This document shows positions 1 to 64,000 of a stretch of 64,000 nucleotides of DNA, piece by piece (positions within the stretch are counted from its first letter, which is position 1; each line of letters begins with the position of its first letter). The notes beneath the pieces were generated by a model that saw nothing but the letters and a program-made list of their open reading frames with translations, did no database searches and was not told the origin of the DNA. The DNA is taken from positions 1 to 64,000 of the IMG/VR virus record IMGVR_UViG_3300001460_000022. One strand, 5' to 3'. The DNA comes from a virus. A program made the translations under genes and the position numbers.

Positions 1-284
1 AATTTTTCTCCGATCCGAACAATGCCCGTAATAACTTCTGGACTAATGACTCCAATGATACCATAAGTAATAGCTTTAGTTAGAGATGAAACGTCTGTTT
101 GTTCTAGAACAAACCAAGCGATAGTTGCAGCTATACCCGCTGTTACAATCTTTTTGAATTGTTCCATACAAGATAAATCTTTGTTAGCGTGTAATAATCT
201 AGCGAACATAGCCGCAGCCCCGATCAAGGAAACCAGCCAACCACCATTCAAGAATTCTTTGATTATCGATTTTTCGGGTTCCAT
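1..284 (-). CDS. Holin, LydA/phage_holin_3-like (3' end outside window)
   Basis: Translating from the ATG at 284 gives 94 residues before the window ends, with no stop, so the C-terminus is missing. The protein has a short polar start (MEPEKSIIKEFLNGG), a hydrophobic stretch WLVSLIGAAAMFARLL, a basic hinge, a second hydrophobic stretch IVTAGIAATIAWFVL and a Gly-rich third one with GIIGVISPEVI. This pattern of an N-terminal GW, an Arg after the first segment and a G-x2-G-x2-P-E end is that of LydA-type phage holins, which form membrane lesions timing lysis. The gene follows a strong terminator and has a GTGTAA box 11 bases before the ATG. No endolysin is seen in the window; it may lie just beyond position 1. 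Confidence 0.75.
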   Translation of the reverse strand, partial: MEPEKSIIKEFLNGGWLVSLIGAAAMFARLLHANKDLSCMEQFKKIVTAGIAATIAWFVLEQTDVSSLTKAITYGIIGVISPEVITGIVRIGEK

Positions 285-304
285 ATATTCTTATGTTACA
301 CAAA

Positions 305-330
305 AAAAGCCTCCTGTGAAGGAGGCTTTT
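305..330 (-). terminator. Intrinsic terminator, bidirectional shape
   Basis: A perfect 10-base-pair stem (AAAAGCCTCC / GGAGGCTTTT) with a 6-base loop, flanked by A/T runs on both sides. It lies 27 bases after the stop of the minus-strand beta-barrel gene and just ahead of the holin gene, so it most likely ends the beta-barrel transcript. Confidence 0.9.
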
Positions 331-356
331 AAAATTTATATATAATGTAATTAAAA

Positions 357-1037
357 TTAGAACTTATAACTGAGTCCAGCACTAACTCCCCAATCGTGAT
401 CAAGATCGTAAAGAGTGCCATTCTCATCATTGTTAAGGTAAGAGGCTTTAGCTCCAATAGAGAGTCCATTGCCAATATCATAACCAACGGAAACTCCAAG
501 CTCTACAGCATTGTAGTCGTTTGCAAAATTTGCAGACGCAAAAGGAGTAAGAGTAAGATTATCAATAAGAAGACCCAAATCTTTGGAAATAGTAAGCTCT
601 GCTCCATAAGAAGCACTAGAACCAAGTTGATGCCAAGCATTTACAGTGAAGTCTGCAATAGAGTCAGTATAAGTTAGTCCTAGACCAAGCTGCTCCCAAC
701 CTCCGTAAGAAGACTCAATCTTCTTAAAAGAAGCTTCCCCTGCAAAATCTTGACCTAGAAGATTTACTGAGCGGCCCCAAGATACTAAAACATCAGTATC
801 TGTATTCCCGTCTCCTTCAGCAAGGCCAATGCCAACAGATAGATCTCCGTCTGCAACAGCGGTTCCGAGAAGTAGTGAATAGTTAGCGGTGTCCTCCCTA
901 ACGGCCAAACCGTTACGGACAGACAAATTACTAAAAGAAATACCAGCTTCAGCAGAGACATCTGCAATGTTAGTAGCTTTAACTGCGCCAAACATTGCAG
1001 CGCCCATGATTAATGTTGTTAGAATTGTTTTATTCAT
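357..1037 (-). CDS. Secreted outer-membrane-type beta-barrel protein
   Basis: 226 residues with a clear Sec signal peptide: MNK, hydrophobic TILTTLIMGAAMFGA, then likely cleavage after AVKA. The mature part alternates polar and hydrophobic residues in strand-sized blocks (for example LSVGIGLAEG, LGLGLTYTDS, VELGVSVGYDIGNGLSIGAKASYL) and ends LSYKF. A terminal aromatic residue is the classical signal for BAM insertion of outer membrane barrels. In phages, comparable proteins (Lom-type) alter the infected cell surface or block superinfection; that role here is inference. The ATG at 1037 is the only sensible start because the signal peptide begins there. The gene is followed by a strong terminator and preceded by a TTGACT promoter element, so it may be its own transcription unit. 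Confidence 0.75.
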   Translation of the reverse strand: MNKTILTTLIMGAAMFGAVKATNIADVSAEAGISFSNLSVRNGLAVREDTANYSLLLGTAVADGDLSVGIGLAEGDGNTDTDVLVSWGRSVNLLGQDFAGEASFKKIESSYGGWEQLGLGLTYTDSIADFTVNAWHQLGSSASYGAELTISKDLGLLIDNLTLTPFASANFANDYNAVELGVSVGYDIGNGLSIGAKASYLNNDENGTLYDLDHDWGVSAGLSYKF

Positions 1038-1043
1038 ATATTA

Positions 1044-1072
1044 ACTATGTATTACAGAATTGTAATAGTCAA
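1044..1072 (-). promoter_or_regulatory. Candidate sigma70-type promoter for the beta-barrel gene
   Basis: On the minus strand a good -35 hexamer TTGACT (1072-1067) is followed by a poorer -10 (CATAGT at 17-base spacing or TACATA at 15). The gap also holds the inverted repeat ATTACA/TGTAAT, an operator-like element. The start codon is at 1037, so the leader would be very short. Confidence 0.35.
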
Positions 1073-1078
1073 GGGAAA

Positions 1079-1300
1079 TTATTCTTCTTCAACCTCTGGA
1101 TCTTCAATAGGCTCAATATTACTGGCAAACTCAGGATTTGCGTCAACTTGCTGATCTGGAGTTGCAGCAGAACGAATCTTATTTATTAATACTACGGCTG
1201 CTTCAGCAACTCCCATGCCTTGAGACTTGACAGCAATATCAATTAACTGAGCCAAAGCTTGAAGCTCCTCTTGTGTGAATTCAATTTCAATGTTTTTCAT
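1079..1300 (-). CDS. Small acidic-tailed protein, unknown function
   Basis: 73 residues. The N-terminal half looks like a compact helical unit (FTQEELQALAQLIDIAVKSQ followed by VAEAAVVLINKIRSA), and the C-terminal 25 residues are acidic and probably disordered, ending EDPEVEEE. The ATG at 1300 has no clear Shine-Dalgarno. It sits between the 101-residue protein gene and the beta-barrel gene on the same strand. I recognise no catalytic motif. Small proteins of this type are common near phage lysis and tail-end genes, but I cannot assign a role. Confidence 0.6.
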   Translation of the reverse strand: MKNIEIEFTQEELQALAQLIDIAVKSQGMGVAEAAVVLINKIRSAATPDQQVDANPEFASNIEPIEDPEVEEE

Positions 1301-1333
1301 ATATATGATATTATATATTCAAATCCAAAAAAA

Positions 1334-1639
1334 TCAAAACCAAATTCTAAAATTTCCCGTGCCAGTATATCTGAAGCCAGCATCATAAGGATCAAGAAAA
1401 AAACCCGTGCCAGCATTTCCTCCAGCACCTGTATGACTCCACTGCCCAGAGAGAGTATCTATTTTTCTATTGTATTCTTGAATATCTTGCGTGAATTCCC
1501 CATAACTTCCACTATGCGACCCTCCTCCACTAATAAATTCGCCAGTCAAAACTCTACGATATTCCTGCCATACCCCACTACCTGTTGAAAAATCAGTGTG
1601 GATTTGGTCTCTAATTGGACTCCCTGCTTGATATGCCAT
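1334..1639 (-). CDS. Gly/Ser/Thr-rich protein, unknown function
   Basis: 101 residues, rich in Gly, Ser, Thr and aromatic residues (SGGGSHSGSYGEF, SHTGAGGNAGTGFF), ending FRIWF. The composition resembles phage virion proteins more than enzymes; no known domain is visible. The ATG at 1639 is preceded by a GTGTAA box at 1654-1649, nine bases upstream, and by a strong terminator whose T-run is directly in front of that box. The gene therefore needs its own promoter or read-through. Confidence 0.6.
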   Translation of the reverse strand: MAYQAGSPIRDQIHTDFSTGSGVWQEYRRVLTGEFISGGGSHSGSYGEFTQDIQEYNRKIDTLSGQWSHTGAGGNAGTGFFLDPYDAGFRYTGTGNFRIWF

Positions 1640-1656
1640 TACTAAAATTTACACTT

Positions 1657-1690
1657 AAAAAACTTTATTTTCCACTGGGAAAATAAAGTT
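1657..1690 (-). terminator. Intrinsic terminator overlapping the end of the lipoprotein gene
   Basis: On the minus strand a perfect 13-base-pair stem with loop CAGT is followed by a run of six T. The last codons and the stop codon (1665-1667) of the lipoprotein gene lie inside the stem, so coding sequence and terminator are superimposed. Confidence 0.88.
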
Positions 1691-1934
1691 GTCTTTCTAA
1701 ACTTCTAAATCTTGAATCAGAATGCCAAATTTCATCACCTTGAGGAATGTAAACTCCTTTACTTGTGTTTACTGGAAGACCCTTCTTTAGACTCAGCGTA
1801 GAAGGCTGATAAATGTTGAAAGCTTGCGTCTTCACGGATGAGTTCGTCGCGCAAGAGGTCAGCCCTATCAGCATCGCCACCGTTGGAACGAATATTTTCA
1901 ATTTCTTGAATAATTCTTTTTCTTTGCTTTTCAT
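1665..1934 (-). CDS. Outer-membrane lipoprotein, Rz1-like o-spanin candidate
   Basis: 89 residues. A basic N-terminus (MKSKEKELFKKLK), a hydrophobic segment IFVPTVAMLIGL and the lipobox LTSC give a lipoprotein signal peptide with the lipidated Cys near residue 28. The mature part is about 60 residues without Cys and ends in a charged tail (DSRFRSLERQLYF). Residues at +2/+3 (A, T) are compatible with outer membrane sorting. The first 176 bases overlap the 88-residue ORF upstream in another reading frame, the arrangement typical of Rz/Rz1 spanin genes, and a holin gene is close by. The spanin role is inference: the partner lacks an obvious transmembrane helix. It could also be an unrelated phage lipoprotein. 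Confidence 0.7.
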   Translation of the reverse strand: MKSKEKELFKKLKIFVPTVAMLIGLTSCATNSSVKTQAFNIYQPSTLSLKKGLPVNTSKGVYIPQGDEIWHSDSRFRSLERQLYFPSGK

Positions 1935-2025
1935 GATTGTTTCTTAATTCTATATAAAAAAGCTTATTTTTTAAAGATAAAAACAACTCAATTGATTTTA
2001 GAACACTTTTAATTAAGGAAAGCAT
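1759..2025 (-). CDS. Charged helical protein overlapping the lipoprotein gene; possible i-spanin
   Basis: 88 residues from an ATG inside the end of the epimerase gene (17-base overlap). The N-terminal 25 residues are amphipathic or weakly hydrophobic (SLIKSVLKSIELFLSLKNKL) and could touch the membrane but are interrupted by lysines. Residues 28-70 are a long charged, probably coiled-coil helix (HEKQRKRIIQEIENIR, ADRADLLRDELIRE). A membrane-proximal segment plus a periplasmic coiled coil with an overlapping downstream lipoprotein gene resembles Rz/Rz1. The lack of a convincing transmembrane segment leaves a soluble helical protein as the main alternative. Confidence 0.6.
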   Translation of the reverse strand: MLSLIKSVLKSIELFLSLKNKLFYIELRNNHEKQRKRIIQEIENIRSNGGDADRADLLRDELIREDASFQHLSAFYAESKEGSSSKHK

Positions 2026-2851
2026 CGATATTTTGTTCTACATATTGTTCTACAGTCTGCCATTTATAGTCCCCAATAACTTCTATAAGTTTTGAGTTAT
2101 CTGCCTTGGTCAACTTTTGATATTGCCCTTTTAATTCTTTAGGCATTGGCACCTCTGTAATTGTAGTATAAGCATTCGCTTTTATTATATTGGCTACATC
2201 TCTAAAAGAAATCTCCTGTCCTGTTCCTACATTATAAATGCCTGACTGTTCTATATCTAGCATTCTGTAGTGCATTTCACAAACATCATCTACAGAGACA
2301 AAATCTCTTTTATACTTTTCGCTTTTCTCAAAAAGTATTATTTCACCGTTTTTTTGAGCTTGTTTAATGAATTTAGAAACAGGGCTGGCTTGATCGCCTT
2401 TTTTTTCTTCTCCTAATCCATATACGTTAAAGTATCTAAATCCTTGATATGGATAATTTTGATTCATAAGCCAACAATCAAACATATACTTACTATAAGC
2501 ATAAGGGCTTAATGGTTTACAAAAATCAGATTCTTTAAAACTCCTTGATACCCCATAAACAGAAGCACTACTTGCATACTGGAACTTAATTTCCAACATT
2601 TCACACATTTTATAGAGTTTTGTAGAGAACTCAAAGTTTTGATTTAATATTTTTTTCAGATCAGTTTCGGTAGTGCTAGAGTTGGCCCCAAGATGTATAA
2701 CTATATCTTGATCAAGCAAATCAGGAATGCCTGAGTTCCCAAGATTAATATCAAACCTAGTTACATTATATCCTCTATGCTCTAGATAAGCAGAAAGATT
2801 ACCTCCAATAAATCCTCCTGCTCCAGTTATTAAAACTTTATTCGCTTTCAC
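2009..2851 (-). CDS. ADP-L-glycero-D-manno-heptose 6-epimerase-like SDR enzyme
   Basis: 280 residues, extended short-chain dehydrogenase. The NAD(P) site is the Rossmann motif TGAGGFIGGN near residue 10. The region YASSASVYG, the catalytic pair in YAYSKYMFD (Tyr and Lys in YxxxK), FRYFNVYGLGEEKKGDQASP, YKRDFVSVDDV and SGIYNVGTG follow the HldD/RfaD pattern closely. HldD inverts C6 of ADP-D-glycero-D-manno-heptose to make the LPS inner-core heptose. Length is slightly below the family's usual 310. The start is GTG at 2851, overlapping the preceding gene by 14 bases. It is separated from the main glycan block by the whole replication block but probably serves the same surface-sugar purpose. Confidence 0.85.
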   Translation of the reverse strand: MKANKVLITGAGGFIGGNLSAYLEHRGYNVTRFDINLGNSGIPDLLDQDIVIHLGANSSTTETDLKKILNQNFEFSTKLYKMCEMLEIKFQYASSASVYGVSRSFKESDFCKPLSPYAYSKYMFDCWLMNQNYPYQGFRYFNVYGLGEEKKGDQASPVSKFIKQAQKNGEIILFEKSEKYKRDFVSVDDVCEMHYRMLDIEQSGIYNVGTGQEISFRDVANIIKANAYTTITEVPMPKELKGQYQKLTKADNSKLIEVIGDYKWQTVEQYVEQNIDAFLN

Positions 2852-3305
2852 TACTATTTTCTAGATCCTCTTTACAGACTTTTAAATCTTTTGGATTTTC
2901 TGGATACTTTCCTTGTAATATAGTGTCTAAAATAAAAGGTTCGTCAAAATCTGCCTCTTTAATCTTACGCAACATATCGTCAAGCTCTTCATCTCCTGTA
3001 TCTTGATTTAATTCAGCTTTCGCAAAAAAATCAAAATCGTCAGAAACCCTAAAGGATTGGATTAGCTCAACTACAAGCTCATCCTCTTTAAAATATCTAT
3101 TAAGAGAATAAGAGGAATGACTAAATTTAGTGTCCTCCTCTAGTTTCTCTCCTTCTAAAAGTTCTATTTCTCCCTTTTGTTTTTTGTATTCTTTCAAAAC
3201 CCAGATTTTTTTAGTATAATCTGAAGCTTCAGGGAATTTCATATCAGCATCAAAAGAAAGACTTTGATACATTTTATTGTCAAGAAACTTTACTGTGTAA
3301 GGCAT
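2838..3305 (-). CDS. Acidic hypothetical protein
   Basis: 155 residues, strongly acidic in its C-terminal half (DTGDEELDDMLRKIKEADFDE) with a mixed N-terminal region (MPYTVKFLDNKMYQSLSFD). No motif that I recognise. The ATG at 3305 has a GTGTAA box ten bases upstream (3321-3316). It overlaps the epimerase start by 14 bases, suggesting coupled translation. Confidence 0.65.
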   Translation of the reverse strand: MPYTVKFLDNKMYQSLSFDADMKFPEASDYTKKIWVLKEYKKQKGEIELLEGEKLEEDTKFSHSSYSLNRYFKEDELVVELIQSFRVSDDFDFFAKAELNQDTGDEELDDMLRKIKEADFDEPFILDTILQGKYPENPKDLKVCKEDLENSSESE

Positions 3306-3324
3306 TTACAGTGTCTTACACAAG

Positions 3325-3549
3325 TTATTTTGTTTTTGCCTCTGAATTTTCTGCACTCGCAGATTTTACTTTTGTGGTTAACTCCTTAAGAGCAGAAACT
3401 TTTTCTTCATCAGACATTTTTTCAACATTAGAATCGACCTCTTGCACTGCAAGATTATGCATAATGTTGATTGCTTCTGCCAAAGTTATGCGAGAAACCA
3501 TTTCTGATGTGAGTAATGCTTTCAAATTATTATTTTGTTCTTCAGTCAT
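3325..3549 (-). CDS. Small helical hypothetical protein
   Basis: 74 residues, predicted almost entirely helical (LKALLTSEMVSRITLAEAIN, then SDEEKVSALKELTTKVKSA), ending in a charged Ala/Lys/Glu tail. No catalytic signature. It follows the 70-residue DUF736-like gene by three bases and precedes the 155-residue protein gene, so it belongs to the same minus-strand transcript. Confidence 0.6.
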   Translation of the reverse strand: MTEEQNNNLKALLTSEMVSRITLAEAINIMHNLAVQEVDSNVEKMSDEEKVSALKELTTKVKSASAENSEAKTK

Positions 3550-3552
3550 ATA

Positions 3553-3765
3553 TTAATCTTTTTCTTTACTCGCGTAAATTCTAATATCAGGCTGATTTGA
3601 ACCCTTCTCTTTAAAAGAGTTGGGGAAACAGACAATTTTTACATCATTACCCTCTGAATCTTTAATAGATCCACTGTAGTAAGATTGTTTTTGTCCATCA
3701 ACTCTCCAAAGCGCACCTAATTCGCGCTTCTTCCATTCGTCGTTTGTTTTTGTATTTTCACTCAT
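3553..3765 (-). CDS. DUF736-like small protein
   Basis: 70 residues. The pattern ELGALWRV, then YYSGSI, VKIVCFPNSFKEKGSNQPDIRIY resembles the DUF736-like family, in which a G-A-x-W start is followed by a G-x-I/L strand and ends with a P-D-[FI]-R-[IV]-[YF] strand. Family members are small beta-rich proteins common in phages and plasmids with no settled function. It lies downstream of the unfoldase gene. The family assignment rests on pattern memory only. Confidence 0.65.
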   Translation of the reverse strand: MSENTKTNDEWKKRELGALWRVDGQKQSYYSGSIKDSEGNDVKIVCFPNSFKEKGSNQPDIRIYASKEKD

Positions 3766-3767
3766 AA

Positions 3768-3932
3768 TTATTTATTGTTAAATTTTCCTTCGACGCTTTT
3801 CCAGAATTTTTCAGCGCCGATAGCAAGATACCTACCCTTTAGGGTTTTGTAAAGTTTTTTTTCAATATGATTAGCTTTTTTTTTATCGTATCCAATAAGT
3901 TGACGAATTCTTCTAGCAGCAGATCCACTCAT
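3768..3932 (-). CDS. 54-residue basic protein coupled to the Clp-like gene
   Basis: An ORF read directly from the sequence: it begins MSGSAARRIRQLIGYDKKKA and ends KSVEGKFNNK with TAA at 3768-3770. It is very basic and probably helical. The ATG overlaps the TGA of the AAA+ gene as ATGA (3929-3932), the typical sign of translational coupling, and the ORF fills what would otherwise be a gap between two tightly packed genes. These two facts, rather than similarity, support it as real. An adaptor or regulator for the ATPase is possible but unproven; a nucleic-acid-binding role also fits the charge. Confidence 0.7.
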   Translation of the reverse strand: MSGSAARRIRQLIGYDKKKANHIEKKLYKTLKGRYLAIGAEKFWKSVEGKFNNK

Positions 3933-6271
3933 GCTTTATGATCGACGTTGCTATTGTCTTTTTCAATAAAAAGTTTGATATTCTTTTGTCCCTTCAAGAT
4001 AGAATCTGAAACAAAAGGAGTTATCTCTGATAATATCTTATTACTCAAAGCTTCTATTTTTATTTTTTCTTTCAGAATGCTTTTAATTGTTTGTTTAATG
4101 TAAATAAAATCAAAACTTAAATTAATATCATTATCTTTTAAGCGATTTTTTAATCTTTTTAATTTCATCCACAATAATCTTCTGAGCCCCTTCTCATCAA
4201 TCTGCTTAAGAGGGAAACACTCATCTACAAGAGATAGGATATCTGGATGAATAATAAGATTATCTTTATTAGATGCTGCCTTTTGAAACCCCATTGATGA
4301 TTGGCTATTAGAAATAGAACTAGTTAAAAATATTTTACAATTTGTAAAATCTGCTATGTCTCCATTATTCATTTGAAACTTCCCATGTTTAAATATTTGA
4401 TTAAATAAAGGAATTGCCGTATTATCTACTTTATCAAAATCATCTATAACTATAACGCTATTTGGAGATATTAATACTTTTTCACATATTGAGGTGTTAT
4501 TACCTTGCGATGTAGCTATTTTATGTGGAGCAAACGCATCCGCAAAATGAACGCCGCTATAAGATAAAACATTAACTCCATGTTTCTGTAAGCTATCTTT
4601 AAATAAATCCATAAAGTAAGATTTACCGCTAAATCTAGCCCCGCTTATTACATAGCATTCTGGAGCGGAAAAATTATCAGTCTTTTTTATACCTAGACTA
4701 GATAAGGTAATTTTATCTTTTAGTTTTTGTAATAGGTTATTTTGCCCGACAAGAGATTTACTAACGCAAGAAAAAACTTTGTCTACTATAACTCTATCGT
4801 TTAATGGATTTGATTTCTTTTTAAAAAAATCTTTTAAGTGAGATAGTTTTACTTCTGGTGTTAAGTCTGAAACTCCCTCTGTCCATTTTTCCAAACTATC
4901 ATTTAATTTTTCAAGCAATTGAATATGATTCTTCTCTGGGTCTAGGGCCGCAGCTATAGTTTCTTCTTGTTGACTTTTGATTGATGGAGTAACATGCCAA
5001 AAATTTACTTTTGCTTGCGCTCCGCAATGATCAATTATGTCAATTGCTTTATCTGGATAATATTTATTAGGAATATATTTCTCACAATAACCAATTATAT
5101 TTTCAAGAAATTGATCGCTGTATGTGATGCTATGAAAATTTTCATAATAAGAAACTATTGTAGGTAAAATTTCTTCCATTTGAAACCTTGATGGTTCCCT
5201 GATGATTACCCTCTCAAATCTTCGATCAAGAGCAGTATCTCTTTTAATGGTATTTGTATACTCGTTAATAGTCGTTGCTCCGATACAACTTATTGTTCCT
5301 CTTGCAAGCTCGGGTTTAAGGATGTTAGACGCTTCTAGAGAGTTATTTGTTGCTCCTCCTGCCCCAATAAGCGTATGAACCTCATCAATAAACAAAATTA
5401 AATTACTGTATTTTTTAGCCTCATTAACAAAGTCTTCTAGTCTTTTTTCAAACTGACCTCTGTATTCAGTCCCTGCTACCATGCTTGACAAACTTACAGA
5501 ATATATAACTTTATTAGCAATTAACTCTGGAGCGTCTCCCGAAACAATTTTAGAAGCTAAACCCTCCACAAGAGAAGTTTTACCTGTCCCAGCGGGGCCA
5601 ACTAAAAGAGCGTTTGGTTTTTTCTTTCTGCAAAGAACAGTTGCTACCTCATCAATTTTCCCGTCGAAATCAACAATTTTATCAAACTCATCATTTAAAG
5701 CTTTTAGATTAAGATTCTCTGCGAATTGAGAAAGAACCTCATTTTTATCAAACATGTCGATCCAGTCTTCAGGTGTTTGAACATCCATAAAACTAGAAAT
5801 CTCTTGAGGATCAATATCTTTTATGATTAAAGAACACTCTGTAACAAATCCTAGAAAAATCTCATCAGAATACTCGTCTTCCTTGGGATAAATATTTTTT
5901 ATTACTTTAGGACAATGATTTTCATCAAAGAAAGTCATCAGTATTACCTCTGGTGGGATATAATCTAATTTAAAATTTTCTATAGAAATATCTTCAGCTT
6001 CTTTTAGTAATTTTCTTACATCTGTTTTTAAAACTTTTTTAGTGTTTTTATTTTTACGTTTCTTATTTAAAACACTCCTAGATTCTTTTATTAAATCTTT
6101 TGGGTCTACATTTAGTTTTTTGAATATAGAGGAACAAGACTGCCCCAAATTACTCAAAAAACAATGGAAGAACAAATCAATATCCGCTCCATTTCTTTCT
6201 AAAATCCCAGCAAGTTCTTTTGTTTTTTCTAGAACCCCCTCTATATGTGGAGTGAGAGGTAGTTTATGCAT
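3929..6271 (-). CDS. Clp/Hsp100-type AAA+ unfoldase (ClpA/ClpC-like)
   Basis: 780 residues with two AAA+ modules. Residues 6-60 resemble half of a Clp N domain (LTPHIEGVLEKTKEL, SSIFKKLNVDPKDL). Module 1 has Walker A GPAGTGKT (225-232), Walker B LILFIDEVHT (D296, E297), the pore-type stretch near AGTEYRGQFE, GATTINEY and arginine finger region DRRFERV. Module 2 is degenerate: Walker A GARFSGKS (544-551) and Walker B VIVIDDFDK (610-611), where Asp replaces the usual catalytic Glu. At 660-662 the tripeptide MGF sits where ClpA/ClpC carry the IGL/VGF ClpP-docking loop. Such enzymes unfold proteins for ClpP or disaggregate them. No ClpP is encoded here, so host ClpP could be the partner (inference). 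It overlaps the polymerase stop by 8 bases. Confidence 0.9.
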   Translation of the reverse strand: MHKLPLTPHIEGVLEKTKELAGILERNGADIDLFFHCFLSNLGQSCSSIFKKLNVDPKDLIKESRSVLNKKRKNKNTKKVLKTDVRKLLKEAEDISIENFKLDYIPPEVILMTFFDENHCPKVIKNIYPKEDEYSDEIFLGFVTECSLIIKDIDPQEISSFMDVQTPEDWIDMFDKNEVLSQFAENLNLKALNDEFDKIVDFDGKIDEVATVLCRKKKPNALLVGPAGTGKTSLVEGLASKIVSGDAPELIANKVIYSVSLSSMVAGTEYRGQFEKRLEDFVNEAKKYSNLILFIDEVHTLIGAGGATNNSLEASNILKPELARGTISCIGATTINEYTNTIKRDTALDRRFERVIIREPSRFQMEEILPTIVSYYENFHSITYSDQFLENIIGYCEKYIPNKYYPDKAIDIIDHCGAQAKVNFWHVTPSIKSQQEETIAAALDPEKNHIQLLEKLNDSLEKWTEGVSDLTPEVKLSHLKDFFKKKSNPLNDRVIVDKVFSCVSKSLVGQNNLLQKLKDKITLSSLGIKKTDNFSAPECYVISGARFSGKSYFMDLFKDSLQKHGVNVLSYSGVHFADAFAPHKIATSQGNNTSICEKVLISPNSVIVIDDFDKVDNTAIPLFNQIFKHGKFQMNNGDIADFTNCKIFLTSSISNSQSSMGFQKAASNKDNLIIHPDILSLVDECFPLKQIDEKGLRRLLWMKLKRLKNRLKDNDINLSFDFIYIKQTIKSILKEKIKIEALSNKILSEITPFVSDSILKGQKNIKLFIEKDNSNVDHKA

Positions 6272-8825
6272 TCCTCGCCTCCCTCAATTTCATAAATATA
6301 CTTGTCTCAATAGGATTAACCTTATCTACAAAAAAAGTATCTCTACTTTTAGATCCATTTAAAACAATTACTTTGCTTTTAGCTAATTTGAAGCCGCTTT
6401 TTAAGAAATCAGATAATCTTTCTTCTCTTGCGTTATCCATGAATAGAAAGTTTTTTGTCGCTGTGTTATCGCAGATTGATATCATCATGTATTTATTACC
6501 ATTTTGAGAAGTTCTAGTAAAAAAATCTTTTACCTCTCCTACAACTTGGAAGGTCTGCCTATCAACAAGGTCTTCAATTTGTTTTAAGTCAATGAGAGAA
6601 GAGAACCTATCTTGAAAACACTCTCTTAAATTATGAGAGTAACTATAACCTAGTAAAGAACTTTCATATCTCCATTTAGCAAACATTTCATGTTTTCTAT
6701 TTTGATTATAGATTTTTTTATACTGATCAAATTTACTTTTAAATGTTTTAAATCTTTTCTCTGCCATTATCGGTCTATTGTCATCTCCTAGAGTTTGTTT
6801 CCCTAGAACCTCTGAGATCGCATTTAATATATCATGACCAAACCTATCCCCGATTTTAACAAAATTCCTTTTTTCTCTATCTGTAAGGAGATTAAAAGCT
6901 TGGGCTTCAAGGACCATGCGAGTTCTGTTGGTTCCCGCATGGTCCATTGTTCCAGCCTGTATTAAAGCAGCAAGGACTGATATGTTGATACCGCACTGCT
7001 TTGCAGCTAAAAAAACTTCATACTTATTATTAAATTTCATCCCCCTAAAATCAATAAGGCTTTCTATTGATTTAAGTGAGATACCCTTGATGCTATTTAA
7101 CCCATAGCGAATGTCCCTATCTTCAATTGTAAAGCCAAATTCAGACTTGTATAAACAAGGAGGAAGCATTTTCATCCCAAAATCTATAAGTTCTTCATTT
7201 ACTCCAGAGACTGTTTGAAGAGGCTCTGGGTCAAACTCAGCGCACTCAAGAATAGATAGAAAAAATTCATGAGGATATTTGTGTTTTAAGTAAACTGTTT
7301 TGGCAGCAAGGTCTGCATATGCAAAACTGTGAGACTTGTTAAAGGAATAGTGAGAAGCAGCCACCAAGGAGTTCCAATAGAAATCTGCTATCTCTTCTGT
7401 TAAGTCTCTGGATGTAGCTGCCTCATAAATTCTATCCTTCCATTTAGGCATCTCTTCCACCTTTTTCTTGCCGACAATTCTTCTTAAGACTTCCGCTTCC
7501 TCAAGCGTTAATCCAAAAACTTTGTGAGCAATCTGCATCAACTGCTCTTGATAAAGAATCACATTCTTTGACCAAGACAGAATAGAATCAAGCTCTGGGT
7601 TTAAATCTAGTTGAGAAGGAAAATCTTTTTGTGTTTTATATACACCAACAAACTCAAGAGCTGCTGGCCTAGCTAAAGCAACAACATCAGAAAGTTCATT
7701 TATATCTTTTGGCTTTATCTCTCTGCATACTTTAAAGTTGGTTTCTGCAGATATTTGAAATAAGCCCATAGGATGCTTAAAGTCTTGCAATATCTCATAT
7801 ATCATTTCATCGTTCGCATCTATGTCTTCAATATCTATCCCGACTTTCTCGCAAGTTTTGTGAGCGATTGTTAAAGTTCTTAATCCTAAAATATCAAACT
7901 TTACCATCAGGTCTGCTACATCATTCATATCATAGCCAGTAATTAAATCGCCATCTTTTGTTCTCTGCAAGGGAACAATATTTTCAATATTTTCTGAACA
8001 AATCGCGATGCCAGATGGGTGGACTCCAGTATTTTTAGGCAAGTTTTGTATCTTTAAAGCATTATCAAATGTCTTCTTATGATTCTTTACCCATTTTTTA
8101 AATTTGTCACTCTCTTCTTTTGCTTGATTAAGAGGGAAAACAACTCCGTGAAGTTTAGGAATCATATCAGAAACTTGATTTGCTTCATCCTCTTTTGCTT
8201 CGTCAAAATATTTAGTAGCTTCTCTAATACAAAGTTTAGAGCTAAAAGTATTGAACGTTAATATTTTAGCAGTTCTACCCTTGTGTTTTTTCTCAATATA
8301 TTCAATAACTCTGTATCTTTGATCGTATGAAATGTCTGAATCTACGTCAGGTAATAAGCTACCAACAAGAAACTCTTTACCTCTTTTATCTGTAATTTTT
8401 TTCGCTCTAGATTTAGAAACAAATCTCTCAAAAAACAGACTATGAGGGATTGGATCAATATTAGTCACTCCAAGAAGAAATAGAATAAGAGAACCAGCAG
8501 CAGATCCTCGACCAGCGCCAGTAGGTATATTGTTGTCATGACAAAAATTTAAAACATCCCAGTTAAGAAGAATATAGTCTGTGAATCCAAGTTCTTCAAA
8601 TGTCTCAAGTTCTTGTTTCGCTCTTTCAAAATAAACTGCTTTGTTTTCGTATTTTGTGATACCTTTATCTCTCAAACCTTTTCTAGTAAGCTCATAAAGA
8701 ATATCCTTTGTAGAGCTATCTGAACCAAGGCCGATTTCTTCTAGCTTGTTCTGATCAACAATTGTTTTAGGAAGGTCTACTCCCGCAGGTTCACAATCGT
8801 CGTATGGTGTGAAATCTTCAAACAT
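6264..8825 (-). CDS. DNA polymerase III alpha (C-family) core lacking the PHP domain
   Basis: 853 residues. The catalytic core matches bacterial DnaE: GAGRGSAAGSL (103-113), PDVDSDI with D160 and D162 as first two catalytic Asp, GVHPSGIAI, MVKFDILGLRTLTIAH with D311 as third Asp, YQEQLMQIAHKVFGLTLEEA, VLRRIVGKKK, and FNKSHSFAYADLAAKTVYLK. A helix-hairpin-helix region follows, then a C-terminal OB-like domain (FQVVGEVKDFFTRTSQNGNK). The normal N-terminal PHP domain of about 270 residues is absent; the protein begins at the linker corresponding to E. coli DnaE around residue 280. A separate PHP-like protein is encoded at 9426-10127 and a proofreading exonuclease between them. I see no clear beta-clamp motif. 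The start overlaps the exonuclease stop by one base. Confidence 0.93.
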   Translation of the reverse strand: MFEDFTPYDDCEPAGVDLPKTIVDQNKLEEIGLGSDSSTKDILYELTRKGLRDKGITKYENKAVYFERAKQELETFEELGFTDYILLNWDVLNFCHDNNIPTGAGRGSAAGSLILFLLGVTNIDPIPHSLFFERFVSKSRAKKITDKRGKEFLVGSLLPDVDSDISYDQRYRVIEYIEKKHKGRTAKILTFNTFSSKLCIREATKYFDEAKEDEANQVSDMIPKLHGVVFPLNQAKEESDKFKKWVKNHKKTFDNALKIQNLPKNTGVHPSGIAICSENIENIVPLQRTKDGDLITGYDMNDVADLMVKFDILGLRTLTIAHKTCEKVGIDIEDIDANDEMIYEILQDFKHPMGLFQISAETNFKVCREIKPKDINELSDVVALARPAALEFVGVYKTQKDFPSQLDLNPELDSILSWSKNVILYQEQLMQIAHKVFGLTLEEAEVLRRIVGKKKVEEMPKWKDRIYEAATSRDLTEEIADFYWNSLVAASHYSFNKSHSFAYADLAAKTVYLKHKYPHEFFLSILECAEFDPEPLQTVSGVNEELIDFGMKMLPPCLYKSEFGFTIEDRDIRYGLNSIKGISLKSIESLIDFRGMKFNNKYEVFLAAKQCGINISVLAALIQAGTMDHAGTNRTRMVLEAQAFNLLTDREKRNFVKIGDRFGHDILNAISEVLGKQTLGDDNRPIMAEKRFKTFKSKFDQYKKIYNQNRKHEMFAKWRYESSLLGYSYSHNLRECFQDRFSSLIDLKQIEDLVDRQTFQVVGEVKDFFTRTSQNGNKYMMISICDNTATKNFLFMDNAREERLSDFLKSGFKLAKSKVIVLNGSKSRDTFFVDKVNPIETSIFMKLREARNA

Positions 8826-9439
8826 TACAGGTCCATGTGTTTTTTTAACTTTAAGAAAATTTCATAACACATTTTAATATCGTATAAAGCATCATGCAGT
8901 TTCTCTTCTTCAAAATCTATATCAAAAAACTTTAACAACTGATTTTGTGATACCTTTGCTTTTAAGCTCCTATCATTCATGATTTTGTATTGCCAGCCTA
9001 GAAAATCACTTTTTGGTTTATCTAGTTCCTCTCTGTATGCTTTCCCCAAGGCTCTAGTGTCATATATTCTTGGTAAATAAGAATAATCTGGCTGTTCCCC
9101 AAGCATTCTTTGCAGATGAGCAATCATATATACGTCAAATCCTAATAAGTTTTGACCAACTACAATGTATTGTGGATCGAATAAATATTTTTCAAACTGA
9201 GACCAAACAGAAATCAAGGACTCTGCCTTTCCGTTATATTTATCCCAATCAAACCCAGTTAACTTTCTAACAACTTCTGGTATGTTTAATTCCTTGTGTT
9301 TGATAAATTTATCATGTGTTTCAATAACATTCTTTCCTTGACATACTATCCAAGATAGCTGCCAAGTTTTAGAAGAGTGTAAATTTAAACCTTCTGTTTC
9401 TGTGTCGAAGACGAGATATTTTTGATTACTTGGCAACAT
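8825..9439 (-). CDS. DnaQ-like 3'-5' exonuclease (DEDDh), proofreading subunit
   Basis: 204 residues with all exonuclease motifs: Exo I FDTETEGLNL (Asp and Glu metal ligands, residues 11-13), Exo II VGQNLLGFDVYMIAHL, and Exo III LHDALYDIKMCYEIF with the HxAxxD spacing of the DEDDh class. This family removes mismatched 3' ends as PolIII epsilon or as the inserted domain of PolC. The gene lies between the PHP-domain gene and the polymerase core, overlapping them by 14 and 1 bases, so the three products are almost certainly made together and probably form one holoenzyme (inference). The ATG at 9439 is inside the end of the PHP gene. Confidence 0.92.
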   Translation of the reverse strand: MLPSNQKYLVFDTETEGLNLHSSKTWQLSWIVCQGKNVIETHDKFIKHKELNIPEVVRKLTGFDWDKYNGKAESLISVWSQFEKYLFDPQYIVVGQNLLGFDVYMIAHLQRMLGEQPDYSYLPRIYDTRALGKAYREELDKPKSDFLGWQYKIMNDRSLKAKVSQNQLLKFFDIDFEEEKLHDALYDIKMCYEIFLKLKKHMDL

Positions 9440-10127
9440 TTTCTAAAAAGGATTCATAGCTAAATTCATCAGAGCAGAAATCATTTAATCTTGGGTTACT
9501 ATATGTAGGAACCCTTCCCTGCTTACGACTACAGATTGCTTTATACATTTGAAATGCTTCAAAGTCTTCTTTATCTCTGTAATAAATACTCTTTGCTTTT
9601 TCTGTTTTCACACCTAGTTTTTTTAGGGCTGCACTAATTTGAAAGTCAAAAGGGTGATTGTTTGATTCTTCTATATAGAAGTGATCATACTTGTCTAAAA
9701 AAAGCTCACACATCCCAAAATGAAAAATATTGTTAAAGACATAAGAATCATAAAAAGGGACTCCAATACTAATGTCATCTAGTTCACCCTTTCCTAAATC
9801 GTCAAGATGAAGACATTCCCCCTCGCTGGTATGACACTTTGTATACAGTTTTCTCGCTATAGCAACCCCTTTGTTGTTCTTTGGGAAGAAAATTAGTTTG
9901 CTAGGTTTTTCTAAATAAAAACTAGATTGGACAACAGGCAGTTTTACACCAAAGACCATAGGGACATCGGTATTTAAAAACGCTTTATTGATGACTCTAA
10001 ATCCGTAGAAATTATCTTCTACTAGAATCATCTTTTTTATCTCACCAGACTCGGCAATGTCTACTAAATCTTCGACCCTTAACAGGGATCTACCTATGCT
10101 GAAAGTGCTTTTGAATAATGGTATCAC
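9426..10127 (-). CDS. Stand-alone PHP-like domain of DNA polymerase III alpha
   Basis: 233 residues. The N-terminus LFKSTFSIGRSLLRVEDLV aligns with the DnaE start VHSDYSxxDGL, MILVEDNFYGFRVINKAF with the ALTDxxNLxGxxxFxxA strand-helix, and VPMVFGVKLPV with IKPIVGxDFxV. Later IYYRDKEDFEAFQMYKAIC matches the DVRFIDSSDFDAHEIRxAI segment. The His of the first PHP metal motif is replaced (KSTFS for HSxxS), so metal-dependent activity is probably lost, as in several bacterial DnaE proteins. It ends where the polymerase-core gene begins in domain terms. The start is GTG with an AGGAG directly in front, too close to be ideal, and the reading frame continues directly from the nuclease stop, so the true start is uncertain. 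Assignment rests on pattern and position. Confidence 0.7.
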   Translation of the reverse strand: MIPLFKSTFSIGRSLLRVEDLVDIAESGEIKKMILVEDNFYGFRVINKAFLNTDVPMVFGVKLPVVQSSFYLEKPSKLIFFPKNNKGVAIARKLYTKCHTSEGECLHLDDLGKGELDDISIGVPFYDSYVFNNIFHFGMCELFLDKYDHFYIEESNNHPFDFQISAALKKLGVKTEKAKSIYYRDKEDFEAFQMYKAICSRKQGRVPTYSNPRLNDFCSDEFSYESFLENVAK

Positions 10128-10136
10128 TCCTGTATA

Positions 10137-11177
10137 TTACAAAAGTTCCATAGGTTTGTCAAAGGAAAAAGCAGGGCATCCATCATATTTAACCTTTTCA
10201 ATCTTTAAATCTTTAGTTTCTTTACTTTTAAGATCTTCTTTAAGGTCTGCTGATGCTATCCTTACGCCGCTTGTATCGACTAAAGTGTAAAATTCTCTTG
10301 GGAACTTGAAGGGACAATGCCACATCGGTGTGCCGTCTTTTTTAAGTTGTCCAGCGTAATCCGCTCTACCACAAACCACTCTACCCGCAAATCCATCGTC
10401 TTTTCCCAAGTAACCCTTATTGTAAGCTAAATTTTTAGAAGCTAACACTTCATTAAAATTATTAATAATTTGTTGGACCTCTGTTAAGAAATACTCAAAA
10501 CCCTCTAATTCGTCATCGTCTAAAGGGTTCATTGTGCAATTTCCCTCATTGTTGCAATCGAACTTTAAAAATAAAAACTCCATCTGACGCTTTAAAAAAT
10601 CTGGATATAGATGTTTTACTGCCAAACAATACATTAGGTTTTGCATATTGTCTGTATAATCTTTTCCTGAAAAAATTTGTTTAGATGTTTTAAAGTCTCT
10701 AATAACTGCTTGCTTTTTTCTTTTGAAAAGAAACAACTTATCAATAAAACCTAATATTCTGTAATTTTTGCTTCCTTCTAACACAGAAATATCAAAATCT
10801 TTTTCGCTTATTGACTCTGTAGGTTTGCTATCTTTATCTCCAAAGAAGTCAAAGTTTAGACCCTCTACAGTCATCTGGTTGATAAGATCCATGTTCTCAA
10901 AATCATCTATACCGTGCTTCTTTGCATAAGACTCTATCATCCTTTTTACAGGTAGAGAAGCATAAGCATTTTGCGTTTTTACAATCCTAGTATAGTGCTT
11001 TCTATGTTTTGGGTTGCCAAGATTTTCAAACACAGCATGGCAGATTGTCCCGCGCAGACTTCCTTCATTTGACTTGTCTGGCAATTTTAAGTGATACTTG
11101 CACCAATACTGCCAAGAACACATCTGGAGTGTCTTTATGCGAGATGCTGAGAGAGGCTTGTTATCAGAATTCGTCAT
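10137..11177 (-). CDS. PD-(D/E)XK nuclease, RecB/Cas4-like
   Basis: 346 residues. LSASRIKTLQMCSWQYWCKY is the usual start of RecB/AddB/Cas4 nucleases, followed by LRGTICHAVFENL (catalytic His motif GxxxHxxxE-like), ILGFIDKLFLF (motif with Asp), VIRDFKTSKQ (D-x-K active site strand) and QNLMYCLAVKHL (QxxxY motif). A C-terminal WHCPFKFP Cys with the N-terminal Cys pair could bind an iron-sulphur cluster as in Cas4, but not all four ligands can be assigned. Such phage nucleases process DNA ends during recombination or packaging. It overlaps the primase gene by 14 bases and its stop is in frame with the following PHP gene. Confidence 0.85.
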   Translation of the reverse strand: MTNSDNKPLSASRIKTLQMCSWQYWCKYHLKLPDKSNEGSLRGTICHAVFENLGNPKHRKHYTRIVKTQNAYASLPVKRMIESYAKKHGIDDFENMDLINQMTVEGLNFDFFGDKDSKPTESISEKDFDISVLEGSKNYRILGFIDKLFLFKRKKQAVIRDFKTSKQIFSGKDYTDNMQNLMYCLAVKHLYPDFLKRQMEFLFLKFDCNNEGNCTMNPLDDDELEGFEYFLTEVQQIINNFNEVLASKNLAYNKGYLGKDDGFAGRVVCGRADYAGQLKKDGTPMWHCPFKFPREFYTLVDTSGVRIASADLKEDLKSKETKDLKIEKVKYDGCPAFSFDKPMELL

Positions 11178-12210
11178 AATGAAATGAATTTTTCTTTACA
11201 AGCTTTGAATAAGAAGAAGAAAAACTTTTGTTTACACCTCTGTCATTCATGCCCTTTGCTATAGAAATAACTTTAGACATTGACTCTTGATGTTGAACAT
11301 TATAGCAGTCTAGGCTGTATTTTTCTATTTGATTTTTACTCATCTCTCCGAAATCATTTTCTTCGGGAGGGATAAAGTAAACTTTGTCAAAATCAATTGT
11401 CTCAACCAATTTAAAAATAGATTTAATTGCACCTTCAAAGCCTCTATTTATAGACGAAGTGTGATCATTATTAAATGATATAAAAACTTTTTTTACAGGA
11501 AGTAGGGAAAGCCTTGCTATAAATTTAGGTGAAATATTTAAGCCAAAAGAAACAAGAACATTTTTTATACCGTTATCGTAAAGAGATAAACAGTCCCCCA
11601 CAGATTCGACAATATGAACAGCCTCCTTTTCTGTTATTGCTTCTTGAACCTTGTCTACATTGTAGTATGGGAAAAACCAACCAGAAGATTTCCCCATGTG
11701 AAGCCATTTAGGTCTATCGTCATTGGTAACTTTTCTACCAGAAAACCCATGTATTCTTCCGTCTTTCCTGAATACAGGAAATATTATTCTCTGATACATT
11801 TTGCCAGACATTGCTAGGCCACATTTAAAATCTTGAAGGGTATCTTTGCTAATCCCTTTTTCTAGATAAAAATCGTGATGAGGAAGAAGGCGAGTTAATA
11901 CCTTTTGAGAAAATGTTTTTTCTTCTTTCAATAGATGTTTTTGCTTGATTCTTGCTCCTATATTTACACCATTATCCTTTAAATAGTGCTTTACAGCATT
12001 TGTATCTTTGGTATTTAAGGTTTTTTGGAGAAGAGCTTCAAAGGGCATAAACTGAGAGTCCTCTACATAATCTTTCCAGACCCCAGTATCTTTATAGATC
12101 TGAAGAGCAGTTGAATTATCTCCAGATCTGTATACTGCATTAGTCCTCCAGTATGATCCATGATCCTTGAGGCGATACCCAAGGTTTTCTAACACATCTT
12201 TATAATTCAT
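11164..12210 (-). CDS. DnaG-like primase with unusual Toprim and no zinc cysteines
   Basis: 348 residues. The N-terminal region (YWRTNAVYRSGDNSTALQIY, GVWKDYVED) follows the layout of the primase zinc-ribbon domain but has none of its cysteines. The catalytic part has the RNA-polymerase-like segment YQRIIFPVFRKDGRIHGFSGR. The Toprim domain has VHIVESVGDCLSLYDNGI (E202 and D206) and VFISFNNDH at 242-250, where the canonical DxD first Asp appears as Asn (N247) while D249 is kept. DnaG primases lay RNA primers for lagging-strand synthesis together with DnaB, encoded two genes upstream. The altered metal site may mean modified activity; residue assignment should be confirmed by alignment. Confidence 0.85.
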   Translation of the reverse strand: MNYKDVLENLGYRLKDHGSYWRTNAVYRSGDNSTALQIYKDTGVWKDYVEDSQFMPFEALLQKTLNTKDTNAVKHYLKDNGVNIGARIKQKHLLKEEKTFSQKVLTRLLPHHDFYLEKGISKDTLQDFKCGLAMSGKMYQRIIFPVFRKDGRIHGFSGRKVTNDDRPKWLHMGKSSGWFFPYYNVDKVQEAITEKEAVHIVESVGDCLSLYDNGIKNVLVSFGLNISPKFIARLSLLPVKKVFISFNNDHTSSINRGFEGAIKSIFKLVETIDFDKVYFIPPEENDFGEMSKNQIEKYSLDCYNVQHQESMSKVISIAKGMNDRGVNKSFSSSYSKLVKKNSFHYDEF

Positions 12211-12218
12211 TCTAAAAC

Positions 12219-12638
12219 TTAGTCTTGAAACGGGTTATTAAGATAAGTAATCGCCCTTTTTAATACAAATGGATCATCATCAAATTTTCCAAGAGCATTG
12301 TTACAGTCATTGCATATCCACCCTCTAAATTCCGCTGTTTCATGATCATGATCTAGCACGGGGTTTTCACACTCTTTACGACATATTGGGCAAATTATCC
12401 ATTTAGGTCTTTTATATTTTTTATGGAGTTGCGAAGATTGGCTTTTTAGTATATTATAACATTGTTTGCAACAGTGTTTACGGTATTCTTTTTTATTCCC
12501 ATTTTTATCTACCGTTGTTAGATGGATTGGAAAAAAATCAATAGGGAGCCTTCTTTTGCACATTTTTTTGCAAACTCTAAACTCCTCTCCCTCTGGTAAA
12601 CCGAAATCATCCCAGAACTCTGTTTGTTCTCCTCTCAA
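12219..12638 (-). CDS. Recombination endonuclease VII-like HNH nuclease
   Basis: 139 residues. The core CPICRKECENPVLDHDHETA (83-102) followed by FRGWICNDCNNALGKFDDD matches T4 endonuclease VII: zinc pair C83/C86 and C109/C112, catalytic LDHDH, and the Asn after the second zinc pair. An N-terminal Cys-rich unit (C23, C27, then HCCKQC at 55-60) forms a second zinc ribbon found in many phage relatives. Endonuclease VII resolves Holliday junctions and branched DNA before packaging. The start is taken as TTG at 12638 overlapping the helicase TGA; the first zinc Cys lies ahead of the first internal Met, so a later start would break that unit. Confidence 0.88.
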   Translation of the reverse strand: MRGEQTEFWDDFGLPEGEEFRVCKKMCKRRLPIDFFPIHLTTVDKNGNKKEYRKHCCKQCYNILKSQSSQLHKKYKRPKWIICPICRKECENPVLDHDHETAEFRGWICNDCNNALGKFDDDPFVLKRAITYLNNPFQD

Positions 12639-14173
12639 GCCCTTAAATTCACTGGTATTTCCTCTGAGTCATTTGTATTAACCTCGACCCCTCCTCCATT
12701 AAAAACATTTACAATGTCTTGCAAGTCTCCACACTCAGTAATCCGAAAGTTTTCTATGTTTAAATTAATAAAGTTCTGTTTTTTAGTTCCATCTGGCATC
12801 TCTACTGGATGAATAGCTCTGAGAGCATCTCTACCAAGATGTCTGCATTTTAAATTAATTAATTTATGAGTGCCAAAGTTAACTCCTTCCTCATGAATTT
12901 CATCAGCAACTTTTCTGCGAAGCAAGAACAAATGAGAGCAGAACTGAGTGATTCCATCAGATAAAGAAACAACGCTTTCATCATCAACTATTCCCGCAGC
13001 CCCTCTATTGCTTGTAATTCCCAGCCTGTTAGACTGCACAGAAGTGAGCATAGAAACACAAGGTTTGCCGTCAAAACACAAATCTCTTTGAATTGTTTGC
13101 TTAAACTTATGCACCATATAGGATACTTGTTGCCAGCCATCAACCTTGCCAATACTACCAAAGTCACTCTTAATATAATCAAAACTAAAAATAAGTGGAT
13201 TGCCTCTACCAATTTTAGAAAAATAAAATCTTTTAAGCAGAGAACACATTTCATCTGGAGATAATCCAGCGACATTCTCATAGTAAAATTCCATGTCTTT
13301 GATTTTACCCCAAGCTGATCTAACTTTAGCTACAACCTGATCTACTGTTAAATTTTTATATCCTGTAGTTCTCCATTTCCCTGTCTGTAAAAGCCACACA
13401 GGAATACCCGTCATTGCAGAACACTGTCTGAAGATAAGTTCTTCTTCACTCATTTCTCCATTATCAAAGTGAAGAACAGCGACTTTATGTTCAGCAGAAA
13501 CTCTTGTAGTATAATCCATACAAAAATTTGTTTTACCTACTCCAGATCTAGCGACAATAACAGAGATATTTCCTGCAAGTAGTAGCGATCCATACATCTC
13601 ATTGATTCGTGGATGTGGGCCAAGCATACCAAAATCCTCCACAGGATTATCTCCCCGATCCTCAACAAGATCTTCCATCATGTCGAACAAGTTGACGGGA
13701 CCAGATTCTGTCATCTCGAAATCTTTTATGTTCTTATTATAGAGTTGATCAGACTGTTCAATAAGTTCTCCATACTTGAGATTAGGATCTGCATTCTTTA
13801 CAAAAGAAGCAACCTTCTTGCAGCTTGTGTATATTTCTCTACGAGCGCTATACTTTTTAAGCTCCTTTACAGAACTTAAAAAAATGTTTTCTGTAATCTT
13901 ATAGAATGCTAAAGAAAAAACATACTCTGCAACATCTACACTGTCAGGAAAAGTAACTTTTAATTGTTGTATCCTCTGAACTAGAATTGTCTCATCAATG
14001 CTTTCAGCGTTATCAAGTGCATTTTTTAATAATTTAAATATTGATACATTTACTTTTGAATCCTCTGAGTAAAAATCACCATCATTAACAAAACTAGAAA
14101 TCTCTTCCCACTTATGCTGATGCTGAATAATACCGCTTAAGACTTTTTTTTCTAAATCAAAGGAATAAATCAT
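12635..14173 (-). CDS. DnaB-like replicative DNA helicase
   Basis: 512 residues. The N-terminal helical domain starts SFDLEKKVLSGII, as in DnaB (EKALLGxxL). The RecA-like motor has Walker A ARSGVGKT (208-215), the H1a-type segment VAVLHFDNGEMSEEELIFR, Walker B PLIFSFDYIKSD, and H3/H4-like MLTSVQSNR and the SDGITQFCSHLFLLRR strand. DnaB helicases unwind the fork as hexamers and recruit primase. It is coupled to the endonuclease VII gene (4-base overlap) and to the upstream 77-residue ORF (4-base ATGA overlap). No helicase loader is evident in this window. Confidence 0.93.
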   Translation of the reverse strand: MIYSFDLEKKVLSGIIQHQHKWEEISSFVNDGDFYSEDSKVNVSIFKLLKNALDNAESIDETILVQRIQQLKVTFPDSVDVAEYVFSLAFYKITENIFLSSVKELKKYSARREIYTSCKKVASFVKNADPNLKYGELIEQSDQLYNKNIKDFEMTESGPVNLFDMMEDLVEDRGDNPVEDFGMLGPHPRINEMYGSLLLAGNISVIVARSGVGKTNFCMDYTTRVSAEHKVAVLHFDNGEMSEEELIFRQCSAMTGIPVWLLQTGKWRTTGYKNLTVDQVVAKVRSAWGKIKDMEFYYENVAGLSPDEMCSLLKRFYFSKIGRGNPLIFSFDYIKSDFGSIGKVDGWQQVSYMVHKFKQTIQRDLCFDGKPCVSMLTSVQSNRLGITSNRGAAGIVDDESVVSLSDGITQFCSHLFLLRRKVADEIHEEGVNFGTHKLINLKCRHLGRDALRAIHPVEMPDGTKKQNFINLNIENFRITECGDLQDIVNVFNGGGVEVNTNDSEEIPVNLRA

Positions 14174-14403
14174 ATATTTATATCGTCATCTTTCTTTGCC
14201 ATTGCCATCTCTATTAATTTACCAAGTGCCATGTCAACTGTAGGGTTCTCTGTTTTACTTGTCATACTAGGACAACCTTCTTTATTAACATAAAGTAATA
14301 TAAATCCTCTGTTGCCTCCAGTAACAGACCCCGTAGAGTCGTAAACTTTATCTAACAATGATTGTGGGATTCCTCCACTACTTTCTTCTTCTTCCAATTT
14401 CAT
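14170..14403 (-). CDS. Small hypothetical protein in the replication operon
   Basis: 77 residues, with an acidic Ser-rich start (KLEEEESSGG), a central stretch RGFILLYVNKEGCPSM and a helical C-terminus (MALGKLIEMAMAKKDDD). No domain recognised. Both ends overlap neighbours by 4 bases (Vsr-like gene upstream, helicase downstream), so it is translated with them. A link to DNA metabolism is only positional. Confidence 0.65.
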   Translation of the reverse strand: MKLEEEESSGGIPQSLLDKVYDSTGSVTGGNRGFILLYVNKEGCPSMTSKTENPTVDMALGKLIEMAMAKKDDDINI

Positions 14404-14816
14404 TTTAAAAGTTTAATTAAGTTTGCAGGGTATTTTTTTGAATCCATTATATCAGACTCTAATACTCTAATAATTTTGATTTGATTAATATCGCAAAAAT
14501 ATTCTTTCTTCTCATCTCTCTGCAATTGATGTAAAAATTTCTGGCGAGAGTCAGAGTGGAAAAACCGATTAAACTTGTAGTGTTGATTGCCGTCAACTTC
14601 AATCGCTATCTTTTTAGTAGCATTATAAAGATCTAGTGTCATCCTAGTGCCAGCGACAGGAAACTCTTCAAAAACCACATCTGCAAACCAATACGGCTTA
14701 ACTTGATCTTTTACGTCTTTTTGTATCCCGCTTCTACAGTCAGAATCCCAGTCAATAAGATATTTGCTGACATTTTTTATTTTTTTCTCTCGACCATTTG
14801 AACATAAAAATTTCAT
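14400..14816 (-). CDS. Vsr/DUF559-like PD-(D/E)XK endonuclease
   Basis: 138 residues. RMTLDLYNATKKIAIEVDGN contains the catalytic Asp (D in TLDLY) and the E-x-D strand (IAIEVDGNQHY), and QLQRDEKKEYFCDINQIKIIRV is the helix-strand that follows in Vsr, DUF559 and very-short-patch-repair-like nucleases. These proteins nick or cut DNA and in phages may act in repair or as free-standing homing-type nucleases. It sits between RecA and helicase genes with 4-base overlaps on both sides, arguing for a resident operon member rather than a recent insertion. Confidence 0.8.
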   Translation of the reverse strand: MKFLCSNGREKKIKNVSKYLIDWDSDCRSGIQKDVKDQVKPYWFADVVFEEFPVAGTRMTLDLYNATKKIAIEVDGNQHYKFNRFFHSDSRQKFLHQLQRDEKKEYFCDINQIKIIRVLESDIMDSKKYPANLIKLLK

Positions 14817-15940
14817 TGTTTAAGAATATTATCTTTGACAAAATCTACTAATAGAGAGGTAATTTTTTCATCTGACTCTAGAAATTCATAAACTGATTTA
14901 ATTCCTTGGTAAGAATCCTTTGTTTCAATTTTATTTTCTTTAAGATAATTTTTTATTTTATCATCCAGTTTAATCCAAGCACCTGATTTCTCTAGATAGC
15001 CCCACATCAAAAGCATATCAACAACCTCCCTCTCAAGCCAAATAGATCTTCCATTTTTACGACCATGTTTAATTGGGTAGGTAACAATTTGACCTGTCGC
15101 CTCATTTGTTGATTTTAAAATTAACACTTTGGCGTTGTGTCCATAAATTTTATTATCGGGGGTAATTTGTTCTGTTGGCTTTTCTAGAATTTTGTCACTC
15201 TTATTTTGCTTTTTGAATTCTAGAATCCAATCTGGGTAATGTAAAATAGCATTGCCTCCACTGCTGTTTGTCTGGTTATTTGGGTCTTGCTTCGCATACA
15301 TACTTGTAGTGATAGTTGATCTCACCTGAGAAATCATGATGCACATGTGTCCAAACTTACTCATGCCTAAACTGACTCTTTTTAAGAAATCAGATGTCAT
15401 TAAAGCTCCTCCCGCTACTTTTCTAGCGTCAGAAGATCCTTTTTCTAAATCTTCTTTTGTAATCAACCCATCCATGCTGTCGATAACAATACAAAACTTT
15501 TCCTTATCTGGATTATTTTTAAGCAAGCCTCTTAAAAAATCAATCATCGTATCCATTATGTGACATTCAAGAACCAAACAAGTCCCTGTATCCCAATCTT
15601 CTGCACTCTGCACGAATTTAATTCCCGCTCTATCTTTAACGTCTTGACTTAATCTACCTTCTGCCATCACAAAAAGACCTTTAGAATTTTCTACCGTCTT
15701 AAGCATATTGTGCATTACATGCAGGGCTTCATTTGTTTTGCCCCCTTCGTTTGCTCCGATAAACCTATGTAATCCAGACCCAAATCCTCCACTCAGAACA
15801 TGATCGAGAATCATTGATCCACTTGACACTAGATATGGTTCCGCACCTTCCTCTAGGTTGTAGTGGTAGTCCTTATTAGATTTAAGGAATGCTTCTGTAT
15901 AATCTTTTGATCCGCTGCTTTTTTTCTTCATTTTAGTCAT
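14813..15940 (-). CDS. RecA/UvsX-like recombinase
   Basis: 375 residues. Walker A is GANEGGKT (62-69), followed by helix and LFVMAEGRLSQDVKDRAGI, where Glu is in the position used by RecA to sense DNA and ATP. Walker B is FCIVIDSMDGLI. Then GALMTSDFLKRVSLGM, MCIMISQVRS (the MAW-following strand of RecA with its Gln), and TNSSGGNAILHYPDWILEFK resembling the DNA-binding loop 2 region (GG-A-x-x-F/H-x-x). RecA-like proteins pair homologous strands in repair and recombination-dependent replication. It overlaps its neighbours by 4 and 8 bases. Confidence 0.93.
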   Translation of the reverse strand: MTKMKKKSSGSKDYTEAFLKSNKDYHYNLEEGAEPYLVSSGSMILDHVLSGGFGSGLHRFIGANEGGKTNEALHVMHNMLKTVENSKGLFVMAEGRLSQDVKDRAGIKFVQSAEDWDTGTCLVLECHIMDTMIDFLRGLLKNNPDKEKFCIVIDSMDGLITKEDLEKGSSDARKVAGGALMTSDFLKRVSLGMSKFGHMCIMISQVRSTITTSMYAKQDPNNQTNSSGGNAILHYPDWILEFKKQNKSDKILEKPTEQITPDNKIYGHNAKVLILKSTNEATGQIVTYPIKHGRKNGRSIWLEREVVDMLLMWGYLEKSGAWIKLDDKIKNYLKENKIETKDSYQGIKSVYEFLESDEKITSLLVDFVKDNILKQ

Positions 15941-16376
15941 TTAAAAAATCTCTTAATGTTTTACTCTTTTTTCTAATGATATCTTCTCCTGATTTAACAC
16001 CAGTGTCAACAAATTTATCTTTCTCAGGAGGTTTGTAGTAAAACTCCTTGTTCTTTTTTTGTAAATACTTTTTCCCATCTTTTGTTAAAAAGTATTTAAT
16101 TGTATTTTTAAATACAAATGGAGGTTTTACCTTCGATAAAAAATCAACATCATTTTCAAACTGCTCAAAAACCTTTGTTGCTGTATGCATCTCCATTCTC
16201 CAATCGGTAGCCTTTGATCCAGCAAGCATTCTTTTAACAAACTCTCTCCGTTCTCTAAAAAACGGTTTAGCCTGTTTTTTCTTTGCTGGAAGAAATTTAT
16301 GACCGCATTCACAAGTGCTGACTCTAGCACCTAGAAGGCGATTACATGATGGGCAAGACTTTTTACCTCTTGGCAT
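15933..16376 (-). CDS. Zinc-ribbon basic protein, unknown function
   Basis: 147 residues. The N-terminal 25 residues form a zinc ribbon: CPSC at 8-11 then CECG near 22-25. The rest is very basic with helices (RERREFVKRMLA, TATKVFEQFENDVDFL) and a lysine-rich tail. It likely binds nucleic acid. It is the first gene of the minus-strand replication run after a 25-base gap behind the GDP-mannose dehydratase gene. No clear Shine-Dalgarno precedes its ATG. Confidence 0.65.
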   Translation of the reverse strand: MPRGKKSCPSCNRLLGARVSTCECGHKFLPAKKKQAKPFFRERREFVKRMLAGSKATDWRMEMHTATKVFEQFENDVDFLSKVKPPFVFKNTIKYFLTKDGKKYLQKKNKEFYYKPPEKDKFVDTGVKSGEDIIRKKSKTLRDFLND

Positions 16377-16401
16377 AAAGTCAATATAACCAGATCTCGA
16401 A

Positions 16402-17463
16402 TTAAGTCAAGAGGTCCATGTCATATTTTACCATTTTGCGAACAAGATTAATAAAATTTGTTTTTGGCTCCCAACCAAGTTCTCTTCGCGCCCTATCTGA
16501 ATCCCCCAAAAGTAAATCTACTTCTGCGGGTCGATAAAATTGAGGATCTGTTTCCATCAATAAGTCTTCGCCGTGATAATATTTTGTATCTTCCTCAATC
16601 CCCTCCCATCGACATATAGATCTATGAAACCCCGCAAAGTGAAATGCTTCCTCAACAAACTCTTTGATTGTGTGAGTTTCATCTGACGATAAGACATAAT
16701 CATCGGGTTTTTTCCTCCAAACATGCGTCCAATGTTCCTCTTGATTTAGCATCCTCCAAATTCCATCTACAAAATCTTCTGAATCACTCCAGTCTCTTCT
16801 AGAGTTTACATTTCCCAATTTCAAAGGAATTGGTTTTTTATCGCGAGTATACTCATGGGCAATACGAGCCGCATTTTTTGTAATTTTTCTAGTTACAAAC
16901 TCCTCTCCTCTCCTTGTCCCCTCATGATTAAATAACCATCCTTGAACAGCATATAGATCATAAGAGTCTCTATATACTTTCACCAAATGTCTAGCAGCAC
17001 ACTTTGAAGCTCCATACGGGCTTCTCGGCCTTAATGGATGTTCTTCGGATTGTGGTTCTGTAACCACATCACCAAATTCTTCAGAACTTCCTGCGTTGTA
17101 ATATCTACAATGTGGCACATGTTTCCTAATAGCTTCCAATTGGTGAAGAACCGCCATGCAGTTTGTCTGCATATGGTTAACTGGCATTTTCCAGCTTGTT
17201 CCTACAAAAGAGTTCGCAGCAAAATTAATAAAATAATCAGGCTTATGCTCTGAGATTACTCTGTCGATATTTTCTGCATCCGTTACATCTAAATCAATAA
17301 GAAAAAATCTTTTGTTATCTAGAAGATGTTCGATATTATCGTGATTTTTCACACTTAATCTACGAACTCCTCCAATAATTGTGTGGTCTGTCTTACTCAA
17401 AAGATAGTCCACCATATGACTTCCATCTTGACCAGTAACTCCTGTAACAATAATTTTTTTCAT
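16402..17463 (-). CDS. gmd: GDP-mannose 4,6-dehydratase
   Basis: 353 residues from the ATG at 17463 (overlapping the upstream gene's stop as ATGA; a TTG two codons earlier is less likely). NADP site TGVTGQDGSHMVDYLL, then FFLIDLDVTDAENIDRVI, NFAANSFVGTSW, the catalytic segment YNAGSSEEFGDV and YGASKCAARH (YxxxK), LFNHEGTRRGEEFVTRKI, and RRDWSDSEDFVDGIWRML are all hallmark Gmd motifs. The enzyme turns GDP-D-mannose into GDP-4-keto-6-deoxymannose, precursor of fucose, rhamnose, colitose or perosamine-type sugars. It is the last gene of the glycan operon. Confidence 0.95.
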   Translation of the reverse strand: MKKIIVTGVTGQDGSHMVDYLLSKTDHTIIGGVRRLSVKNHDNIEHLLDNKRFFLIDLDVTDAENIDRVISEHKPDYFINFAANSFVGTSWKMPVNHMQTNCMAVLHQLEAIRKHVPHCRYYNAGSSEEFGDVVTEPQSEEHPLRPRSPYGASKCAARHLVKVYRDSYDLYAVQGWLFNHEGTRRGEEFVTRKITKNAARIAHEYTRDKKPIPLKLGNVNSRRDWSDSEDFVDGIWRMLNQEEHWTHVWRKKPDDYVLSSDETHTIKEFVEEAFHFAGFHRSICRWEGIEEDTKYYHGEDLLMETDPQFYRPAEVDLLLGDSDRARRELGWEPKTNFINLVRKMVKYDMDLLT

Positions 17464-18242
17464 TCCCAATTTAATACATCATCTATTTGTTGTTGTATAT
17501 TAGGAACAATCATATCACTTTTCAAACATTTATTTACAAATTTTTTGCCGTCATAACAAAGATTTACATGTTTTTTTAGTTTTAACTTTGTATTTAAGGT
17601 TTCTAGAAGAACACCTTTTGATATGTAATTTTCAGTGCCAATCTGTATATACTTTTTGTTTAAATCATTAAAAAGCAAGCTTAAACAAATTTTTGACCAT
17701 TGCAGCGTTGTGATTCCATTCCATAGATGATTAACATATCCATCGATGGATGTTTTTTCATTTTTTACAAACCAGTCCCATAAAGAAAATTGAGAACCGA
17801 CTTCTCTTCCGATAATTGACGTTCTTAAAATAGTCGTATTCTCAAATCCCATTAAATAATCTGAAGCAAAAATTTTACTCCTTCCATATGGATCTGTCGC
17901 ATCTTTTTCGCATTGCTTTGTATATCTATGATGGATGTCACTCGAACCTAAAAACTCACAATCTGTAGTGGGGTGAATAACTCTCCCTTTAAAATTGTTT
18001 GCTAAAAAAACAGGAAGAAAAAAATTATTTATTAAATATTCTTGCTCTTTAGGTTTTTTTTGAGGAATACAACCTAAACAATTTACAATAGCATCAGCTT
18101 CCGACTTTAAAATTTTGCTTGTATAATGAGAATCTGGCCACCTACAACCCTGTATTATATCAACAATTACTTTATTCTGTTTTAAATATCTACAGAGAGT
18201 GCTTCCAAGCATCCCCTTATGACCCAAAACTAATACTCTCAT
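17460..18242 (-). CDS. RmlD-like nucleotide-sugar reductase
   Basis: 260 residues, SDR fold. VLVLGHKGMLGSTLCRYL is the Rossmann NAD(P) site of the RmlD branch; AIVNCLGCIPQK, VIHPTTDCEFLG and DPYGRSKIFASDYLM (YxxxK) follow. RmlD-type enzymes reduce 4-keto-6-deoxy sugars to the final deoxyhexose. It is coupled to gmd by ATGA, so reduction of the Gmd product is a natural guess, but substrate (GDP, dTDP or UDP sugar) cannot be told from sequence. Slightly shorter than RmlD (about 290). Confidence 0.82.
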   Translation of the reverse strand: MRVLVLGHKGMLGSTLCRYLKQNKVIVDIIQGCRWPDSHYTSKILKSEADAIVNCLGCIPQKKPKEQEYLINNFFLPVFLANNFKGRVIHPTTDCEFLGSSDIHHRYTKQCEKDATDPYGRSKIFASDYLMGFENTTILRTSIIGREVGSQFSLWDWFVKNEKTSIDGYVNHLWNGITTLQWSKICLSLLFNDLNKKYIQIGTENYISKGVLLETLNTKLKLKKHVNLCYDGKKFVNKCLKSDMIVPNIQQQIDDVLNWE

Positions 18243-19186
18243 TTTTTATAAAAATTATATTTTTCTAGAAACGAATAACAATCTTGTGTTGGTAACACAA
18301 CATCTCTACTGGAAAATTCATTATTCTCAAATTTCTCATTGTTACCTACTTTTTTATAATGCATTAGATAATAGTCTTCCTCGGAAAATACTCTTGGAAT
18401 TTCTTCTTCTGAAATCATTAGCTCATGAATTTTTTCTGAGATTCTTGGGTTACCTAATTTGTATTTCAGGCCGAACTCTTCTTTATATATATCAAAAACA
18501 TCTTTAATTAAAAAACTATTCGCCCTTGGTATAATATTATATCCAGTTTTTGTTAAGGCAAATTCGATAAGAGATACTGCACTGTCTATTGGAAGCATAA
18601 ATCTAGTCATCTCTTCTGAGTATAAAGTTAATTCGTAGCCCTTTTCTATCGCATCCCAAATTAAAGGTATTAGGCTCCCTGTTGAGTTTATTACATTCCC
18701 ATATATAGCTGTTGATAAATTAATTGGGAGCTTCTCTGCATTTACTATAAAACTTTCTCCAGCTACAAACTTCATAGCCCCATATAAAGTAGTTGCAGCC
18801 CTAGATTTATCACTCGATACAAAACAAGCAGCTTCTTTTATGTTTTCTTCTGCGATTCTTCTACTATTTAATCCTCCATTGACAATGATTTCATGGGCTT
18901 CATTCACATTTTCATCAACTGCTTCAATCTGCTTCAAGCTAGCTGCAAAGATCCCTATATCATGACTTAAAGAAGCTTTTTTCAATAAATCGTAATTTCT
19001 AATATCTCCTATTACGCAATTAATTTTTGGAAATCTTTTCTTTAAAAAATAATGTTTAGATTCATCTCTACTAAAAATTGTTAGCTCATTGTCATTATAA
19101 AATTTTTTAACAAGATTAGTTCCTAGATAGCCAGCACCACCTGTTATAAATATTCTTTTATTTTTCAATGTTTTAATCTCTTTCAA
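18239..19186 (-). CDS. UDP-GlcNAc 4,6-dehydratase-like (PseB/CapD family)
   Basis: 315 residues. RIFITGGAGYLGTNLVKKF (Rossmann), LTIFSRDESKHYFL, VIGDIRNYDLLKKA, GIFAASLKQIEAVDENVNEA, then CFVSSDKSRAATTLYGAMKF (Ser, YxxxK), STAIYGNVINSTGSLIPL and MTRFMLPIDSAV closely track the PseB/FlaA1/CapD family: F-S-R-D-E, A-A-L-K-x-x-x-x-x-E, GSxxPL, MTRF. These enzymes make UDP-4-keto-6-deoxy-HexNAc. There is no ATG; start is TTG at 19186 or 19168, the latter just before the Rossmann strand. It overlaps the upstream glycosyltransferase by up to 14 bases. Confidence 0.82.
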   Translation of the reverse strand: MKEIKTLKNKRIFITGGAGYLGTNLVKKFYNDNELTIFSRDESKHYFLKKRFPKINCVIGDIRNYDLLKKASLSHDIGIFAASLKQIEAVDENVNEAHEIIVNGGLNSRRIAEENIKEAACFVSSDKSRAATTLYGAMKFVAGESFIVNAEKLPINLSTAIYGNVINSTGSLIPLIWDAIEKGYELTLYSEEMTRFMLPIDSAVSLIEFALTKTGYNIIPRANSFLIKDVFDIYKEEFGLKYKLGNPRISEKIHELMISEEEIPRVFSEEDYYLMHYKKVGNNEKFENNEFSSRDVVLPTQDCYSFLEKYNFYKK

Positions 19187-20024
19187 GTCTAAAAAGTTCC
19201 AACTCCCCTAAATCCATGTCATGGTCTTCTATTATGAATCCTATCTTCATTTCTGTTCTAAATTGAGGAATAGTCAGACCAGTTTTTTTTAAGAAAACTT
19301 CTTCGTTACCAGAACTTCTGTTTTTTGGTTTCTTTTTGTTTGTAGCAGAAGATGCATGAAAAACATGAGATTTTTTAGATGTTACAAATCTAAAATTATT
19401 ATTATGTAATGTATATAAAAAATATGGAAATATATCGTCCCTCCCATAACCACTAAAGAAATCCATATCCCACCAGCCTGAATATCCACCCACTTTAAAT
19501 AAATCACTACATTTTACCATTATTGGATGGCAATAAGCTTGTATCTTGTATTTTTGCTCATAAAATCCATTTTCTGATTTCTTTTTAAATTGATTTCGTG
19601 ACTCTTCACTAAAAAAATCTTTTAAAGTTTCATCTACAGTTACTGAAACATTATTACTATTAAAATTTTCTACAAGTCTACAAGAAGCAGAGCAAGGGTA
19701 ATGTTTCTCGATGATTCCAATCAAATCGTCAGCAAAATTACCACAGAAAACCATATCGTCATTTGAATTCATAAAATACTCTGCGTTTTGAGCAAATGGT
19801 AAAAGGTAATCAATTGCAAGTTCTCCCCTGTTTTCTGGGACAGCGACAAAAGGTATTTTTAAATCCAACAAATATTTTATAGATTCAATGTCTGCCTCGT
19901 TTAAAACAACAGCAATCCCATCTTTAGAAAGATCCATACATTCTAAAAGAGAATCCACGGTTATCTTCAACAGTTCTGGGTTATCCCAAGAACACATCCC
20001 TACTAATAATCTTTTTTTATACAT
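19173..20024 (-). CDS. GT-A fold glycosyltransferase (family 2-like)
   Basis: 283 residues. LLVGMCSWDNPELLKITVDS resembles the start of family 2 enzymes, VPENRGELAIDYLLPFAQ follows, and AEYFMNSNDDMVF has an NDD motif at the place of the DxD metal site. A later region with the segment GWWDMDFFSGYGRDDIFPYFL fits the acceptor-side ED/DD motif. It transfers a sugar from a nucleotide donor to a glycan; donor and acceptor unknown. Part of the glycan operon with overlaps of 8 and 14 bases. Confidence 0.78.
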   Translation of the reverse strand: MYKKRLLVGMCSWDNPELLKITVDSLLECMDLSKDGIAVVLNEADIESIKYLLDLKIPFVAVPENRGELAIDYLLPFAQNAEYFMNSNDDMVFCGNFADDLIGIIEKHYPCSASCRLVENFNSNNVSVTVDETLKDFFSEESRNQFKKKSENGFYEQKYKIQAYCHPIMVKCSDLFKVGGYSGWWDMDFFSGYGRDDIFPYFLYTLHNNNFRFVTSKKSHVFHASSATNKKKPKNRSSGNEEVFLKKTGLTIPQFRTEMKIGFIIEDHDMDLGELELFRLERD

Positions 20025-20787
20025 CTTTTATAACCCTCGGTATCTCTAAATTATGCTTCTCATGGAAACTTTCATCAAATTCTAGGCAATGTTTATCGTT
20101 ATTCCATTTATACCCACAATGACCAAAATGTCTATGCTGATATTCTACTTTCCTCTTGCCAATTCTGTCGTTGAGCCATGTGTAGTGAGGTATATATGCT
20201 ACTTGTTTTGGTATTATTTCTAGCTCCTCTATTGCCTCGTAAGAAATCATGCTGCCATTGTTTTCTCCTTCTTTATAGCAAATATCGTTATCCCAATAGA
20301 ATCCCTCCAAAGAAAGATTATCTTTAATCTTTGTTTTAAAAATTCTAGGGGGACAGAAAGGTTCTTCTAGATAATGGTCTAAATCAAAAACATGGTTCTT
20401 TAAAGATAATTTAAATAAATTTTTATTGCTAGACTCTACATATTCTTCAATTTTATTGATGTGTTGATCTGTATAAAATTCATCTGAATCTACAAGCCAT
20501 AGATAATCTACATTATATTTCTTTAAATAAAACAAAGCAAAGTTTCTTGCTTCTGCCTCTGTTACATACTGTGGATTATCCACAAGATATTTTAGTTTTT
20601 TCTGTTCAACAAGTTCTCTTAAAAGATCTGTGGTATGATCATGTAGTGTATCTATACCTTTATATTCCTTAAACGGAACTGAGACAGCAGATACAATGTG
20701 ATTATCTCGATTTAAAAACGGTTCGATTGATTTTAGAATATAATCTTCCGTATTATATCCACAATAAATTATTCCATATTTTTTCAT
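20017..20787 (-). CDS. Glycosyltransferase, GT-A type
   Basis: 256 residues. Starts KYGIIYCGYNTEDYILKSI and has AEARNFALFYLKKYNVDYLW followed by LVDSDEFYTDQH: an ARN helix then the DxD motif DSDEF, the usual order in small GT-A glycosyltransferases related to family 2. The C-terminal part is His/Tyr/Trp-rich (YIPHYTWLNDR, EYQHRHFGHCGYKW). Sugar specificity cannot be inferred. Overlaps neighbours by 8 and 4 bases. Confidence 0.78.
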   Translation of the reverse strand: MKKYGIIYCGYNTEDYILKSIEPFLNRDNHIVSAVSVPFKEYKGIDTLHDHTTDLLRELVEQKKLKYLVDNPQYVTEAEARNFALFYLKKYNVDYLWLVDSDEFYTDQHINKIEEYVESSNKNLFKLSLKNHVFDLDHYLEEPFCPPRIFKTKIKDNLSLEGFYWDNDICYKEGENNGSMISYEAIEELEIIPKQVAYIPHYTWLNDRIGKRKVEYQHRHFGHCGYKWNNDKHCLEFDESFHEKHNLEIPRVIKDV

Positions 20788-21578
20788 AATTTAGGCCAAA
20801 GAGGTTGTGGGAAGTTGTGCAACTTGGAAGGAGGATTAAAATCAGTAGGATCTGTAAGAACATTAGTTGCTTCTACTTTCTTCTTCCTACTCAAACTTTT
20901 TCTTTCTGACCAAATATCCTTCCAAAAATTTTTATTCAAATTTGCTCTTCTTTCTATATCTAGAAATCCAAGATGGATAACTTTTGGATCATTATTTGTG
21001 ACTGCAATTTTACCAATGCACGGTATTAAATTTCCTTTTTCATCAATCAACTCACAAGTGTCACTTTTCTCTGGATCAAAACTACCATCATTTTTTAATG
21101 CAAAATTTACTGGACCTCGAAATGTCTGTTCTCTTGTATGCATATACCATTTATATCCTATATCCACAAAGTGATCTAAATCTCCATAAAGATTAATGCT
21201 TGGTAGCATAACACTACAAGGAAAATCGTGCTTACTTATCTCTTTAGCTATCTCAATGTAACCTTGTTTGTCTCCAGATAACCTTTCATCAAGGTCCACT
21301 TGTATAGAGACACTATGCTTGCAATTTTCCAAGCTAGCATTTTTTAATTTACCGTCCCAATATATATCTTGAAAAATATCCAAATTCCTTGATACTACAC
21401 CGATTCTTTTTGGGTCATAATATTTGCTTGATGTTATTTTTTCCCTGACATCCTCATGATCTTTTCTTAAAGTCCCTATAACTATCTCATCAACATAGTA
21501 AAGCCAATTAGAAAAAGCATCATCTAAATCTACGTCAAAGTCTTTTAAATTAAAAGCTGTTGTATAAAGTGAAATCAT
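20784..21578 (-). CDS. Glycosyltransferase-like protein, GT-A type
   Basis: 264 residues. ISLYTTAFNLKDFDVDL at the N-terminus and CKHSVSIQVDLDERLSGD, with a D-x-D-E motif, resemble the neighbouring glycosyltransferases (DSDEF, VDCHERI). Between them lies the region IFQDIYWDGKLKNASLENC. It is probably an additional transferase of the same glycan, though more diverged than its neighbours. ATGA-type overlaps with both flanking genes show coordinated translation. Confidence 0.68.
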   Translation of the reverse strand: MISLYTTAFNLKDFDVDLDDAFSNWLYYVDEIVIGTLRKDHEDVREKITSSKYYDPKRIGVVSRNLDIFQDIYWDGKLKNASLENCKHSVSIQVDLDERLSGDKQGYIEIAKEISKHDFPCSVMLPSINLYGDLDHFVDIGYKWYMHTREQTFRGPVNFALKNDGSFDPEKSDTCELIDEKGNLIPCIGKIAVTNNDPKVIHLGFLDIERRANLNKNFWKDIWSERKSLSRKKKVEATNVLTDPTDFNPPSKLHNFPQPLWPKL

Positions 21579-22408
21579 ATTTTTTTAATTAACGTAAAAT
21601 CATGTTTATCTACCAAATCTCTAGCACCCAAAAATTCATATCTATACCAATCATTTAGTATTTTCTCTGAATTTATGCATTCTTCCAAAATTTCTGTCAA
21701 ATTATTTTTTATGCACTTTTTAACAGATTTTAAACAATGTGGGTCAAATCCAAGATTAGAAACTTCATTTAAGAATTTGGACCTTATTAGATACCTTTCT
21801 CTTACAAATCTTTGATTATTTTCAAAATGAAGCAATAAATGATTAGTTGTAGGGAATATGTAATATTTCATTGCCGAAACAAATATAGCAAATTTATCTC
21901 TAGCTTTGTTTCTCACATTAGAAAAAAAACAATCTTCCCAAACGTCTGTTTTTGTAATTTCTATTGCTTTAGAAACTCCATCTATTCCCTCATGAGGGTT
22001 GCCAACAAATTTTGTTTCTTCTTTTAATTTAGCTGCAAATCTTTTGCCATGCAAATACACACAGTCAATACCATCCTTCTCTAAAGATGGTATGATTGTT
22101 TTAAATAATTCTACAAAATCTTTTGTTATTCTTTCATGACAATCAACTGTAACAAACCAATCCCCGACTCTCATCGGTCCCTGATATAAACAATGATTTC
22201 TGCTGTAGTCTAATCTATTGCACCATTTAGAATATATTATTTCACCATCTCCTTTTATACTTTCTAGGTATTCCGCACCTTTATCTTTAGGATAATGGAA
22301 TGTCCAAACAAAACCATCAAAACAATATTTTATTGGTTCAATTAATTTTTTTAAATGCTCATGATTTCCCTCATGAGTTACCCCTGTAAACCAAAATTTA
22401 TTTTTCAT
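21575..22408 (-). CDS. Glycosyltransferase-like protein, GT-A type
   Basis: 277 residues. KFWFTGVTHEGNHEHLKKLI and DYSRNHCLYQGPMRVGDW, then FVTVDCHERITKDFVELF; the R-N helix followed by a D-x-x-E strand mirrors the ARN...DxD order of the other transferases in this block. The first Asp is kept but the second metal-site residue is not obvious, so metal use may differ. The C-terminal 100 residues are helical and basic. Linked by 4-base overlaps on both sides. Confidence 0.65.
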   Translation of the reverse strand: MKNKFWFTGVTHEGNHEHLKKLIEPIKYCFDGFVWTFHYPKDKGAEYLESIKGDGEIIYSKWCNRLDYSRNHCLYQGPMRVGDWFVTVDCHERITKDFVELFKTIIPSLEKDGIDCVYLHGKRFAAKLKEETKFVGNPHEGIDGVSKAIEITKTDVWEDCFFSNVRNKARDKFAIFVSAMKYYIFPTTNHLLLHFENNQRFVRERYLIRSKFLNEVSNLGFDPHCLKSVKKCIKNNLTEILEECINSEKILNDWYRYEFLGARDLVDKHDFTLIKKI

Positions 22409-23175
22409 CCTATATGATCGGAGTGAACTTTATGGGTATTAAAAAAAGAAAAAGGAGTTTTTGAGTTTGTCATTTCCTTCAAAAGATCTCCAGACATTAA
22501 TTCACAGTGATAGTCGCCAAGCTGATCTAAATATTTTTGAGCAGTTTTCCAAGCAATAAATATTTCATTAGTTCTGCTTATATTAGGTTGGAAAGTGAAA
22601 GTCGGACCATATTCCGTATAATTTATTGCTTGTGTAAAGATATTTTCATTTTCTTTATAATAATTACCCTTGGGATCTCTGAAGCCCTCTTCATCTCCAT
22701 GATTAAACCTCACACAAAGTTGATCAGGATTTTGATCTAAAAATGAAACACAGTCTTTAAAGGCTTCTTTTAAATTTATTGATTGACATCTAAATAAGTA
22801 ATCATCCTCTAACCACAATGTATATTTTTGTTTTCTTATTTCTTTGTCTGAGAAAGCTTTATATATATCTTTAAAATATTCCGCAGAATGACTTAAAGCA
22901 TTTTCACTATGATGCTGAACTTCAGATTTTGTTTCAATAACTCTAATCCCCTTGTCCTCGCACAAGTTTTTGATTTCTTTTGCTATATCTTCTTCTCCTT
23001 CTCGGCATTTTAAATGAAGTAGCATATTTTTAAAATAACTATTACCTACCTGATCTAACAACGAGTTAACAGTTTTTTCATAAGTATATTCTGCTTTATA
23101 TCCTTCAAAGTTATTCCCATGACCATGTTTTGGTATGGTTGTGCAAAATATAATTAAATTTAAAGGAATACTCAT
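22405..23175 (-). CDS. Glycosyltransferase-like protein
   Basis: 256 residues. LNLIIFCTTIPKHG at the start, then KQKYTLWLEDDYLFRCQSI, an E-D-D motif in the strand-turn typical of GT-A enzymes, and TFTFQPNISRTNEIFIAWK, resembling the acceptor-binding region of phage and LPS transferases. The fifth transferase-like gene in a row. Specificity unknown. It overlaps the deacetylase gene by one base and the next transferase by four. Confidence 0.68.
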   Translation of the reverse strand: MSIPLNLIIFCTTIPKHGHGNNFEGYKAEYTYEKTVNSLLDQVGNSYFKNMLLHLKCREGEEDIAKEIKNLCEDKGIRVIETKSEVQHHSENALSHSAEYFKDIYKAFSDKEIRKQKYTLWLEDDYLFRCQSINLKEAFKDCVSFLDQNPDQLCVRFNHGDEEGFRDPKGNYYKENENIFTQAINYTEYGPTFTFQPNISRTNEIFIAWKTAQKYLDQLGDYHCELMSGDLLKEMTNSKTPFSFFNTHKVHSDHIG

Positions 23176-23801
23176 TATTTTAATAATTGTTTAATTTTAA
23201 ATGATTCAACTTTTTCTAATCCCCTTTTATGACAAGGGTAGTTTGAATGAAAAGATAATAAAACATCGTCTTTGAAATACCACTTATTCTTTTGACTTTC
23301 AAAAAGTTTTAGTAAATTAAGTTTCTGATCATAAACATTAGTTATATCTGAAAAAAAATTAGGTGTCCACTCATCTAAAGTGCTTGGGGTTCTATATTCA
23401 ATAATACTTAAAGGTTTATTCCGTGCTAAAGCTGGACCCAGATTATTTACGATTTTATGCTCAAAATGAGAATCTGTAGAAGTTGGAATAAAAATGCAAT
23501 CATACTTAATTTCATTTAAAAATTTTGTTTCAATTTTATATACCCAATAATCTTCAGAGTTATCTTTAATAAAAACAGAATCTGAAAAAGATAAAGACAC
23601 ATTATTAAATGTATTCCAAACTTTTAAATTTTCCCCCCATCTTTCTTCACATGTTGATTTGTCAAAGTCCCCACCTTTACTCATACAAAAAACATCAAAA
23701 AATGTATGATTATATTTACTTATAGAACCTAGCATACTATACTCAACATCATCTGGATGTGGAGATAAACATAAAACATTATTAAAGCCTAAAAATCTCA
23801 T
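23175..23801 (-). CDS. LmbE/PIG-L family deacetylase
   Basis: 208 residues. The zinc motif HPDDVE in LCLSPHPDDVEYSMLG is diagnostic of the LmbE/PIG-L family, and TSTDSHFEHKIVNNLG supplies the second His motif (HxxH). The family removes N-acetyl groups from GlcNAc-containing substrates, such as GlcNAc-PI, bacillithiol precursors or antibiotic sugars. In this operon, de-N-acetylation of a HexNAc on the phage-directed glycan is a sensible inference, giving a free amine. Slightly short for the family (about 230). Confidence 0.85.
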   Translation of the reverse strand: MRFLGFNNVLCLSPHPDDVEYSMLGSISKYNHTFFDVFCMSKGGDFDKSTCEERWGENLKVWNTFNNVSLSFSDSVFIKDNSEDYWVYKIETKFLNEIKYDCIFIPTSTDSHFEHKIVNNLGPALARNKPLSIIEYRTPSTLDEWTPNFFSDITNVYDQKLNLLKLFESQKNKWYFKDDVLLSFHSNYPCHKRGLEKVESFKIKQLLK

Positions 23802-24676
23802 TCTTTTACAATTTCTTCAAAATATCTAATCGCTGTAATTTCTCTAGCTTCTTTCGATTCTGGTTTATTATTTTTTAATAAATCAAAATAAATATCTGCA
23901 CAGTTAACTCCAGCTAAAGTAGACATATAAGTTCCTCCTCCTAACCTCGGGTTGCATTCTAGTAAGTAAGGTATCCCTAACTGTGTTACAATGAATTGCA
24001 TACAAGATGGACCCTTTATGCTTAATTCTTTTACAACTTTTTTAACTTGCTCTTTTATTGCTTTGTTTTTTGTAATTTTACCGATAACAGAAATTCCAGC
24101 CTTGGTAGATACCCTCTCTCTAATAACATGAGAAACAATGTTGCTTTCCATATCACAGAAAACATCTACGGTATATTCTTTCCCTGAAATATACTCTTGT
24201 ATCATTTCATTTCTGCTTTCTGTTATTTTTATCCCTCTGCTACCACTCCCTACAATTGGTTTTTGAATAAATGGACCTCTGATACTCAAAGGTAAGTTTA
24301 TATCTTTTGTTTTTAAATATTCATAAAACCTATGTTTTTGCTGACAGGTTTGAACCGTGAAAGTATCAGAACAAAATATTTTACAACCATTCATTTCAAA
24401 CTTATCTTTATTCCAAGAAAGTTTAACAAGATCATGTTCTCCTGTAGGTATAATTACATCTATCTTATGCTTAACTACAAGTTTTAGTAAGAATAAAAGA
24501 TATTCTTCTGACGAGGCCACAGGCACAGTAAAACCCTCATCAGCTAACATATTACCAGCGGATAATTGATTACAATCTACAGCATAAACTTTCGCTTCAT
24601 GTTTTGATTTTTTAATCGATTTAATTAATCCTATAGCGGCTGGGCCTCCAGATTCTGTAACTAATATATTAATCAT
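23798..24676 (-). CDS. ATP-grasp enzyme, CarB (carbamoyl phosphate synthase)-like
   Basis: 292 residues from the ATG at 24676 (an earlier TTG at 24700 lies inside the carbamoyltransferase gene and is less likely). INILVTESGGPAAIGLIKSI, YAVDCNQLSAGNMLADEGF, IIPTGEHDLVKLS is the pre-ATP-grasp domain. FIQKPIVGSGSRGIKI, MIQEYISGKEYTVDVFCDME and LLECNPRLGGGTYMSTLAGV are the ATP-grasp lysine, glycine-rich and metal-ligand segments of the CarB-like group. Such proteins activate carboxylates or make carbamoyl-type intermediates. Its gene directly follows a carbamoyltransferase, separated by one base, suggesting it supplies or modifies the substrate. Biotin-carboxylase-like or ligase roles are alternatives. 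Confidence 0.82.
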   Translation of the reverse strand: MINILVTESGGPAAIGLIKSIKKSKHEAKVYAVDCNQLSAGNMLADEGFTVPVASSEEYLLFLLKLVVKHKIDVIIPTGEHDLVKLSWNKDKFEMNGCKIFCSDTFTVQTCQQKHRFYEYLKTKDINLPLSIRGPFIQKPIVGSGSRGIKITESRNEMIQEYISGKEYTVDVFCDMESNIVSHVIRERVSTKAGISVIGKITKNKAIKEQVKKVVKELSIKGPSCMQFIVTQLGIPYLLECNPRLGGGTYMSTLAGVNCADIYFDLLKNNKPESKEAREITAIRYFEEIVKE

Positions 24677-24677
24677 C

Positions 24678-26222
24678 TTAAGAGAAAATAAAATCTTCAA
24701 TAACTACAGAGTCTATTTCTGTAGTATCTAAAATTTCCAAAGCTGTTTTTGCTTTAGATAATATTGGTTTACCATTTACGTTAAAAGATGTATTAAGCAA
24801 TACTGGAGTTTTTGAGAAAGCGTCCTGACTTAATAAATCATATATAAACTCGTTCTGTTCTCTTGTAACTGTCTGTAGTCTACAAGTTCCATCAATGTGA
24901 GTGATAGATAGTAAATCTTTTTTATATTTATCTCTGACTTTTGGGCAATAGACCATAAAATCACACTCTTGGCTTTGTTCTACGTGAAAGAACTTATGAG
25001 CGTCTTCTAATCTGCACATTCCCGCAAATGGTCTATACCACTCTCTTTTTTTGATCTTTGCATTTAGTGTGTCTTTCATCTGAGGAAATATAGGGTCACA
25101 CAATATAGATCTATTGCCTAATGCTCTAGGCCCAACTTCAGAACCCCCTCTACAAACACCTACTATCTTACCAGATTTTATCTGTTCAGCTAAAGAAGCC
25201 AAATCAACAGTCGAAGCTTTTCTTTCTTCTGTAATTTCAGGTAATTCATTAGAGTCCTCAATCCATAAACCAGAATATGTTATGGGTTTTGATTTATAAA
25301 ATTCATTAGTAATTAACCAGTTGCCATAAACTGCATAACCAAATGATAACCCACAATCGCTTGGGTTTGGAGGAATAAATAAGTTAACACCTAAATCTCT
25401 AATTTGTTGATTGATGAGAATATTCAAAGCGCAACCACCCGTTAAACAAAGCCTTTCTGGAAATCCATGTTTGTCAAAAAAATCTAAAACTAATTCTTCT
25501 GAGACTTTTTGTATAGTAGCGGCAAAAGATGCTCCCATAGCCCCAGATAAAACAGCTTGATTGCTTGGAATGCCAATCATTTGAAAAAACTTTTGATATT
25601 TTTCTGGTTTATGATCTATGAAATATATTTCCATAAACTCTTTCATTGCGGGAATAACTGAATCTATAGGTGTTCCATATCCAGAAAATCCCATTAGTTT
25701 TCCTGCTAGAGCCAAATCAACTTTTGTTTTAGCAGAAACATCTAGAACATATTTAGATAGAACTTGATATCCCCATCCTACATTTGTTTCTAGTTTGTCT
25801 ATGATAGAAAATTTATTTTTATCAAAACTATAAAAATTAAAACAACCATCATTACCTGATCCGTCATAAGATAGAATACTGCAATCATCAAAGTCTGATA
25901 ATGAATAAGCTCCCATAGCATGACCTAGATGGTGGTCACAAAAAACTAATCTAGAATAGTTTAATACAGAAAAATCTAAATTCATTGTAGGCTCGTCCTT
26001 GCTGAGAACAAGCATATCAAATTTGTTTTCTACACCTTTTTCAGATAGTAGATTTATTAGTTCTTGTAAAACTTTATTACAGTTTTCCTGATCTGTAGGA
26101 AACTTATAATATCTCTTCTCATAAATCCTTTCTAGTTCAAGAACAATGCAATCATTGTTTTCTGTATCTAAAAAAGTTAAGTTAGAATCGTGACCAAGAT
26201 GAATTGATAATATTTTAGACAT
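24678..26222 (-). CDS. Carbamoyltransferase, NodU/CmcH/TobZ family
   Basis: 514 residues. SIHLGHDSNLTFL is the N-terminal phosphate motif; CDHHLGHAMGAYSLS holds the metal His pair, SYDGSGNDG the next Asp, and LCLTGGCALNILINQQI the kinase-fold loop. The C-terminal YrdC-like part has VGVCRGGSEVGPRALGNRSI, MKDTLNAKIKKREWYRPF and LLNTSFNVNGKPI. These are all family hallmarks. The family carries out O-carbamoylation of sugars and antibiotics via carbamoyl-AMP. It is the first gene of the glycan operon and is preceded by overlapping alternative hairpins that place its ribosome-binding region inside a stem. Confidence 0.95.
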   Translation of the reverse strand: MSKILSIHLGHDSNLTFLDTENNDCIVLELERIYEKRYYKFPTDQENCNKVLQELINLLSEKGVENKFDMLVLSKDEPTMNLDFSVLNYSRLVFCDHHLGHAMGAYSLSDFDDCSILSYDGSGNDGCFNFYSFDKNKFSIIDKLETNVGWGYQVLSKYVLDVSAKTKVDLALAGKLMGFSGYGTPIDSVIPAMKEFMEIYFIDHKPEKYQKFFQMIGIPSNQAVLSGAMGASFAATIQKVSEELVLDFFDKHGFPERLCLTGGCALNILINQQIRDLGVNLFIPPNPSDCGLSFGYAVYGNWLITNEFYKSKPITYSGLWIEDSNELPEITEERKASTVDLASLAEQIKSGKIVGVCRGGSEVGPRALGNRSILCDPIFPQMKDTLNAKIKKREWYRPFAGMCRLEDAHKFFHVEQSQECDFMVYCPKVRDKYKKDLLSITHIDGTCRLQTVTREQNEFIYDLLSQDAFSKTPVLLNTSFNVNGKPILSKAKTALEILDTTEIDSVVIEDFIFS

Positions 26223-26227
26223 AAAAA

Positions 26228-26264
26228 CCTCTGGGCCTAGGGTGAGTAGACCCAGAGGTCTACT
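26228..26264 (-). promoter_or_regulatory. Two mutually exclusive hairpins ahead of the carbamoyltransferase gene
   Basis: On the minus strand, AGTAGACC (26264-26257), loop TCTG and GGTCTACT (26252-26245) form a perfect 8-base-pair stem. The overlapping CCTCTGGG (26258-26251) pairs perfectly with CCCAGAGG (26235-26228), followed by TTTTT and the ATG at 26222. The two stems share bases and cannot coexist. The second has the shape of an intrinsic terminator and also buries the only Shine-Dalgarno-like AGAGG. This is the logic of an attenuator or translational switch; it might equally be a plain terminator after the reductase genes. Confidence 0.6.
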
Positions 26265-26327
26265 ATGACCTCAAGGAAATAAATCCTCGACCTGTCCTAT
26301 TGTAAGATCGCGACTATCTTATGTCAA

Positions 26328-26441
26328 CTAATCTTCAATAATCTCTTCACTGATTTTGCCTAAAATATAGGCTATAGTCTCATCAGTATAAAAATCAATA
26401 TCTTCGTTTTCCTCTTGTATTTCTGGTTCTAGGTCCGTCAT
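26328..26441 (-). CDS. Possible 37-residue acidic micro-protein
   Basis: An ATG at 26441 opens 37 codons ending in TAG at 26328-26330. The product starts MTDLEPEIQEENEDID, is very acidic and ends KISEEIIED. It fills part of the only sizeable gap inside the left minus-strand block (26223-26479) and lies between nrdA and the regulatory hairpins, where it could act as a leader peptide. No Shine-Dalgarno is visible and no similarity is known to me, so chance is not excluded. Confidence 0.4.
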   Translation of the reverse strand: MTDLEPEIQEENEDIDFYTDETIAYILGKISEEIIED

Positions 26442-26479
26442 AGTGTATGCTATATACACAGAAAAAACAACAAAAGGAA

Positions 26480-28126
26480 CTAACCCTCACAAGAAGTGCA
26501 ATTTAGTATAGATCTAGCTAATTCTTGGCTAGGATTAGCACTTCTTTGGTAGTAAAAACTCTTAACCCCTTGCTGCCAACCAAAAATGAGAAGCTCACTA
26601 ACTTGCTTTGGAGGACATTTGGGAGATATCATTACGTTGAGGCTTTGTCCTTGATCAATATATTTCTGTCTTTGCGCCGCCTGTAATACAATTTCTTTCT
26701 GAGAAATTTCTCCAAAAGTTTTAAATACGTCTTTTTCGTGATCTGACAAGAAATCTAAATGTTGAACTGATCCTCCTTTGACCAGAATTGATTTCCAAGT
26801 AGTCGCATTATTTTTACCCCTTGCCTCAAGAAGTTCTTCTAGATGAGGGTTTTTATATGTGAATTTGCCTTTTGCTAAATCTTTAGTAAAATAATTACTA
26901 TTTAGTGGTTCGATAGAAGGAGAAACTTGGCCAAGAATAAAAGAACTTGATGTTGTAGGAGCAATTGCCATTGTAGTCATATTGCGTCTTCCATACCCAC
27001 GAAGATGTTCTGGTTCCCCAAACTGCTCTGCTAGTTGGAATGTGGCTCTGTCACAACGCTCTCGAACAATATTGTGAATTTCTGCATTCAAGAATTGTGC
27101 CTCCAATCCTTCAAACGCGATATTTTTAGATTGTAAAAGAGAATGCCAGCCAAGAACTCCAAGACCCAAAGCTCTTTGTCTCTTCGCAAAGTTATGACAC
27201 GGTTTCATAAAAGGAATATTTTCTGTTTTATAAATATATTCCTCCATAACTGCGTCCAGAAACTGAACAAGAGTTTCTACAGCATCTGTCTCTTTAATCT
27301 CATCCCATCTCAAAAGATTCAAAGAGGATAAACAACAAACAAAAGATTCATCTGATGAAGAGTGAAGAGCTATTTCACTACAAAGATTAGAAGCATGTAT
27401 TTTTAATTTTTTATCTTTATATGCTTGGGGAGCGTTGTTGTTAGCGTTGTCTGAAAAAAATATGTATGGATACCCTGTCTCAAACCTTTTCTTTATAACA
27501 TTCGCCCAAACTTTTCTTTTATCTTTATCTCCGTCTACCATTGACTGCATCCACTTATCATCAATGCAGACAGCAAATGACATTTCTTGTATTGCATTTC
27601 CTTCACTTCTAATTCTTAAAAATTCTTCAATATCAGGATGATCTATAGGAAGATATGCAGCAAATGATCCTCTTCTTACATGACCTTGAGATACTATTGA
27701 GGCAACTTTATCAAAAAGCTCCATGAAGTAAACTGCTCCAGCAGAACTCCCTCCGACACTAATTTGTTTTCCTCTAGCTCTTAAATCTCCAAAATAACCC
27801 GAGGTTCCAGATCCATGCTTCGTCTGCATCCCAACCTCCGCTTGTTTTTGAAGGATTGAATCCATTTTGTCGTCGATATATACTCCATTACAAGAAATGG
27901 GTAGACCTCTATCTCTACCAAAGTTAGACCAAACAGGACTAGCTAGGGAATAAAATCCCCTTTTCATATAATCTTCAAACTTGTCTGCAAATCCGCTTTG
28001 TCTTAAATACTTTTCAGCAGCTTCTGCGATAGATCTTATTCTTTTTTTAGCTGTTTCTCCTTTTTGCAAATAACCTCTTTCAAGGAACTGTTTAGAATCT
28101 TCGTTTAACCAGTAATAATCTTTCAT
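26480..28126 (-). CDS. nrdA: Ribonucleoside-diphosphate reductase, large (alpha) subunit
   Basis: 548 residues, class I. Catalytic features: LPISCNGVYIDD (first redox Cys), HASNLCSEIALHSSS (Asn, radical Cys and Glu), VCCLSSLNLLRW (second redox Cys), and APTTSSSFILGQVSPSIEP in the phosphate-binding and Tyr region. The tail ends CTSCEG, the swinging Cys pair that re-reduces the active site. It lacks the N-terminal ATP-cone, so overall dATP inhibition is probably absent, common in phage enzymes and a reason for its short length. The enzyme makes dNDPs for phage replication. The small subunit gene lies upstream, with a methyltransferase in between. Confidence 0.95.
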   Translation of the reverse strand: MKDYYWLNEDSKQFLERGYLQKGETAKKRIRSIAEAAEKYLRQSGFADKFEDYMKRGFYSLASPVWSNFGRDRGLPISCNGVYIDDKMDSILQKQAEVGMQTKHGSGTSGYFGDLRARGKQISVGGSSAGAVYFMELFDKVASIVSQGHVRRGSFAAYLPIDHPDIEEFLRIRSEGNAIQEMSFAVCIDDKWMQSMVDGDKDKRKVWANVIKKRFETGYPYIFFSDNANNNAPQAYKDKKLKIHASNLCSEIALHSSSDESFVCCLSSLNLLRWDEIKETDAVETLVQFLDAVMEEYIYKTENIPFMKPCHNFAKRQRALGLGVLGWHSLLQSKNIAFEGLEAQFLNAEIHNIVRERCDRATFQLAEQFGEPEHLRGYGRRNMTTMAIAPTTSSSFILGQVSPSIEPLNSNYFTKDLAKGKFTYKNPHLEELLEARGKNNATTWKSILVKGGSVQHLDFLSDHEKDVFKTFGEISQKEIVLQAAQRQKYIDQGQSLNVMISPKCPPKQVSELLIFGWQQGVKSFYYQRSANPSQELARSILNCTSCEG

Positions 28127-28746
28127 TATGTAATATTCTCTACTAAAACCATTGGGATATGTTGGCCTTGAAATGTGTCTTTTCTATAAAAAGCTGTTTT
28201 TACTTTAAGTTTATCTTTAAATTCCTCGTGCCAAACAGTCGGCACTGACTTAAATCCACCGACAGGTTGAACCCAATCATCAACTAGCCCATATTTTATA
28301 TCAAGATCAAGCATAAGTTGAAAATCATTTCTTATTCCATCTTCCCAGTGATCCCCATCAATATAAATCATATCGAATAATTCACCTTTTAGATCTGGCC
28401 TAACGTCTTGAGACTTTTTCCTCAAAAAAGTAAACCTATCTTTAAAATTATCTGAAATTTTTTCTATTGCAGCTTCTTCGCCAGAAAAATCTGTTTGACC
28501 AGTCATTTCTGTAGCTACATTTTCAACAGGATCAACGGAAGTTAACTTTAAATTTTCATCCAGAGACATCATTATAAAGGCACTACCTCCTTTATAAAAT
28601 CCAATTTCTAAAACGTTTTTTGGTTTAATATAATTAAGACACATTTCAAAGATCCAGCCGTCACTTTGTGGAACAGAACAAGAATCTAAATTATATTCTT
28701 CGTATTTCTTTTGTATTTCTTCAATTTTAGAACAAGTCATCAGCAT
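28126..28746 (-). CDS. Class I SAM-dependent methyltransferase
   Basis: About 205 residues; start ATG 28746 or 28740, both inside the nrdB end. NVLEIGFYKGGSAFIMMSL is the SAM-binding motif I, LTSVDPVEN motif II with acidic ribose ligand, and FDMIYIDGDHWEDG a motif close to Methyltransf_24 and CmcI/rhamnosyl O-methyltransferase types. Those usually methylate sugar hydroxyls or small molecules, which would fit the glycan block; an effect on nucleotides or DNA cannot be excluded. It is inserted between nrdB and nrdA and shares one base with the nrdA start, so it is co-expressed with the reductase. Confidence 0.82.
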   Translation of the reverse strand: MLMTCSKIEEIQKKYEEYNLDSCSVPQSDGWIFEMCLNYIKPKNVLEIGFYKGGSAFIMMSLDENLKLTSVDPVENVATEMTGQTDFSGEEAAIEKISDNFKDRFTFLRKKSQDVRPDLKGELFDMIYIDGDHWEDGIRNDFQLMLDLDIKYGLVDDWVQPVGGFKSVPTVWHEEFKDKLKVKTAFYRKDTFQGQHIPMVLVENIT

Positions 28747-29698
28747 CAAATGTTTGCGAGTTTTTTGCGTATTCTACAGGGCGCGTATGAAAAAAATCAG
28801 TCGCATTATTCCCAAGCAATTCCTCTTCAAACCAGATTGTATTCACCAATAACTTTTTGTCAACATCAAATGCCTTCTTAAAGCCAATTTGTTCTAACGA
28901 CTCATTAATCCTATTTTTAATAAATTCTTTTAAAATGGGTGCGCTTATACCTTTCTCACTATATCCATTAATCATCCAATCTACAATTTGAGATTCTGCT
29001 TTAAAAGCAGCTTGCGATTCTTCGAGAATTTTTTCTTCAAGATCATCATCAAAAAGCTCTGGGTGCTCTCCTCTAATTGTATTGATGATTTTAATACCAG
29101 CTAAAGCGTGAATATTTTCTTCGTTTCTTGTATATTTTACCTGCTGACCAGTATCCTTTAGAACGTTTCTGTATCGATTGAACCAGTTAATTACATAAAA
29201 CTGGCTAAACAGAGATACGTTCTCCACAAAGAGCGTAAATAAAATAAGAGCATAAACATACTGTTTTTTAGAATCTTTGTAGAACCTATGAGTGTATTTT
29301 CTGAGGTATTTTACTCTACCCTCAATAAAATCTAGTTTAAGATTCTGCTCAAAAATATCCTCTAATCCTAATACTTTTAGCAATCGCTCATAGGCATTAT
29401 TATGAATAACTTCCACGTTTGCCATGACATACCCTAAATCAGTCAAACTTGGATGAGGTAGATTATCTCCCAATTTACTCCAAAATTTCTTTACTGCCAC
29501 TTCTATTTGCCCAATCGCTGAGAGAGTCCTAATAATCATCTCTCTTTCTGTATCATTTAAATTTACGTTAAAATCCTGCACATCACTGGTAAAACTAAAC
29601 TCTTTATCTGTCCAAAACCCATTGTGCATGGCTTCAATAAATTCTTCTGCCCAAGGATAATGGTCTGGCTTTCTGGATATCTGTTCTTCAAAAATCAT
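28727..29698 (-). CDS. nrdB: Ribonucleoside-diphosphate reductase, small (beta) subunit
   Basis: 323 residues. Di-iron ligands: E66 in AIGQIEVAVKKFW (Glu where E. coli has Asp), E96 and H99 in VEVIHNNAY with the radical Tyr at Y103, E159 in LFVENVSLF, and E194/H197 in EENIHALAG. The C-terminus FDADDLF is the usual peptide that docks on the large subunit. The Tyr radical site is intact, so this is a standard class I radical subunit of the subgroup with Glu as first ligand. It is the first gene of the leftward unit, with a sigma70-like promoter 16 bases ahead of its ATG. Confidence 0.95.
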   Translation of the reverse strand: MIFEEQISRKPDHYPWAEEFIEAMHNGFWTDKEFSFTSDVQDFNVNLNDTEREMIIRTLSAIGQIEVAVKKFWSKLGDNLPHPSLTDLGYVMANVEVIHNNAYERLLKVLGLEDIFEQNLKLDFIEGRVKYLRKYTHRFYKDSKKQYVYALILFTLFVENVSLFSQFYVINWFNRYRNVLKDTGQQVKYTRNEENIHALAGIKIINTIRGEHPELFDDDLEEKILEESQAAFKAESQIVDWMINGYSEKGISAPILKEFIKNRINESLEQIGFKKAFDVDKKLLVNTIWFEEELLGNNATDFFHTRPVEYAKNSQTFDADDLF

Positions 29699-29713
29699 CT
29701 TGTAATGTTACAC

Positions 29714-29742
29714 ATGTTAGGTCTGGGATAGAAGTGAGTCAA
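29714..29742 (-). promoter_or_regulatory. Sigma70-type promoter for nrdB and the leftward operon
   Basis: Minus strand: TTGACT (29742-29737), 17-base spacer, TAACAT (29719-29714). Transcription would begin near 29707, about nine bases before the nrdB ATG at 29698, giving a very short leader. A GTGTAA box (29713-29708) occupies the discriminator just after the -10. Confidence 0.75.
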
Positions 29743-29786
29743 TGCCTTTTATTGAAAAAAAGAGCTTGGCTCATTAAATTAATATG

Positions 29787-29852
29787 AACGTATGGGTAAC
29801 GTATGGAATATTATTTTAATACGTTAAGGATACGCTCGTATCCGATACGCTC
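29787..29852. repeat. Cluster of CGTAT/ATACG repeats in the divergent control region
   Basis: AACGTATGG occurs twice as a direct repeat with an 11-base period (29787-29795 and 29798-29806), the helical repeat of DNA. ATACGCTC occurs twice (29830-29837, 29845-29852), and GGATACGCTCGTATCC (29828-29843) is a perfect inverted repeat. In all, six copies of CGTAT or its complement fall in about 65 bases between two divergent promoters. This is the layout of a regulator-binding array or an iteron-type origin; which one cannot be told from sequence alone. Confidence 0.65.
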
Positions 29853-29901
29853 ATTTTTTGATGTTATCTCCCTTTTTTGAGGTGTCAAGAAAAAAAAATA
29901 A

Positions 29902-29929
29902 TTGATTTTTTTGATTTTTTGCTTATATT
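29902..29929 (+). promoter_or_regulatory. Sigma70-type promoter for the sigma factor gene
   Basis: TTGATT (29902-29907), 16-base spacer, TATATT (29924-29929), inside an A/T-rich stretch. The predicted start of transcription (about 29936) coincides with the TTG start codon at 29937, so the message may be leaderless. Confidence 0.6.
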
Positions 29930-29936
29930 AGAATAA

Positions 29937-30533
29937 TTGATTGAAAATCTTACAGATTCAGCCTTAACAGACTTGATTAAGGTCGATAACGACGAAAATG
30001 CTTTAGGTGAGCTAATATCAAGGCATTCTGGAATTTATGTGGATATGCTCAAGAAGTTTGGGATGAACTGTCTAACACAAAATCAAGTGTCTGACATCAT
30101 GAAAGATAAAGATTATACAATTTACAAAGCAGCTTTGGAGTATGATGAGAGCAAAGCTAAATTTTCTACTCATTTAGCGAACAAAACCAAATACATGTGC
30201 TTGACACAAAAGACGAAAAACAAAAATAACAAGGTTACAGCTAATTTTGATGAAGTGCAATTTTGTCAAAAAGACAAATCATCCACGCCAGATGAGTCAT
30301 GTAAAATTAATGATTGTTTTAGTAGAATTTTAAATTTAATTAGCAAACACAAAGACTCTAGGTTAAAAACATTATTTCACGAAAGATATTTTTGTGGAAT
30401 AAGAGGCAAATTAAAACCTTGGAAAGAAGTCGCTAAAAAAATTAATTTATCAGCGCAAGGTTGTATAAATATACATGACAAAGCAATAAAAGAATTTAGT
30501 TATAAAATTGAAAATGAAAAAATTAAATTTTGA
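29937..30533 (+). CDS. RNA polymerase sigma factor, sigma70 family (ECF-size)
   Basis: 198 residues. ALTDLIKVDNDENALGELIS and HSGIYVDMLKKF resemble region 2.1/2.2, YDESKAKFSTHLANKTKYMC matches the region 2.3/2.4 pattern (F-D-x-x-x-x-FSTxxxxxxxxxx), and LFHERYFCGI followed by PWKEVAKKINLSAQGCINIH is a helix-turn-helix like region 4. Such phage factors redirect host RNA polymerase to middle or late promoters. A stop (TAA) immediately precedes the TTG at 29937 and no ATG follows for about 30 codons, so a non-ATG start is required. It is the first gene of the rightward unit, opposite nrdB. Confidence 0.78.
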   Translation: MIENLTDSALTDLIKVDNDENALGELISRHSGIYVDMLKKFGMNCLTQNQVSDIMKDKDYTIYKAALEYDESKAKFSTHLANKTKYMCLTQKTKNKNNKVTANFDEVQFCQKDKSSTPDESCKINDCFSRILNLISKHKDSRLKTLFHERYFCGIRGKLKPWKEVAKKINLSAQGCINIHDKAIKEFSYKIENEKIKF

Positions 30534-31602
30534 GGGGCCAATAAATTCCCTGAGCCTAGGTAATGTTTGCGTAAACTTCCTCAGAGAATTAAAAGAAAAA
30601 GATCTAGATATTGGGCTCTTCCCAGTTGGGGATAAAGGTGAATTTCATGCTTACGATCAAGTGAGTGAAGAATTTAAAAATTGGGTCCACAATATCTCAT
30701 CGACGCGATTAAAAAAATTGCATCGAGAAACTCCCACCTTAAAAGTTTGGCATATAAATGGATCTGAAAAAGTTTTACCTAATCAATATCTTTATACATT
30801 TTATGAAACAGATTCTCCAACAGAAGAGGAAGTAAATATTATAAAATTACAAAAACACGTTTTCTTTTCTTCTTCTGAGTCTGCTGAATGTTTTAAAGAT
30901 AAAGGATGTGAAAATGTCTCATTTATTCCTCTTGGGTTTGATCCAGATTTTAAGGAAATAAAAAAAGAACATTTAGAAGATACTATTCATTTTGGTTTGA
31001 TTGGTAAGTTTGAGAGAAGAAAAAACACTCAAGCTATTATTCAGTTATGGACACAAAAGTTTGGAAATAATCCTAAATATCAATTAACTTGTTTGATTCA
31101 CAATCCATTCTTAAATGAAGATCAAATGAAACAAGCTGTTGGTAACTCTTTAAGTGGTCAGCATTGGACTAATGTAAATTTTTTACCTCATCTTAAAACA
31201 AATTCTGAAGTAAATGATTTTATTAACTCTATTGATATAGATTTATCTGGGTTATCTAATGGAGAGGGTTGGAACCTTCCTTCTTTCAACGCTACAGCGT
31301 TGGGCAAGTGGTCTATTGTAAGTAATTGTTCTGCTCATAAAGACTGGGCCACAGAAGAAAATAGTATTTTGGTTGATCCTGTCGGGAAACAACCTTGTTA
31401 TGATAACTTTTTTTTCAAAGAAGGTCTTCCGTTCAACCAAGGAGAATATTACAAATTAAATGGAGATGATATTTTGGAATCTTTTGATAAAGCTGTAGAG
31501 AAAGCGGGACAACTTAACACAGAAGGGACAAAATTGAGGGACAAATTTACATATTCTAAAACAGTTGATGCTATTTTAGACTATATATACAGTGATTTAT
31601 AA
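30514..31602 (+). CDS. GT-B glycosyltransferase (family 4-like)
   Basis: 362 residues from the ATG at 30514, overlapping the sigma gene by 20 bases (a TTG at 30508 is less likely). GPINSLSLGNVCVNFLREL is the N-terminal loop of GT-B enzymes, FFSSSESAECFKDKGCENV and SFIPLGFDPD form the interdomain region, IHFGLIGKFERRKN the donor-side start, and SGLSNGEGWNLPSFNATALG the E-rich donor-binding segment (G-E-G-W-N-L-P). It transfers a nucleotide-activated sugar; acceptor unknown. It belongs to a second glycosyltransferase group on the plus strand. Confidence 0.85.
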   Translation: MKKLNFEGPINSLSLGNVCVNFLRELKEKDLDIGLFPVGDKGEFHAYDQVSEEFKNWVHNISSTRLKKLHRETPTLKVWHINGSEKVLPNQYLYTFYETDSPTEEEVNIIKLQKHVFFSSSESAECFKDKGCENVSFIPLGFDPDFKEIKKEHLEDTIHFGLIGKFERRKNTQAIIQLWTQKFGNNPKYQLTCLIHNPFLNEDQMKQAVGNSLSGQHWTNVNFLPHLKTNSEVNDFINSIDIDLSGLSNGEGWNLPSFNATALGKWSIVSNCSAHKDWATEENSILVDPVGKQPCYDNFFFKEGLPFNQGEYYKLNGDDILESFDKAVEKAGQLNTEGTKLRDKFTYSKTVDAILDYIYSDL

Positions 31603-31607
31603 ATGGT

Positions 31608-31958
31608 ATGGAAAATGATAAAGAGAATAGTATGAATTACAAATTAAATACACACTTATTGGATAACTTCTTTGATGCATACGGAACAAGTAAACACGCT
31701 GATGTTAAAGACTGCGGCGATGTATACAGTGCTGAATTTGAACTTGCTGGCTTCGCCAAAGATGACATTGATATTACAGCAACAAACGATAACTTGATTA
31801 TCAAAGCTAAAAATAACAAGCGTCAAAAGGAATTTAAATTAAATTTATATGGCGCTGTTTCTGTAGAGAATATTAGCTGCGAAACTGAAAATGGTTTACT
31901 TACCGTCACAATGCCGAAAAAATGCGTTAGTGAACAACGCAAAATCAAAATAAATTAA
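31608..31958 (+). CDS. Small heat shock protein, Hsp20/alpha-crystallin
   Basis: 116 residues. The alpha-crystallin domain covers most of the protein: DVYSAEFELAGFAKDDIDIT, DNLIIKAKN, the strand EFKLNLYGAV and the diagnostic end GLLTVTMPKK. The short tail RKIKIN carries an I-x-I motif used for oligomer assembly. Hsp20 proteins hold unfolding proteins without ATP; in phages they may assist virion assembly or protect the host during infection. Start ATG at 31608, or 31632 preceded by an AAAGAG ribosome site, which would remove eight residues. Confidence 0.92.
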   Translation: MENDKENSMNYKLNTHLLDNFFDAYGTSKHADVKDCGDVYSAEFELAGFAKDDIDITATNDNLIIKAKNNKRQKEFKLNLYGAVSVENISCETENGLLTVTMPKKCVSEQRKIKIN

Positions 31959-32335
31959 TGCCAATATATACTTACAAACACCCCACTGAGGAGAGGTATA
32001 AGGAAGTTATTCAAGGAATGAATGATGATCATACTTACTCTGAAGATGGGGTGAAGTGGGGAAGGGTTTGGGATATCCCTAATGCTGCAATATCTTCAAA
32101 TGCAGACCCATTTAGTCAAAATTCCTTTGTAGAAAAAACGGCTAATATGAAAGGAACTTTTGGAGATATGATGGATTATTCCGCTGAGTTAAGTGAAAAG
32201 AGAGCTTCAGAAAGTGGAGGAGAAGATCCTTTAAAGAAAAAACTTTTTAAAGACTACGAGAAAAGAGTCGGCAAAAAACACGTTGCTGATAAAAAAGTGA
32301 CAGAAAATAAATCTTTTAAGATTGATTTAGATTAA
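31958..32335 (+). CDS. FmdB-like protein without zinc cysteines
   Basis: 125 residues. The N-terminus MPIYTYKHPTEERYKEVIQG follows the FmdB pattern MPxYxYxC..C but has lost all cysteines, so no zinc site is formed. The remainder is charged and low in complexity (AELSEKRASESGGEDPLKKK). Similar proteins occur in T4-like and cyanophages, sometimes called regulatory, with no proven role. It shares one base with the Hsp20 stop, and its stop codon overlaps the stop of the converging virion gene in the palindrome TTAA (32332-32335). Confidence 0.6.
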   Translation: MPIYTYKHPTEERYKEVIQGMNDDHTYSEDGVKWGRVWDIPNAAISSNADPFSQNSFVEKTANMKGTFGDMMDYSAELSEKRASESGGEDPLKKKLFKDYEKRVGKKHVADKKVTENKSFKIDLD

Positions 32336-33135
32336 GGGTTGCCTCCAGATATCGCAATACCTCCCCATTGGCTAGCTCCTACAAAAACTACTAATGTAGT
32401 TCCTGAGATAGCTAAAGACCCAGTCGCTGGAGCAGTAGGAGTTCCCGCTGTCATTGAGTTACCTAACCAAATTGGAACAGAAAAACCTGTTTCAAATCTT
32501 GTCGTTTCTGTAAATCTTGTCGCCCCTTGAAAAAGAGAAGATCCTAAAACTTCTAGATTGCCACTAAAAATTCCAGATCCATCAGTTAATGAGTTATCAC
32601 TAGCATAAACATTCCCTCCTTCAAAGAAAACTCCAGAATCAAACTGGACATGCATACTATGAGGATCTGAAATAGAAAGACTAGTTGTCGCCTTGGAGTC
32701 TTTTAAACCGATACAACCAGTCGCTGTATTCGTGAATGTTATATTTCTTCCTGCTGCTGTATTTTGATGAGTTCCAGTTTGAAAATCTGTATTATATCCA
32801 TTTATAATTAAATTATTTACTCCGCTAACTTCTGAAGAATTAGCTATAATACCAACGTTAAATCCATCATTGGGTCCATTTGCGAGATCTGTATCGGTTC
32901 CTTGAAACAATAAATTTCCAAAATCAACATTGAAATTGTTGGTCCCAGTATTAGCTAATCCAAATACAGATTTTCCATTAGTTAAAAGCTGTCCAGTAAA
33001 AGCAAAATCACCAGTTAACCCCCTAGATATGTTAAGTTTAATTCCAGTATCAAGTTGTCCAATTCTAATATCCCCAGAATCACTAAAAAAAGTGGGCATT
33101 TGGACCTGTTCTGGTTGAATTTTGTTAAAAGCCAT
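32332..33135 (-). CDS. Virion/tail fibre-like protein
   Basis: 267 residues. MAFNKIQPEQVQMPTFFSD opens a Gly/Asn/Thr-rich chain with short beta-repeat-like segments (ISRGLTGDFAFTGQLLTNGK, GNVYASDNSLTDGSGIFSGN, VLGSSLFQGATRFTETTRF) and ends with SLAISGTTLVVFVGASQWGG. Repeated TG/SG turns are shared with the large tail proteins at 40670-45226, so a fibre or adhesin role is likely (inference). It is alone on the minus strand between two plus-strand groups and has a GTGTAA box 25 bases before its ATG. It may be a moved or late-acquired gene. Confidence 0.65.
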   Translation of the reverse strand: MAFNKIQPEQVQMPTFFSDSGDIRIGQLDTGIKLNISRGLTGDFAFTGQLLTNGKSVFGLANTGTNNFNVDFGNLLFQGTDTDLANGPNDGFNVGIIANSSEVSGVNNLIINGYNTDFQTGTHQNTAAGRNITFTNTATGCIGLKDSKATTSLSISDPHSMHVQFDSGVFFEGGNVYASDNSLTDGSGIFSGNLEVLGSSLFQGATRFTETTRFETGFSVPIWLGNSMTAGTPTAPATGSLAISGTTLVVFVGASQWGGIAISGGNP

Positions 33136-33173
33136 ATTACAATAGATTATCTTTTATAAGTTACACGAATTCA

Positions 33174-33734
33174 ATGAAATTTACTCTTTATAAGCCAAAC
33201 TCTAAAAATACAGGTGCTGCATTTAGTTTTGATCTAGCAAAAGACAAGAAGGGCAATGCAGTTATGTATGTCTCAATGATCCAACAACATAGTTGGAATG
33301 ATAAAACAAAAAGTGGCTCTTTTAAGGAAAACGCCAAAAATCCAGAAAAATCTGGCACAATTAAACTTTCGGCAAACGAAGCTGGGGAAGTTCTTTCTTC
33401 ATTTAAAACGAGAATCCCTTTCGTAGCCTTTCATAGAAGGAATGAAGATACAACTATAATTAAATTTACTCCTTGGGACAAAAAAAGAAAAATTATGGCA
33501 AAAGATGGAGAACAGTGGCACGAAACTCCTGCTTTTGGGGTGAGTGTCACAAGAAATTCATCTATGACATTTAAACTTCCTCTAGAAGCTGGAGAAACAG
33601 AGGTTTTATCAGAACTTCTTAAAAAATATATTTTAGAATCTTTTATTGTAGCAGACGCATACAAACCTCAAGCTCCAAAAGAAGAGCCTCAAGAAGCTAC
33701 TCCAGATATTGAAGATTCAGATGTCCCATTCTAA
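33174..33734 (+). CDS. Single-stranded DNA-binding protein-like
   Basis: 186 residues. The N-terminal 140 residues look beta-rich and basic (MKFTLYKPNSKNTGAAFSFD, GNAVMYVSMIQQHSWN, SGTIKLSANEAGEVLSSF, RIPFVAFHRRNED). The C-terminal tail is proline-rich then acidic and ends EDSDVPF, close to the DDDIPF tip by which bacterial SSBs recruit partners. This is the main basis for the call; the fold could be of the whirly or PUR type rather than a classical OB fold. It would coat ssDNA for the phage polymerase, RecA and helicase. It overlaps the next glycosyltransferase by 14 bases. Confidence 0.72.
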   Translation: MKFTLYKPNSKNTGAAFSFDLAKDKKGNAVMYVSMIQQHSWNDKTKSGSFKENAKNPEKSGTIKLSANEAGEVLSSFKTRIPFVAFHRRNEDTTIIKFTPWDKKRKIMAKDGEQWHETPAFGVSVTRNSSMTFKLPLEAGETEVLSELLKKYILESFIVADAYKPQAPKEEPQEATPDIEDSDVPF

Positions 33735-35427
33735 AAAACTAAAAATATTAGTTCACTCTAATCATAGTAGACTTGTTACTGGCTTCGGTAAGAATGCAAG
33801 AAATATTCTTCTGGAATTACATAAAGATCAAGACATTGAAGTTATAGAGGCTGCGAATGGAGTTAAATATGGGGCCGACTTAATGACTCCTTGGGAAAGT
33901 TATGGAACGCACCCCACTAACCCAAGTATTTTACAAGCTATTAAAGGAGATGGGCCAAAAGAAAGAATGGCTCAGTATGGATTTTATACTATTGATGAAA
34001 TTATAGAAAAATGTAATCCTGATGTATATCTTGGGATTGAGGATATCTGGGCTTTCTCAGAATATCAAAATAAACCGTGGTGGGGGAAGTTAAACAAAGT
34101 TCTTTGGACCACCTTGGACAGCTTACCTATTTTAGATCAAGCCTTACAAATGGAACCTCTTTGTGATAAGATGCTAGTATGGGCATCTTTTGCAGAAGAA
34201 GAGATGAAAAGACTTGGTCACAAAAATGTGTCTACATTACACGGGGCAGTTGATTATAGTTATTTTAAGCCACTCGAAAATAGAAATGAAATAAGGAAAA
34301 AATTTGACCTAGATGATTGTTATATAATTGGTTTTGTTTTTAAGAATCAATTAAGAAAATCAGTGCCAAACTTATTGCAAGGGTTTAAAACTTTTAAAGA
34401 AAAAAACCCTGAAGCAAACGCCAAACTTCTACTTCATACTGATTGGGGAGAAGTTGGTCAGGGATGGGACATTCCTAGATATATAAGGGAAATGGGAATT
34501 GATCCAGAAGATGTATTATCTACATATGTCTGTCATGCTTGCGACTTTTACACTGTATCACACTATCAAGGAGAAGATAAAGATTGTCCTAGATGCAATG
34601 CTAAAAAAACTTTTAAAACTAAAAGTAGCTTTAAAGGAATTGGAGAAAGGGAATTAAATGAACTATATAATTGCATGGATATATATTGTCATCCCTTTAC
34701 TAGCGGGGGTCAAGAATTACCAATTCAAGAAGCGAAGGCTGCTGGATTAATTACTTTAGTAACAGAATATTCATGCGGCAAAGATTCTTGTTATAAAGAT
34801 CAAGGAGGAATCCCTCTTAAATGGAATGAATATAGAGAACCTCAAACACAATTTATCAAAGCCTCAACTTGCCCAAACGATATAGCAGATAAGTTAAAAC
34901 AAGTTTATAAAATGAGTGATGTTGATAAGTCCGAATTATCGACAAGAGGCATGGAATATGTAAAAGAAGAATTTTCTGTAAAAGTAATATCACAAAAATT
35001 AAAAAAATTACTCTTTAATTTAAAAAAACCAACTTCTTCTGAAGAAGAAAACAAAAAACAGAACCCTTTAAGTATAGAGGATGTTATCGATGATGAAGGC
35101 ATTGAAAATAGAATAGCGGTTGTAATGCCAGAATCTGCTGGTGATGTATTAATTATCAATTCTTTAATGGACAACCTAAAAAGTCTTTACCCAGAAAAGA
35201 ATATTTATGTTTTTACTAAACCTGAATTCTTCCAAATGATAGAGGATAATCCCAACGTACATAAAATGCTGGCATATCAACCATCTTTAGAAAATCTTCT
35301 TATGCTAGAAGGAAGAGGAAATCATCAAGGTTATTTTGAAATGGCATTTTTGCCCAACATAGGAACTCAAAGACACTTAAATTACTTACATAACGGCAAG
35401 GATAAAACACAATTTAAATTAAGATGA
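33721..35427 (+). CDS. GT4 glycosyltransferase with zinc-ribbon insert and GT9-like N-half at its C-terminus
   Basis: 568 residues from the ATG at 33721. Residues about 1-440 form a GT-B enzyme: LKILVHSNHSRLVTGFGKNA, LHGAVDYSYFKPLE, GFVFKNQLRKSVPNLLQGF and SGGQELPIQEAKAAG. Inside lies a zinc ribbon, CHAC (34531-34542) and CPRC (34585-34596), unusual in such enzymes. From about residue 460, IAVVMPESAGDVLIINSLMD and YPEKNIYVFTKPEF match the first Rossmann domain of GT9 heptosyltransferases (GDxxLxxPxxxxLxxxxP). The second GT9 half is encoded by the next gene, joined by an ATGA overlap. A GT4 enzyme fused to half a GT9 enzyme is odd; the two products may assemble together. Confidence 0.8.
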   Translation: MSHSKKLKILVHSNHSRLVTGFGKNARNILLELHKDQDIEVIEAANGVKYGADLMTPWESYGTHPTNPSILQAIKGDGPKERMAQYGFYTIDEIIEKCNPDVYLGIEDIWAFSEYQNKPWWGKLNKVLWTTLDSLPILDQALQMEPLCDKMLVWASFAEEEMKRLGHKNVSTLHGAVDYSYFKPLENRNEIRKKFDLDDCYIIGFVFKNQLRKSVPNLLQGFKTFKEKNPEANAKLLLHTDWGEVGQGWDIPRYIREMGIDPEDVLSTYVCHACDFYTVSHYQGEDKDCPRCNAKKTFKTKSSFKGIGERELNELYNCMDIYCHPFTSGGQELPIQEAKAAGLITLVTEYSCGKDSCYKDQGGIPLKWNEYREPQTQFIKASTCPNDIADKLKQVYKMSDVDKSELSTRGMEYVKEEFSVKVISQKLKKLLFNLKKPTSSEEENKKQNPLSIEDVIDDEGIENRIAVVMPESAGDVLIINSLMDNLKSLYPEKNIYVFTKPEFFQMIEDNPNVHKMLAYQPSLENLLMLEGRGNHQGYFEMAFLPNIGTQRHLNYLHNGKDKTQFKLR

Positions 35428-36548
35428 GTCATTTAGCTGAAGAATATGCAAAATCATGTGGGGTTAAAATTGGGAAACCGACTTTAAAGCCTCACTATTT
35501 TCCGATTTTGCAAGAAAAATATATAACAATCCACAATGATAAAAAAGTTCAATCAAAGGAATACAACATGTGGAATGATGTTATTGATCTAATTAAACCT
35601 GAATTAGAAGATATTAAAATTATTCAAGTAGGAGCTTTTGGAGAAGATAAAATTGAAGGTGTCGATTTCCACATTCCTACAAGCACACTAAAACAATGCG
35701 CTTATATAATTCAGAAAGGTATGGGACACGTTGGGATTGATAGCGTTCCAGTTCATATAGCTTCAGCACTAGATAAGCCTGTTGTGAGCATCTATGCTCA
35801 CACTTATGCCAGCACATGCTCTCCACTTTGGAATGAAAAATCTAAATCAATAATTATTGAATCTGATAGAGGAGGAAACAAACCCTCTTTTTCTTTAGAA
35901 GAAAGCCCAAAAACAATTAATTTCATTAAACCAGAAAAAATAGCACAAGCTATTCTTGATATCTTAAATATCGATAAAACAATAAATCATCAAACTCTTT
36001 TTATAGGAAATAACTACACCTCTAATTTTGTCGAAATAATTCCAACAGAGAAAACTGGAGTTACTTCTGGTCATATAGATGTAAGAATGGATTATGCTCA
36101 TAATGAGGATGTCTTGGCAGATATTCTTCAAAGGAATAAAGCTGAAGTTACAACCTCAAAGCCTATCCACGAAAGTTTTTTAACATCTGGGAGAATCAAT
36201 AAAATTATATATAAAACAGAAAAACTTGATCAAGAATTTTGTGAGGCCGTAAGAAAATCAGGCGTTTCTAATATTTTTATATGCACATCTCCTGAAACCA
36301 TATCTGAAGAACGACTAAATAATTTTGATCTTTTAATCAATAAATTAGATATTAAAGAAATAATTAAAAATAATAAAAAAAGAATTGAGATCAAAGACTT
36401 TGATAAAATCAAAATTAAAAGTGGGAAAAAAGTAGTTTGCGGGCAAGAAATTTACGAAAGTTTTTTTGACTTAAATAGCCGAAAAAATTTAGATGATTTT
36501 TATCTTGATTTAGATTTCTTTAGAGTTTACATTGAACCAGATGAGTAA
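35424..36548 (+). CDS. GT9 heptosyltransferase-like C-half plus unknown domain
   Basis: 374 residues. SHLAEEYAKSCGV is the usual GT9 mid-protein helix; KYITIHNDKKVQSKEYNMW, DIKIIQVGAF and the segment HVGIDSVPVHIASALDKPVV match the second Rossmann domain of heptosyltransferases (G-x-D-S-x-x-x-H-x-A-x-A-x-x-x-P). The first domain is at the end of the preceding gene, so neither ORF alone is a complete GT9. Residues about 200-374 (TLFIGNNYTSNFVEIIP onwards) are a further domain that I do not recognise. The ATG overlaps the previous TGA, and an in-frame stop nine bases upstream excludes an earlier start in this frame. Confidence 0.78.
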   Translation: MSHLAEEYAKSCGVKIGKPTLKPHYFPILQEKYITIHNDKKVQSKEYNMWNDVIDLIKPELEDIKIIQVGAFGEDKIEGVDFHIPTSTLKQCAYIIQKGMGHVGIDSVPVHIASALDKPVVSIYAHTYASTCSPLWNEKSKSIIIESDRGGNKPSFSLEESPKTINFIKPEKIAQAILDILNIDKTINHQTLFIGNNYTSNFVEIIPTEKTGVTSGHIDVRMDYAHNEDVLADILQRNKAEVTTSKPIHESFLTSGRINKIIYKTEKLDQEFCEAVRKSGVSNIFICTSPETISEERLNNFDLLINKLDIKEIIKNNKKRIEIKDFDKIKIKSGKKVVCGQEIYESFFDLNSRKNLDDFYLDLDFFRVYIEPDE

Positions 36549-37314
36549 GAAAAAAATCTACGGACCAGATATTTATAAGCGAGATGAGAATGGATTGCTT
36601 GAAAATATAGACTACGAATTTAATGAAGATGGCTCTGTTAACTGGCGGGCAATGATTAAAGAGGAGTTTCTTTACCCAAACAAAGATTGGTTTGCCTCAA
36701 GAAAAAAAGATGTTCCAAGTTCTGTAGAAGGTCTTTCTGATAAGCAGCTTCTTATCATGCTGGGAGGCATTAAGGAACTCGCCAAGATGCGCGGATACTA
36801 CAAGGTAGCCTTTAAAACAGAGAATATCGCAGAAGGATATGTCACTGCTAAATGCACTATACAGTGGATTAATAACTATGAATCTGCGGCTTGTGGGGTT
36901 TCTTACTCTGATGTAGCTAATGCCACTCTAGCAAATACAGACGCTTTTTGTGCTAAATTTCTAGAAACAATTGCTTGCAATCGAGCTTTTGTCCGTTGTG
37001 TGCGTAATTATCTCAATATTCACATTGTGGGAGCAGATGAGATTGATAAGTCAAAAGGAGCTAATAATTCAAATACAGTTGAATACGATGCCTCTAGCGA
37101 CTCTGCCATGTTGCCGTTAACGCCCGCAGGAACGCTTCAGAAGGCTTTGTCTGAAGAGTGGGGAGTAAAGTCCTTTGAGGACTTTAAACCTCTTCTCAGG
37201 GCATTCTGGAAGGAAGAAAAATACAGGAATGAAGAAGCTGCAAATTGGGAATCTTATGGAGATATCCCAGCAAAAGATTGCAGAAAATTGATCGCACTTT
37301 GCAAAAAATCATAA
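36541..37314 (+). CDS. Conserved phage protein, possibly recombination related
   Basis: 257 residues from the ATG at 36541, overlapping the previous gene by 8 bases. A helix-rich centre (DKQLLIMLGGIKELAKMRGY) leads to a beta region (YVTAKCTIQWINNYESAACG) and then the segment ETIACNRAFVRCVRNYLN, which recalls the E-T-x-A-x-x-R-A-x-x-x-A helix of Rad52/ERF-type annealing proteins. The match is short, and I would not assign the family without a profile search. It is the last plus-strand gene; its stop is adjacent to that of the converging tail gene. Confidence 0.55.
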   Translation: MSKKKIYGPDIYKRDENGLLENIDYEFNEDGSVNWRAMIKEEFLYPNKDWFASRKKDVPSSVEGLSDKQLLIMLGGIKELAKMRGYYKVAFKTENIAEGYVTAKCTIQWINNYESAACGVSYSDVANATLANTDAFCAKFLETIACNRAFVRCVRNYLNIHIVGADEIDKSKGANNSNTVEYDASSDSAMLPLTPAGTLQKALSEEWGVKSFEDFKPLLRAFWKEEKYRNEEAANWESYGDIPAKDCRKLIALCKKS

Positions 37315-39828
37315 ACCAAGCGTATTCCGCTGAGAAGCAGTAAATATATTGGAAATATTTGATTTTCTAACAGATGTATCCAATCCTCTATCAGTTAACA
37401 TTTCTTGATCTGGTGGAATTAACTTAATTGTTGATTCATTGATTGTTGTTGTTATACCTTGAGGACCAACTGATATCGATAATGAGTTTATAGTAGGGTT
37501 GAATTTAGGTATGTGTAATCCATATAAAGTTCTTGAAGAACTTTTTGGGATATCTACGGAATTACTATAATTTCCTCTTTGTTTTTTTAACGCTTTCATT
37601 TCAGAAACATTTCCAGAAGCAGAAAACATAGTCAAATTATTTAACATACTGTATGATGGGGCTTGCACATCGAAAAACTTTATATCAAAACGATCAAACA
37701 AATCTGATACTTTCTGATCGTCAGCCGAGCTATCTGCAATAGCATCATCTTCTGCTTCTTCTCCTTCTTCTCCTAATGGATTTACTCTTGTTTTTGCCCG
37801 AGTATAAGAAAGCCTCATTGTTTTTTTAGTCTTTTTTGTGGCATTATTCCAATTTGTTAAAGACTGTTTAGCATAACTAACAAGGGCTGAAGTGAGGTTC
37901 TTTCCGTTGAATGGAATTCTCATTGCCCTACCTGTTCTTGTTGGACCTCCTAACACAAGACCGTGTGTAGCATTGAATACAACTAGCTCTGTAAGATTTT
38001 GCAAATATCTGAAATCTACAGCTTCATCATCTTTTTTTCTTTCTCTAGATTTTTCTGCCCTGATTCCAACAAAATGAAAAGGATTAACTTGTCTAGCAGA
38101 ACTAGTAGCCGCAGCTAGATCTCTAATTCTTAAAAAAGGAACTTTCATCATTTTGAAAAAGTCTTGCACATCTGATAGTTCATCTATTTCTGATAATAAT
38201 TCTCTTTCATGGAATGGACCAACAACAGTCATTGTATTAGTATTCTCGAAATTCATTCTTTCTGCCTTATATTGGCTGTAACCGTTGGATATAAAAAGAC
38301 CTCCAGAAAATTCAAAAAAAGCTTTTAAAAATCCATATAACTCTGACGTAGAAGGCATTACCATATCTGTAGTTGTTTCAAATTTGCTGTTTAATTTAAT
38401 ATATTCAAATTTATCCCTTATCCTGTCTAACTTTATATCTCTAAATTCTAACTCTGATATTCTATTAGCTTCTGACATTGGTTTGTTGGGGAAAATAAAT
38501 AAAGCATTGTCGGCTTCAGGAGCGGCTTCCTTGGCATCTGGATCGGCACGGGGTGACGGACCATACTTTATAAGTTTATCCTTACCTGTTTGTTTATCAA
38601 TATTACCGAAAGGTTTATCAGTGTAAAGGCCCGCGAGATCTATTTTACCTGCTCTGTCATTCCCTAATCTTTTTTGTAATAATGATCTATTCCCATTAAA
38701 CTTTGTCATCGCGTATACCAAGAATAAAGTATACTTATTAAATAAATCTACATCTGCTGCGTTTTGGTTGAATAAAAAATAAAAAACACCTAGTGTTTGA
38801 CTACTTAATGGGAAATCCGCTATGTTACCATCTCCTCCTACATCTTCAATAATAACTCTTTTAAACACTGATTTTCTAGGTCTAGCATCATCTTTAGGAG
38901 CTTTTCTTTCAGGCTTTTCGGCAGACCCTATGTAAGCATTCACAAGTCTACCCGTATTCTTGCTTTTTGTAAATGAAGCTGCTGTGATATTTTCATCTGT
39001 TGTCCCTGTATAACTCTTAATGTTAATACCAGCAGCCATTTCTGTGTTAACAAATCTAATGGAGCCATTTGTTGGATCAACAAACCAAAAGTAACCATAA
39101 AATGCTGCGATAGTACCCAAAATACTATCAAGTGTTCCAGTATTTTCAAATAAGATATCTTCATCGTCTGGCATCCCTGAAACAAATATGCCAACCATAG
39201 CCAGAGCTTCTTTAAACTCTTTAGTTGTATAACCAAATTTTAAATCATACTGCGATAAATCTGGATTAGCCTTATAAGTTTCACTAACTCTTTCATCATT
39301 CAAAGATAATTTCTTTTTAAGTTTCCTGTTCTGATATACAAGTGTTATTTTTGAACCATCAAACTGTGCCGCTGATTCATAATTATAAATTCTTCCCAGC
39401 ATTATAACTGATCCAGAAGAATCTATTTTTGGACCTTGAGACTTAAATGCTCTCAAAGGAGAATTTATAACTTCGGTAAAGTAAGGAACTACACCTTCAA
39501 AATTTAATTTTTCAGGACCGCAATTTATTCCCCTAACCAATACCATAAATGATTTTAAACGAAGAGATGTTTTATCAATATATTTTCTACTTATAACTTT
39601 TTTAACTGGATCTGCTCCAATACTATGTTGAGTGCAAATAAAATTAGTCATCATTTCAGAAATTTTATCATTTGAGAAAGAATTTATTTCTCCTAAATCT
39701 CCTACTACAGTTCCAAGACCCTCCGAGCCATCTAGGTTTTTAGCATTTAATACTGTTTCTACAGATGCTGTGTGACCTCCACCAGCATTTGAAAAGTTTA
39801 AATTTATTTTTTCTATAGATTCACTCAT
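37309..39828 (-). CDS. Large distal tail protein (baseplate hub/tail tip candidate)
   Basis: 839 residues, the last gene of the structural run, 3' of the tape measure and four other tail genes, where siphophages encode tail-tip or hub proteins. The chain mixes beta-rich regions (ITLVYQNRKLKKKLSLND, YGYFWFVDPTNGSIRFVNTE) with a Lys-rich linker (KPERKAPKDDARPRKS) and an acidic segment (GEEGEEAEDDAIADSSADD). The segment YNYESAAQFDGSKITLVYQN early on recalls hub-type tail proteins, but no family can be named. ATGA overlap with the next gene. Its stop abuts that of the converging plus-strand gene and I see no terminator there. Confidence 0.7.
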   Translation of the reverse strand: MSESIEKINLNFSNAGGGHTASVETVLNAKNLDGSEGLGTVVGDLGEINSFSNDKISEMMTNFICTQHSIGADPVKKVISRKYIDKTSLRLKSFMVLVRGINCGPEKLNFEGVVPYFTEVINSPLRAFKSQGPKIDSSGSVIMLGRIYNYESAAQFDGSKITLVYQNRKLKKKLSLNDERVSETYKANPDLSQYDLKFGYTTKEFKEALAMVGIFVSGMPDDEDILFENTGTLDSILGTIAAFYGYFWFVDPTNGSIRFVNTEMAAGINIKSYTGTTDENITAASFTKSKNTGRLVNAYIGSAEKPERKAPKDDARPRKSVFKRVIIEDVGGDGNIADFPLSSQTLGVFYFLFNQNAADVDLFNKYTLFLVYAMTKFNGNRSLLQKRLGNDRAGKIDLAGLYTDKPFGNIDKQTGKDKLIKYGPSPRADPDAKEAAPEADNALFIFPNKPMSEANRISELEFRDIKLDRIRDKFEYIKLNSKFETTTDMVMPSTSELYGFLKAFFEFSGGLFISNGYSQYKAERMNFENTNTMTVVGPFHERELLSEIDELSDVQDFFKMMKVPFLRIRDLAAATSSARQVNPFHFVGIRAEKSRERKKDDEAVDFRYLQNLTELVVFNATHGLVLGGPTRTGRAMRIPFNGKNLTSALVSYAKQSLTNWNNATKKTKKTMRLSYTRAKTRVNPLGEEGEEAEDDAIADSSADDQKVSDLFDRFDIKFFDVQAPSYSMLNNLTMFSASGNVSEMKALKKQRGNYSNSVDIPKSSSRTLYGLHIPKFNPTINSLSISVGPQGITTTINESTIKLIPPDQEMLTDRGLDTSVRKSNISNIFTASQRNTLGL

Positions 39829-40673
39829 AATAAAAGAGAAGACCCTGATAATGGTTCTTCAAATGATTCGGTTAATCCTCCACTTATAGTGGCATCAAAG
39901 CCCGTCTTAATAATATTTACACCTGTGTAAAGTTCTAGATAATTACTTTGTGACTGAAGAATACCATTAACATAATAATTATTTCTTTTTTCTATATATC
40001 CATCGGTAAATATAAAATCTGAATATCGCCCTGTTTGAGAAAATGTTCTTTTTGTTTTTTTATGAGCCGTATATTTAAATTGATCTTGATTTTCTAGCTT
40101 AACAACTCCTGCAACATTCGCAGCAGTTGAGAAAAGTGGAATAAAGTCTAAATCTGTTGTCCCCATAGAAACACCTACCCCCACTCCAGAATATACTTTT
40201 TGTCCATTTAAAAAATAATCACAATCATTAAAGGTTACTGACCCGATACCTGCATTTATGTTTGTTTTTAAAGATTGTCCAAAATCTCCAGTCGCTGCAA
40301 ATAGACCTCCAGTAACAATATTATATGTTAATTTTGAATCTCCGTTTTCTGGAGTTGTTTGATGAAAATATAATTTAGCTTTATCAAAATCATCTGACTC
40401 GTCTCCCTTTGTAAAAAAATCTCCTGTTTTTATATTATAAAAAGTCTCATTTGTAATCGTGGAAGTTAAAGGAACTTCTTGAAATAAACTCTGCCCATTC
40501 AAATATAAAGATACTTCTTGCTGGCCCGTGCTTACGGATCTGTCATAGAAAAAATCTCCTAAACTTCCAACAGCATCTCTATTTAATAAATCAAAAGTTT
40601 TCGTCCCTAAAATTTCCGAAGAACAATCAGAAACCAAAGCTCCACCAGTGCTTGAAACAACATCATAAATCAT
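39825..40673 (-). CDS. Tail/virion protein, unknown
   Basis: 282 residues, Gly/Ser/Thr/Asn-rich with likely beta structure (LYLNGQSLFQEVPLTSTITN, DYFLNGQKVYSGVGVGVSMG, YYVNGILQSQSNYLELYTGV). The recurring unit of a Tyr/Leu-rich strand followed by NGQ/NGI and a hydrophobic stretch appears three times (SLYLNGQSLFQ, DYFLNGQKVYS, NYYVNGILQSQ), suggesting an internally repeated beta domain, as in fibres or spikes. Linked by ATGA to both neighbours in the distal tail gene set. Confidence 0.65.
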   Translation of the reverse strand: MIYDVVSSTGGALVSDCSSEILGTKTFDLLNRDAVGSLGDFFYDRSVSTGQQEVSLYLNGQSLFQEVPLTSTITNETFYNIKTGDFFTKGDESDDFDKAKLYFHQTTPENGDSKLTYNIVTGGLFAATGDFGQSLKTNINAGIGSVTFNDCDYFLNGQKVYSGVGVGVSMGTTDLDFIPLFSTAANVAGVVKLENQDQFKYTAHKKTKRTFSQTGRYSDFIFTDGYIEKRNNYYVNGILQSQSNYLELYTGVNIIKTGFDATISGGLTESFEEPLSGSSLLL

Positions 40674-42064
40674 TTTCTCTCCCCCTTATAATAAACGTAA
40701 TCTTTTTTAAATAAATCTGATGGTCCAGAGAGGCTTACGCCAGAAGCTTTTAAAGCGGGCCTGTCTTCTACTGTTTCAAAAAGAGGGATCTGAGTAACTC
40801 CACTTATATCTGGTAAATCTCCAGCTTGAAATCTAAATCCATACAGTTTCACCCCGACAGTAGCAGAACCAGAAATACCTTTTCTTTCAATATAGTTTTG
40901 AACTTGTGATTCAACGTGACGAAGACCTAATGTTGAAAAAGCGCTATCTCCACTAGGCACATATTGATAACCAGAATCAGGATGAAGAAGACCTACTTGT
41001 TCTTTGTTAAAAGTTGTAACTCCTCCTTCTTCAAATGTATTATATTCAAAATAGACATCACCTTCAAATTTTGAAGCAGTAGAACTTGCTGTAAGCCCTC
41101 CTGTTAACATATATCTACCAGTAGAAATATTTAAACTTCCAGTGTTTTCATAGTCATATCCCGTTATACCTGTTTTAAATGTAGTAACTTGTCTATATCC
41201 AGTAATTATTTTTTTGGTCGTTGCTCCTGTTTGACTTTCAAAAAATGAACCAATTAACCCACTTCCAATGCTAAACTCTAAACTTGGAGCGACATAACCA
41301 GATAATAAGCAAAAAGAATTCAGACTAATATCAGATGTTCTAAATTCGCCAGAAGGCCCAGCCGTTCCCCCTCTAAAATATTGATTAGAGCCTCCTAAAT
41401 AAAATTCTGTATTATTACCAATGTAGCTAGAATCCACATTAAATGTCTCAGTCTCTAGGTTATGATTTAAGTAATCAAATCTTGAAAGAGATAAGGTGTT
41501 TGACCCAACAGAAAACCCAACAATATTTCTTCTCGAAAGTTCTATCGAATTAGCGGTATAAATAAAATCTCCTCCTCTATCAAACGATTGATAAAATAGT
41601 TTGCCCCTATCATTAACACCAAAATTAAAGCCCCTTGAACCAGTTACGACTAATCCATCAACACTTGTTGAGATTTTTTCAAGAGAACCAAAAATAACAG
41701 AGTCAGAAACTTCATTATTAAATTGAAAATCAACTACACTAGATAAAGAAGAATATTTAACTGCTGGTGTATCTACCCTTAACGTTGATTTACTTAAATC
41801 TGCCATATCATTACCCAGAAAAATTCCTGTAGTAAAGAGTTTCGCACCAGCAACGGTAGATTGTCCAGAATGAGTAACGATCCCACTATATATCCCCGTG
41901 TTTACAGATGGATCACAATTTTCTATAACCCCATAGTTTAATCCTCCCGCAGATTCATTACCAATGTGTCTTCCACTCATACCAGAAAAATCATAATAAG
42001 TCAAAATCTTTTGGTTACTTCCAAAAGATTCAATAATACTATAATTTAATCCCGACTGACTCAT
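40670..42064 (-). CDS. Tail/virion protein, possible receptor-binding or fibre
   Basis: 464 residues. Rich in Gly, Ser and aromatic residues with many SG/TG turns (NTGIYSGIVTHSGQSTVAGA, LFTTGIFLGND). The middle (VVDFQFNNEVSDSVIFG, NFGVNDRGKLFYQ, VGFSVGSNTLSLSRFDY, NTEFYLGGSNQYF) reads like a lectin/LamG-type jelly roll: such domains have alternating strands with N-x-L/V-x-L and F-x-L-G-G. A host-surface binding role is plausible but inferred. The gene is one base from the next and shares an ATGA with the previous one. Confidence 0.65.
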   Translation of the reverse strand: MSQSGLNYSIIESFGSNQKILTYYDFSGMSGRHIGNESAGGLNYGVIENCDPSVNTGIYSGIVTHSGQSTVAGAKLFTTGIFLGNDMADLSKSTLRVDTPAVKYSSLSSVVDFQFNNEVSDSVIFGSLEKISTSVDGLVVTGSRGFNFGVNDRGKLFYQSFDRGGDFIYTANSIELSRRNIVGFSVGSNTLSLSRFDYLNHNLETETFNVDSSYIGNNTEFYLGGSNQYFRGGTAGPSGEFRTSDISLNSFCLLSGYVAPSLEFSIGSGLIGSFFESQTGATTKKIITGYRQVTTFKTGITGYDYENTGSLNISTGRYMLTGGLTASSTASKFEGDVYFEYNTFEEGGVTTFNKEQVGLLHPDSGYQYVPSGDSAFSTLGLRHVESQVQNYIERKGISGSATVGVKLYGFRFQAGDLPDISGVTQIPLFETVEDRPALKASGVSLSGPSDLFKKDYVYYKGERK

Positions 42065-42065
42065 A

Positions 42066-43685
42066 TTAATAATACCTACTCATATTATAAGAAATAGTTT
42101 GATCATTTAAACTACTACTTTCGTTAAAAGAAAATACTCCACTGGCATAACCACTAGATATTTCTATTAATTTTTGTAAATCTCCAGTTGAAGCTTCACA
42201 ACTAGCTGCAACAGCATACTCTCCTGCTCTCCTATTTACTAATTTTTGTTTAGCAAATCCCCCTAAACTTGGGACGATTCCACTCAACTCAATAGGTTTT
42301 TTATCTGTTATACTAATTTGCAATCCAGATAATTGACCAGAGGATAAATCTATCCTATTATCAAATTCTAAAGAATACGAGATAGAACTTTCTTGAGGGC
42401 TTTTCGTTATTTGTCTTGAGTTGGGATTTGGGTTTAGAAAGTCTCCGCTTATATTATAACCTGTTGCATCTCCTGTAAAATCTTGCAGAGCTTCTATCGC
42501 TAAATTCAAAAACCCAGAGTTTGCTATGACACCACTATACTGAGCATCTACTTGTTTAAATCTTTCTCCAGTGGCAGGATCTCCAGTGCCTATTATATCA
42601 AATGGTCCTTTGTATTTGAATTCTCCATTGATAGACACTCTGACTACTGATTCATCTTTACTAGCAGAAACTGTCGCTGATCTAGTATGAAGAATATTCC
42701 CACTCCTATCTAAATTTTCTGGATCAGAAAAAGTATATGTAAAATTTACAACATTAGATCCAGTATCTAAATCATAACTAACAGTAGAAGGTCCATTATT
42801 TATAAAAGTATAAGAACCAGTTTCATAATTAGAAAGAGAAGAAGCTACAGCATTTACGGCTACTTGAGTTGCTTGACTTGAATCAAAAATACCAGTATCT
42901 AATAACCCTGTCCCGAATTGAGGAGAATCAAAACTTCCTTGAACTGATCCGTTGACAGTTACATTTAACCCGTCTTGTTTGTCAAAAGATATTTTTGTTG
43001 AACAATTTAAAATTCCAGATTTTGAAACTCCTGTTGTAGTCAAATCTTCGCTAGTGCTATACTTATAAACTTCATCTATGGCGTATTCATTACTAGATTT
43101 ATCGATGTTTTCAGTTCTTGAAAACAAGAACGCATTATTGTTAGCACCTGTTTGGAATAAACTTAAATCTCTACACCCAGTAGTTCTTCCTGTTACGAAA
43201 TGTCTAGCATTCACCAAAGGATCACTGCTATCAACTTTAATTCCTTTTGCAGAAACGGAATGACTTACTTCTGTTATTCTTCCGTTTTGCTCTGAAAAAT
43301 CCCATTCATCTTTTGGATTTTCTATCCCAAAAAACTGAGAAAAAGTTTCCTCCGAATAACTTTCAAAAGAAACGGAATATGGCAAAACTGTTGTTAGATC
43401 AGAAGAATCGAAAGAAATTGATATAGGCTTCGCTGATGCGAATTGCTTATTGCTATCGTTATTGCTAATAGTAATAGTTTGAAATTCTGAAAGCATTCCG
43501 CTAATCATTTGCATTTTTTGCAAATGAAGGCCACTCAAGTTAGATCCAGTTAAATTGCCTACTATTTCTATAGAATTTTTAGTGTGGTCTACTGCTCCTT
43601 GGATATATACAGGCTCTACCCCATACCCAACTAATGGAGTCGGGTAAGGAAAACTATAAGATCCATATGTTACGGTTTCTGCCAT
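42066..43685 (-). CDS. Tail protein, paralog of its upstream neighbour
   Basis: 539 residues, beta-rich. The stretch PYSVSFESYSEETFSQFFGI, then WDFSEQNGRITEVSHSVSAK, and LVNARHFVTGRT parallels VSIVIQESRRLDDYSSKTFS, YDFQRSGGDYSSNRNISLQY and FLNDAKTFLTNY in the product of 43685-45226, in the same order and spacing. Both also share later immunoglobulin-like strands (VSYDLDTGSNVVNFTYTFSD here). The pair probably arose by duplication and forms part of the tail tip or distal tail. Function not recognised. The start overlaps the previous stop by one base. Confidence 0.68.
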   Translation of the reverse strand: MAETVTYGSYSFPYPTPLVGYGVEPVYIQGAVDHTKNSIEIVGNLTGSNLSGLHLQKMQMISGMLSEFQTITISNNDSNKQFASAKPISISFDSSDLTTVLPYSVSFESYSEETFSQFFGIENPKDEWDFSEQNGRITEVSHSVSAKGIKVDSSDPLVNARHFVTGRTTGCRDLSLFQTGANNNAFLFSRTENIDKSSNEYAIDEVYKYSTSEDLTTTGVSKSGILNCSTKISFDKQDGLNVTVNGSVQGSFDSPQFGTGLLDTGIFDSSQATQVAVNAVASSLSNYETGSYTFINNGPSTVSYDLDTGSNVVNFTYTFSDPENLDRSGNILHTRSATVSASKDESVVRVSINGEFKYKGPFDIIGTGDPATGERFKQVDAQYSGVIANSGFLNLAIEALQDFTGDATGYNISGDFLNPNPNSRQITKSPQESSISYSLEFDNRIDLSSGQLSGLQISITDKKPIELSGIVPSLGGFAKQKLVNRRAGEYAVAASCEASTGDLQKLIEISSGYASGVFSFNESSSLNDQTISYNMSRYY

Positions 43686-45226
43686 TATATAAATAAGTAT
43701 TGTATACTTCGTGATGCGGTTCCTTGTCCTAGATTTAAGTTGATGACATCATTAATAATATGAATTACATTTTCGTCAACCATCTCATTCATTTCAGATG
43801 TTTTTGACTCTAAAACATTTCTAACGTCATAAATTCCCATACTTTGACTTGTGACTGCTTCCGCTGTAACTGAAGCTTGACCCACTGTTTTCTTATCATT
43901 AACTACAATTTGATCTTCTAAATTCACTAAATCTAAAAACTTATGAAGCCTATTAATTTTATGAGTCTTATTTAATGTTTTTTTAAATTTTAACAAACCA
44001 TCATTATCATCTTTATAAGCGAGATCTGTTGTAAATGTTATGCTTTCATTAATAGATCCTTCTGATTTTTGGAATGTTGTAGATCTAGCCTTTTCAACTA
44101 TATCAGTAACTGGATGAAATAGTCTTTTTACTTTATCTTGATTAAATGTTTGATTTGAAATCCAAGAGGTTTTGGTATTTAAAAATTTTTCTCTGTTATT
44201 CCTACCTTTATTGCTATATGTAATAGATAAAGAATATTCTATAAATCTACCTTGTTTTGTTTCAGCGCCAGAATATGATATTCTTTCGTCTTGTGATCGA
44301 GAAGGGTCTGTGCTAAAAGATATTGTTAATGAACCTGAATCCCCATCCTTTGTAATGCCCTTTTCAATTGATACTGGTGTACCAAATTCAGTTTCATTCT
44401 CAGAAGCGATTTCATCAATAATTGTCGCCATAGCAGAAGTAATAACATTTTCAGAATTTCGACTGAGAGAAGTTAAGTTAACTGTGTGTGTTTTATTTAT
44501 AAATCCATTTTCTCCTATCTCAAGAGCTTGTGTTTGATTTTTACTAACTCCTTTTACGCCATCTATAAAAGAAGAATCAACTTTCTCTGATAAGGAAACT
44601 GATAGATCTATTAAATTATAAGTTTCTGTTATTAAACCCCTGAATCCCTTATCAATTTTTGCTTTTTCCGAGATTCCATCTTCTTGATATCCTAAAGATG
44701 GTCTATTGGCGAAATAATAATTAGTTAAAAATGTTTTCGCATCATTTAAAAATTGACTGCCAGCCTCTTGTTTATATTGTAAAGATATATTTCTATTAGA
44801 AGAATAATCCCCGCCAGATCTTTGAAAGTCATAAGTCTCTTTAAAGTTTTCTACTAAATTAGGATTTGGTATTAGTTTAGAAAATGTTTTAGAAGAATAA
44901 TCATCAAGCCTTCTTGATTCTTGTATCACTATAGAAACTATTTCAGAACCTACTAAAGTTCCAGCACTAAAATCAAACGATTGTATTCTTCCTTTTAGAT
45001 AATCGTCTGCTCCAATTCTGGCTACTATATTTTGCCTTTCATAAGCTGCTGTTATAGCATCTCTTCCTTGGATCAAAGTAGTATCATTTTGTTCAAAATT
45101 AATATCAGAGACATCTATTTCATATGTCCCTTCTACTTCATACCCAAATATTTCTTCTGTATCTAAATAAGAATAACTTACCTCAACAGCGGAAGATAAT
45201 ACATTATTGACTATAAGTGCTGCCAT
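43685..45226 (-). CDS. Tail protein downstream of the tape measure (distal tail candidate)
   Basis: 513 residues. VEGTYEIDVSDINFEQNDTT and YLKGRIQSFDFSAGTLVGSE open a beta-rich region; the centre contains several similar strands (SLTISFSTDPSRSQDERISY, FIEYSLSITYSNKGRNN). As the first gene after the tape measure it holds the position of the distal tail protein or tail-tube terminator. The next gene encodes a diverged paralog. No enzymatic motif. Confidence 0.68.
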   Translation of the reverse strand: MAALIVNNVLSSAVEVSYSYLDTEEIFGYEVEGTYEIDVSDINFEQNDTTLIQGRDAITAAYERQNIVARIGADDYLKGRIQSFDFSAGTLVGSEIVSIVIQESRRLDDYSSKTFSKLIPNPNLVENFKETYDFQRSGGDYSSNRNISLQYKQEAGSQFLNDAKTFLTNYYFANRPSLGYQEDGISEKAKIDKGFRGLITETYNLIDLSVSLSEKVDSSFIDGVKGVSKNQTQALEIGENGFINKTHTVNLTSLSRNSENVITSAMATIIDEIASENETEFGTPVSIEKGITKDGDSGSLTISFSTDPSRSQDERISYSGAETKQGRFIEYSLSITYSNKGRNNREKFLNTKTSWISNQTFNQDKVKRLFHPVTDIVEKARSTTFQKSEGSINESITFTTDLAYKDDNDGLLKFKKTLNKTHKINRLHKFLDLVNLEDQIVVNDKKTVGQASVTAEAVTSQSMGIYDVRNVLESKTSEMNEMVDENVIHIINDVINLNLGQGTASRSIQYLFI

Positions 45227-45232
45227 AATAAA

Positions 45233-48200
45233 TTATTGTAAATCATCTACCTTGCCTTGTAATAGATCGACCTTGTTTTCTAGAGTAAGTAAATCTTTTC
45301 TTCTATTTTCCATGAATTTAGCGGCTTCTTCGACCAAAGCCGCTGCATTATTTGATGCTGTTAAATTCGATTCTGCAAAATCCTTTACCTTCTCAAATGA
45401 TCCGACAGAGTTTTTTAGTTCGCCTTGTAATGTTTTCAATGCTTCAGCGAAACCCTTTGTAGCCTCATTATTGTGAAGAGAATTAAAGGCTGTTTGAGAT
45501 GCTGCCATTTCTGCCCTTAATGCCTCTTGTTGTTTAATTAATGATTTAGTTGATTGATCTAATTCTGCACCGAAATTAGTTTTTCCTATATTTACGAGGC
45601 TATCTGCAAATTTTGCTCGCTTGTCACCATCTTTTCCCTTTTCATTAACATTCTTATATTGGCCTCGAATAACAGCATTTCTTGCATCATCTATTTTTAA
45701 TCTAAAGGCTTCAAGAGCCATTCCTGTTTTTCCTGTCGCTGCTGCAATTACTTCATTTACATTACCCAACCCTTTTGAATCGAACCCTTCAAATAGTTGG
45801 CCCAGAGTTTGAGTTTCATTATCTGTTCTGTCTTTTTTGTTGATTAGATTAATGGCTCTCATAGCATCTTGAAAAGTCGCAGTAACATCAACTCCACCTT
45901 GTTTTATAAGATGATCACTCAATTTAGATAATCCTTCAGACATTCTTTTACGACCCTCTGATATTTTATCATCATTTTGAGCCATTAGTGCGCTAACATC
46001 TTCCATTTTGTTGAGAAATGATGTGCCAGCCTGTATAGCTGCTTTTTTAAACTTCTCTCCAGCTTCTGCCGCATTTTTTATTAGCTCTTTGGTGTCTTGT
46101 AATCCTAAAGGTTTTTGTCTTTCTGCCGCTAATTTTGCGTCTGCCTTCATTTGATCTTGTCTTAACAAATTAATATTTGCTAATGCTGCATTCTGCTCTG
46201 AGGTTAACATTGTTGCAGATGCAAATGGGCTATCTTTACCTGCCGCCACTGTCAAACCAGATTGGATAGAAGCTCTTTCAGCCATACCCTTGACAGTTCT
46301 TCCCTTTAATCCTTTATTTACTCTTCCTTCAATATCTACAGCCTTTGACCTAGCAACAGCAAGTCTTTCGCTTGCTCTCGCAAGAGCATTATTTGCCTTT
46401 TCTAATTTTTTTTCATAATCCTCTTGCTCTCCAATGGTTTCAAATCTCATTCCAGCAAGGTCTCTTGAAGCTGCCGCTAATCTATCTTGTGCTTGAGATA
46501 ATTTCTCAAGATCTTGTTCTTCTTTTGAATATTCATCCTTTAAGGCTTTCATAGCCTGAACATATTCTTTTTGGATAACGCTAGTGTCTTGACCTGCGGC
46601 TTGCATTTTGGTCATGTTTTCTGTCGCCCTGTCCATAAATCCCTGACTATTATTAAAGCCAAGTCTTCTATTTCTTGATCCTGATGAAGAAACCTCTGCA
46701 TATCTTTGCATAATTTTTGGATCAAGAGGCTCTGGTCCTTGAAACGCTGAAACTAGTCCTTTGCCCAAACTGCTTCCAGCAACCGCACCTACGCCTCCTC
46801 CTAATAAACCTCCAATTGCCATACCAACTGGCCCTCCAAAAGCTCCCGCCATAGCTCCTAATTTAGCCCCTGCCAATCCACCAGCTAATGCTCCTCCTGC
46901 ACCACCAAGTTCTTGATCTCTTTCTTGTGTAGTAATAGTTCCTGCTTTTTCCTGTTGGAAAGCATCGAAAGCACTAAATCCAGCTAAACCAATAGCCAAT
47001 GGGGCTCCACCAAGTTTGCCTAGTTTACCCACCTTTCCCATAGATCTAGTTCTGGCATTTGCGCTGCGTTGAAGATCATTCGCTTTTCTTGTTGCAGTCT
47101 TACGATTAAACCCATCAGACATTAAAGACTTTTTTATAGCATGGCGACTTCGACCGCCCATAGGATCTTTGCTCATAGGCAAGCGACTCTGTATTCCCTG
47201 CCTCACCTTTGAGACTGCTCTAGTTCTACCAACAGAAGCTCCCACACGGCCCATCCCCGCTTGTACTCCTTTACCGACACTTGAAAATGCTCTCCCGCCG
47301 ATTCCTCCTGTGACCATATTAAGAGCAGACATTGCCATTAAAGCTGTCATCGCATGATTTGCGGCATTAGCAACGCCCTCTAGCCCACTATTGGCAGATG
47401 ATTGCGCTCTTGAGGCATTATCAAGAAGCTGAATCTCTTGCATTTTAGTCGAGATACTTTTTTCGCTTGCCAGTATTTGATCAATTTTAACTTCAGCGTC
47501 CATCTCAGTCGCATTAGCTGATTGATCTGTTGCAGAAGTAAGTGAGTTTAAAGCCATCTGCATTGAACCTAAAGCAATAATGAAACCAGAAGCGCCGCTC
47601 ATTAAACCGCCGCCACCCCCTTTTGCGTAATTTGGAATAAATCCTCCCGCAAACATGCCAATACCCTTGCGCTCTCTCTTTATAGCGTCTTGCACCCCGT
47701 TAGGCTCATCTCTTATATTTGTCAGAACCTTTCTTCCCTTATCATCAGAGTGTATCCTCATTAAAGACTGAGGAACGCCACCTCCGTTAGCATAGTTTGG
47801 AACAAATCCTGCCGCAGCAGACATCGGAGCGCCCTTTCTTGGCAAGCTCCTCATGGTTTGTTGAATGAATTTATCTTTTTGCCCCTGACTGTTTTTAAAA
47901 TCACCCCACTTGTAGTTCTTTCCAGTAATCCCAAATATTTCTTCTACAGCTTTATTGCCAGCAATATTAACATCTAAAGTATTGTTTCCTGTTCCAGATT
48001 TTATTCCACCAGTTACAGCCTCGATAATAGATTCAAAAATAGCTCCCCTTAATGCTCCAAAAGCACCTGCTCCACCCTCCTTTAAAACTCTTTGTTTTAC
48101 TTGTTTCGTTGTAAACTTTCTAGGCTGCATTTTTAATTTGCCCCCACTCTTTGAAACAATGCTCTCCATAGAGTTATTAACGCCTCTAGTTAAAGAAGCA

Positions 48201-50344
48201 TCTAGGATTTGATCCATCCTTAACATTCTCCTAAACCCAGAGTCTTGTTTTAGATTGGGGTCTATTCCAGCAACACTTCCATCAAAACCCGAAAACCTTG
48301 ATTCAAGTCTTTTTTTAGATTGGAAATTTGTCTTAAGAGCGCCTTCTAATAGAGCTTGAGCTTGAGGCACAAGCATCAGAGCTTTTTTACTATCTAAAGA
48401 GTCTGCATTATATCTAGGGAAGTTAGCTCCATCTGCCCTCTTAATAGCTCCTTTTCTATAGCCAGAGAGAGCCGCTTGCTCTGCTGATATTTGACCTGAT
48501 TTTATTCTAGGAGATATTTGGGCTGCGCTTAAAGCAGGTCCAGCAAATCCTCCTATACCGAATTTATTATAATTAGGAACAAATCCTCCAGCATAAGATG
48601 GTATTATAGCGGAGTCTTTGCCACCCGCAAAATTGCGGACCTCTGTCTCCTTATTATTCATGATAACTCTTCTCCCTTGAATCGTGCCATCACTTAACCT
48701 AGCTCTAACATCAGGAGGCGCTCCTAGCGCCCTTGCCTCTGCCTCTTCTGCTCTAAATCCCATACTGAATCTACCTCTTTTCCCAGTAAATCCACCTGTA
48801 TTACTAAATCCTGTAACGCCTCTAGCAGCAGCCATATTAGCCAACCCTCTCATTAATTGAGCTTGTTGAGAGAGTAGAGCATTTTCTCTTTGAATTGCAG
48901 ATATAACAGCTTGCTCTTTTTGAGCTTGGCTCATTGTAGTGCTTTCCATCTGCTTCCTCAAACTAGAATCTCTTTGAAGAAGCCCTACTATACCTCCTTC
49001 AATTTGTTTTATTTTCTCTGTTTGACTGCCCATTGAAAATAAAGCCCTCAAACCTTCTGATGCAAATTTAGCAACTAATTTAAAAATTTTAACAAAAGCC
49101 GCTGTAAATATAACAACCGCTGGTCCACTTAAAAAAGAACCTATTGTTTTAAATAAACCTTTTACAAAAACATTCCCTTTCTCTGGATCTAAAGCTGTAT
49201 TTAGAAAATCTGTAACTTTTGTTGCTATACCTACCAAGCCCTCAAGCAATGGACCAAATGTAACAGATCCAATCCTTTCAGCTAGAGAGGTGAGTCCTTG
49301 AACAAGTGAATTTATTTGAGCAGATATAGTTTCATTTAATAATTTATTTTTTTCAAAAGCTTCATTTGTGGCACTGGCAGCGGTCAAAGCAGCTTTTTGG
49401 AATATAGAAGTATTAGAACCCAAATCTTTTAATGAGGCACTAACTACGTTAATTTGGAAAACACCCCCTGCTAATTCCTTAATTTTAGAAACAACAGTGG
49501 GATCAGCGATACCTTCTATTGCATTAGATAAAGCCTGTAATTTTTGGACTCCAGACTGATTTGCATCAATCGCAACTCCTAATTCTTTCAGTTCTGAAAT
49601 CGTTGTTCCTCTTTGTAGCCTTGTAAAAATAGATTTAAATGCGTTACCAATAACAGCACCTCCCCTTGAGGTTCTTTGTTCTACTGCTGTGATTAAACCA
49701 AGTAACTCATTAAAACTCACACCAGCATCCTCTGCTGTGGAACCTGCTCGCTGGAAAGCTGCGGCCAAATCATCCGTTGATACAGCAAAAGCTGTATCCA
49801 CAGCTACCATTTTATTAACAATCTGAGTATGAGAAAGTCCAGCAGATGTAAATCCATTTATAGCAGCAGTAAGAGCCTTTACAGACTTTTCTGCGTCCAT
49901 GCCAGAAATCCTTGTAAGGATAAGGGCTGATTTAAGCCTAGAAGCAGTTTCTTCGGCACTTAAACCTTGCCTAGCTAATTCTGCTGCTCCGTCTGCGACT
50001 GTAGCGAAAGACTGTCCTGTTTCTTTTGCTACTTGAAAGATAGAATTTCTAAACCTATTAAAATTACCTTCTGTTGCTTGAAAAATAGAATTAATTTCTG
50101 TTAATCTTTTTTGAACATCAATAGTTGTAGAAACAAGCTTTTTAAATGATTGCGTAACACCATTAATAACAACTGTGGTGGCACCAAAGGCAAAAACACG
50201 CGCAGTCGAAGCATCCAAAGATTTTTGGAACTCTGAAGCCTGTCCCGTAATCCTGCCTAAAGCCTGTTGAATCTGCTTTGTTGAAGCATTTAGGCTCTGT
50301 GGATTGAGACTTACATTTAAGGATGCATTTAAACTAGTCGCCAT
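45233..50344 (-). CDS. Tail tape measure protein
   Basis: 1703 residues, the largest gene. The N-terminal 330 residues carry the classic tape measure domain: LTEINSIFQATEGNFNRFRN, VAKETGQSFATVADGAAELA, RQGLSAEETASRLKSALILT, VSTDDLAAAFQRAGSTAEDA, LLGLITAVEQRTSRGGAVIG and FKSIFTRLQRG. Hydrophobic/Gly-zipper stretches near residues 900-1200 (GGALAGGLAGAKLGAMAGAF) would insert into or cross the host membrane during DNA entry. Three GGF[VI]PNYA/N motifs occur between about residues 585 and 910. The C-terminal 400 residues are coiled coil (EDLEKLSQAQDRLAAASRDL). It sets tail length during assembly. A palindromic GTGTAA box precedes the ATG. Confidence 0.95.
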   Translation of the reverse strand: MATSLNASLNVSLNPQSLNASTKQIQQALGRITGQASEFQKSLDASTARVFAFGATTVVINGVTQSFKKLVSTTIDVQKRLTEINSIFQATEGNFNRFRNSIFQVAKETGQSFATVADGAAELARQGLSAEETASRLKSALILTRISGMDAEKSVKALTAAINGFTSAGLSHTQIVNKMVAVDTAFAVSTDDLAAAFQRAGSTAEDAGVSFNELLGLITAVEQRTSRGGAVIGNAFKSIFTRLQRGTTISELKELGVAIDANQSGVQKLQALSNAIEGIADPTVVSKIKELAGGVFQINVVSASLKDLGSNTSIFQKAALTAASATNEAFEKNKLLNETISAQINSLVQGLTSLAERIGSVTFGPLLEGLVGIATKVTDFLNTALDPEKGNVFVKGLFKTIGSFLSGPAVVIFTAAFVKIFKLVAKFASEGLRALFSMGSQTEKIKQIEGGIVGLLQRDSSLRKQMESTTMSQAQKEQAVISAIQRENALLSQQAQLMRGLANMAAARGVTGFSNTGGFTGKRGRFSMGFRAEEAEARALGAPPDVRARLSDGTIQGRRVIMNNKETEVRNFAGGKDSAIIPSYAGGFVPNYNKFGIGGFAGPALSAAQISPRIKSGQISAEQAALSGYRKGAIKRADGANFPRYNADSLDSKKALMLVPQAQALLEGALKTNFQSKKRLESRFSGFDGSVAGIDPNLKQDSGFRRMLRMDQILDASLTRGVNNSMESIVSKSGGKLKMQPRKFTTKQVKQRVLKEGGAGAFGALRGAIFESIIEAVTGGIKSGTGNNTLDVNIAGNKAVEEIFGITGKNYKWGDFKNSQGQKDKFIQQTMRSLPRKGAPMSAAAGFVPNYANGGGVPQSLMRIHSDDKGRKVLTNIRDEPNGVQDAIKRERKGIGMFAGGFIPNYAKGGGGGLMSGASGFIIALGSMQMALNSLTSATDQSANATEMDAEVKIDQILASEKSISTKMQEIQLLDNASRAQSSANSGLEGVANAANHAMTALMAMSALNMVTGGIGGRAFSSVGKGVQAGMGRVGASVGRTRAVSKVRQGIQSRLPMSKDPMGGRSRHAIKKSLMSDGFNRKTATRKANDLQRSANARTRSMGKVGKLGKLGGAPLAIGLAGFSAFDAFQQEKAGTITTQERDQELGGAGGALAGGLAGAKLGAMAGAFGGPVGMAIGGLLGGGVGAVAGSSLGKGLVSAFQGPEPLDPKIMQRYAEVSSSGSRNRRLGFNNSQGFMDRATENMTKMQAAGQDTSVIQKEYVQAMKALKDEYSKEEQDLEKLSQAQDRLAAASRDLAGMRFETIGEQEDYEKKLEKANNALARASERLAVARSKAVDIEGRVNKGLKGRTVKGMAERASIQSGLTVAAGKDSPFASATMLTSEQNAALANINLLRQDQMKADAKLAAERQKPLGLQDTKELIKNAAEAGEKFKKAAIQAGTSFLNKMEDVSALMAQNDDKISEGRKRMSEGLSKLSDHLIKQGGVDVTATFQDAMRAINLINKKDRTDNETQTLGQLFEGFDSKGLGNVNEVIAAATGKTGMALEAFRLKIDDARNAVIRGQYKNVNEKGKDGDKRAKFADSLVNIGKTNFGAELDQSTKSLIKQQEALRAEMAASQTAFNSLHNNEATKGFAEALKTLQGELKNSVGSFEKVKDFAESNLTASNNAAALVEEAAKFMENRRKDLLTLENKVDLLQGKVDDLQ
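47621..48589 (-). repeat. Three GGF[VI]PNYA motifs within the tape measure gene
   Basis: The coding positions are 48569-48589 (GGFVPNY, then NK), 47786-47812 (AGFVPNYAN) and 47621-47647 (GGFIPNYAK). Each is flanked by Gly/Ala-rich linker and separates compact segments, so the motif probably marks linkers or a repeated docking element rather than a folded domain. Confidence 0.7.
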
Positions 50345-50347
50345 ATA

Positions 50348-50360
50348 GTGTAAATTACAC
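50348..50360 (-). promoter_or_regulatory. Palindromic GTGTAA box ahead of the tape measure gene
   Basis: GTGTAAATTACAC is a perfect inverted repeat around one central base. On the minus strand its GTGTAA half lies ten bases before the ATG at 50344, the same spacing as GTGTAA boxes before several other genes of this phage. Confidence 0.5.
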
Positions 50361-50363
50361 CTA

Positions 50364-51233
50364 TCAGGTCAAAAAGTCCTCTGCTTTAAGACTCCCTCCT
50401 CTAGCTTTCATTTTCAGTTTTAAATCGTCTATACCGTGAGTAACTTTAGCTTCTCCTTCTTCCTTTTCTTCATATTCTAATATTTTAAGAGGATCATTAG
50501 ATATTTCTTCTGGAATTCTAACATTCTTCATTTTATTAAATAATGCATTAGATAATATTAATAGATTTTTTTGAAAAATTGTAATGGTATTAAAATTTAC
50601 ATTAAATAATTTTAATGGGTCTCTATACTGTGCTGCGTAAATGTCAAAAAACCCTCCAAAAAAAGAAGCTCCTAAAACATTTTCTTTACTGCTTAATTCG
50701 GCATATCTTTTAAAAAGAGCTTCTGTTATATCAGTATCAGATACTTCTTCTAAATTTTCTGAGAATTGCTTATCTAAATAAACACATTGGCAAACCATTT
50801 TTTTTACTTTTTTTATTTCAGATAAGCTTTCTGCGCTGTAAGAGATTATTCTTTTTCTTTTAAAACTTAAATCTTGCACTTCTTTTCTTTGATTTTCAAT
50901 TTGACTATTGAAAACCTTTCTTTGAGTAGGATCTTGAATTTTAGCTAAAGCTGTAGTAGATTTTTTTATCATCCATTCCAAAGATTTTATTTTTTCTTCT
51001 TCAGAATCAGACCAAGATCCTGCTTTTTTAGCTTCTTTAATCAACTGATCTTCCGTGTGGATTCCAGATTTTATAGAATTAGCAACATCCGTTTTTTGTT
51101 CTTCATCAAGTTGAAGAATTTCCGTAAACAAAAAATGTTTAAAATAGTAATTTTTATCAGAGACCTTTAACACGCTAAAGCCTCTTGATATATCTAAAAG
51201 ATCTCCAGAATAATTTTTTTCATTATTCCTCAT
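50364..51233 (-). CDS. Tail assembly chaperone candidate (second of two)
   Basis: About 290 residues from the ATG at 51233 (a TTG at 51257 would add eight residues). Charged and helical (EEEKIKSLEWMIKKSTTALA, NQRKEVQDLSFKRKRI), with a central motif FKRYAELSSKENVLGASFFG. Position between the tail tube genes and the tape measure, and overlap with the preceding helical gene, is that of the G/GT-type chaperones that coat the tape measure before tube assembly. The reading frames differ by +1 rather than the usual -1, and I see no convincing slippery site, so a frameshift fusion is not supported. Confidence 0.6.
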   Translation of the reverse strand: MRNNEKNYSGDLLDISRGFSVLKVSDKNYYFKHFLFTEILQLDEEQKTDVANSIKSGIHTEDQLIKEAKKAGSWSDSEEEKIKSLEWMIKKSTTALAKIQDPTQRKVFNSQIENQRKEVQDLSFKRKRIISYSAESLSEIKKVKKMVCQCVYLDKQFSENLEEVSDTDITEALFKRYAELSSKENVLGASFFGGFFDIYAAQYRDPLKLFNVNFNTITIFQKNLLILSNALFNKMKNVRIPEEISNDPLKILEYEEKEEGEAKVTHGIDDLKLKMKARGGSLKAEDFLT

Positions 51234-52053
51234 TTTCTTCAGGTTCGTCCTCTTCAAACAAATCGTCTAAAGATTTTTGAATACTTTCCTGATCTTTCCC
51301 AAGTTGATTATACCAAATGCTTGAGACTTTAATCAACGTATCAAAAGCTGCTTCATATAGTTTTCTTAATTTTAAAAAATCTATTTCACTTAATCCTGTA
51401 TCTTCTACAGAAACTTCATCTTCTTCATCTTCTTGTAAAAGCAAAAGTAAATTTCTTTTACTCTTATAAGATTCTCCTTGGAAAATGGGGAATAATTGAG
51501 TTCTATCTTTATCTTTAACTTTATCTTCGTAATAAGAAAAATTTAAAACCAACCATTCTATTAATTTTTGTTCAGCTTTCGCATCTGCTGTTTGACCGAA
51601 TTGATCTCTTAATGAAATCTCGTATTCAAAAATAGTCTTTTTAGTTTCTGCAAAAGTTTTTTCTGCTTTTTTTAATTTGGCACTTTGTTCTTCATTTAGA
51701 GATTCTGATCCTCCAAAAAATTCAATAGTTCTCGCAGCGTCAATATTTTCTAAAACAATTTCACTAACTGTTTCCGAGGTTGATTTTGAAGTGATCCCAC
51801 CTAAATCACCCATCTTTTTAGCGAGCATGGCTTTTGTCAAAAACCCAGCATTAATTAGTTCATTAAATTTTTGTCCATAAAAGAAATCCGCTTCTTCCCT
51901 TTGAACGATTGTTGGTTTAATAAAAACAATCCTATTTTTAATGGTTTTAGTTACTCTTTTTGTAGTCTCGACAGGACCATCCTTTGTCTTTTTAATGTGA
52001 GGGACTTCAGATTTAACCTCTCTTTTAACATCAAATGAATATAACTCTTTCAT
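51223..52053 (-). CDS. Tail assembly chaperone candidate (first of two)
   Basis: 276 residues from the ATG at 52053 (the longer upstream reading overlaps the previous gene and starts with unlikely sequence). Begins MKELYSFDVKREVKSEV, then a conserved-looking TIVQREEADFFYGQKFNEL and GFLTKAMLAKKMGDLGG, a pattern seen in other large phages just ahead of tape measure genes. The C-terminus is acidic (DDLFEEDEPEENEE). It overlaps the second chaperone candidate by 11 bases. Chaperone role inferred from position and composition. Confidence 0.62.
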   Translation of the reverse strand: MKELYSFDVKREVKSEVPHIKKTKDGPVETTKRVTKTIKNRIVFIKPTIVQREEADFFYGQKFNELINAGFLTKAMLAKKMGDLGGITSKSTSETVSEIVLENIDAARTIEFFGGSESLNEEQSAKLKKAEKTFAETKKTIFEYEISLRDQFGQTADAKAEQKLIEWLVLNFSYYEDKVKDKDRTQLFPIFQGESYKSKRNLLLLLQEDEEDEVSVEDTGLSEIDFLKLRKLYEAAFDTLIKVSSIWYNQLGKDQESIQKSLDDLFEEDEPEENEE

Positions 52054-52084
52054 TGATAATATTATATGAAATATTAAGGCAAAA

Positions 52085-53341
52085 TCAAAATTTAAAAAAT
52101 GAAAATGAGTCAATATCGAATATTTTTAGTTTAAATCCCGTGTTAATACTCGCTGCGCTATCAGAAGCAGCTATTAATGTGTTTATATCCGAAGTAAAGT
52201 GAACGTAAGATGGCCCATCAGTAGTAGTAAAGTAACTAGTTAAAAGAACAGCCTCTCCTCCAATTATTAAAAATATTGGATTCCCAGAATCTTGAACTGC
52301 AAGAAGTTCGGCTAAATTATCATAAGGATCTGGCACATTCGTGGGATTAGAATCAAAAACAGCTTCTTTTATTGTAAGGCTATTCGCAGCAGTCAATACG
52401 TTTAAAGTTAATTTTTTTTCAAAATCAAAACCTGCTACTATGGGCCTGTAATATTCTTCAATTATATTTACGCTTGTTGTTTTTAAATAATCATTAATAT
52501 TTGAAGGCAAAACCTTTGAAAAAGAAATATTATCTGGAAGTTCTTCGTTTAAAACTCCCACAGAGATATCTTGACTAGCATGATCTGCTGTAGCAGAAAT
52601 TGTTCGTGAAACCCAAGTTCCATCAGGATCAACAAAATAAACAACATCAGAAGCTTGCAGTTTAAAATGCTTCGCCATTATAATATGTCTTTTTGTAATT
52701 GCTGTTGCTCCTCTTTTTCTAAAATCTAATGGACTACCATGCCCACGATTGTTCCAAACAACAACTGAGGTGAAATCAATATCTTTACCCCAAAAATCAG
52801 TTGAACGAGCAGCATTAAATCCTCCCCCGTTTAATGTTCCATTCGGGTCTGTAAAAGATGTTAACATACTAGCATTAGCAGCTACACTCATTGTGTTGGT
52901 GATATTATCGTTAATTTGTGAGGTAGAATGTTTTGCTAAAGAGTTTTTTGATTGGCCTGTTACAGAAAGTGACAGTTCTGAAGTGCCATTTTTATGAAAA
53001 GATAAAGAATTTATACTTTTATCAGTGGCTCCATTGGATTTTCCTGTTACATCTAACCCATTCGCGATTAAAGTCTCATCTTTGTAATAAGAAAATGTGC
53101 TGTTCGCATAATCATAATGGGCTTCTAAATCAAAAGGAACTCCACTTTGATAACCTCCAAAAAAGTTTCCGCTTTGATCAAACAAATAACCGTCTGCCCC
53201 AGAAAATGTTATTAAATTAGAAGAGTAAAATTTTCCACTCTCAAATAAAGATAATTCAAAACCACTATCAGGACTATTTATAACCAAAGATATGTCATAT
53301 ATAGCATTTTGATAATCGGAAAAACTTTCATTTATAATCAT
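52085..53341 (-). CDS. Tail protein with a trypsin-like serine protease domain
   Basis: 418 residues. The first 130 read like a beta jelly roll (ISLVINSPDSGFELSLFESG, YLFDQSGNFFGGY). From about 180, a chymotrypsin-fold protease is visible: GATAITKRHIIMAKHF with catalytic H225, VVYFVDPDGTW, HASQDISVGVLNEELP with D258, and VQDSGNPIFLIIGGEAVLL with S352 in the D-S-G-N-P form of the GDSGGP loop. All three triad residues occur in the right order and spacing. The enzyme would be incorporated in or near the tail and could process tail proteins or cut a host surface protein. It overlaps the tail-tube paralog gene by four bases. Protease activity is predicted, not shown. Confidence 0.78.
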   Translation of the reverse strand: MIINESFSDYQNAIYDISLVINSPDSGFELSLFESGKFYSSNLITFSGADGYLFDQSGNFFGGYQSGVPFDLEAHYDYANSTFSYYKDETLIANGLDVTGKSNGATDKSINSLSFHKNGTSELSLSVTGQSKNSLAKHSTSQINDNITNTMSVAANASMLTSFTDPNGTLNGGGFNAARSTDFWGKDIDFTSVVVWNNRGHGSPLDFRKRGATAITKRHIIMAKHFKLQASDVVYFVDPDGTWVSRTISATADHASQDISVGVLNEELPDNISFSKVLPSNINDYLKTTSVNIIEEYYRPIVAGFDFEKKLTLNVLTAANSLTIKEAVFDSNPTNVPDPYDNLAELLAVQDSGNPIFLIIGGEAVLLTSYFTTTDGPSYVHFTSDINTLIAASDSAASINTGFKLKIFDIDSFSFFKF

Positions 53342-54195
53342 TGTATTATGGGGAAGTAGTAAGAAAAGTTTACTGTAGTATTATCGTCTAAATTAGCGGA
53401 TTCATCAACATTTTCTAAACAACAACCACTAGTAATAAAATCCATTAAAGAGTTCCCAAGATCATCTTTTAAATCAATTTTAATTACTCCGCTATCACAA
53501 ACAAGGCTAGAAAGATTTAATCCTGTTACAGAATTTTTAATCATACTTACTTCTAAAGACCCTCCTGCTGGTAGATCTGGATATCTAAAACTAGGATTCC
53601 TTTGTCCTATTCTGGTGACATTTTTTCTAGGCAAATCTACGGAAATAGAAAAATCTTGTAAATATAAACTTTGAGTATTTATTCCTTCCTGACCATTTGT
53701 TACAGTCGTAATCTCTATTTTTTGAGGTCTAGCAAAACCCTTTATAAAATCATCATTTGTTTGCTCCTCTATACTTATAGCTCCAGCATCACTAAAAGTT
53801 GCTCCAACACCCTCGTATGTTGCTCCCCCTTTTATAAGTTCTCCTACACTAGCATTTATCGAATAACTCGTTAAAGAAGCATCGTTAATTATTGTAGACC
53901 CAACAGTGTCTTTAATTTGAAAATCAAATTTTCCAGTAGTAAGAAACCCTCCATGTCTTTGTTGAAATTGATAAAATGGATCAACCCCAGTCGCCCCTGT
54001 AGTTAAAAGCATTTCCATGTCTAGCGTAGTTGTTTGATTGGCTGTTAAAACTCTTTCAGCTATATTAATAGTTCCCAATCTTTGAATATCTTGAACTTCT
54101 TTTGGGGTCGAGAAAGATAAAGAATTTACTGCGGGTATGCGTGAACCATCAATAAATAATTGAGTGTCACTGGAATGTATTCTATCTACAGCCAT
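53338..54195 (-). CDS. Tail tube-like protein, paralog of the major tail protein
   Basis: 285 residues from the ATG at 54195 (MAVDRIHSSDTQLFIDGSRI); a reading from 54252 would run through a terminator hairpin. RLGTINIAERVLTANQTTTL, SYSINASVGELIKGGATYEG, LYLQDFSISVDLPRKNVTRI, FRYPDLPAGGSLEVSMI and DDNTTVNFSYYFPI line up in order with the major tail protein's matching segments. A second, smaller tube-like protein may form the tube end, a completion ring or a minor tube component. A GTGTAA box lies ten bases before the ATG. Confidence 0.78.
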   Translation of the reverse strand: MAVDRIHSSDTQLFIDGSRIPAVNSLSFSTPKEVQDIQRLGTINIAERVLTANQTTTLDMEMLLTTGATGVDPFYQFQQRHGGFLTTGKFDFQIKDTVGSTIINDASLTSYSINASVGELIKGGATYEGVGATFSDAGAISIEEQTNDDFIKGFARPQKIEITTVTNGQEGINTQSLYLQDFSISVDLPRKNVTRIGQRNPSFRYPDLPAGGSLEVSMIKNSVTGLNLSSLVCDSGVIKIDLKDDLGNSLMDFITSGCCLENVDESANLDDNTTVNFSYYFPIIQ

Positions 54196-54211
54196 ACACC
54201 CTACTTTACAC

Positions 54212-54241
54212 AAAAAAGCCCCGCATTTCTGCGAGGCTTTT
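54212..54241 (-). terminator. Intrinsic terminator between the two tail-tube genes
   Basis: AAAAGCC/GGCTTTT plus CGC/GCG with one C-A mismatch and a six-base loop, flanked by A and T runs on both sides. It follows the major tail protein gene by 21 bases and should keep its expression above that of the downstream genes. Confidence 0.85.
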
Positions 54242-54262
54242 CTGGTTAACATTTATACCATA

Positions 54263-55507
54263 TTAATATGGACCGAGCGCATTGAGCTTATCATATAAGT
54301 TTGTTGTCGCATTATAATTGTCTGATGGAGCATTACCTGCTGCATTTGCACAATTACCAGTGTAAAATAATCCTTGGCCTGTAACGGTAGGACCACCGAT
54401 TTGAGCAGAGAATGTCAAGTCAACAGTCTCGTTATCGTCTAGTCCGACAGAGAACGCCTGAGAATCAAGAGATGCATTTTCTAGTCTGTATGCATGTTGA
54501 GCTACTCCAGCGTCATCTTTAACAGTGATAGTTACATCTGTTGTATCGTCTCCAGCAGTTCCTGTAAGAACCATATCAAGAGCACCTGTAGAGAAATTTT
54601 TAAGAAGCGCACTTACACTCATGGTGACATTGATTGGGAAATCCAAAGGTCTTGCAACTGCTCTCTCAGCACCAAGTGCAGAGATATTAGTTCTAGACAT
54701 CGGAACCTCAATTGAACAACTTTGAATGTGCATGTCAGACATGTCTGTTCCTCCCCACGACCATTTCTTTCTATCAAAACCGATAGTAACATCTTCTGGA
54801 CGAAGAACTAAAACACCCATATCTCCAGTGCTAGGAGCATCAAGTCTATATTGACCAGTGTCTGCCCTTGCTCCATCAGCATTTAATGCTGGGTTATATA
54901 ATCCAGAACTACTTGTTTGAATCTGAATATTTTGAGCTTCACCCTCAATATCCACTCTTGGAATTTCTCCAACAGCGAAATTAACACTATAACTATTGAT
55001 GATGCAGTTTCCAAGGGAGACGACATCAGAAGAAAGTCTTTCTGCGGGGCTAAAAGCTGATGCTTTAAAAGCATCCTCCCCCTCTTTAACAGTAAGAACA
55101 TAAAGGTTTTTTTCTCTTTTTTGAGCGTCTTCTGTCATCACACCTGAAATAAATTGTGATTTGACTTTAGGCTCAGTGAGTGTGTCAAGCCCTACTGTAT
55201 TGAAACCCAAAGTAGCTTCGTTTTCTCCATTCCCCAAGTAATATCCAAGTGAGAAAGTGGGGTTAAGTTCTGACATAGTTACTGTCCCGATTCGTGCTAA
55301 CTGACCAAACTCTCTGACATCTTGTCTTGCACCTGCAAGATCAACATCAAAAGAGAAGGTATCGACACGATGAAGCTGTGTTGGGATAAATCCCTTAACC
55401 CCCGCTAGGGCGGCGCTACCACCAAACTCTGTTTGGACAGGCAGAAGTCCTGTAGGAGAAGCATAAACAGCCTTGCTTTGTGAAATTACTCTTGTTCTAG
55501 AAGCCAT
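54263..55507 (-). CDS. Major tail (tube) protein
   Basis: 414 residues. Lies between head-tail connector genes and the tape measure, has balanced composition with few charged runs, and is bracketed by its own leader and a strong terminator, all expected of the abundant tube subunit. Regions such as QLARIGTVTMSELNPTFSLG, INSYSVNFAVGEIPRVDIEG, SCSIEVPMSRTNISALGAER, PINVTMSVSALLKNFSTGAL and DDNETVDLTFSAQIGG recur in the shorter paralog. The leader carries two GTGTAA boxes (55550-55545, 55540-55535). No host-binding Ig domain is obvious. Confidence 0.82.
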   Translation of the reverse strand: MASRTRVISQSKAVYASPTGLLPVQTEFGGSAALAGVKGFIPTQLHRVDTFSFDVDLAGARQDVREFGQLARIGTVTMSELNPTFSLGYYLGNGENEATLGFNTVGLDTLTEPKVKSQFISGVMTEDAQKREKNLYVLTVKEGEDAFKASAFSPAERLSSDVVSLGNCIINSYSVNFAVGEIPRVDIEGEAQNIQIQTSSSGLYNPALNADGARADTGQYRLDAPSTGDMGVLVLRPEDVTIGFDRKKWSWGGTDMSDMHIQSCSIEVPMSRTNISALGAERAVARPLDFPINVTMSVSALLKNFSTGALDMVLTGTAGDDTTDVTITVKDDAGVAQHAYRLENASLDSQAFSVGLDDNETVDLTFSAQIGGPTVTGQGLFYTGNCANAAGNAPSDNYNATTNLYDKLNALGPY

Positions 55508-55554
55508 ATTAATTTAAATTAAAAGTTGAAATGTTTACACTTTCTTACACGGAT

Positions 55555-56439
55555 TTATAGTCTTGGGAAACGATAAGTGCATAATTCAAAGTCCAAAAAC
55601 CCAATTGAAATATTTTTATTAAGGTTTTCTCTAATCTTCTCTGATACTACTTTTGAAGCAGAAACGTCTTGAATATGCGACTTATCAGGGTCTGTTTGAG
55701 CCGCTACTAGAGAATCGTAGTTATATGGAAAATCTTTAATAGAGAAAGAAAAACCGTAAGGAAAACTTTCATACGGAATATGCGTAATATCTTCTCTTAC
55801 AGAATCTCGGAAAAGAGACATGACTGAATCTAAAGTATAATTATCAAACGAAAGGATCATAACCCTCATGCTTGTTCTAGTGTCTTCTTCTCCCCCGAAA
55901 GAAAACTCTGTATTATTAGATGAAGCTTGTGAAATAAAACAAGCAGGTAAAAAATATGTTGTTTCGTCATATTCATCCGTTTTCCCATATTGATAAGGTA
56001 ATTCTGTAGCACTGTCTTTAAAATCTGAGTGAATGATTACCTGTGCGTCTGTATCATTAGTTATGTAAGTGTTAACTTCTTTTACAGTAGAATTAGCTGT
56101 TAATGAAGTGCTGCCAATAGCAGCACCTGATGTTTTTGGAAAAATTAATCTACCATTTTCATAATCAGTGAAGACCCCTCCATTTTGATCGTAGTTTCCT
56201 GTAATAAAATGATTGCCCAAAAAGAAACCAGAGTTTGGTTGATCTACTGAGGATTCCCCTACCAGAGATCGATATTTTCCTTGGAAGGCTATATGTGAAG
56301 ACGGGATATCTGAGAAACTTCCAGATGTGAAAGCATTATCTAAATTAATCGCATACGCTTTGGAGTTATCTGATAATAGCTTGTTTTCAAACCATAGATA
56401 AAAACTCGACAAAACATTCTGGTCAAATTGTGCTTTCAT
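55555..56439 (-). CDS. Neck/tail completion or connector protein
   Basis: 294 residues, mixed alpha/beta with an Asn/Ser/Tyr-rich composition (GSFSDIPSSHIAFQGKYRSL, FFLGNHFITGNYDQNGGVFT) and a C-terminal helical region (VSASKVVSEKIRENLNKNIS). Position directly ahead of the major tail gene suits a tail terminator or neck protein. No family recognised. It overlaps the preceding connector gene by four bases. Confidence 0.65.
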   Translation of the reverse strand: MKAQFDQNVLSSFYLWFENKLLSDNSKAYAINLDNAFTSGSFSDIPSSHIAFQGKYRSLVGESSVDQPNSGFFLGNHFITGNYDQNGGVFTDYENGRLIFPKTSGAAIGSTSLTANSTVKEVNTYITNDTDAQVIIHSDFKDSATELPYQYGKTDEYDETTYFLPACFISQASSNNTEFSFGGEEDTRTSMRVMILSFDNYTLDSVMSLFRDSVREDITHIPYESFPYGFSFSIKDFPYNYDSLVAAQTDPDKSHIQDVSASKVVSEKIRENLNKNISIGFLDFELCTYRFPRL

Positions 56440-57083
56440 AAATCTAATCTTAACATCTTCTTTTTGAAGTTATCTATTAACTGTTTAATATAAGCACTTC
56501 TTCTTAAAGTTACACCAGAAGATCTGTTTTTGACTTGTATACCTGTCCCAGAACTAGATTGACCAAATCCTGTAGAACTAAATAGGTATTGACCCAAGTT
56601 AGTTAATCCCCCTTCTTCAAGGCTTTTTGCCCAACTCTTTCCAGTCATCCAAGGTATGGGGGTAAGGCTATATATTTCCTCAATACTAGGTATATAAAAA
56701 GTAGCCATATATCTACCCTTTGAATTAATTCTTCTAACAGTAAATTTTATTTTCTGTTTAAATATTTCTGATATTATAGACGTAGGATCATCAGAAGAAG
56801 AAAAACCAATAAATGAAAATAGGTTTCCATAACCTCCCAAAGTGCCACTAGTATTTGAGGCATTCGGACCAGCGTTTAATTCTAAAGTTATTGGGTGAAT
56901 AGAAAATTCTTTTTCTAACTCTTTCCTTCTTTCTTCTATTTTAGGTTCTATAACATTTCTTACTGCCATGGCCATACTTTTAGAGTTTGGCCTATCTACG
57001 GTTAGCTCTCTCAATAGTTCTTTTGCATTAATAGTAACTACTGGGGCTGAAGCTGATATAAAACCTTTCCTAGCCATTACCAT
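56436..57083 (-). CDS. Head-tail connector (gp10-type) candidate
   Basis: 215 residues; start at 57083 or at the second Met (57077). AMAVRNVIEPKIEERRKELE is a helix followed by beta regions (HPITLELNAGPNASNT, IKFTVRRINSKGRYMATFYI) and a Lys/Arg-rich end (AYIKQLIDNFKKKMLRLDL). A helix followed by a beta sandwich and a basic end is typical of HK97 gp10-type tail completion proteins. Assignment by position and shape only. Confidence 0.6.
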   Translation of the reverse strand: MVMARKGFISASAPVVTINAKELLRELTVDRPNSKSMAMAVRNVIEPKIEERRKELEKEFSIHPITLELNAGPNASNTSGTLGGYGNLFSFIGFSSSDDPTSIISEIFKQKIKFTVRRINSKGRYMATFYIPSIEEIYSLTPIPWMTGKSWAKSLEEGGLTNLGQYLFSSTGFGQSSSGTGIQVKNRSSGVTLRRSAYIKQLIDNFKKKMLRLDL

Positions 57084-57529
57084 TAATTCTCACGTTTTAA
57101 AAATATAGAATAAAACTGAGCGTCAAATGGTCCGATTACTTTTGCGTCTCCGTCAACAATGTATAGCTCATCATCAACTTCTATTTTAGAACAAATCTTG
57201 ATCTTTTCATAAGCATCAGATTTTACCTTAATTCTTATTTGACCCTCTGAAGCTAAAAGATTCATTTGACCATTTCCATCAATAATATCTTCCTTTTGTT
57301 CATTCTTATAATAAATCCGAGCGTCAAAAGAATGTCTTGTTAAAGTTATCTCTGAAGAAATTTTTGCAGTATTTTTAGTGCGCCCATATAATGGGTTATA
57401 ATTAAGCTCTGCTGGGACGCTACTAGCTTCTTCTACATAAACATATATAGTTCTAGAAAAAGTATCATGAACATTACTTAACGCTGAATTAATAGCTGTT
57501 TTTTCTGCATCTGTAAGTAGAGAAGCCAT
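57083..57529 (-). CDS. Head completion/stopper-like protein
   Basis: 148 residues. An N-terminal helix (LTDAEKTAINSALSNVHDTF) leads into strands with NYNPLYGRTKNTAKISSEIT and IEVDDELYIVDGDAKVIGPF, resembling small beta-barrel stopper/closure proteins that seal the head after packaging (SPP1 gp16-like). The NP-x-Y and DG-x-x motifs support a compact barrel. It shares one base with the next gene. Function inferred. Confidence 0.6.
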   Translation of the reverse strand: MASLLTDAEKTAINSALSNVHDTFSRTIYVYVEEASSVPAELNYNPLYGRTKNTAKISSEITLTRHSFDARIYYKNEQKEDIIDGNGQMNLLASEGQIRIKVKSDAYEKIKICSKIEVDDELYIVDGDAKVIGPFDAQFYSIFLKREN

Positions 57530-57533
57530 ATTA

Positions 57534-58028
57534 TCACACTAATTTTCCTGATAAATTAAAAGTGCCGTCAGTTCCTGCAACCTGAATTGGAGAAGATTTT
57601 TGATAGTTATATTGATAAACAAGATCATTTAATCTTTTGGAGGTTTCTGCTGACAAATCTCTATACGTTTTAGCAACAGAATTTTTGTTCTGTCTTTGGA
57701 TAGTTGTATCACCCTCTTTAATTGTAACCCAATCAACAGAATCAGAATAAGTAAAAGATCTCAAAGATTCTCTAGCTGATTTTTGATAATACCAAAGTTC
57801 ATAAAGAGTGGTATATATATTTTTTTCAACAGGCAATAACCCAGAATTAGAACCTACCATCGTAATTGCCCCCGTAGAGTTTACTTCAAACTCTTCGTGT
57901 GTTATACCATTTAATTCTCCTATATTAGTTTCTAACCACCCAGAGACAAAGCCTACATTATAAGAACCCGTATCATTCGGGAAATCATATGTTACAATAT
58001 CTGTCGCTATAGATCCAAGATCATTCAT
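57534..58028 (-). CDS. Head-tail adaptor-like protein
   Basis: 164 residues: a short N-terminal region around SYNVGFVSGWLETNIGELNG, a helix in KNIYTTLYELWYYQKSARES and another in TYRDLSAETSKRLNDLVYQYN. Small helical proteins directly after the capsid genes commonly dock on the portal as adaptors. The sequence VSGWLETNIGELNGI is a pattern I have seen in phage connector genes, without a named function. Four bases separate it from the stopper-like gene. Confidence 0.58.
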   Translation of the reverse strand: MNDLGSIATDIVTYDFPNDTGSYNVGFVSGWLETNIGELNGITHEEFEVNSTGAITMVGSNSGLLPVEKNIYTTLYELWYYQKSARESLRSFTYSDSVDWVTIKEGDTTIQRQNKNSVAKTYRDLSAETSKRLNDLVYQYNYQKSSPIQVAGTDGTFNLSGKLV

Positions 58029-58031
58029 AAA

Positions 58032-58466
58032 TTACAAATCCTTAAATAACTTTACAGCAGATTCGTAATCTGGGGAACTAGGATCTATAATTGGTTTCGC
58101 TTGCCCTTGAACAGTGACATTATGTTTTTGTACATAAAAATCAAAAGACTTCATTAAAGACTTCCTTAAAAGATTATTATTTCTTTCTCTTGGGACACCT
58201 ATTTTAGCAGCTAAATCCGTTAAATCAGCGACAGAACTCGCGTCAACTCTTTGCTTAAAAAGATCCCTATGCATAGTCCCATAAGGATTCATTTGAGGCA
58301 TTCCTAACAATTCTTCAAGTTCTTTTACTTTTTCGATCTCTTTCTCCTTTTCGCTTCTCTCTTTCCCATCCGTAATATCAAAATCCTCAAGGTGTTTCTT
58401 TTCGACACCTTTTGATACATTCATTTCAGTAGCAATTTTTTTTTCTGTAGACTTTTTCTCACTCAT
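58032..58466 (-). CDS. Charged helical hypothetical protein after the capsid gene
   Basis: 144 residues. The first 55 residues are highly charged and probably coiled coil (KSTEKKIATEMNVSKGVEKK, ERSEKEKEIEKVKELEELLG); the rest has VADLTDLAAKIGVPRERNNN, a helix-turn pattern. It may be a capsid-associated or connector protein. It follows the strong terminator of the major capsid gene and so depends on read-through or its own promoter. Confidence 0.6.
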   Translation of the reverse strand: MSEKKSTEKKIATEMNVSKGVEKKHLEDFDITDGKERSEKEKEIEKVKELEELLGMPQMNPYGTMHRDLFKQRVDASSVADLTDLAAKIGVPRERNNNLLRKSLMKSFDFYVQKHNVTVQGQAKPIIDPSSPDYESAVKLFKDL

Positions 58467-58501
58467 AATACATGATAATTGAATTTTTGGTAAAAATCAA
58501 T

Positions 58502-58531
58502 AAAAAAGAGCCGCCCCTTTCGGAGCGACTC
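58502..58531 (-). terminator. Strong intrinsic terminator after the major capsid gene
   Basis: Minus strand: ten-base-pair stem GAGTCGCTCC / GGGGCGGCTC (two G-T pairs) with GAAA tetraloop and six T. It lies 24 bases after the capsid stop, allowing very high capsid expression relative to downstream genes. Confidence 0.93.
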
Positions 58532-58555
58532 TCTTTATGATTGTGTGCTATCTTC

Positions 58556-59704
58556 TTAAGAGCTAGTTCCAATTGCAAGTCCGATAAGGGCTTTGTCATC
58601 AATACAGATGCGTCCCTCTTCAACTTTGCCGTAGTAACCGATCTTGTTCTGACGAACAGAGAACTGATCGTCAACAAGAACTTGGAACTCAGAAGGAGAA
58701 CCTTCACCGATAACCGTAGGACGAATAAGAGAGTCCTTGGAACGGTCAACACCGATAAGAATCTGATCATTGGCCTGAGTGAATGAACCACCCTGTCCAC
58801 CAGTGACATTACCTTCTGCCGCAGCGATAGTAGCAAACAGCTTATTAAAGCGCTGATTTTTACCCATCTCATTAACTTCCATGATGTTAATACCATAGAA
58901 AGATGGAAGACCAGCACCAGCGTAAAGCTCTGCGCGGAGGTTCTCAGGAGCTACCTGACCGTCAGTTCCAGCAGCAACAGTTCCGTCCGAATCAACAGTG
59001 TTGATTGGGTTGTAAGCCATTGCACGAAGGTCTTCGACGATTTCTGGTGAAACCAGAAGGTCAGTAATTCCAGATTTAACTCCACCAACAGGTGTTCCCC
59101 CGTTGAATGAACTATTAACACGCTTGCTTGCAGTGATCAAGTTATTGAGATCGTGAAGGATCATGCGATCCGACTGTGTTCCCTGAATAACCTGACTTCC
59201 TTGGGTTCCAGCACTTCCTGTAGCTTTACAGAGAGCAGTGGCAAGGACATTGAAAGCAGTTTTGGTTTGCTTAAGTAAAACTTCTTGAGCCATCCTAGTG
59301 AAAGTCTTGCTAACAACATCAAGGCGAGCCTTACGGACATACTTGCGATCAAACGCAAGAGCGCTGTCCAAGGTGTAAGTCTGGAACTTGAGTTCATTGT
59401 GAGCAGGAAAGACTTGACTATAAGGTAGCCCTCCAGCAACTTGCTGAGAATACACCTGAATGTAGTCCTCATCAGTGATATCGTGGAAAAGATCCAAAGG
59501 CAAAGAAGGGTTGTCATCTTCTCCATAAGAAATTGTGCTATACAGATTTCCAATTGTTGGAGCGTTATTGATAACTTCCGATACTACAGGTCCAAGCAGT
59601 TCTGCAACCGCCGCCTGTGCCTCATAAGCTTCTTCACGATTATTAGATCCCATTGCTCTTACAAGAGCCAACTGATCTTCAGTTCTTTTGATTGTGATTT
59701 TCAT
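58556..59704 (-). CDS. Major capsid protein (HK97 fold)
   Basis: 382 residues. Gene order portal, protease-scaffold, decoration protein, then this one, and a strong terminator after it, identify it. Sequence features agree: an N-terminal helical arm (MKITIKRTEDQLALVRAMGS), LGPVVSEVINNAPTIGNLYS, the long spine-helix region TFTRMAQEVLLKQTKTAFNV, ITDLLVSPEIVEDLRAMAYN typical of capsid P-domains, and GQVAPENLRAELYAGAGLPS. Codon use is richer in GC than in neighbours, as expected for an abundant protein. No Shine-Dalgarno is visible before the ATG at 59704. Confidence 0.88.
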   Translation of the reverse strand: MKITIKRTEDQLALVRAMGSNNREEAYEAQAAVAELLGPVVSEVINNAPTIGNLYSTISYGEDDNPSLPLDLFHDITDEDYIQVYSQQVAGGLPYSQVFPAHNELKFQTYTLDSALAFDRKYVRKARLDVVSKTFTRMAQEVLLKQTKTAFNVLATALCKATGSAGTQGSQVIQGTQSDRMILHDLNNLITASKRVNSSFNGGTPVGGVKSGITDLLVSPEIVEDLRAMAYNPINTVDSDGTVAAGTDGQVAPENLRAELYAGAGLPSFYGINIMEVNEMGKNQRFNKLFATIAAAEGNVTGGQGGSFTQANDQILIGVDRSKDSLIRPTVIGEGSPSEFQVLVDDQFSVRQNKIGYYGKVEEGRICIDDKALIGLAIGTSS

Positions 59705-59715
59705 GATCGTAAATA

Positions 59716-60366
59716 TTAGCAGTCAAGTTTTAAAATTGCGTAAGCACCTGCGAATGCATCGGTGGTGCCACCTTGAGATTCCCGTAATCCAGTCGCGATA
59801 AACTGACCAATACTATGAGTTACATGGAAGTGGTGTTTAGCGTGATTAGAATCGTGAAATCCAGTAATCGTTCCGTTAGCAGCGGGCGCTGCGATAGAGC
59901 CAATAGCAGGTAAACCTAATGCTTGTCCATTTGCAGGACCAGCAAGACCTTTGGAGTTAATAGTAAAGAGTCCTTTCGTAGCGATTGGAACAGCTTCACC
60001 AGAAACAACGCACTGGAGTTCTTCTTTCTTTTCGGGGTAATACAAAAGATTTTCCCCATTTTCATCTACATTACGCACATCGCGTAAGAGAATCCCTAAA
60101 GCTTGCTCACCAACACCCGTGCTGTGCATTTTGGTAACCTTGTAAGGAACCGTTGGGTATAAAGATAAGCCGTTGCCTAAAGTATTTTGAAACGAGTTAG
60201 AATCTCCCCGTGTCGTATACTCTACAGGCTCTTCAGAAAGATTAGCTGATTTAATCTTTACTACAGAACCCGCTTCGCCCGTTTCTTTGTCGTATGAATA
60301 GAAATTGATAACATCATTCTCATCATATTGACGAAACGGCAATAAACGTGTAATTTCGTTAGCCAT
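59716..60366 (-). CDS. Capsid decoration/stabilisation protein
   Basis: 216 residues. Located between protease-scaffold and capsid genes. GILLRDVRNVDENGENLLYY and LQCVVSGEAVPIATKGLFTI fit the head decoration family pattern, in which a D-V-R strand is followed by an SGE/GE turn and a final G-x-F/L-x-x. His-rich stretch NHAKHHFHVTHSIGQFI near the end could bind a metal (inference). Only 11 bases from the capsid gene, so the two are co-expressed and probably both abundant. Confidence 0.7.
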   Translation of the reverse strand: MANEITRLLPFRQYDENDVINFYSYDKETGEAGSVVKIKSANLSEEPVEYTTRGDSNSFQNTLGNGLSLYPTVPYKVTKMHSTGVGEQALGILLRDVRNVDENGENLLYYPEKKEELQCVVSGEAVPIATKGLFTINSKGLAGPANGQALGLPAIGSIAAPAANGTITGFHDSNHAKHHFHVTHSIGQFIATGLRESQGGTTDAFAGAYAILKLDC

Positions 60367-60388
60367 AATTGATTTATTTTAGTTTTTT

Positions 60389-61888
60389 TTAATTTGATAC
60401 TTCTACAGAGAAGTTCTTCTTTAGCCTTTCGACAAAAGAAACCTGTTCACTAGCTTCAGCGTTGTTATTAGGGATGGATGCCTCTGCCTCATCTCCCTCA
60501 ATCTCAAGCTCTTCCTCTGACTCTTCTCCCGCAGCTTCTACCTCTTCAGGGTCATCCCCTTCTTCGCGGCTAGCTACTGCTTCTTCGATACGAGCCTTAA
60601 TCTCAGCTTCTTTAGCTTCGATATTTTTCTTCAGCTTGTGTGCAAAAATCACCTCAAGCTTCTCCTTATAATTATTGAAATCTTCTTCAGAAGAACCAAG
60701 TTCTTTAACTTCAGCAGTGACTAAAGAAATCTCTTTTTCATTAAGATCGTAATCACTATCAACAAAGTTCATGCGGTCGTTGAAAAGATCTACGGCAGCT
60801 TTTGCCTCCACTTCTCCTTTGAGCGCATCAAGTTCTTCTTTTGTCTGCTTGAAAGAGTCTTGTAACTCTGCAAGCTCTGCTTCAGCTTTCGCTTTAGCTT
60901 CCTGCTCAACTTCCATCTTGGATGTCCAAGACTCGTTGTGTTCTACGAGAGTATCACGGATAGTCTCGCTAACAGTTTTAGCCTCTGAGCCTTCCTTCAC
61001 TGCTGAAGCAACACTCTTGGACAACTGAGTAATAAGTTGGTCGAATTGTTCTTTATCCATATTAAAAATGTTTTTTAATTTGTTTGACTTTACATTAATA
61101 TTAGCGTTTCGGGAAATTTTTTCTAATTTTTTATTGCTGTCTTCTTCTTTTGTTGTATAGACACCCCTTACAGCAGCAGCAGGGTTTCTTGTTAATGCTG
61201 CTCCTAATGGGTAAGTTTGACCAACAATTAATCTATTAACAGGCTTGCCTTCTGGATCTTCTCCTTTGCCGCCTAAACCCTTGACATATTGCTTTAGGTC
61301 TTCTTTTTCGGCACCTGTCGCAATAGTAGAATCTTCTAAAAATTTAGATCCAACTGCTACTTCAAATTCTTTAAATGCTAACTCCCAACTAGTAGAAATA
61401 CTCTGATAGGTTTCTTCATTTTTTTCTGAAGCATCTTCAATAGCTTCCGCTAACTTTGGATAAACTGATTTATAAATTAAGCCAGCAGCATTCATATAGA
61501 ATGGCTCTTTCTTGTCGGCGTAGGATTCAATGTCGTTATTTTTAAAATCAAATTCTCTATCAGAGAAGGACGCATTAATCATATGACCGACGATTTTATC
61601 TTTTTTGTGTTCGATGTTAATGGGCTTATTGATAAATCTTTTTATAGCAGCTATTGCAGTTTTTGCGTCGATGCCATCGCCATTTTTGTTGAACTCATTA
61701 ACTTTTGCTAAGTTAAAAACAACTGGTAAAACGTCGATATTTTGATCTGGGTCAAAACCTTCTGGCAACAGAGATTCTGCGGCCTCTTGGATATTCGCCT
61801 GAGAGAGTCCGAATAGTTCAAACTCTTCATCTTTTATCTCCCTTACCTTGCCTTCAAATAAACAAATATTAAAATCATCCAATGACAT
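60389..61888 (-). CDS. Prohead protease fused to scaffolding protein
   Basis: 499 residues. Residues about 55-250 look like a capsid maturation protease: VVFNLAKVNEFNKNGDGIDA, PINIEHKKDKIVGHMINASF with the likely catalytic His, and EETYQSISTSWELAFKEFEV with the likely Ser. From about 275 to 470 a long acidic coiled coil (EVEQEAKAKAEAELAELQDS, KLKKNIEAKEAEIKARIEEA) is the scaffold, ending in a basic amphipathic stretch VERLKKNFSVEVSN that often binds capsid subunits. Protease-scaffold fusion lets the scaffold be removed after head assembly. An internal ATG at the start of the scaffold part lacks a ribosome site. The portal stop and a GTGTAA box lie just ahead. Confidence 0.82.
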   Translation of the reverse strand: MSLDDFNICLFEGKVREIKDEEFELFGLSQANIQEAAESLLPEGFDPDQNIDVLPVVFNLAKVNEFNKNGDGIDAKTAIAAIKRFINKPINIEHKKDKIVGHMINASFSDREFDFKNNDIESYADKKEPFYMNAAGLIYKSVYPKLAEAIEDASEKNEETYQSISTSWELAFKEFEVAVGSKFLEDSTIATGAEKEDLKQYVKGLGGKGEDPEGKPVNRLIVGQTYPLGAALTRNPAAAVRGVYTTKEEDSNKKLEKISRNANINVKSNKLKNIFNMDKEQFDQLITQLSKSVASAVKEGSEAKTVSETIRDTLVEHNESWTSKMEVEQEAKAKAEAELAELQDSFKQTKEELDALKGEVEAKAAVDLFNDRMNFVDSDYDLNEKEISLVTAEVKELGSSEEDFNNYKEKLEVIFAHKLKKNIEAKEAEIKARIEEAVASREEGDDPEEVEAAGEESEEELEIEGDEAEASIPNNNAEASEQVSFVERLKKNFSVEVSN

Positions 61889-61896
61889 ACCTTTTC

Positions 61897-63846
61897 TTAC
61901 ACAGAAATTTGAGTTGAATGATATAAAATTGCAGAAGATAAGTCATCTAATTGATGCTGGTTGCCTAATTCAAGAATGCTTGCATTGACATTTAGTGAAC
62001 TTAATTTATCTAAATCCGCTACTATTTCAGCTAAAGTAGATTCCCATTCAGTAGCATCTTTTGCTATAACAATAGATTCACAAACTTGAGAGACCATTTC
62101 TTTTTTTTCTTTAGACATTCTCTTTAAACCAAATTTAGAAGCAAATTCTTTGAAAGCTAATAGTTCAAATTCATTTAATCTTTTAGTTGCCTCGACAATA
62201 TTTTTCTTTGAATAATTTGAGTTTGATACTCCCACTGGTCTACCACCAGAAGGAGATACAGGTTTCTCTTCTTTCTTCTCTGGCTCAGATGATGTTTCTC
62301 CATCATCATACAAATTAATTGTATTAACCAATGGCATATAATGCCCTTTTTCTCTATCATCGACAAATTTTCTTTGAGCAGCTTCCATATCTTTCCCTTC
62401 TGGAAAGACACCAGTGTGAACAACTTGCATCCCTTGTTCTGGGGTAAGGACACCAAGCTCCATAAGTCTTGTCGCTAACTTGGAAAGATTATTGTCATCC
62501 ATAGTATCAGTCTTAACAAATTTAGCCTCTGGAAAACTACGCAAGCCAGCCGCCTTACAAATCCTTCTAATCTCTGGATTTATAAAATCTTGAATAAATG
62601 CCCTTCTAGACTCTTCAAGTCTCTGAAAAAAAACTTTCATCTTCATTGTAGCATCAGAATACTTGGAATCTCCGATAAGCACATTCTGTAACCCATCCTC
62701 AATATCTTTATTAATTACGGCATACTTTTCTGGACCAACTACTTTTTTAATGTCTGGGATAATAAAATCTGCTTTAGTTGTATAATCAGATACAAGAACT
62801 CGACCAACGCTTTGGTTTTTAAAAATTGTTTGCATAGCAGCAAGATTTTTGTGGTTCACCCCCCCTTTATCTGGCTCATTCCCCATTGTAACAAGCAATA
62901 CGACATTTTCAATTGATCTACTAATTGCCTGATCAATATTTTTTAATTCTATTTTTCTGTTAATATCATCAAGAACAGAATAACCTACAGGAATAGCAAG
63001 AGGTTCATAATCTTGTTTTTTTGCGAAAACTACATGAAGAAGTTGTGGGTCGAGTTTGATTTGGACCCTTGTCATTGCATAAGCTTTTTTACCAGACTTA
63101 AGAGCCTCTTGAACATCCTCGGGCAAAGAGTTAAAGGTTTCCATTTCGTGTTCTGTCTCTGGTTTTTGTAACCTAGAAATTTCAAAAGGACTTAATACTT
63201 TAAAATATTCATAACCACTAAATGAAACAGAACCTTTTGTAGCGATATCTGTAGGGTTAATTAACAAATATCTAATAGGAATTTCTTTTCTTGAACTCGC
63301 TCCATACGCCTCAAGCATTTTTTGAGAGTTTTTAAGAGGTATTTTACCGTCTATTCTGTAGAAGAAAACATTACCTGATCTATAATACTCTCTAAAATAT
63401 TGTTGTTTTAAATCATGCATCCTGATTCTTTTAAACCAAGCTTCAATGAATTTTTTTGATTTTTCTGTACCTCCCTCAAGATATAATTCTGAATCTGCGA
63501 ATTCTGATAAAAGATCTATAGTCCCTCTAAAAGAAGAGATATTGAAATAAGCTTTTTGACAAAGCTCAACAGCTTCTCTCGCATCAGCAGCATCTTTCTC
63601 GTAGTTAAATGGCAAAAGACCATCTTTAATGTTGCTAAATTTTTTGCCTAGACCAGAGGTAGCTACTGCATTAGTTCTTGCTTGAGTTCTAGACGATGGT
63701 GAATTTAACCTAGATGCAAAAATAGGTTCTCCAATTAATTCTGGACTAAAGGCTTCTTCTTGGGGTTTTAATAAATCCTCCATCGGAGATTTATCGTTTT
63801 TAAATTTTTCCCAATATTCTGATCGTTTGGTATATTTACGAGGCAT
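61897..63846 (-). CDS. Portal protein
   Basis: 649 residues from the ATG at 63846 (MPRKYTKRSEYWEKF); an earlier TTG would start 18 residues upstream. AREAVELCQKAYFNISSFRG, FREYYRSGNVFFYRIDGKIP, IRYLLINPTDIAT and the stem/crown region GYSVLDDINRKIELKNIDQA, IADFIIPD-like TKADFIIPDIKKVVGP, and FFQRLEESRRAFIQDFINPE follow the portal pattern in T4 gp20-like and related large phages. The C-terminal 150 residues are linker (PEKKEEKPVSPSGGRPVG) and helical. The portal forms the ring for DNA entry and tail docking. Preceded by a GTGTAA box. Confidence 0.88.
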   Translation of the reverse strand: MPRKYTKRSEYWEKFKNDKSPMEDLLKPQEEAFSPELIGEPIFASRLNSPSSRTQARTNAVATSGLGKKFSNIKDGLLPFNYEKDAADAREAVELCQKAYFNISSFRGTIDLLSEFADSELYLEGGTEKSKKFIEAWFKRIRMHDLKQQYFREYYRSGNVFFYRIDGKIPLKNSQKMLEAYGASSRKEIPIRYLLINPTDIATKGSVSFSGYEYFKVLSPFEISRLQKPETEHEMETFNSLPEDVQEALKSGKKAYAMTRVQIKLDPQLLHVVFAKKQDYEPLAIPVGYSVLDDINRKIELKNIDQAISRSIENVVLLVTMGNEPDKGGVNHKNLAAMQTIFKNQSVGRVLVSDYTTKADFIIPDIKKVVGPEKYAVINKDIEDGLQNVLIGDSKYSDATMKMKVFFQRLEESRRAFIQDFINPEIRRICKAAGLRSFPEAKFVKTDTMDDNNLSKLATRLMELGVLTPEQGMQVVHTGVFPEGKDMEAAQRKFVDDREKGHYMPLVNTINLYDDGETSSEPEKKEEKPVSPSGGRPVGVSNSNYSKKNIVEATKRLNEFELLAFKEFASKFGLKRMSKEKKEMVSQVCESIVIAKDATEWESTLAEIVADLDKLSSLNVNASILELGNQHQLDDLSSAILYHSTQISV

Positions 63847-63889
63847 ATGAAAGTTTACACTAAAGTTATAAAAGTTACTTTGAAACTTT

Positions 63890-64000
63890 TCAAATCGCAA
63901 ATGGAATAAATGTTCCCTCTGGTTTTTGTTCTACAGACGCATTCTCAGCATCAAAAAATACTTTCGCAAACCAGTTACCTAAAACCAAGGAAGAATAAGA
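63890..64000 (-). CDS. C-terminal end of an upstream gene (5' end outside window)
   Basis: The last 36 codons of an open frame enter from the right edge and stop with TGA at 63890-63892; the visible end reads LGNWFAKVFFDAENASVEQK and finishes GTFIPFAI. In nearly all tailed phages the gene ahead of portal is the large terminase subunit, so that is the best guess by position, but the fragment has no diagnostic motif. Confidence 0.6.
   Translation of the reverse strand, partial: SYSSLVLGNWFAKVFFDAENASVEQKPEGTFIPFAI

Follow-up and report, generated by a model that had tools for sequence, protein, structure and literature searches.

The window, a stretch of 64,000 nucleotides of an uncultured, apparently marine phage (IMG/VR virus record IMGVR_UViG_3300001460_000022), contains a minus-strand tail operon in which one gene appears to combine a small tail protein with a protease. 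That gene (52085–53341, minus strand) encodes 418 aa from an ATG start, with the tail protein domain in residues 1–128 (52958–53341) and a predicted trypsin-like protease of the chymotrypsin fold in residues 129–418 (52085–52957). It is coupled to a second tail-tube paralog (53338–54252), whose stop overlaps its start as ATGA, and that paralog adjoins the tail tube gene (54263–55507). After the protease gene come a putative tail assembly chaperone (51223–52113, likely start 52053) and a putative second one (50364–51257), both named from position and synteny, and then the tape measure protein (45233–50344), which matches Pfam PF10145 at 2.6e-24 as well as PHROG tape-measure families; all of these are on the minus strand. 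An earlier sequence-only reading had described a serine protease with H225, D258 and S352 as its triad, encoded between a tube paralog and the tail chaperones. The open reading frame and all three residues are where it had put them, and the tail context is supported, with the chaperones being putative. A candidate prohead protease, read by eye at 60389–61888, is separate from this gene.

The neighborhood varies in other ways among relatives. In loci L090 and L091, both tube paralogs are about 410–450 aa and are closer to each other in sequence. In L103 (15427–16962), the second tube paralog appears by eye to continue into cadherin/Ig-like repeats, so that this slot region has a further kind of C-terminal decoration. 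Elsewhere in the window, a block of glycosyltransferase-like, HSP20-like and FmdB-like genes (30508–32335, names by eye) is conserved in the phages described below as type B.

An AlphaFold2 model of the window protein was built from eight sequences, with a mean pLDDT of 53. The pLDDT is 71–89 in residues 211–280, around the His and Asp, about 58–69 around Ser352, and 26–52 in the N-terminal domain. This domain is predicted to be all-beta; the “jelly-roll-like” label given to it in the sequence-only reading is tentative at such low model confidence. Foldseek gives 580 PDB matches to this model at E ≤ 1e-3, the best at E = 4.5e-7; the best 50 of the 580 are chymotrypsins, trypsins, elastases and clotting proteases, the exceptions being three Umb1 particle chains. 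The sequence-only reading had proposed a structure prediction as the check on its protease, and family S1 proteases dominate the outcome. In the PDB, a profile made from 23 phage sequences alone scores best against bovine chymotrypsin, at E = 0.0072 (1dlk) and 0.0085 (1acb), 1dlk being delta-chymotrypsin in the Foldseek listing and labeled “Thrombin heavy chain” in the profile search. The alignment puts phage “ilfakHyq” on chymotrypsin “vvtaaHcg” and GDSG on GDSG, and the Asp segment has a weak match to trypsin at E = 0.73. These E-values are weak by themselves, yet the right segments are matched, and from the model we regard the C-terminal part as a chymotrypsin-fold (PA clan) serine protease with the double beta-barrel.

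This is a protease family that current Pfam trypsin and PHROG annotation does not see. Neither Pfam Trypsin (PF00089) nor Trypsin_2 (PF13365) matches the window protein or its relatives, and profile scans of the same proteins against Pfam, PHROGs and NCBIfam returned no protease family. The weak matches were to DUF3005 (0.5) and, for the relative L116, to the nematode trypsin-like DUF316 (0.02). A comparison by HHalign with three Deg proteases of E. coli gave Prob 1.4, with too few sequences on either side, and by eye there is no candidate for a zymogen-type N-terminus (Ile16-like).

The protease alignment has 23 sequences with identities down to 22%, and the residue is the same throughout in only nine columns: R218, H219, H225, D258, L264, D351, S352, G353 and P355 in window numbering. 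His225 (52667–52669) aligns with chymotrypsin His57 and Ser352 (52286–52288) with Ser195; Asp258 (52568–52570) is the proposed Asp102 by the weak trypsin alignment. The order of the three is that of known enzymes. Because all three fall among so few invariant columns, and because the fold search returns chymotrypsins, the triad is more than a chance arrangement. H219 was considered as the catalytic His, since its RHI resembles the Deg “TNNHV”, and was ruled out by the chymotrypsin alignment. The dN/dS in the protease part is 0.17–0.39 for pairs with unsaturated dS, and by this measure the part is under purifying selection.

The claim that the triad has standard motif contexts holds for its order and local context; the nucleophile motif, in contrast, is VQDSGNP in the window and not GDSG. 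The QDSG is unique to the window copy and puts Gln350 (52292–52294) at the oxyanion-hole position of Gly193, where all 22 aligned relatives have the Gly of GDSG. Active enzymes with a residue other than glycine at 193 exist naturally, for example mesotrypsin with Arg193, so Gln350 does not by itself mean inactivity. The activity of the window copy may be weaker or altered, and our confidence for that copy is lowered. At the presumed base of the S1 pocket, which we guess to be six residues before the Ser, the residue varies by eye (L, Q, T, D, V, A and K among them), so one specificity cannot be assigned. The Gln and the variable S1 position would fit a pseudo-enzyme, in which the chymotrypsin fold served purely as a binding domain. 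We consider that improbable, given that the triad and a DSG.P motif stay unchanged across 23 sequences in which the majority of columns vary, and that Gly193 is retained in every aligned relative of the window copy. The protease is probably active.

How regularly the protease accompanies the tail genes was surveyed with the major capsid protein, which has 468 relatives in IMG/VR; 80 loci were kept, and 43 loci from the phage clade have a readable slot gene. Where the region is present, the capsid gene is followed, after further genes, by the tube, in some cases the second tube paralog, then a small gene, a pair of chaperone-like genes, and the tape measure gene. In 39 of the 43, the small gene is 123–155 aa and consists of the N-terminal domain only, which identifies this domain, by homology, as a small tail protein particular to the clade and usually found by itself. 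The other four continue into the protease (L029, which is the window; L036, the same as L003; L038, the same as L013; and L055, the same as L002), so that a domain of about 130 aa is followed by a cassette of about 290 aa. Loci L030 and L031 have a capsid protein 99% identical to that of the window, and their slot gene ends at 130 aa; in the DNA alignment with them, the protease stands out as a cleanly bounded addition ahead of the gene that follows. The protease was not found elsewhere in 22 non-carrier contigs, several of them fragments, by the same type of search that detected carriers.

These counts bear on whether the enzyme is a tail maturation protease that processes the tape measure, the tube or some other tail protein as the tail is assembled, which was one role suggested from the sequence. 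Cleavage of the tape measure in the course of assembly is known from some phages, and the place of the gene, overlapping the stop of the tube paralog and leading into the chaperone-like and tape measure genes, would suit such a role. An assembly protease would be conserved across the clade, and this one is missing from 39 of the 43 readable loci, including the two beside 99%-identical capsids, where the tube, chaperone-like and tape measure genes are orthologous. A podovirus record has the module too, and in large phages it lies among fiber-like genes. Processing of tail proteins is accordingly disfavored; it was dropped as the main reading after this survey, and we give it little chance. With so many loci lacking it, the protease is best seen as an accessory module that assembly does not need.

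Mapping the carrier label requires four changes on the capsid tree; the N-terminal domain tree requires two, or possibly one. Because the carriers are scattered on the first and clustered on the second, exchange between phages is indicated, and the gene has probably moved among related phages by recombination. The clade itself (L029–L108) is large and apparently marine, with its 468 capsid matches in IMG/VR and no close deposited isolate genome; neither its capsid nor its tube protein leads to a member among 50,697 deposited phage genomes.

Successive scans put the protease family in IMG/VR at about 30 loci, duplicates included, and the module is anchored in several ways. In type B contigs (L004, L012, L014, L015 and L018), it is the C-terminus of a protein of about 655 aa, of which the first 360 residues or so share homology with the tail tube of the window (BLASTP E = 3e-16). 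The model of this tube part is poor, with a pLDDT of 35, yet its top Foldseek matches are phage tube, Dit, neck and baseplate proteins, including lambda gpV and gpL. The fusion gene follows a lambda gpM-like gene (PF05939, above cut-off), which places it in the tail-tip region, and the contig of L004 (G002) has a separate tube gene of its own. Between L004 and L015, pS is 0.12 in the protease and 0.36 in the tube part; the lower synonymous divergence of the protease hints at recent exchange. Also in G002, a type B contig, a group of four tail genes with the tube among them (L023, 8253–11431) is inverted relative to the neighboring genes.

More distant members have N-termini with a Big_2 Ig-like domain, fn3 and DUF285 repeats, lectin-like domains, or tail-fiber-like domains (the lectin and some of the fiber labels by eye), and often lie, by eye, among tail-fiber-like genes of 60–200 kb contigs. 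One large phage contig (L121/G010) has the module in two copies, at 98880–99650 and 101492–102190. A Baseplate_J search in ten carriers matched in one only. Location in tail modules and fusion to tail-type domains, the marks of a tail enzyme, are thus both found. Among 84,980 bacterial and archaeal genomes, one set of patterns brought up no homologs, though cellular relatives may exist, and no relatives were found in plasmids.

The module is always C-terminal to another domain and follows a partly conserved linker, an arrangement that could also belong to a self-cleaving module, one that, once folded, frees itself or its N-terminal domain in the manner of an intramolecular chaperone or a detachable spike. 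However, no conserved candidate cleavage site is seen at the junction, the linker is weak in distant members, and, to our knowledge, known self-cleaving tail modules use folds other than chymotrypsin, so we think self-cleavage has a low likelihood. One distant relative, in L117 (5647–6540), has a lipoprotein-like N-terminus in place of the tail domain and lies downstream of a T7-like tail fiber gene, so not every member need be bound to the virion. It lends something to the idea that the enzyme acts in lysis, or that it releases progeny by cutting receptors carried on debris or vesicles. Most members, in contrast, are joined to tail-type domains and not to secretion signals, and we consider a release function unlikely.

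The reading we favor, with a probability of about 60%, is that of a tail-anchored protease displayed on the virion that cuts a host-surface protein at adsorption, an optional device of host range or entry. The fold, the invariant triad, the place in the tail operon, the cassette that is present or absent, and the fusions to several tail-type proteins are shown; virion incorporation, catalysis and a host-surface substrate are all things we infer. The N-terminal domain would fix the module to the tail, as a tube/ring, Ig-like, lectin-like or fiber N-terminus would do elsewhere, and, as the phage adsorbs, the Ser352-His225-Asp258 triad would hydrolyze at least one protein located at the host surface or close to it. 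Candidate substrates are a protein receptor, a surface layer, a pilus, or a secreted protein. Digestion of a host surface protein on entry was the other role suggested from the sequence, and it is preferred because the module recurs on tail-fiber-like, Ig-like and tube/ring proteins. Taken more broadly, we see about an even chance that these sequences represent a modular chymotrypsin-fold protease family, as yet without a name and seen only in phages to date, that is swapped between tail proteins as a host-surface “proteolytic depolymerase” and gained or lost between near-identical phages. If this is true, proteolysis joins polysaccharide digestion as a means to open or choose a host. Since the cassette is present or absent between phages with a 99% identical capsid protein, the host-range hypothesis is directly testable.

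Compared with family S1 of the PA clan, the chymotrypsins and trypsins, the phage module is alike in fold and in the order and local context of His, Asp and Ser. It differs in being fused to tail domains, in its variable presumed S1 position, and in having no identified zymogen N-terminus. A chymotrypsin-like domain in a structural protein of tailed viruses is a shared feature with enzymes discussed as capsid maturation proteases; the present one is on tail proteins, in a genome where the candidate prohead protease is a different gene. A trypsin-like serine protease has been annotated in T4-like alphaproteobacterial phages of cluster N (PMC10783043). We find no homology to it by tblastn with five family members against 50,697 deposited phage records, a search in which only MW202510 matched. 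That record (MW202510.1, an uncultured podovirus from Manatee Spring) encodes a member of the same family, UOF78081.1, annotated as a hypothetical protein, with the triad conserved at about 24% identity; the module is in the tail region beside beta-helix-like and fn3 proteins, and its N-terminal domain is different from the window's. The open-access papers searched contained no tail-borne trypsin-like family.

Sugar-cutting and cell-wall-cutting enzymes are known on phage tails, and the closest parallel is with these virion depolymerases and tail lysins of fibers, spikes and evolved Dit proteins, which likewise are optional, exchangeable enzymatic modules on tail-tip or fiber proteins. The likeness to polysaccharide depolymerases in particular lies in the optional presence, the many anchors, and the exchange between phages. 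The difference is in the enzyme, a glycanase, lyase or peptidoglycan hydrolase there and a chymotrypsin-fold protease here.
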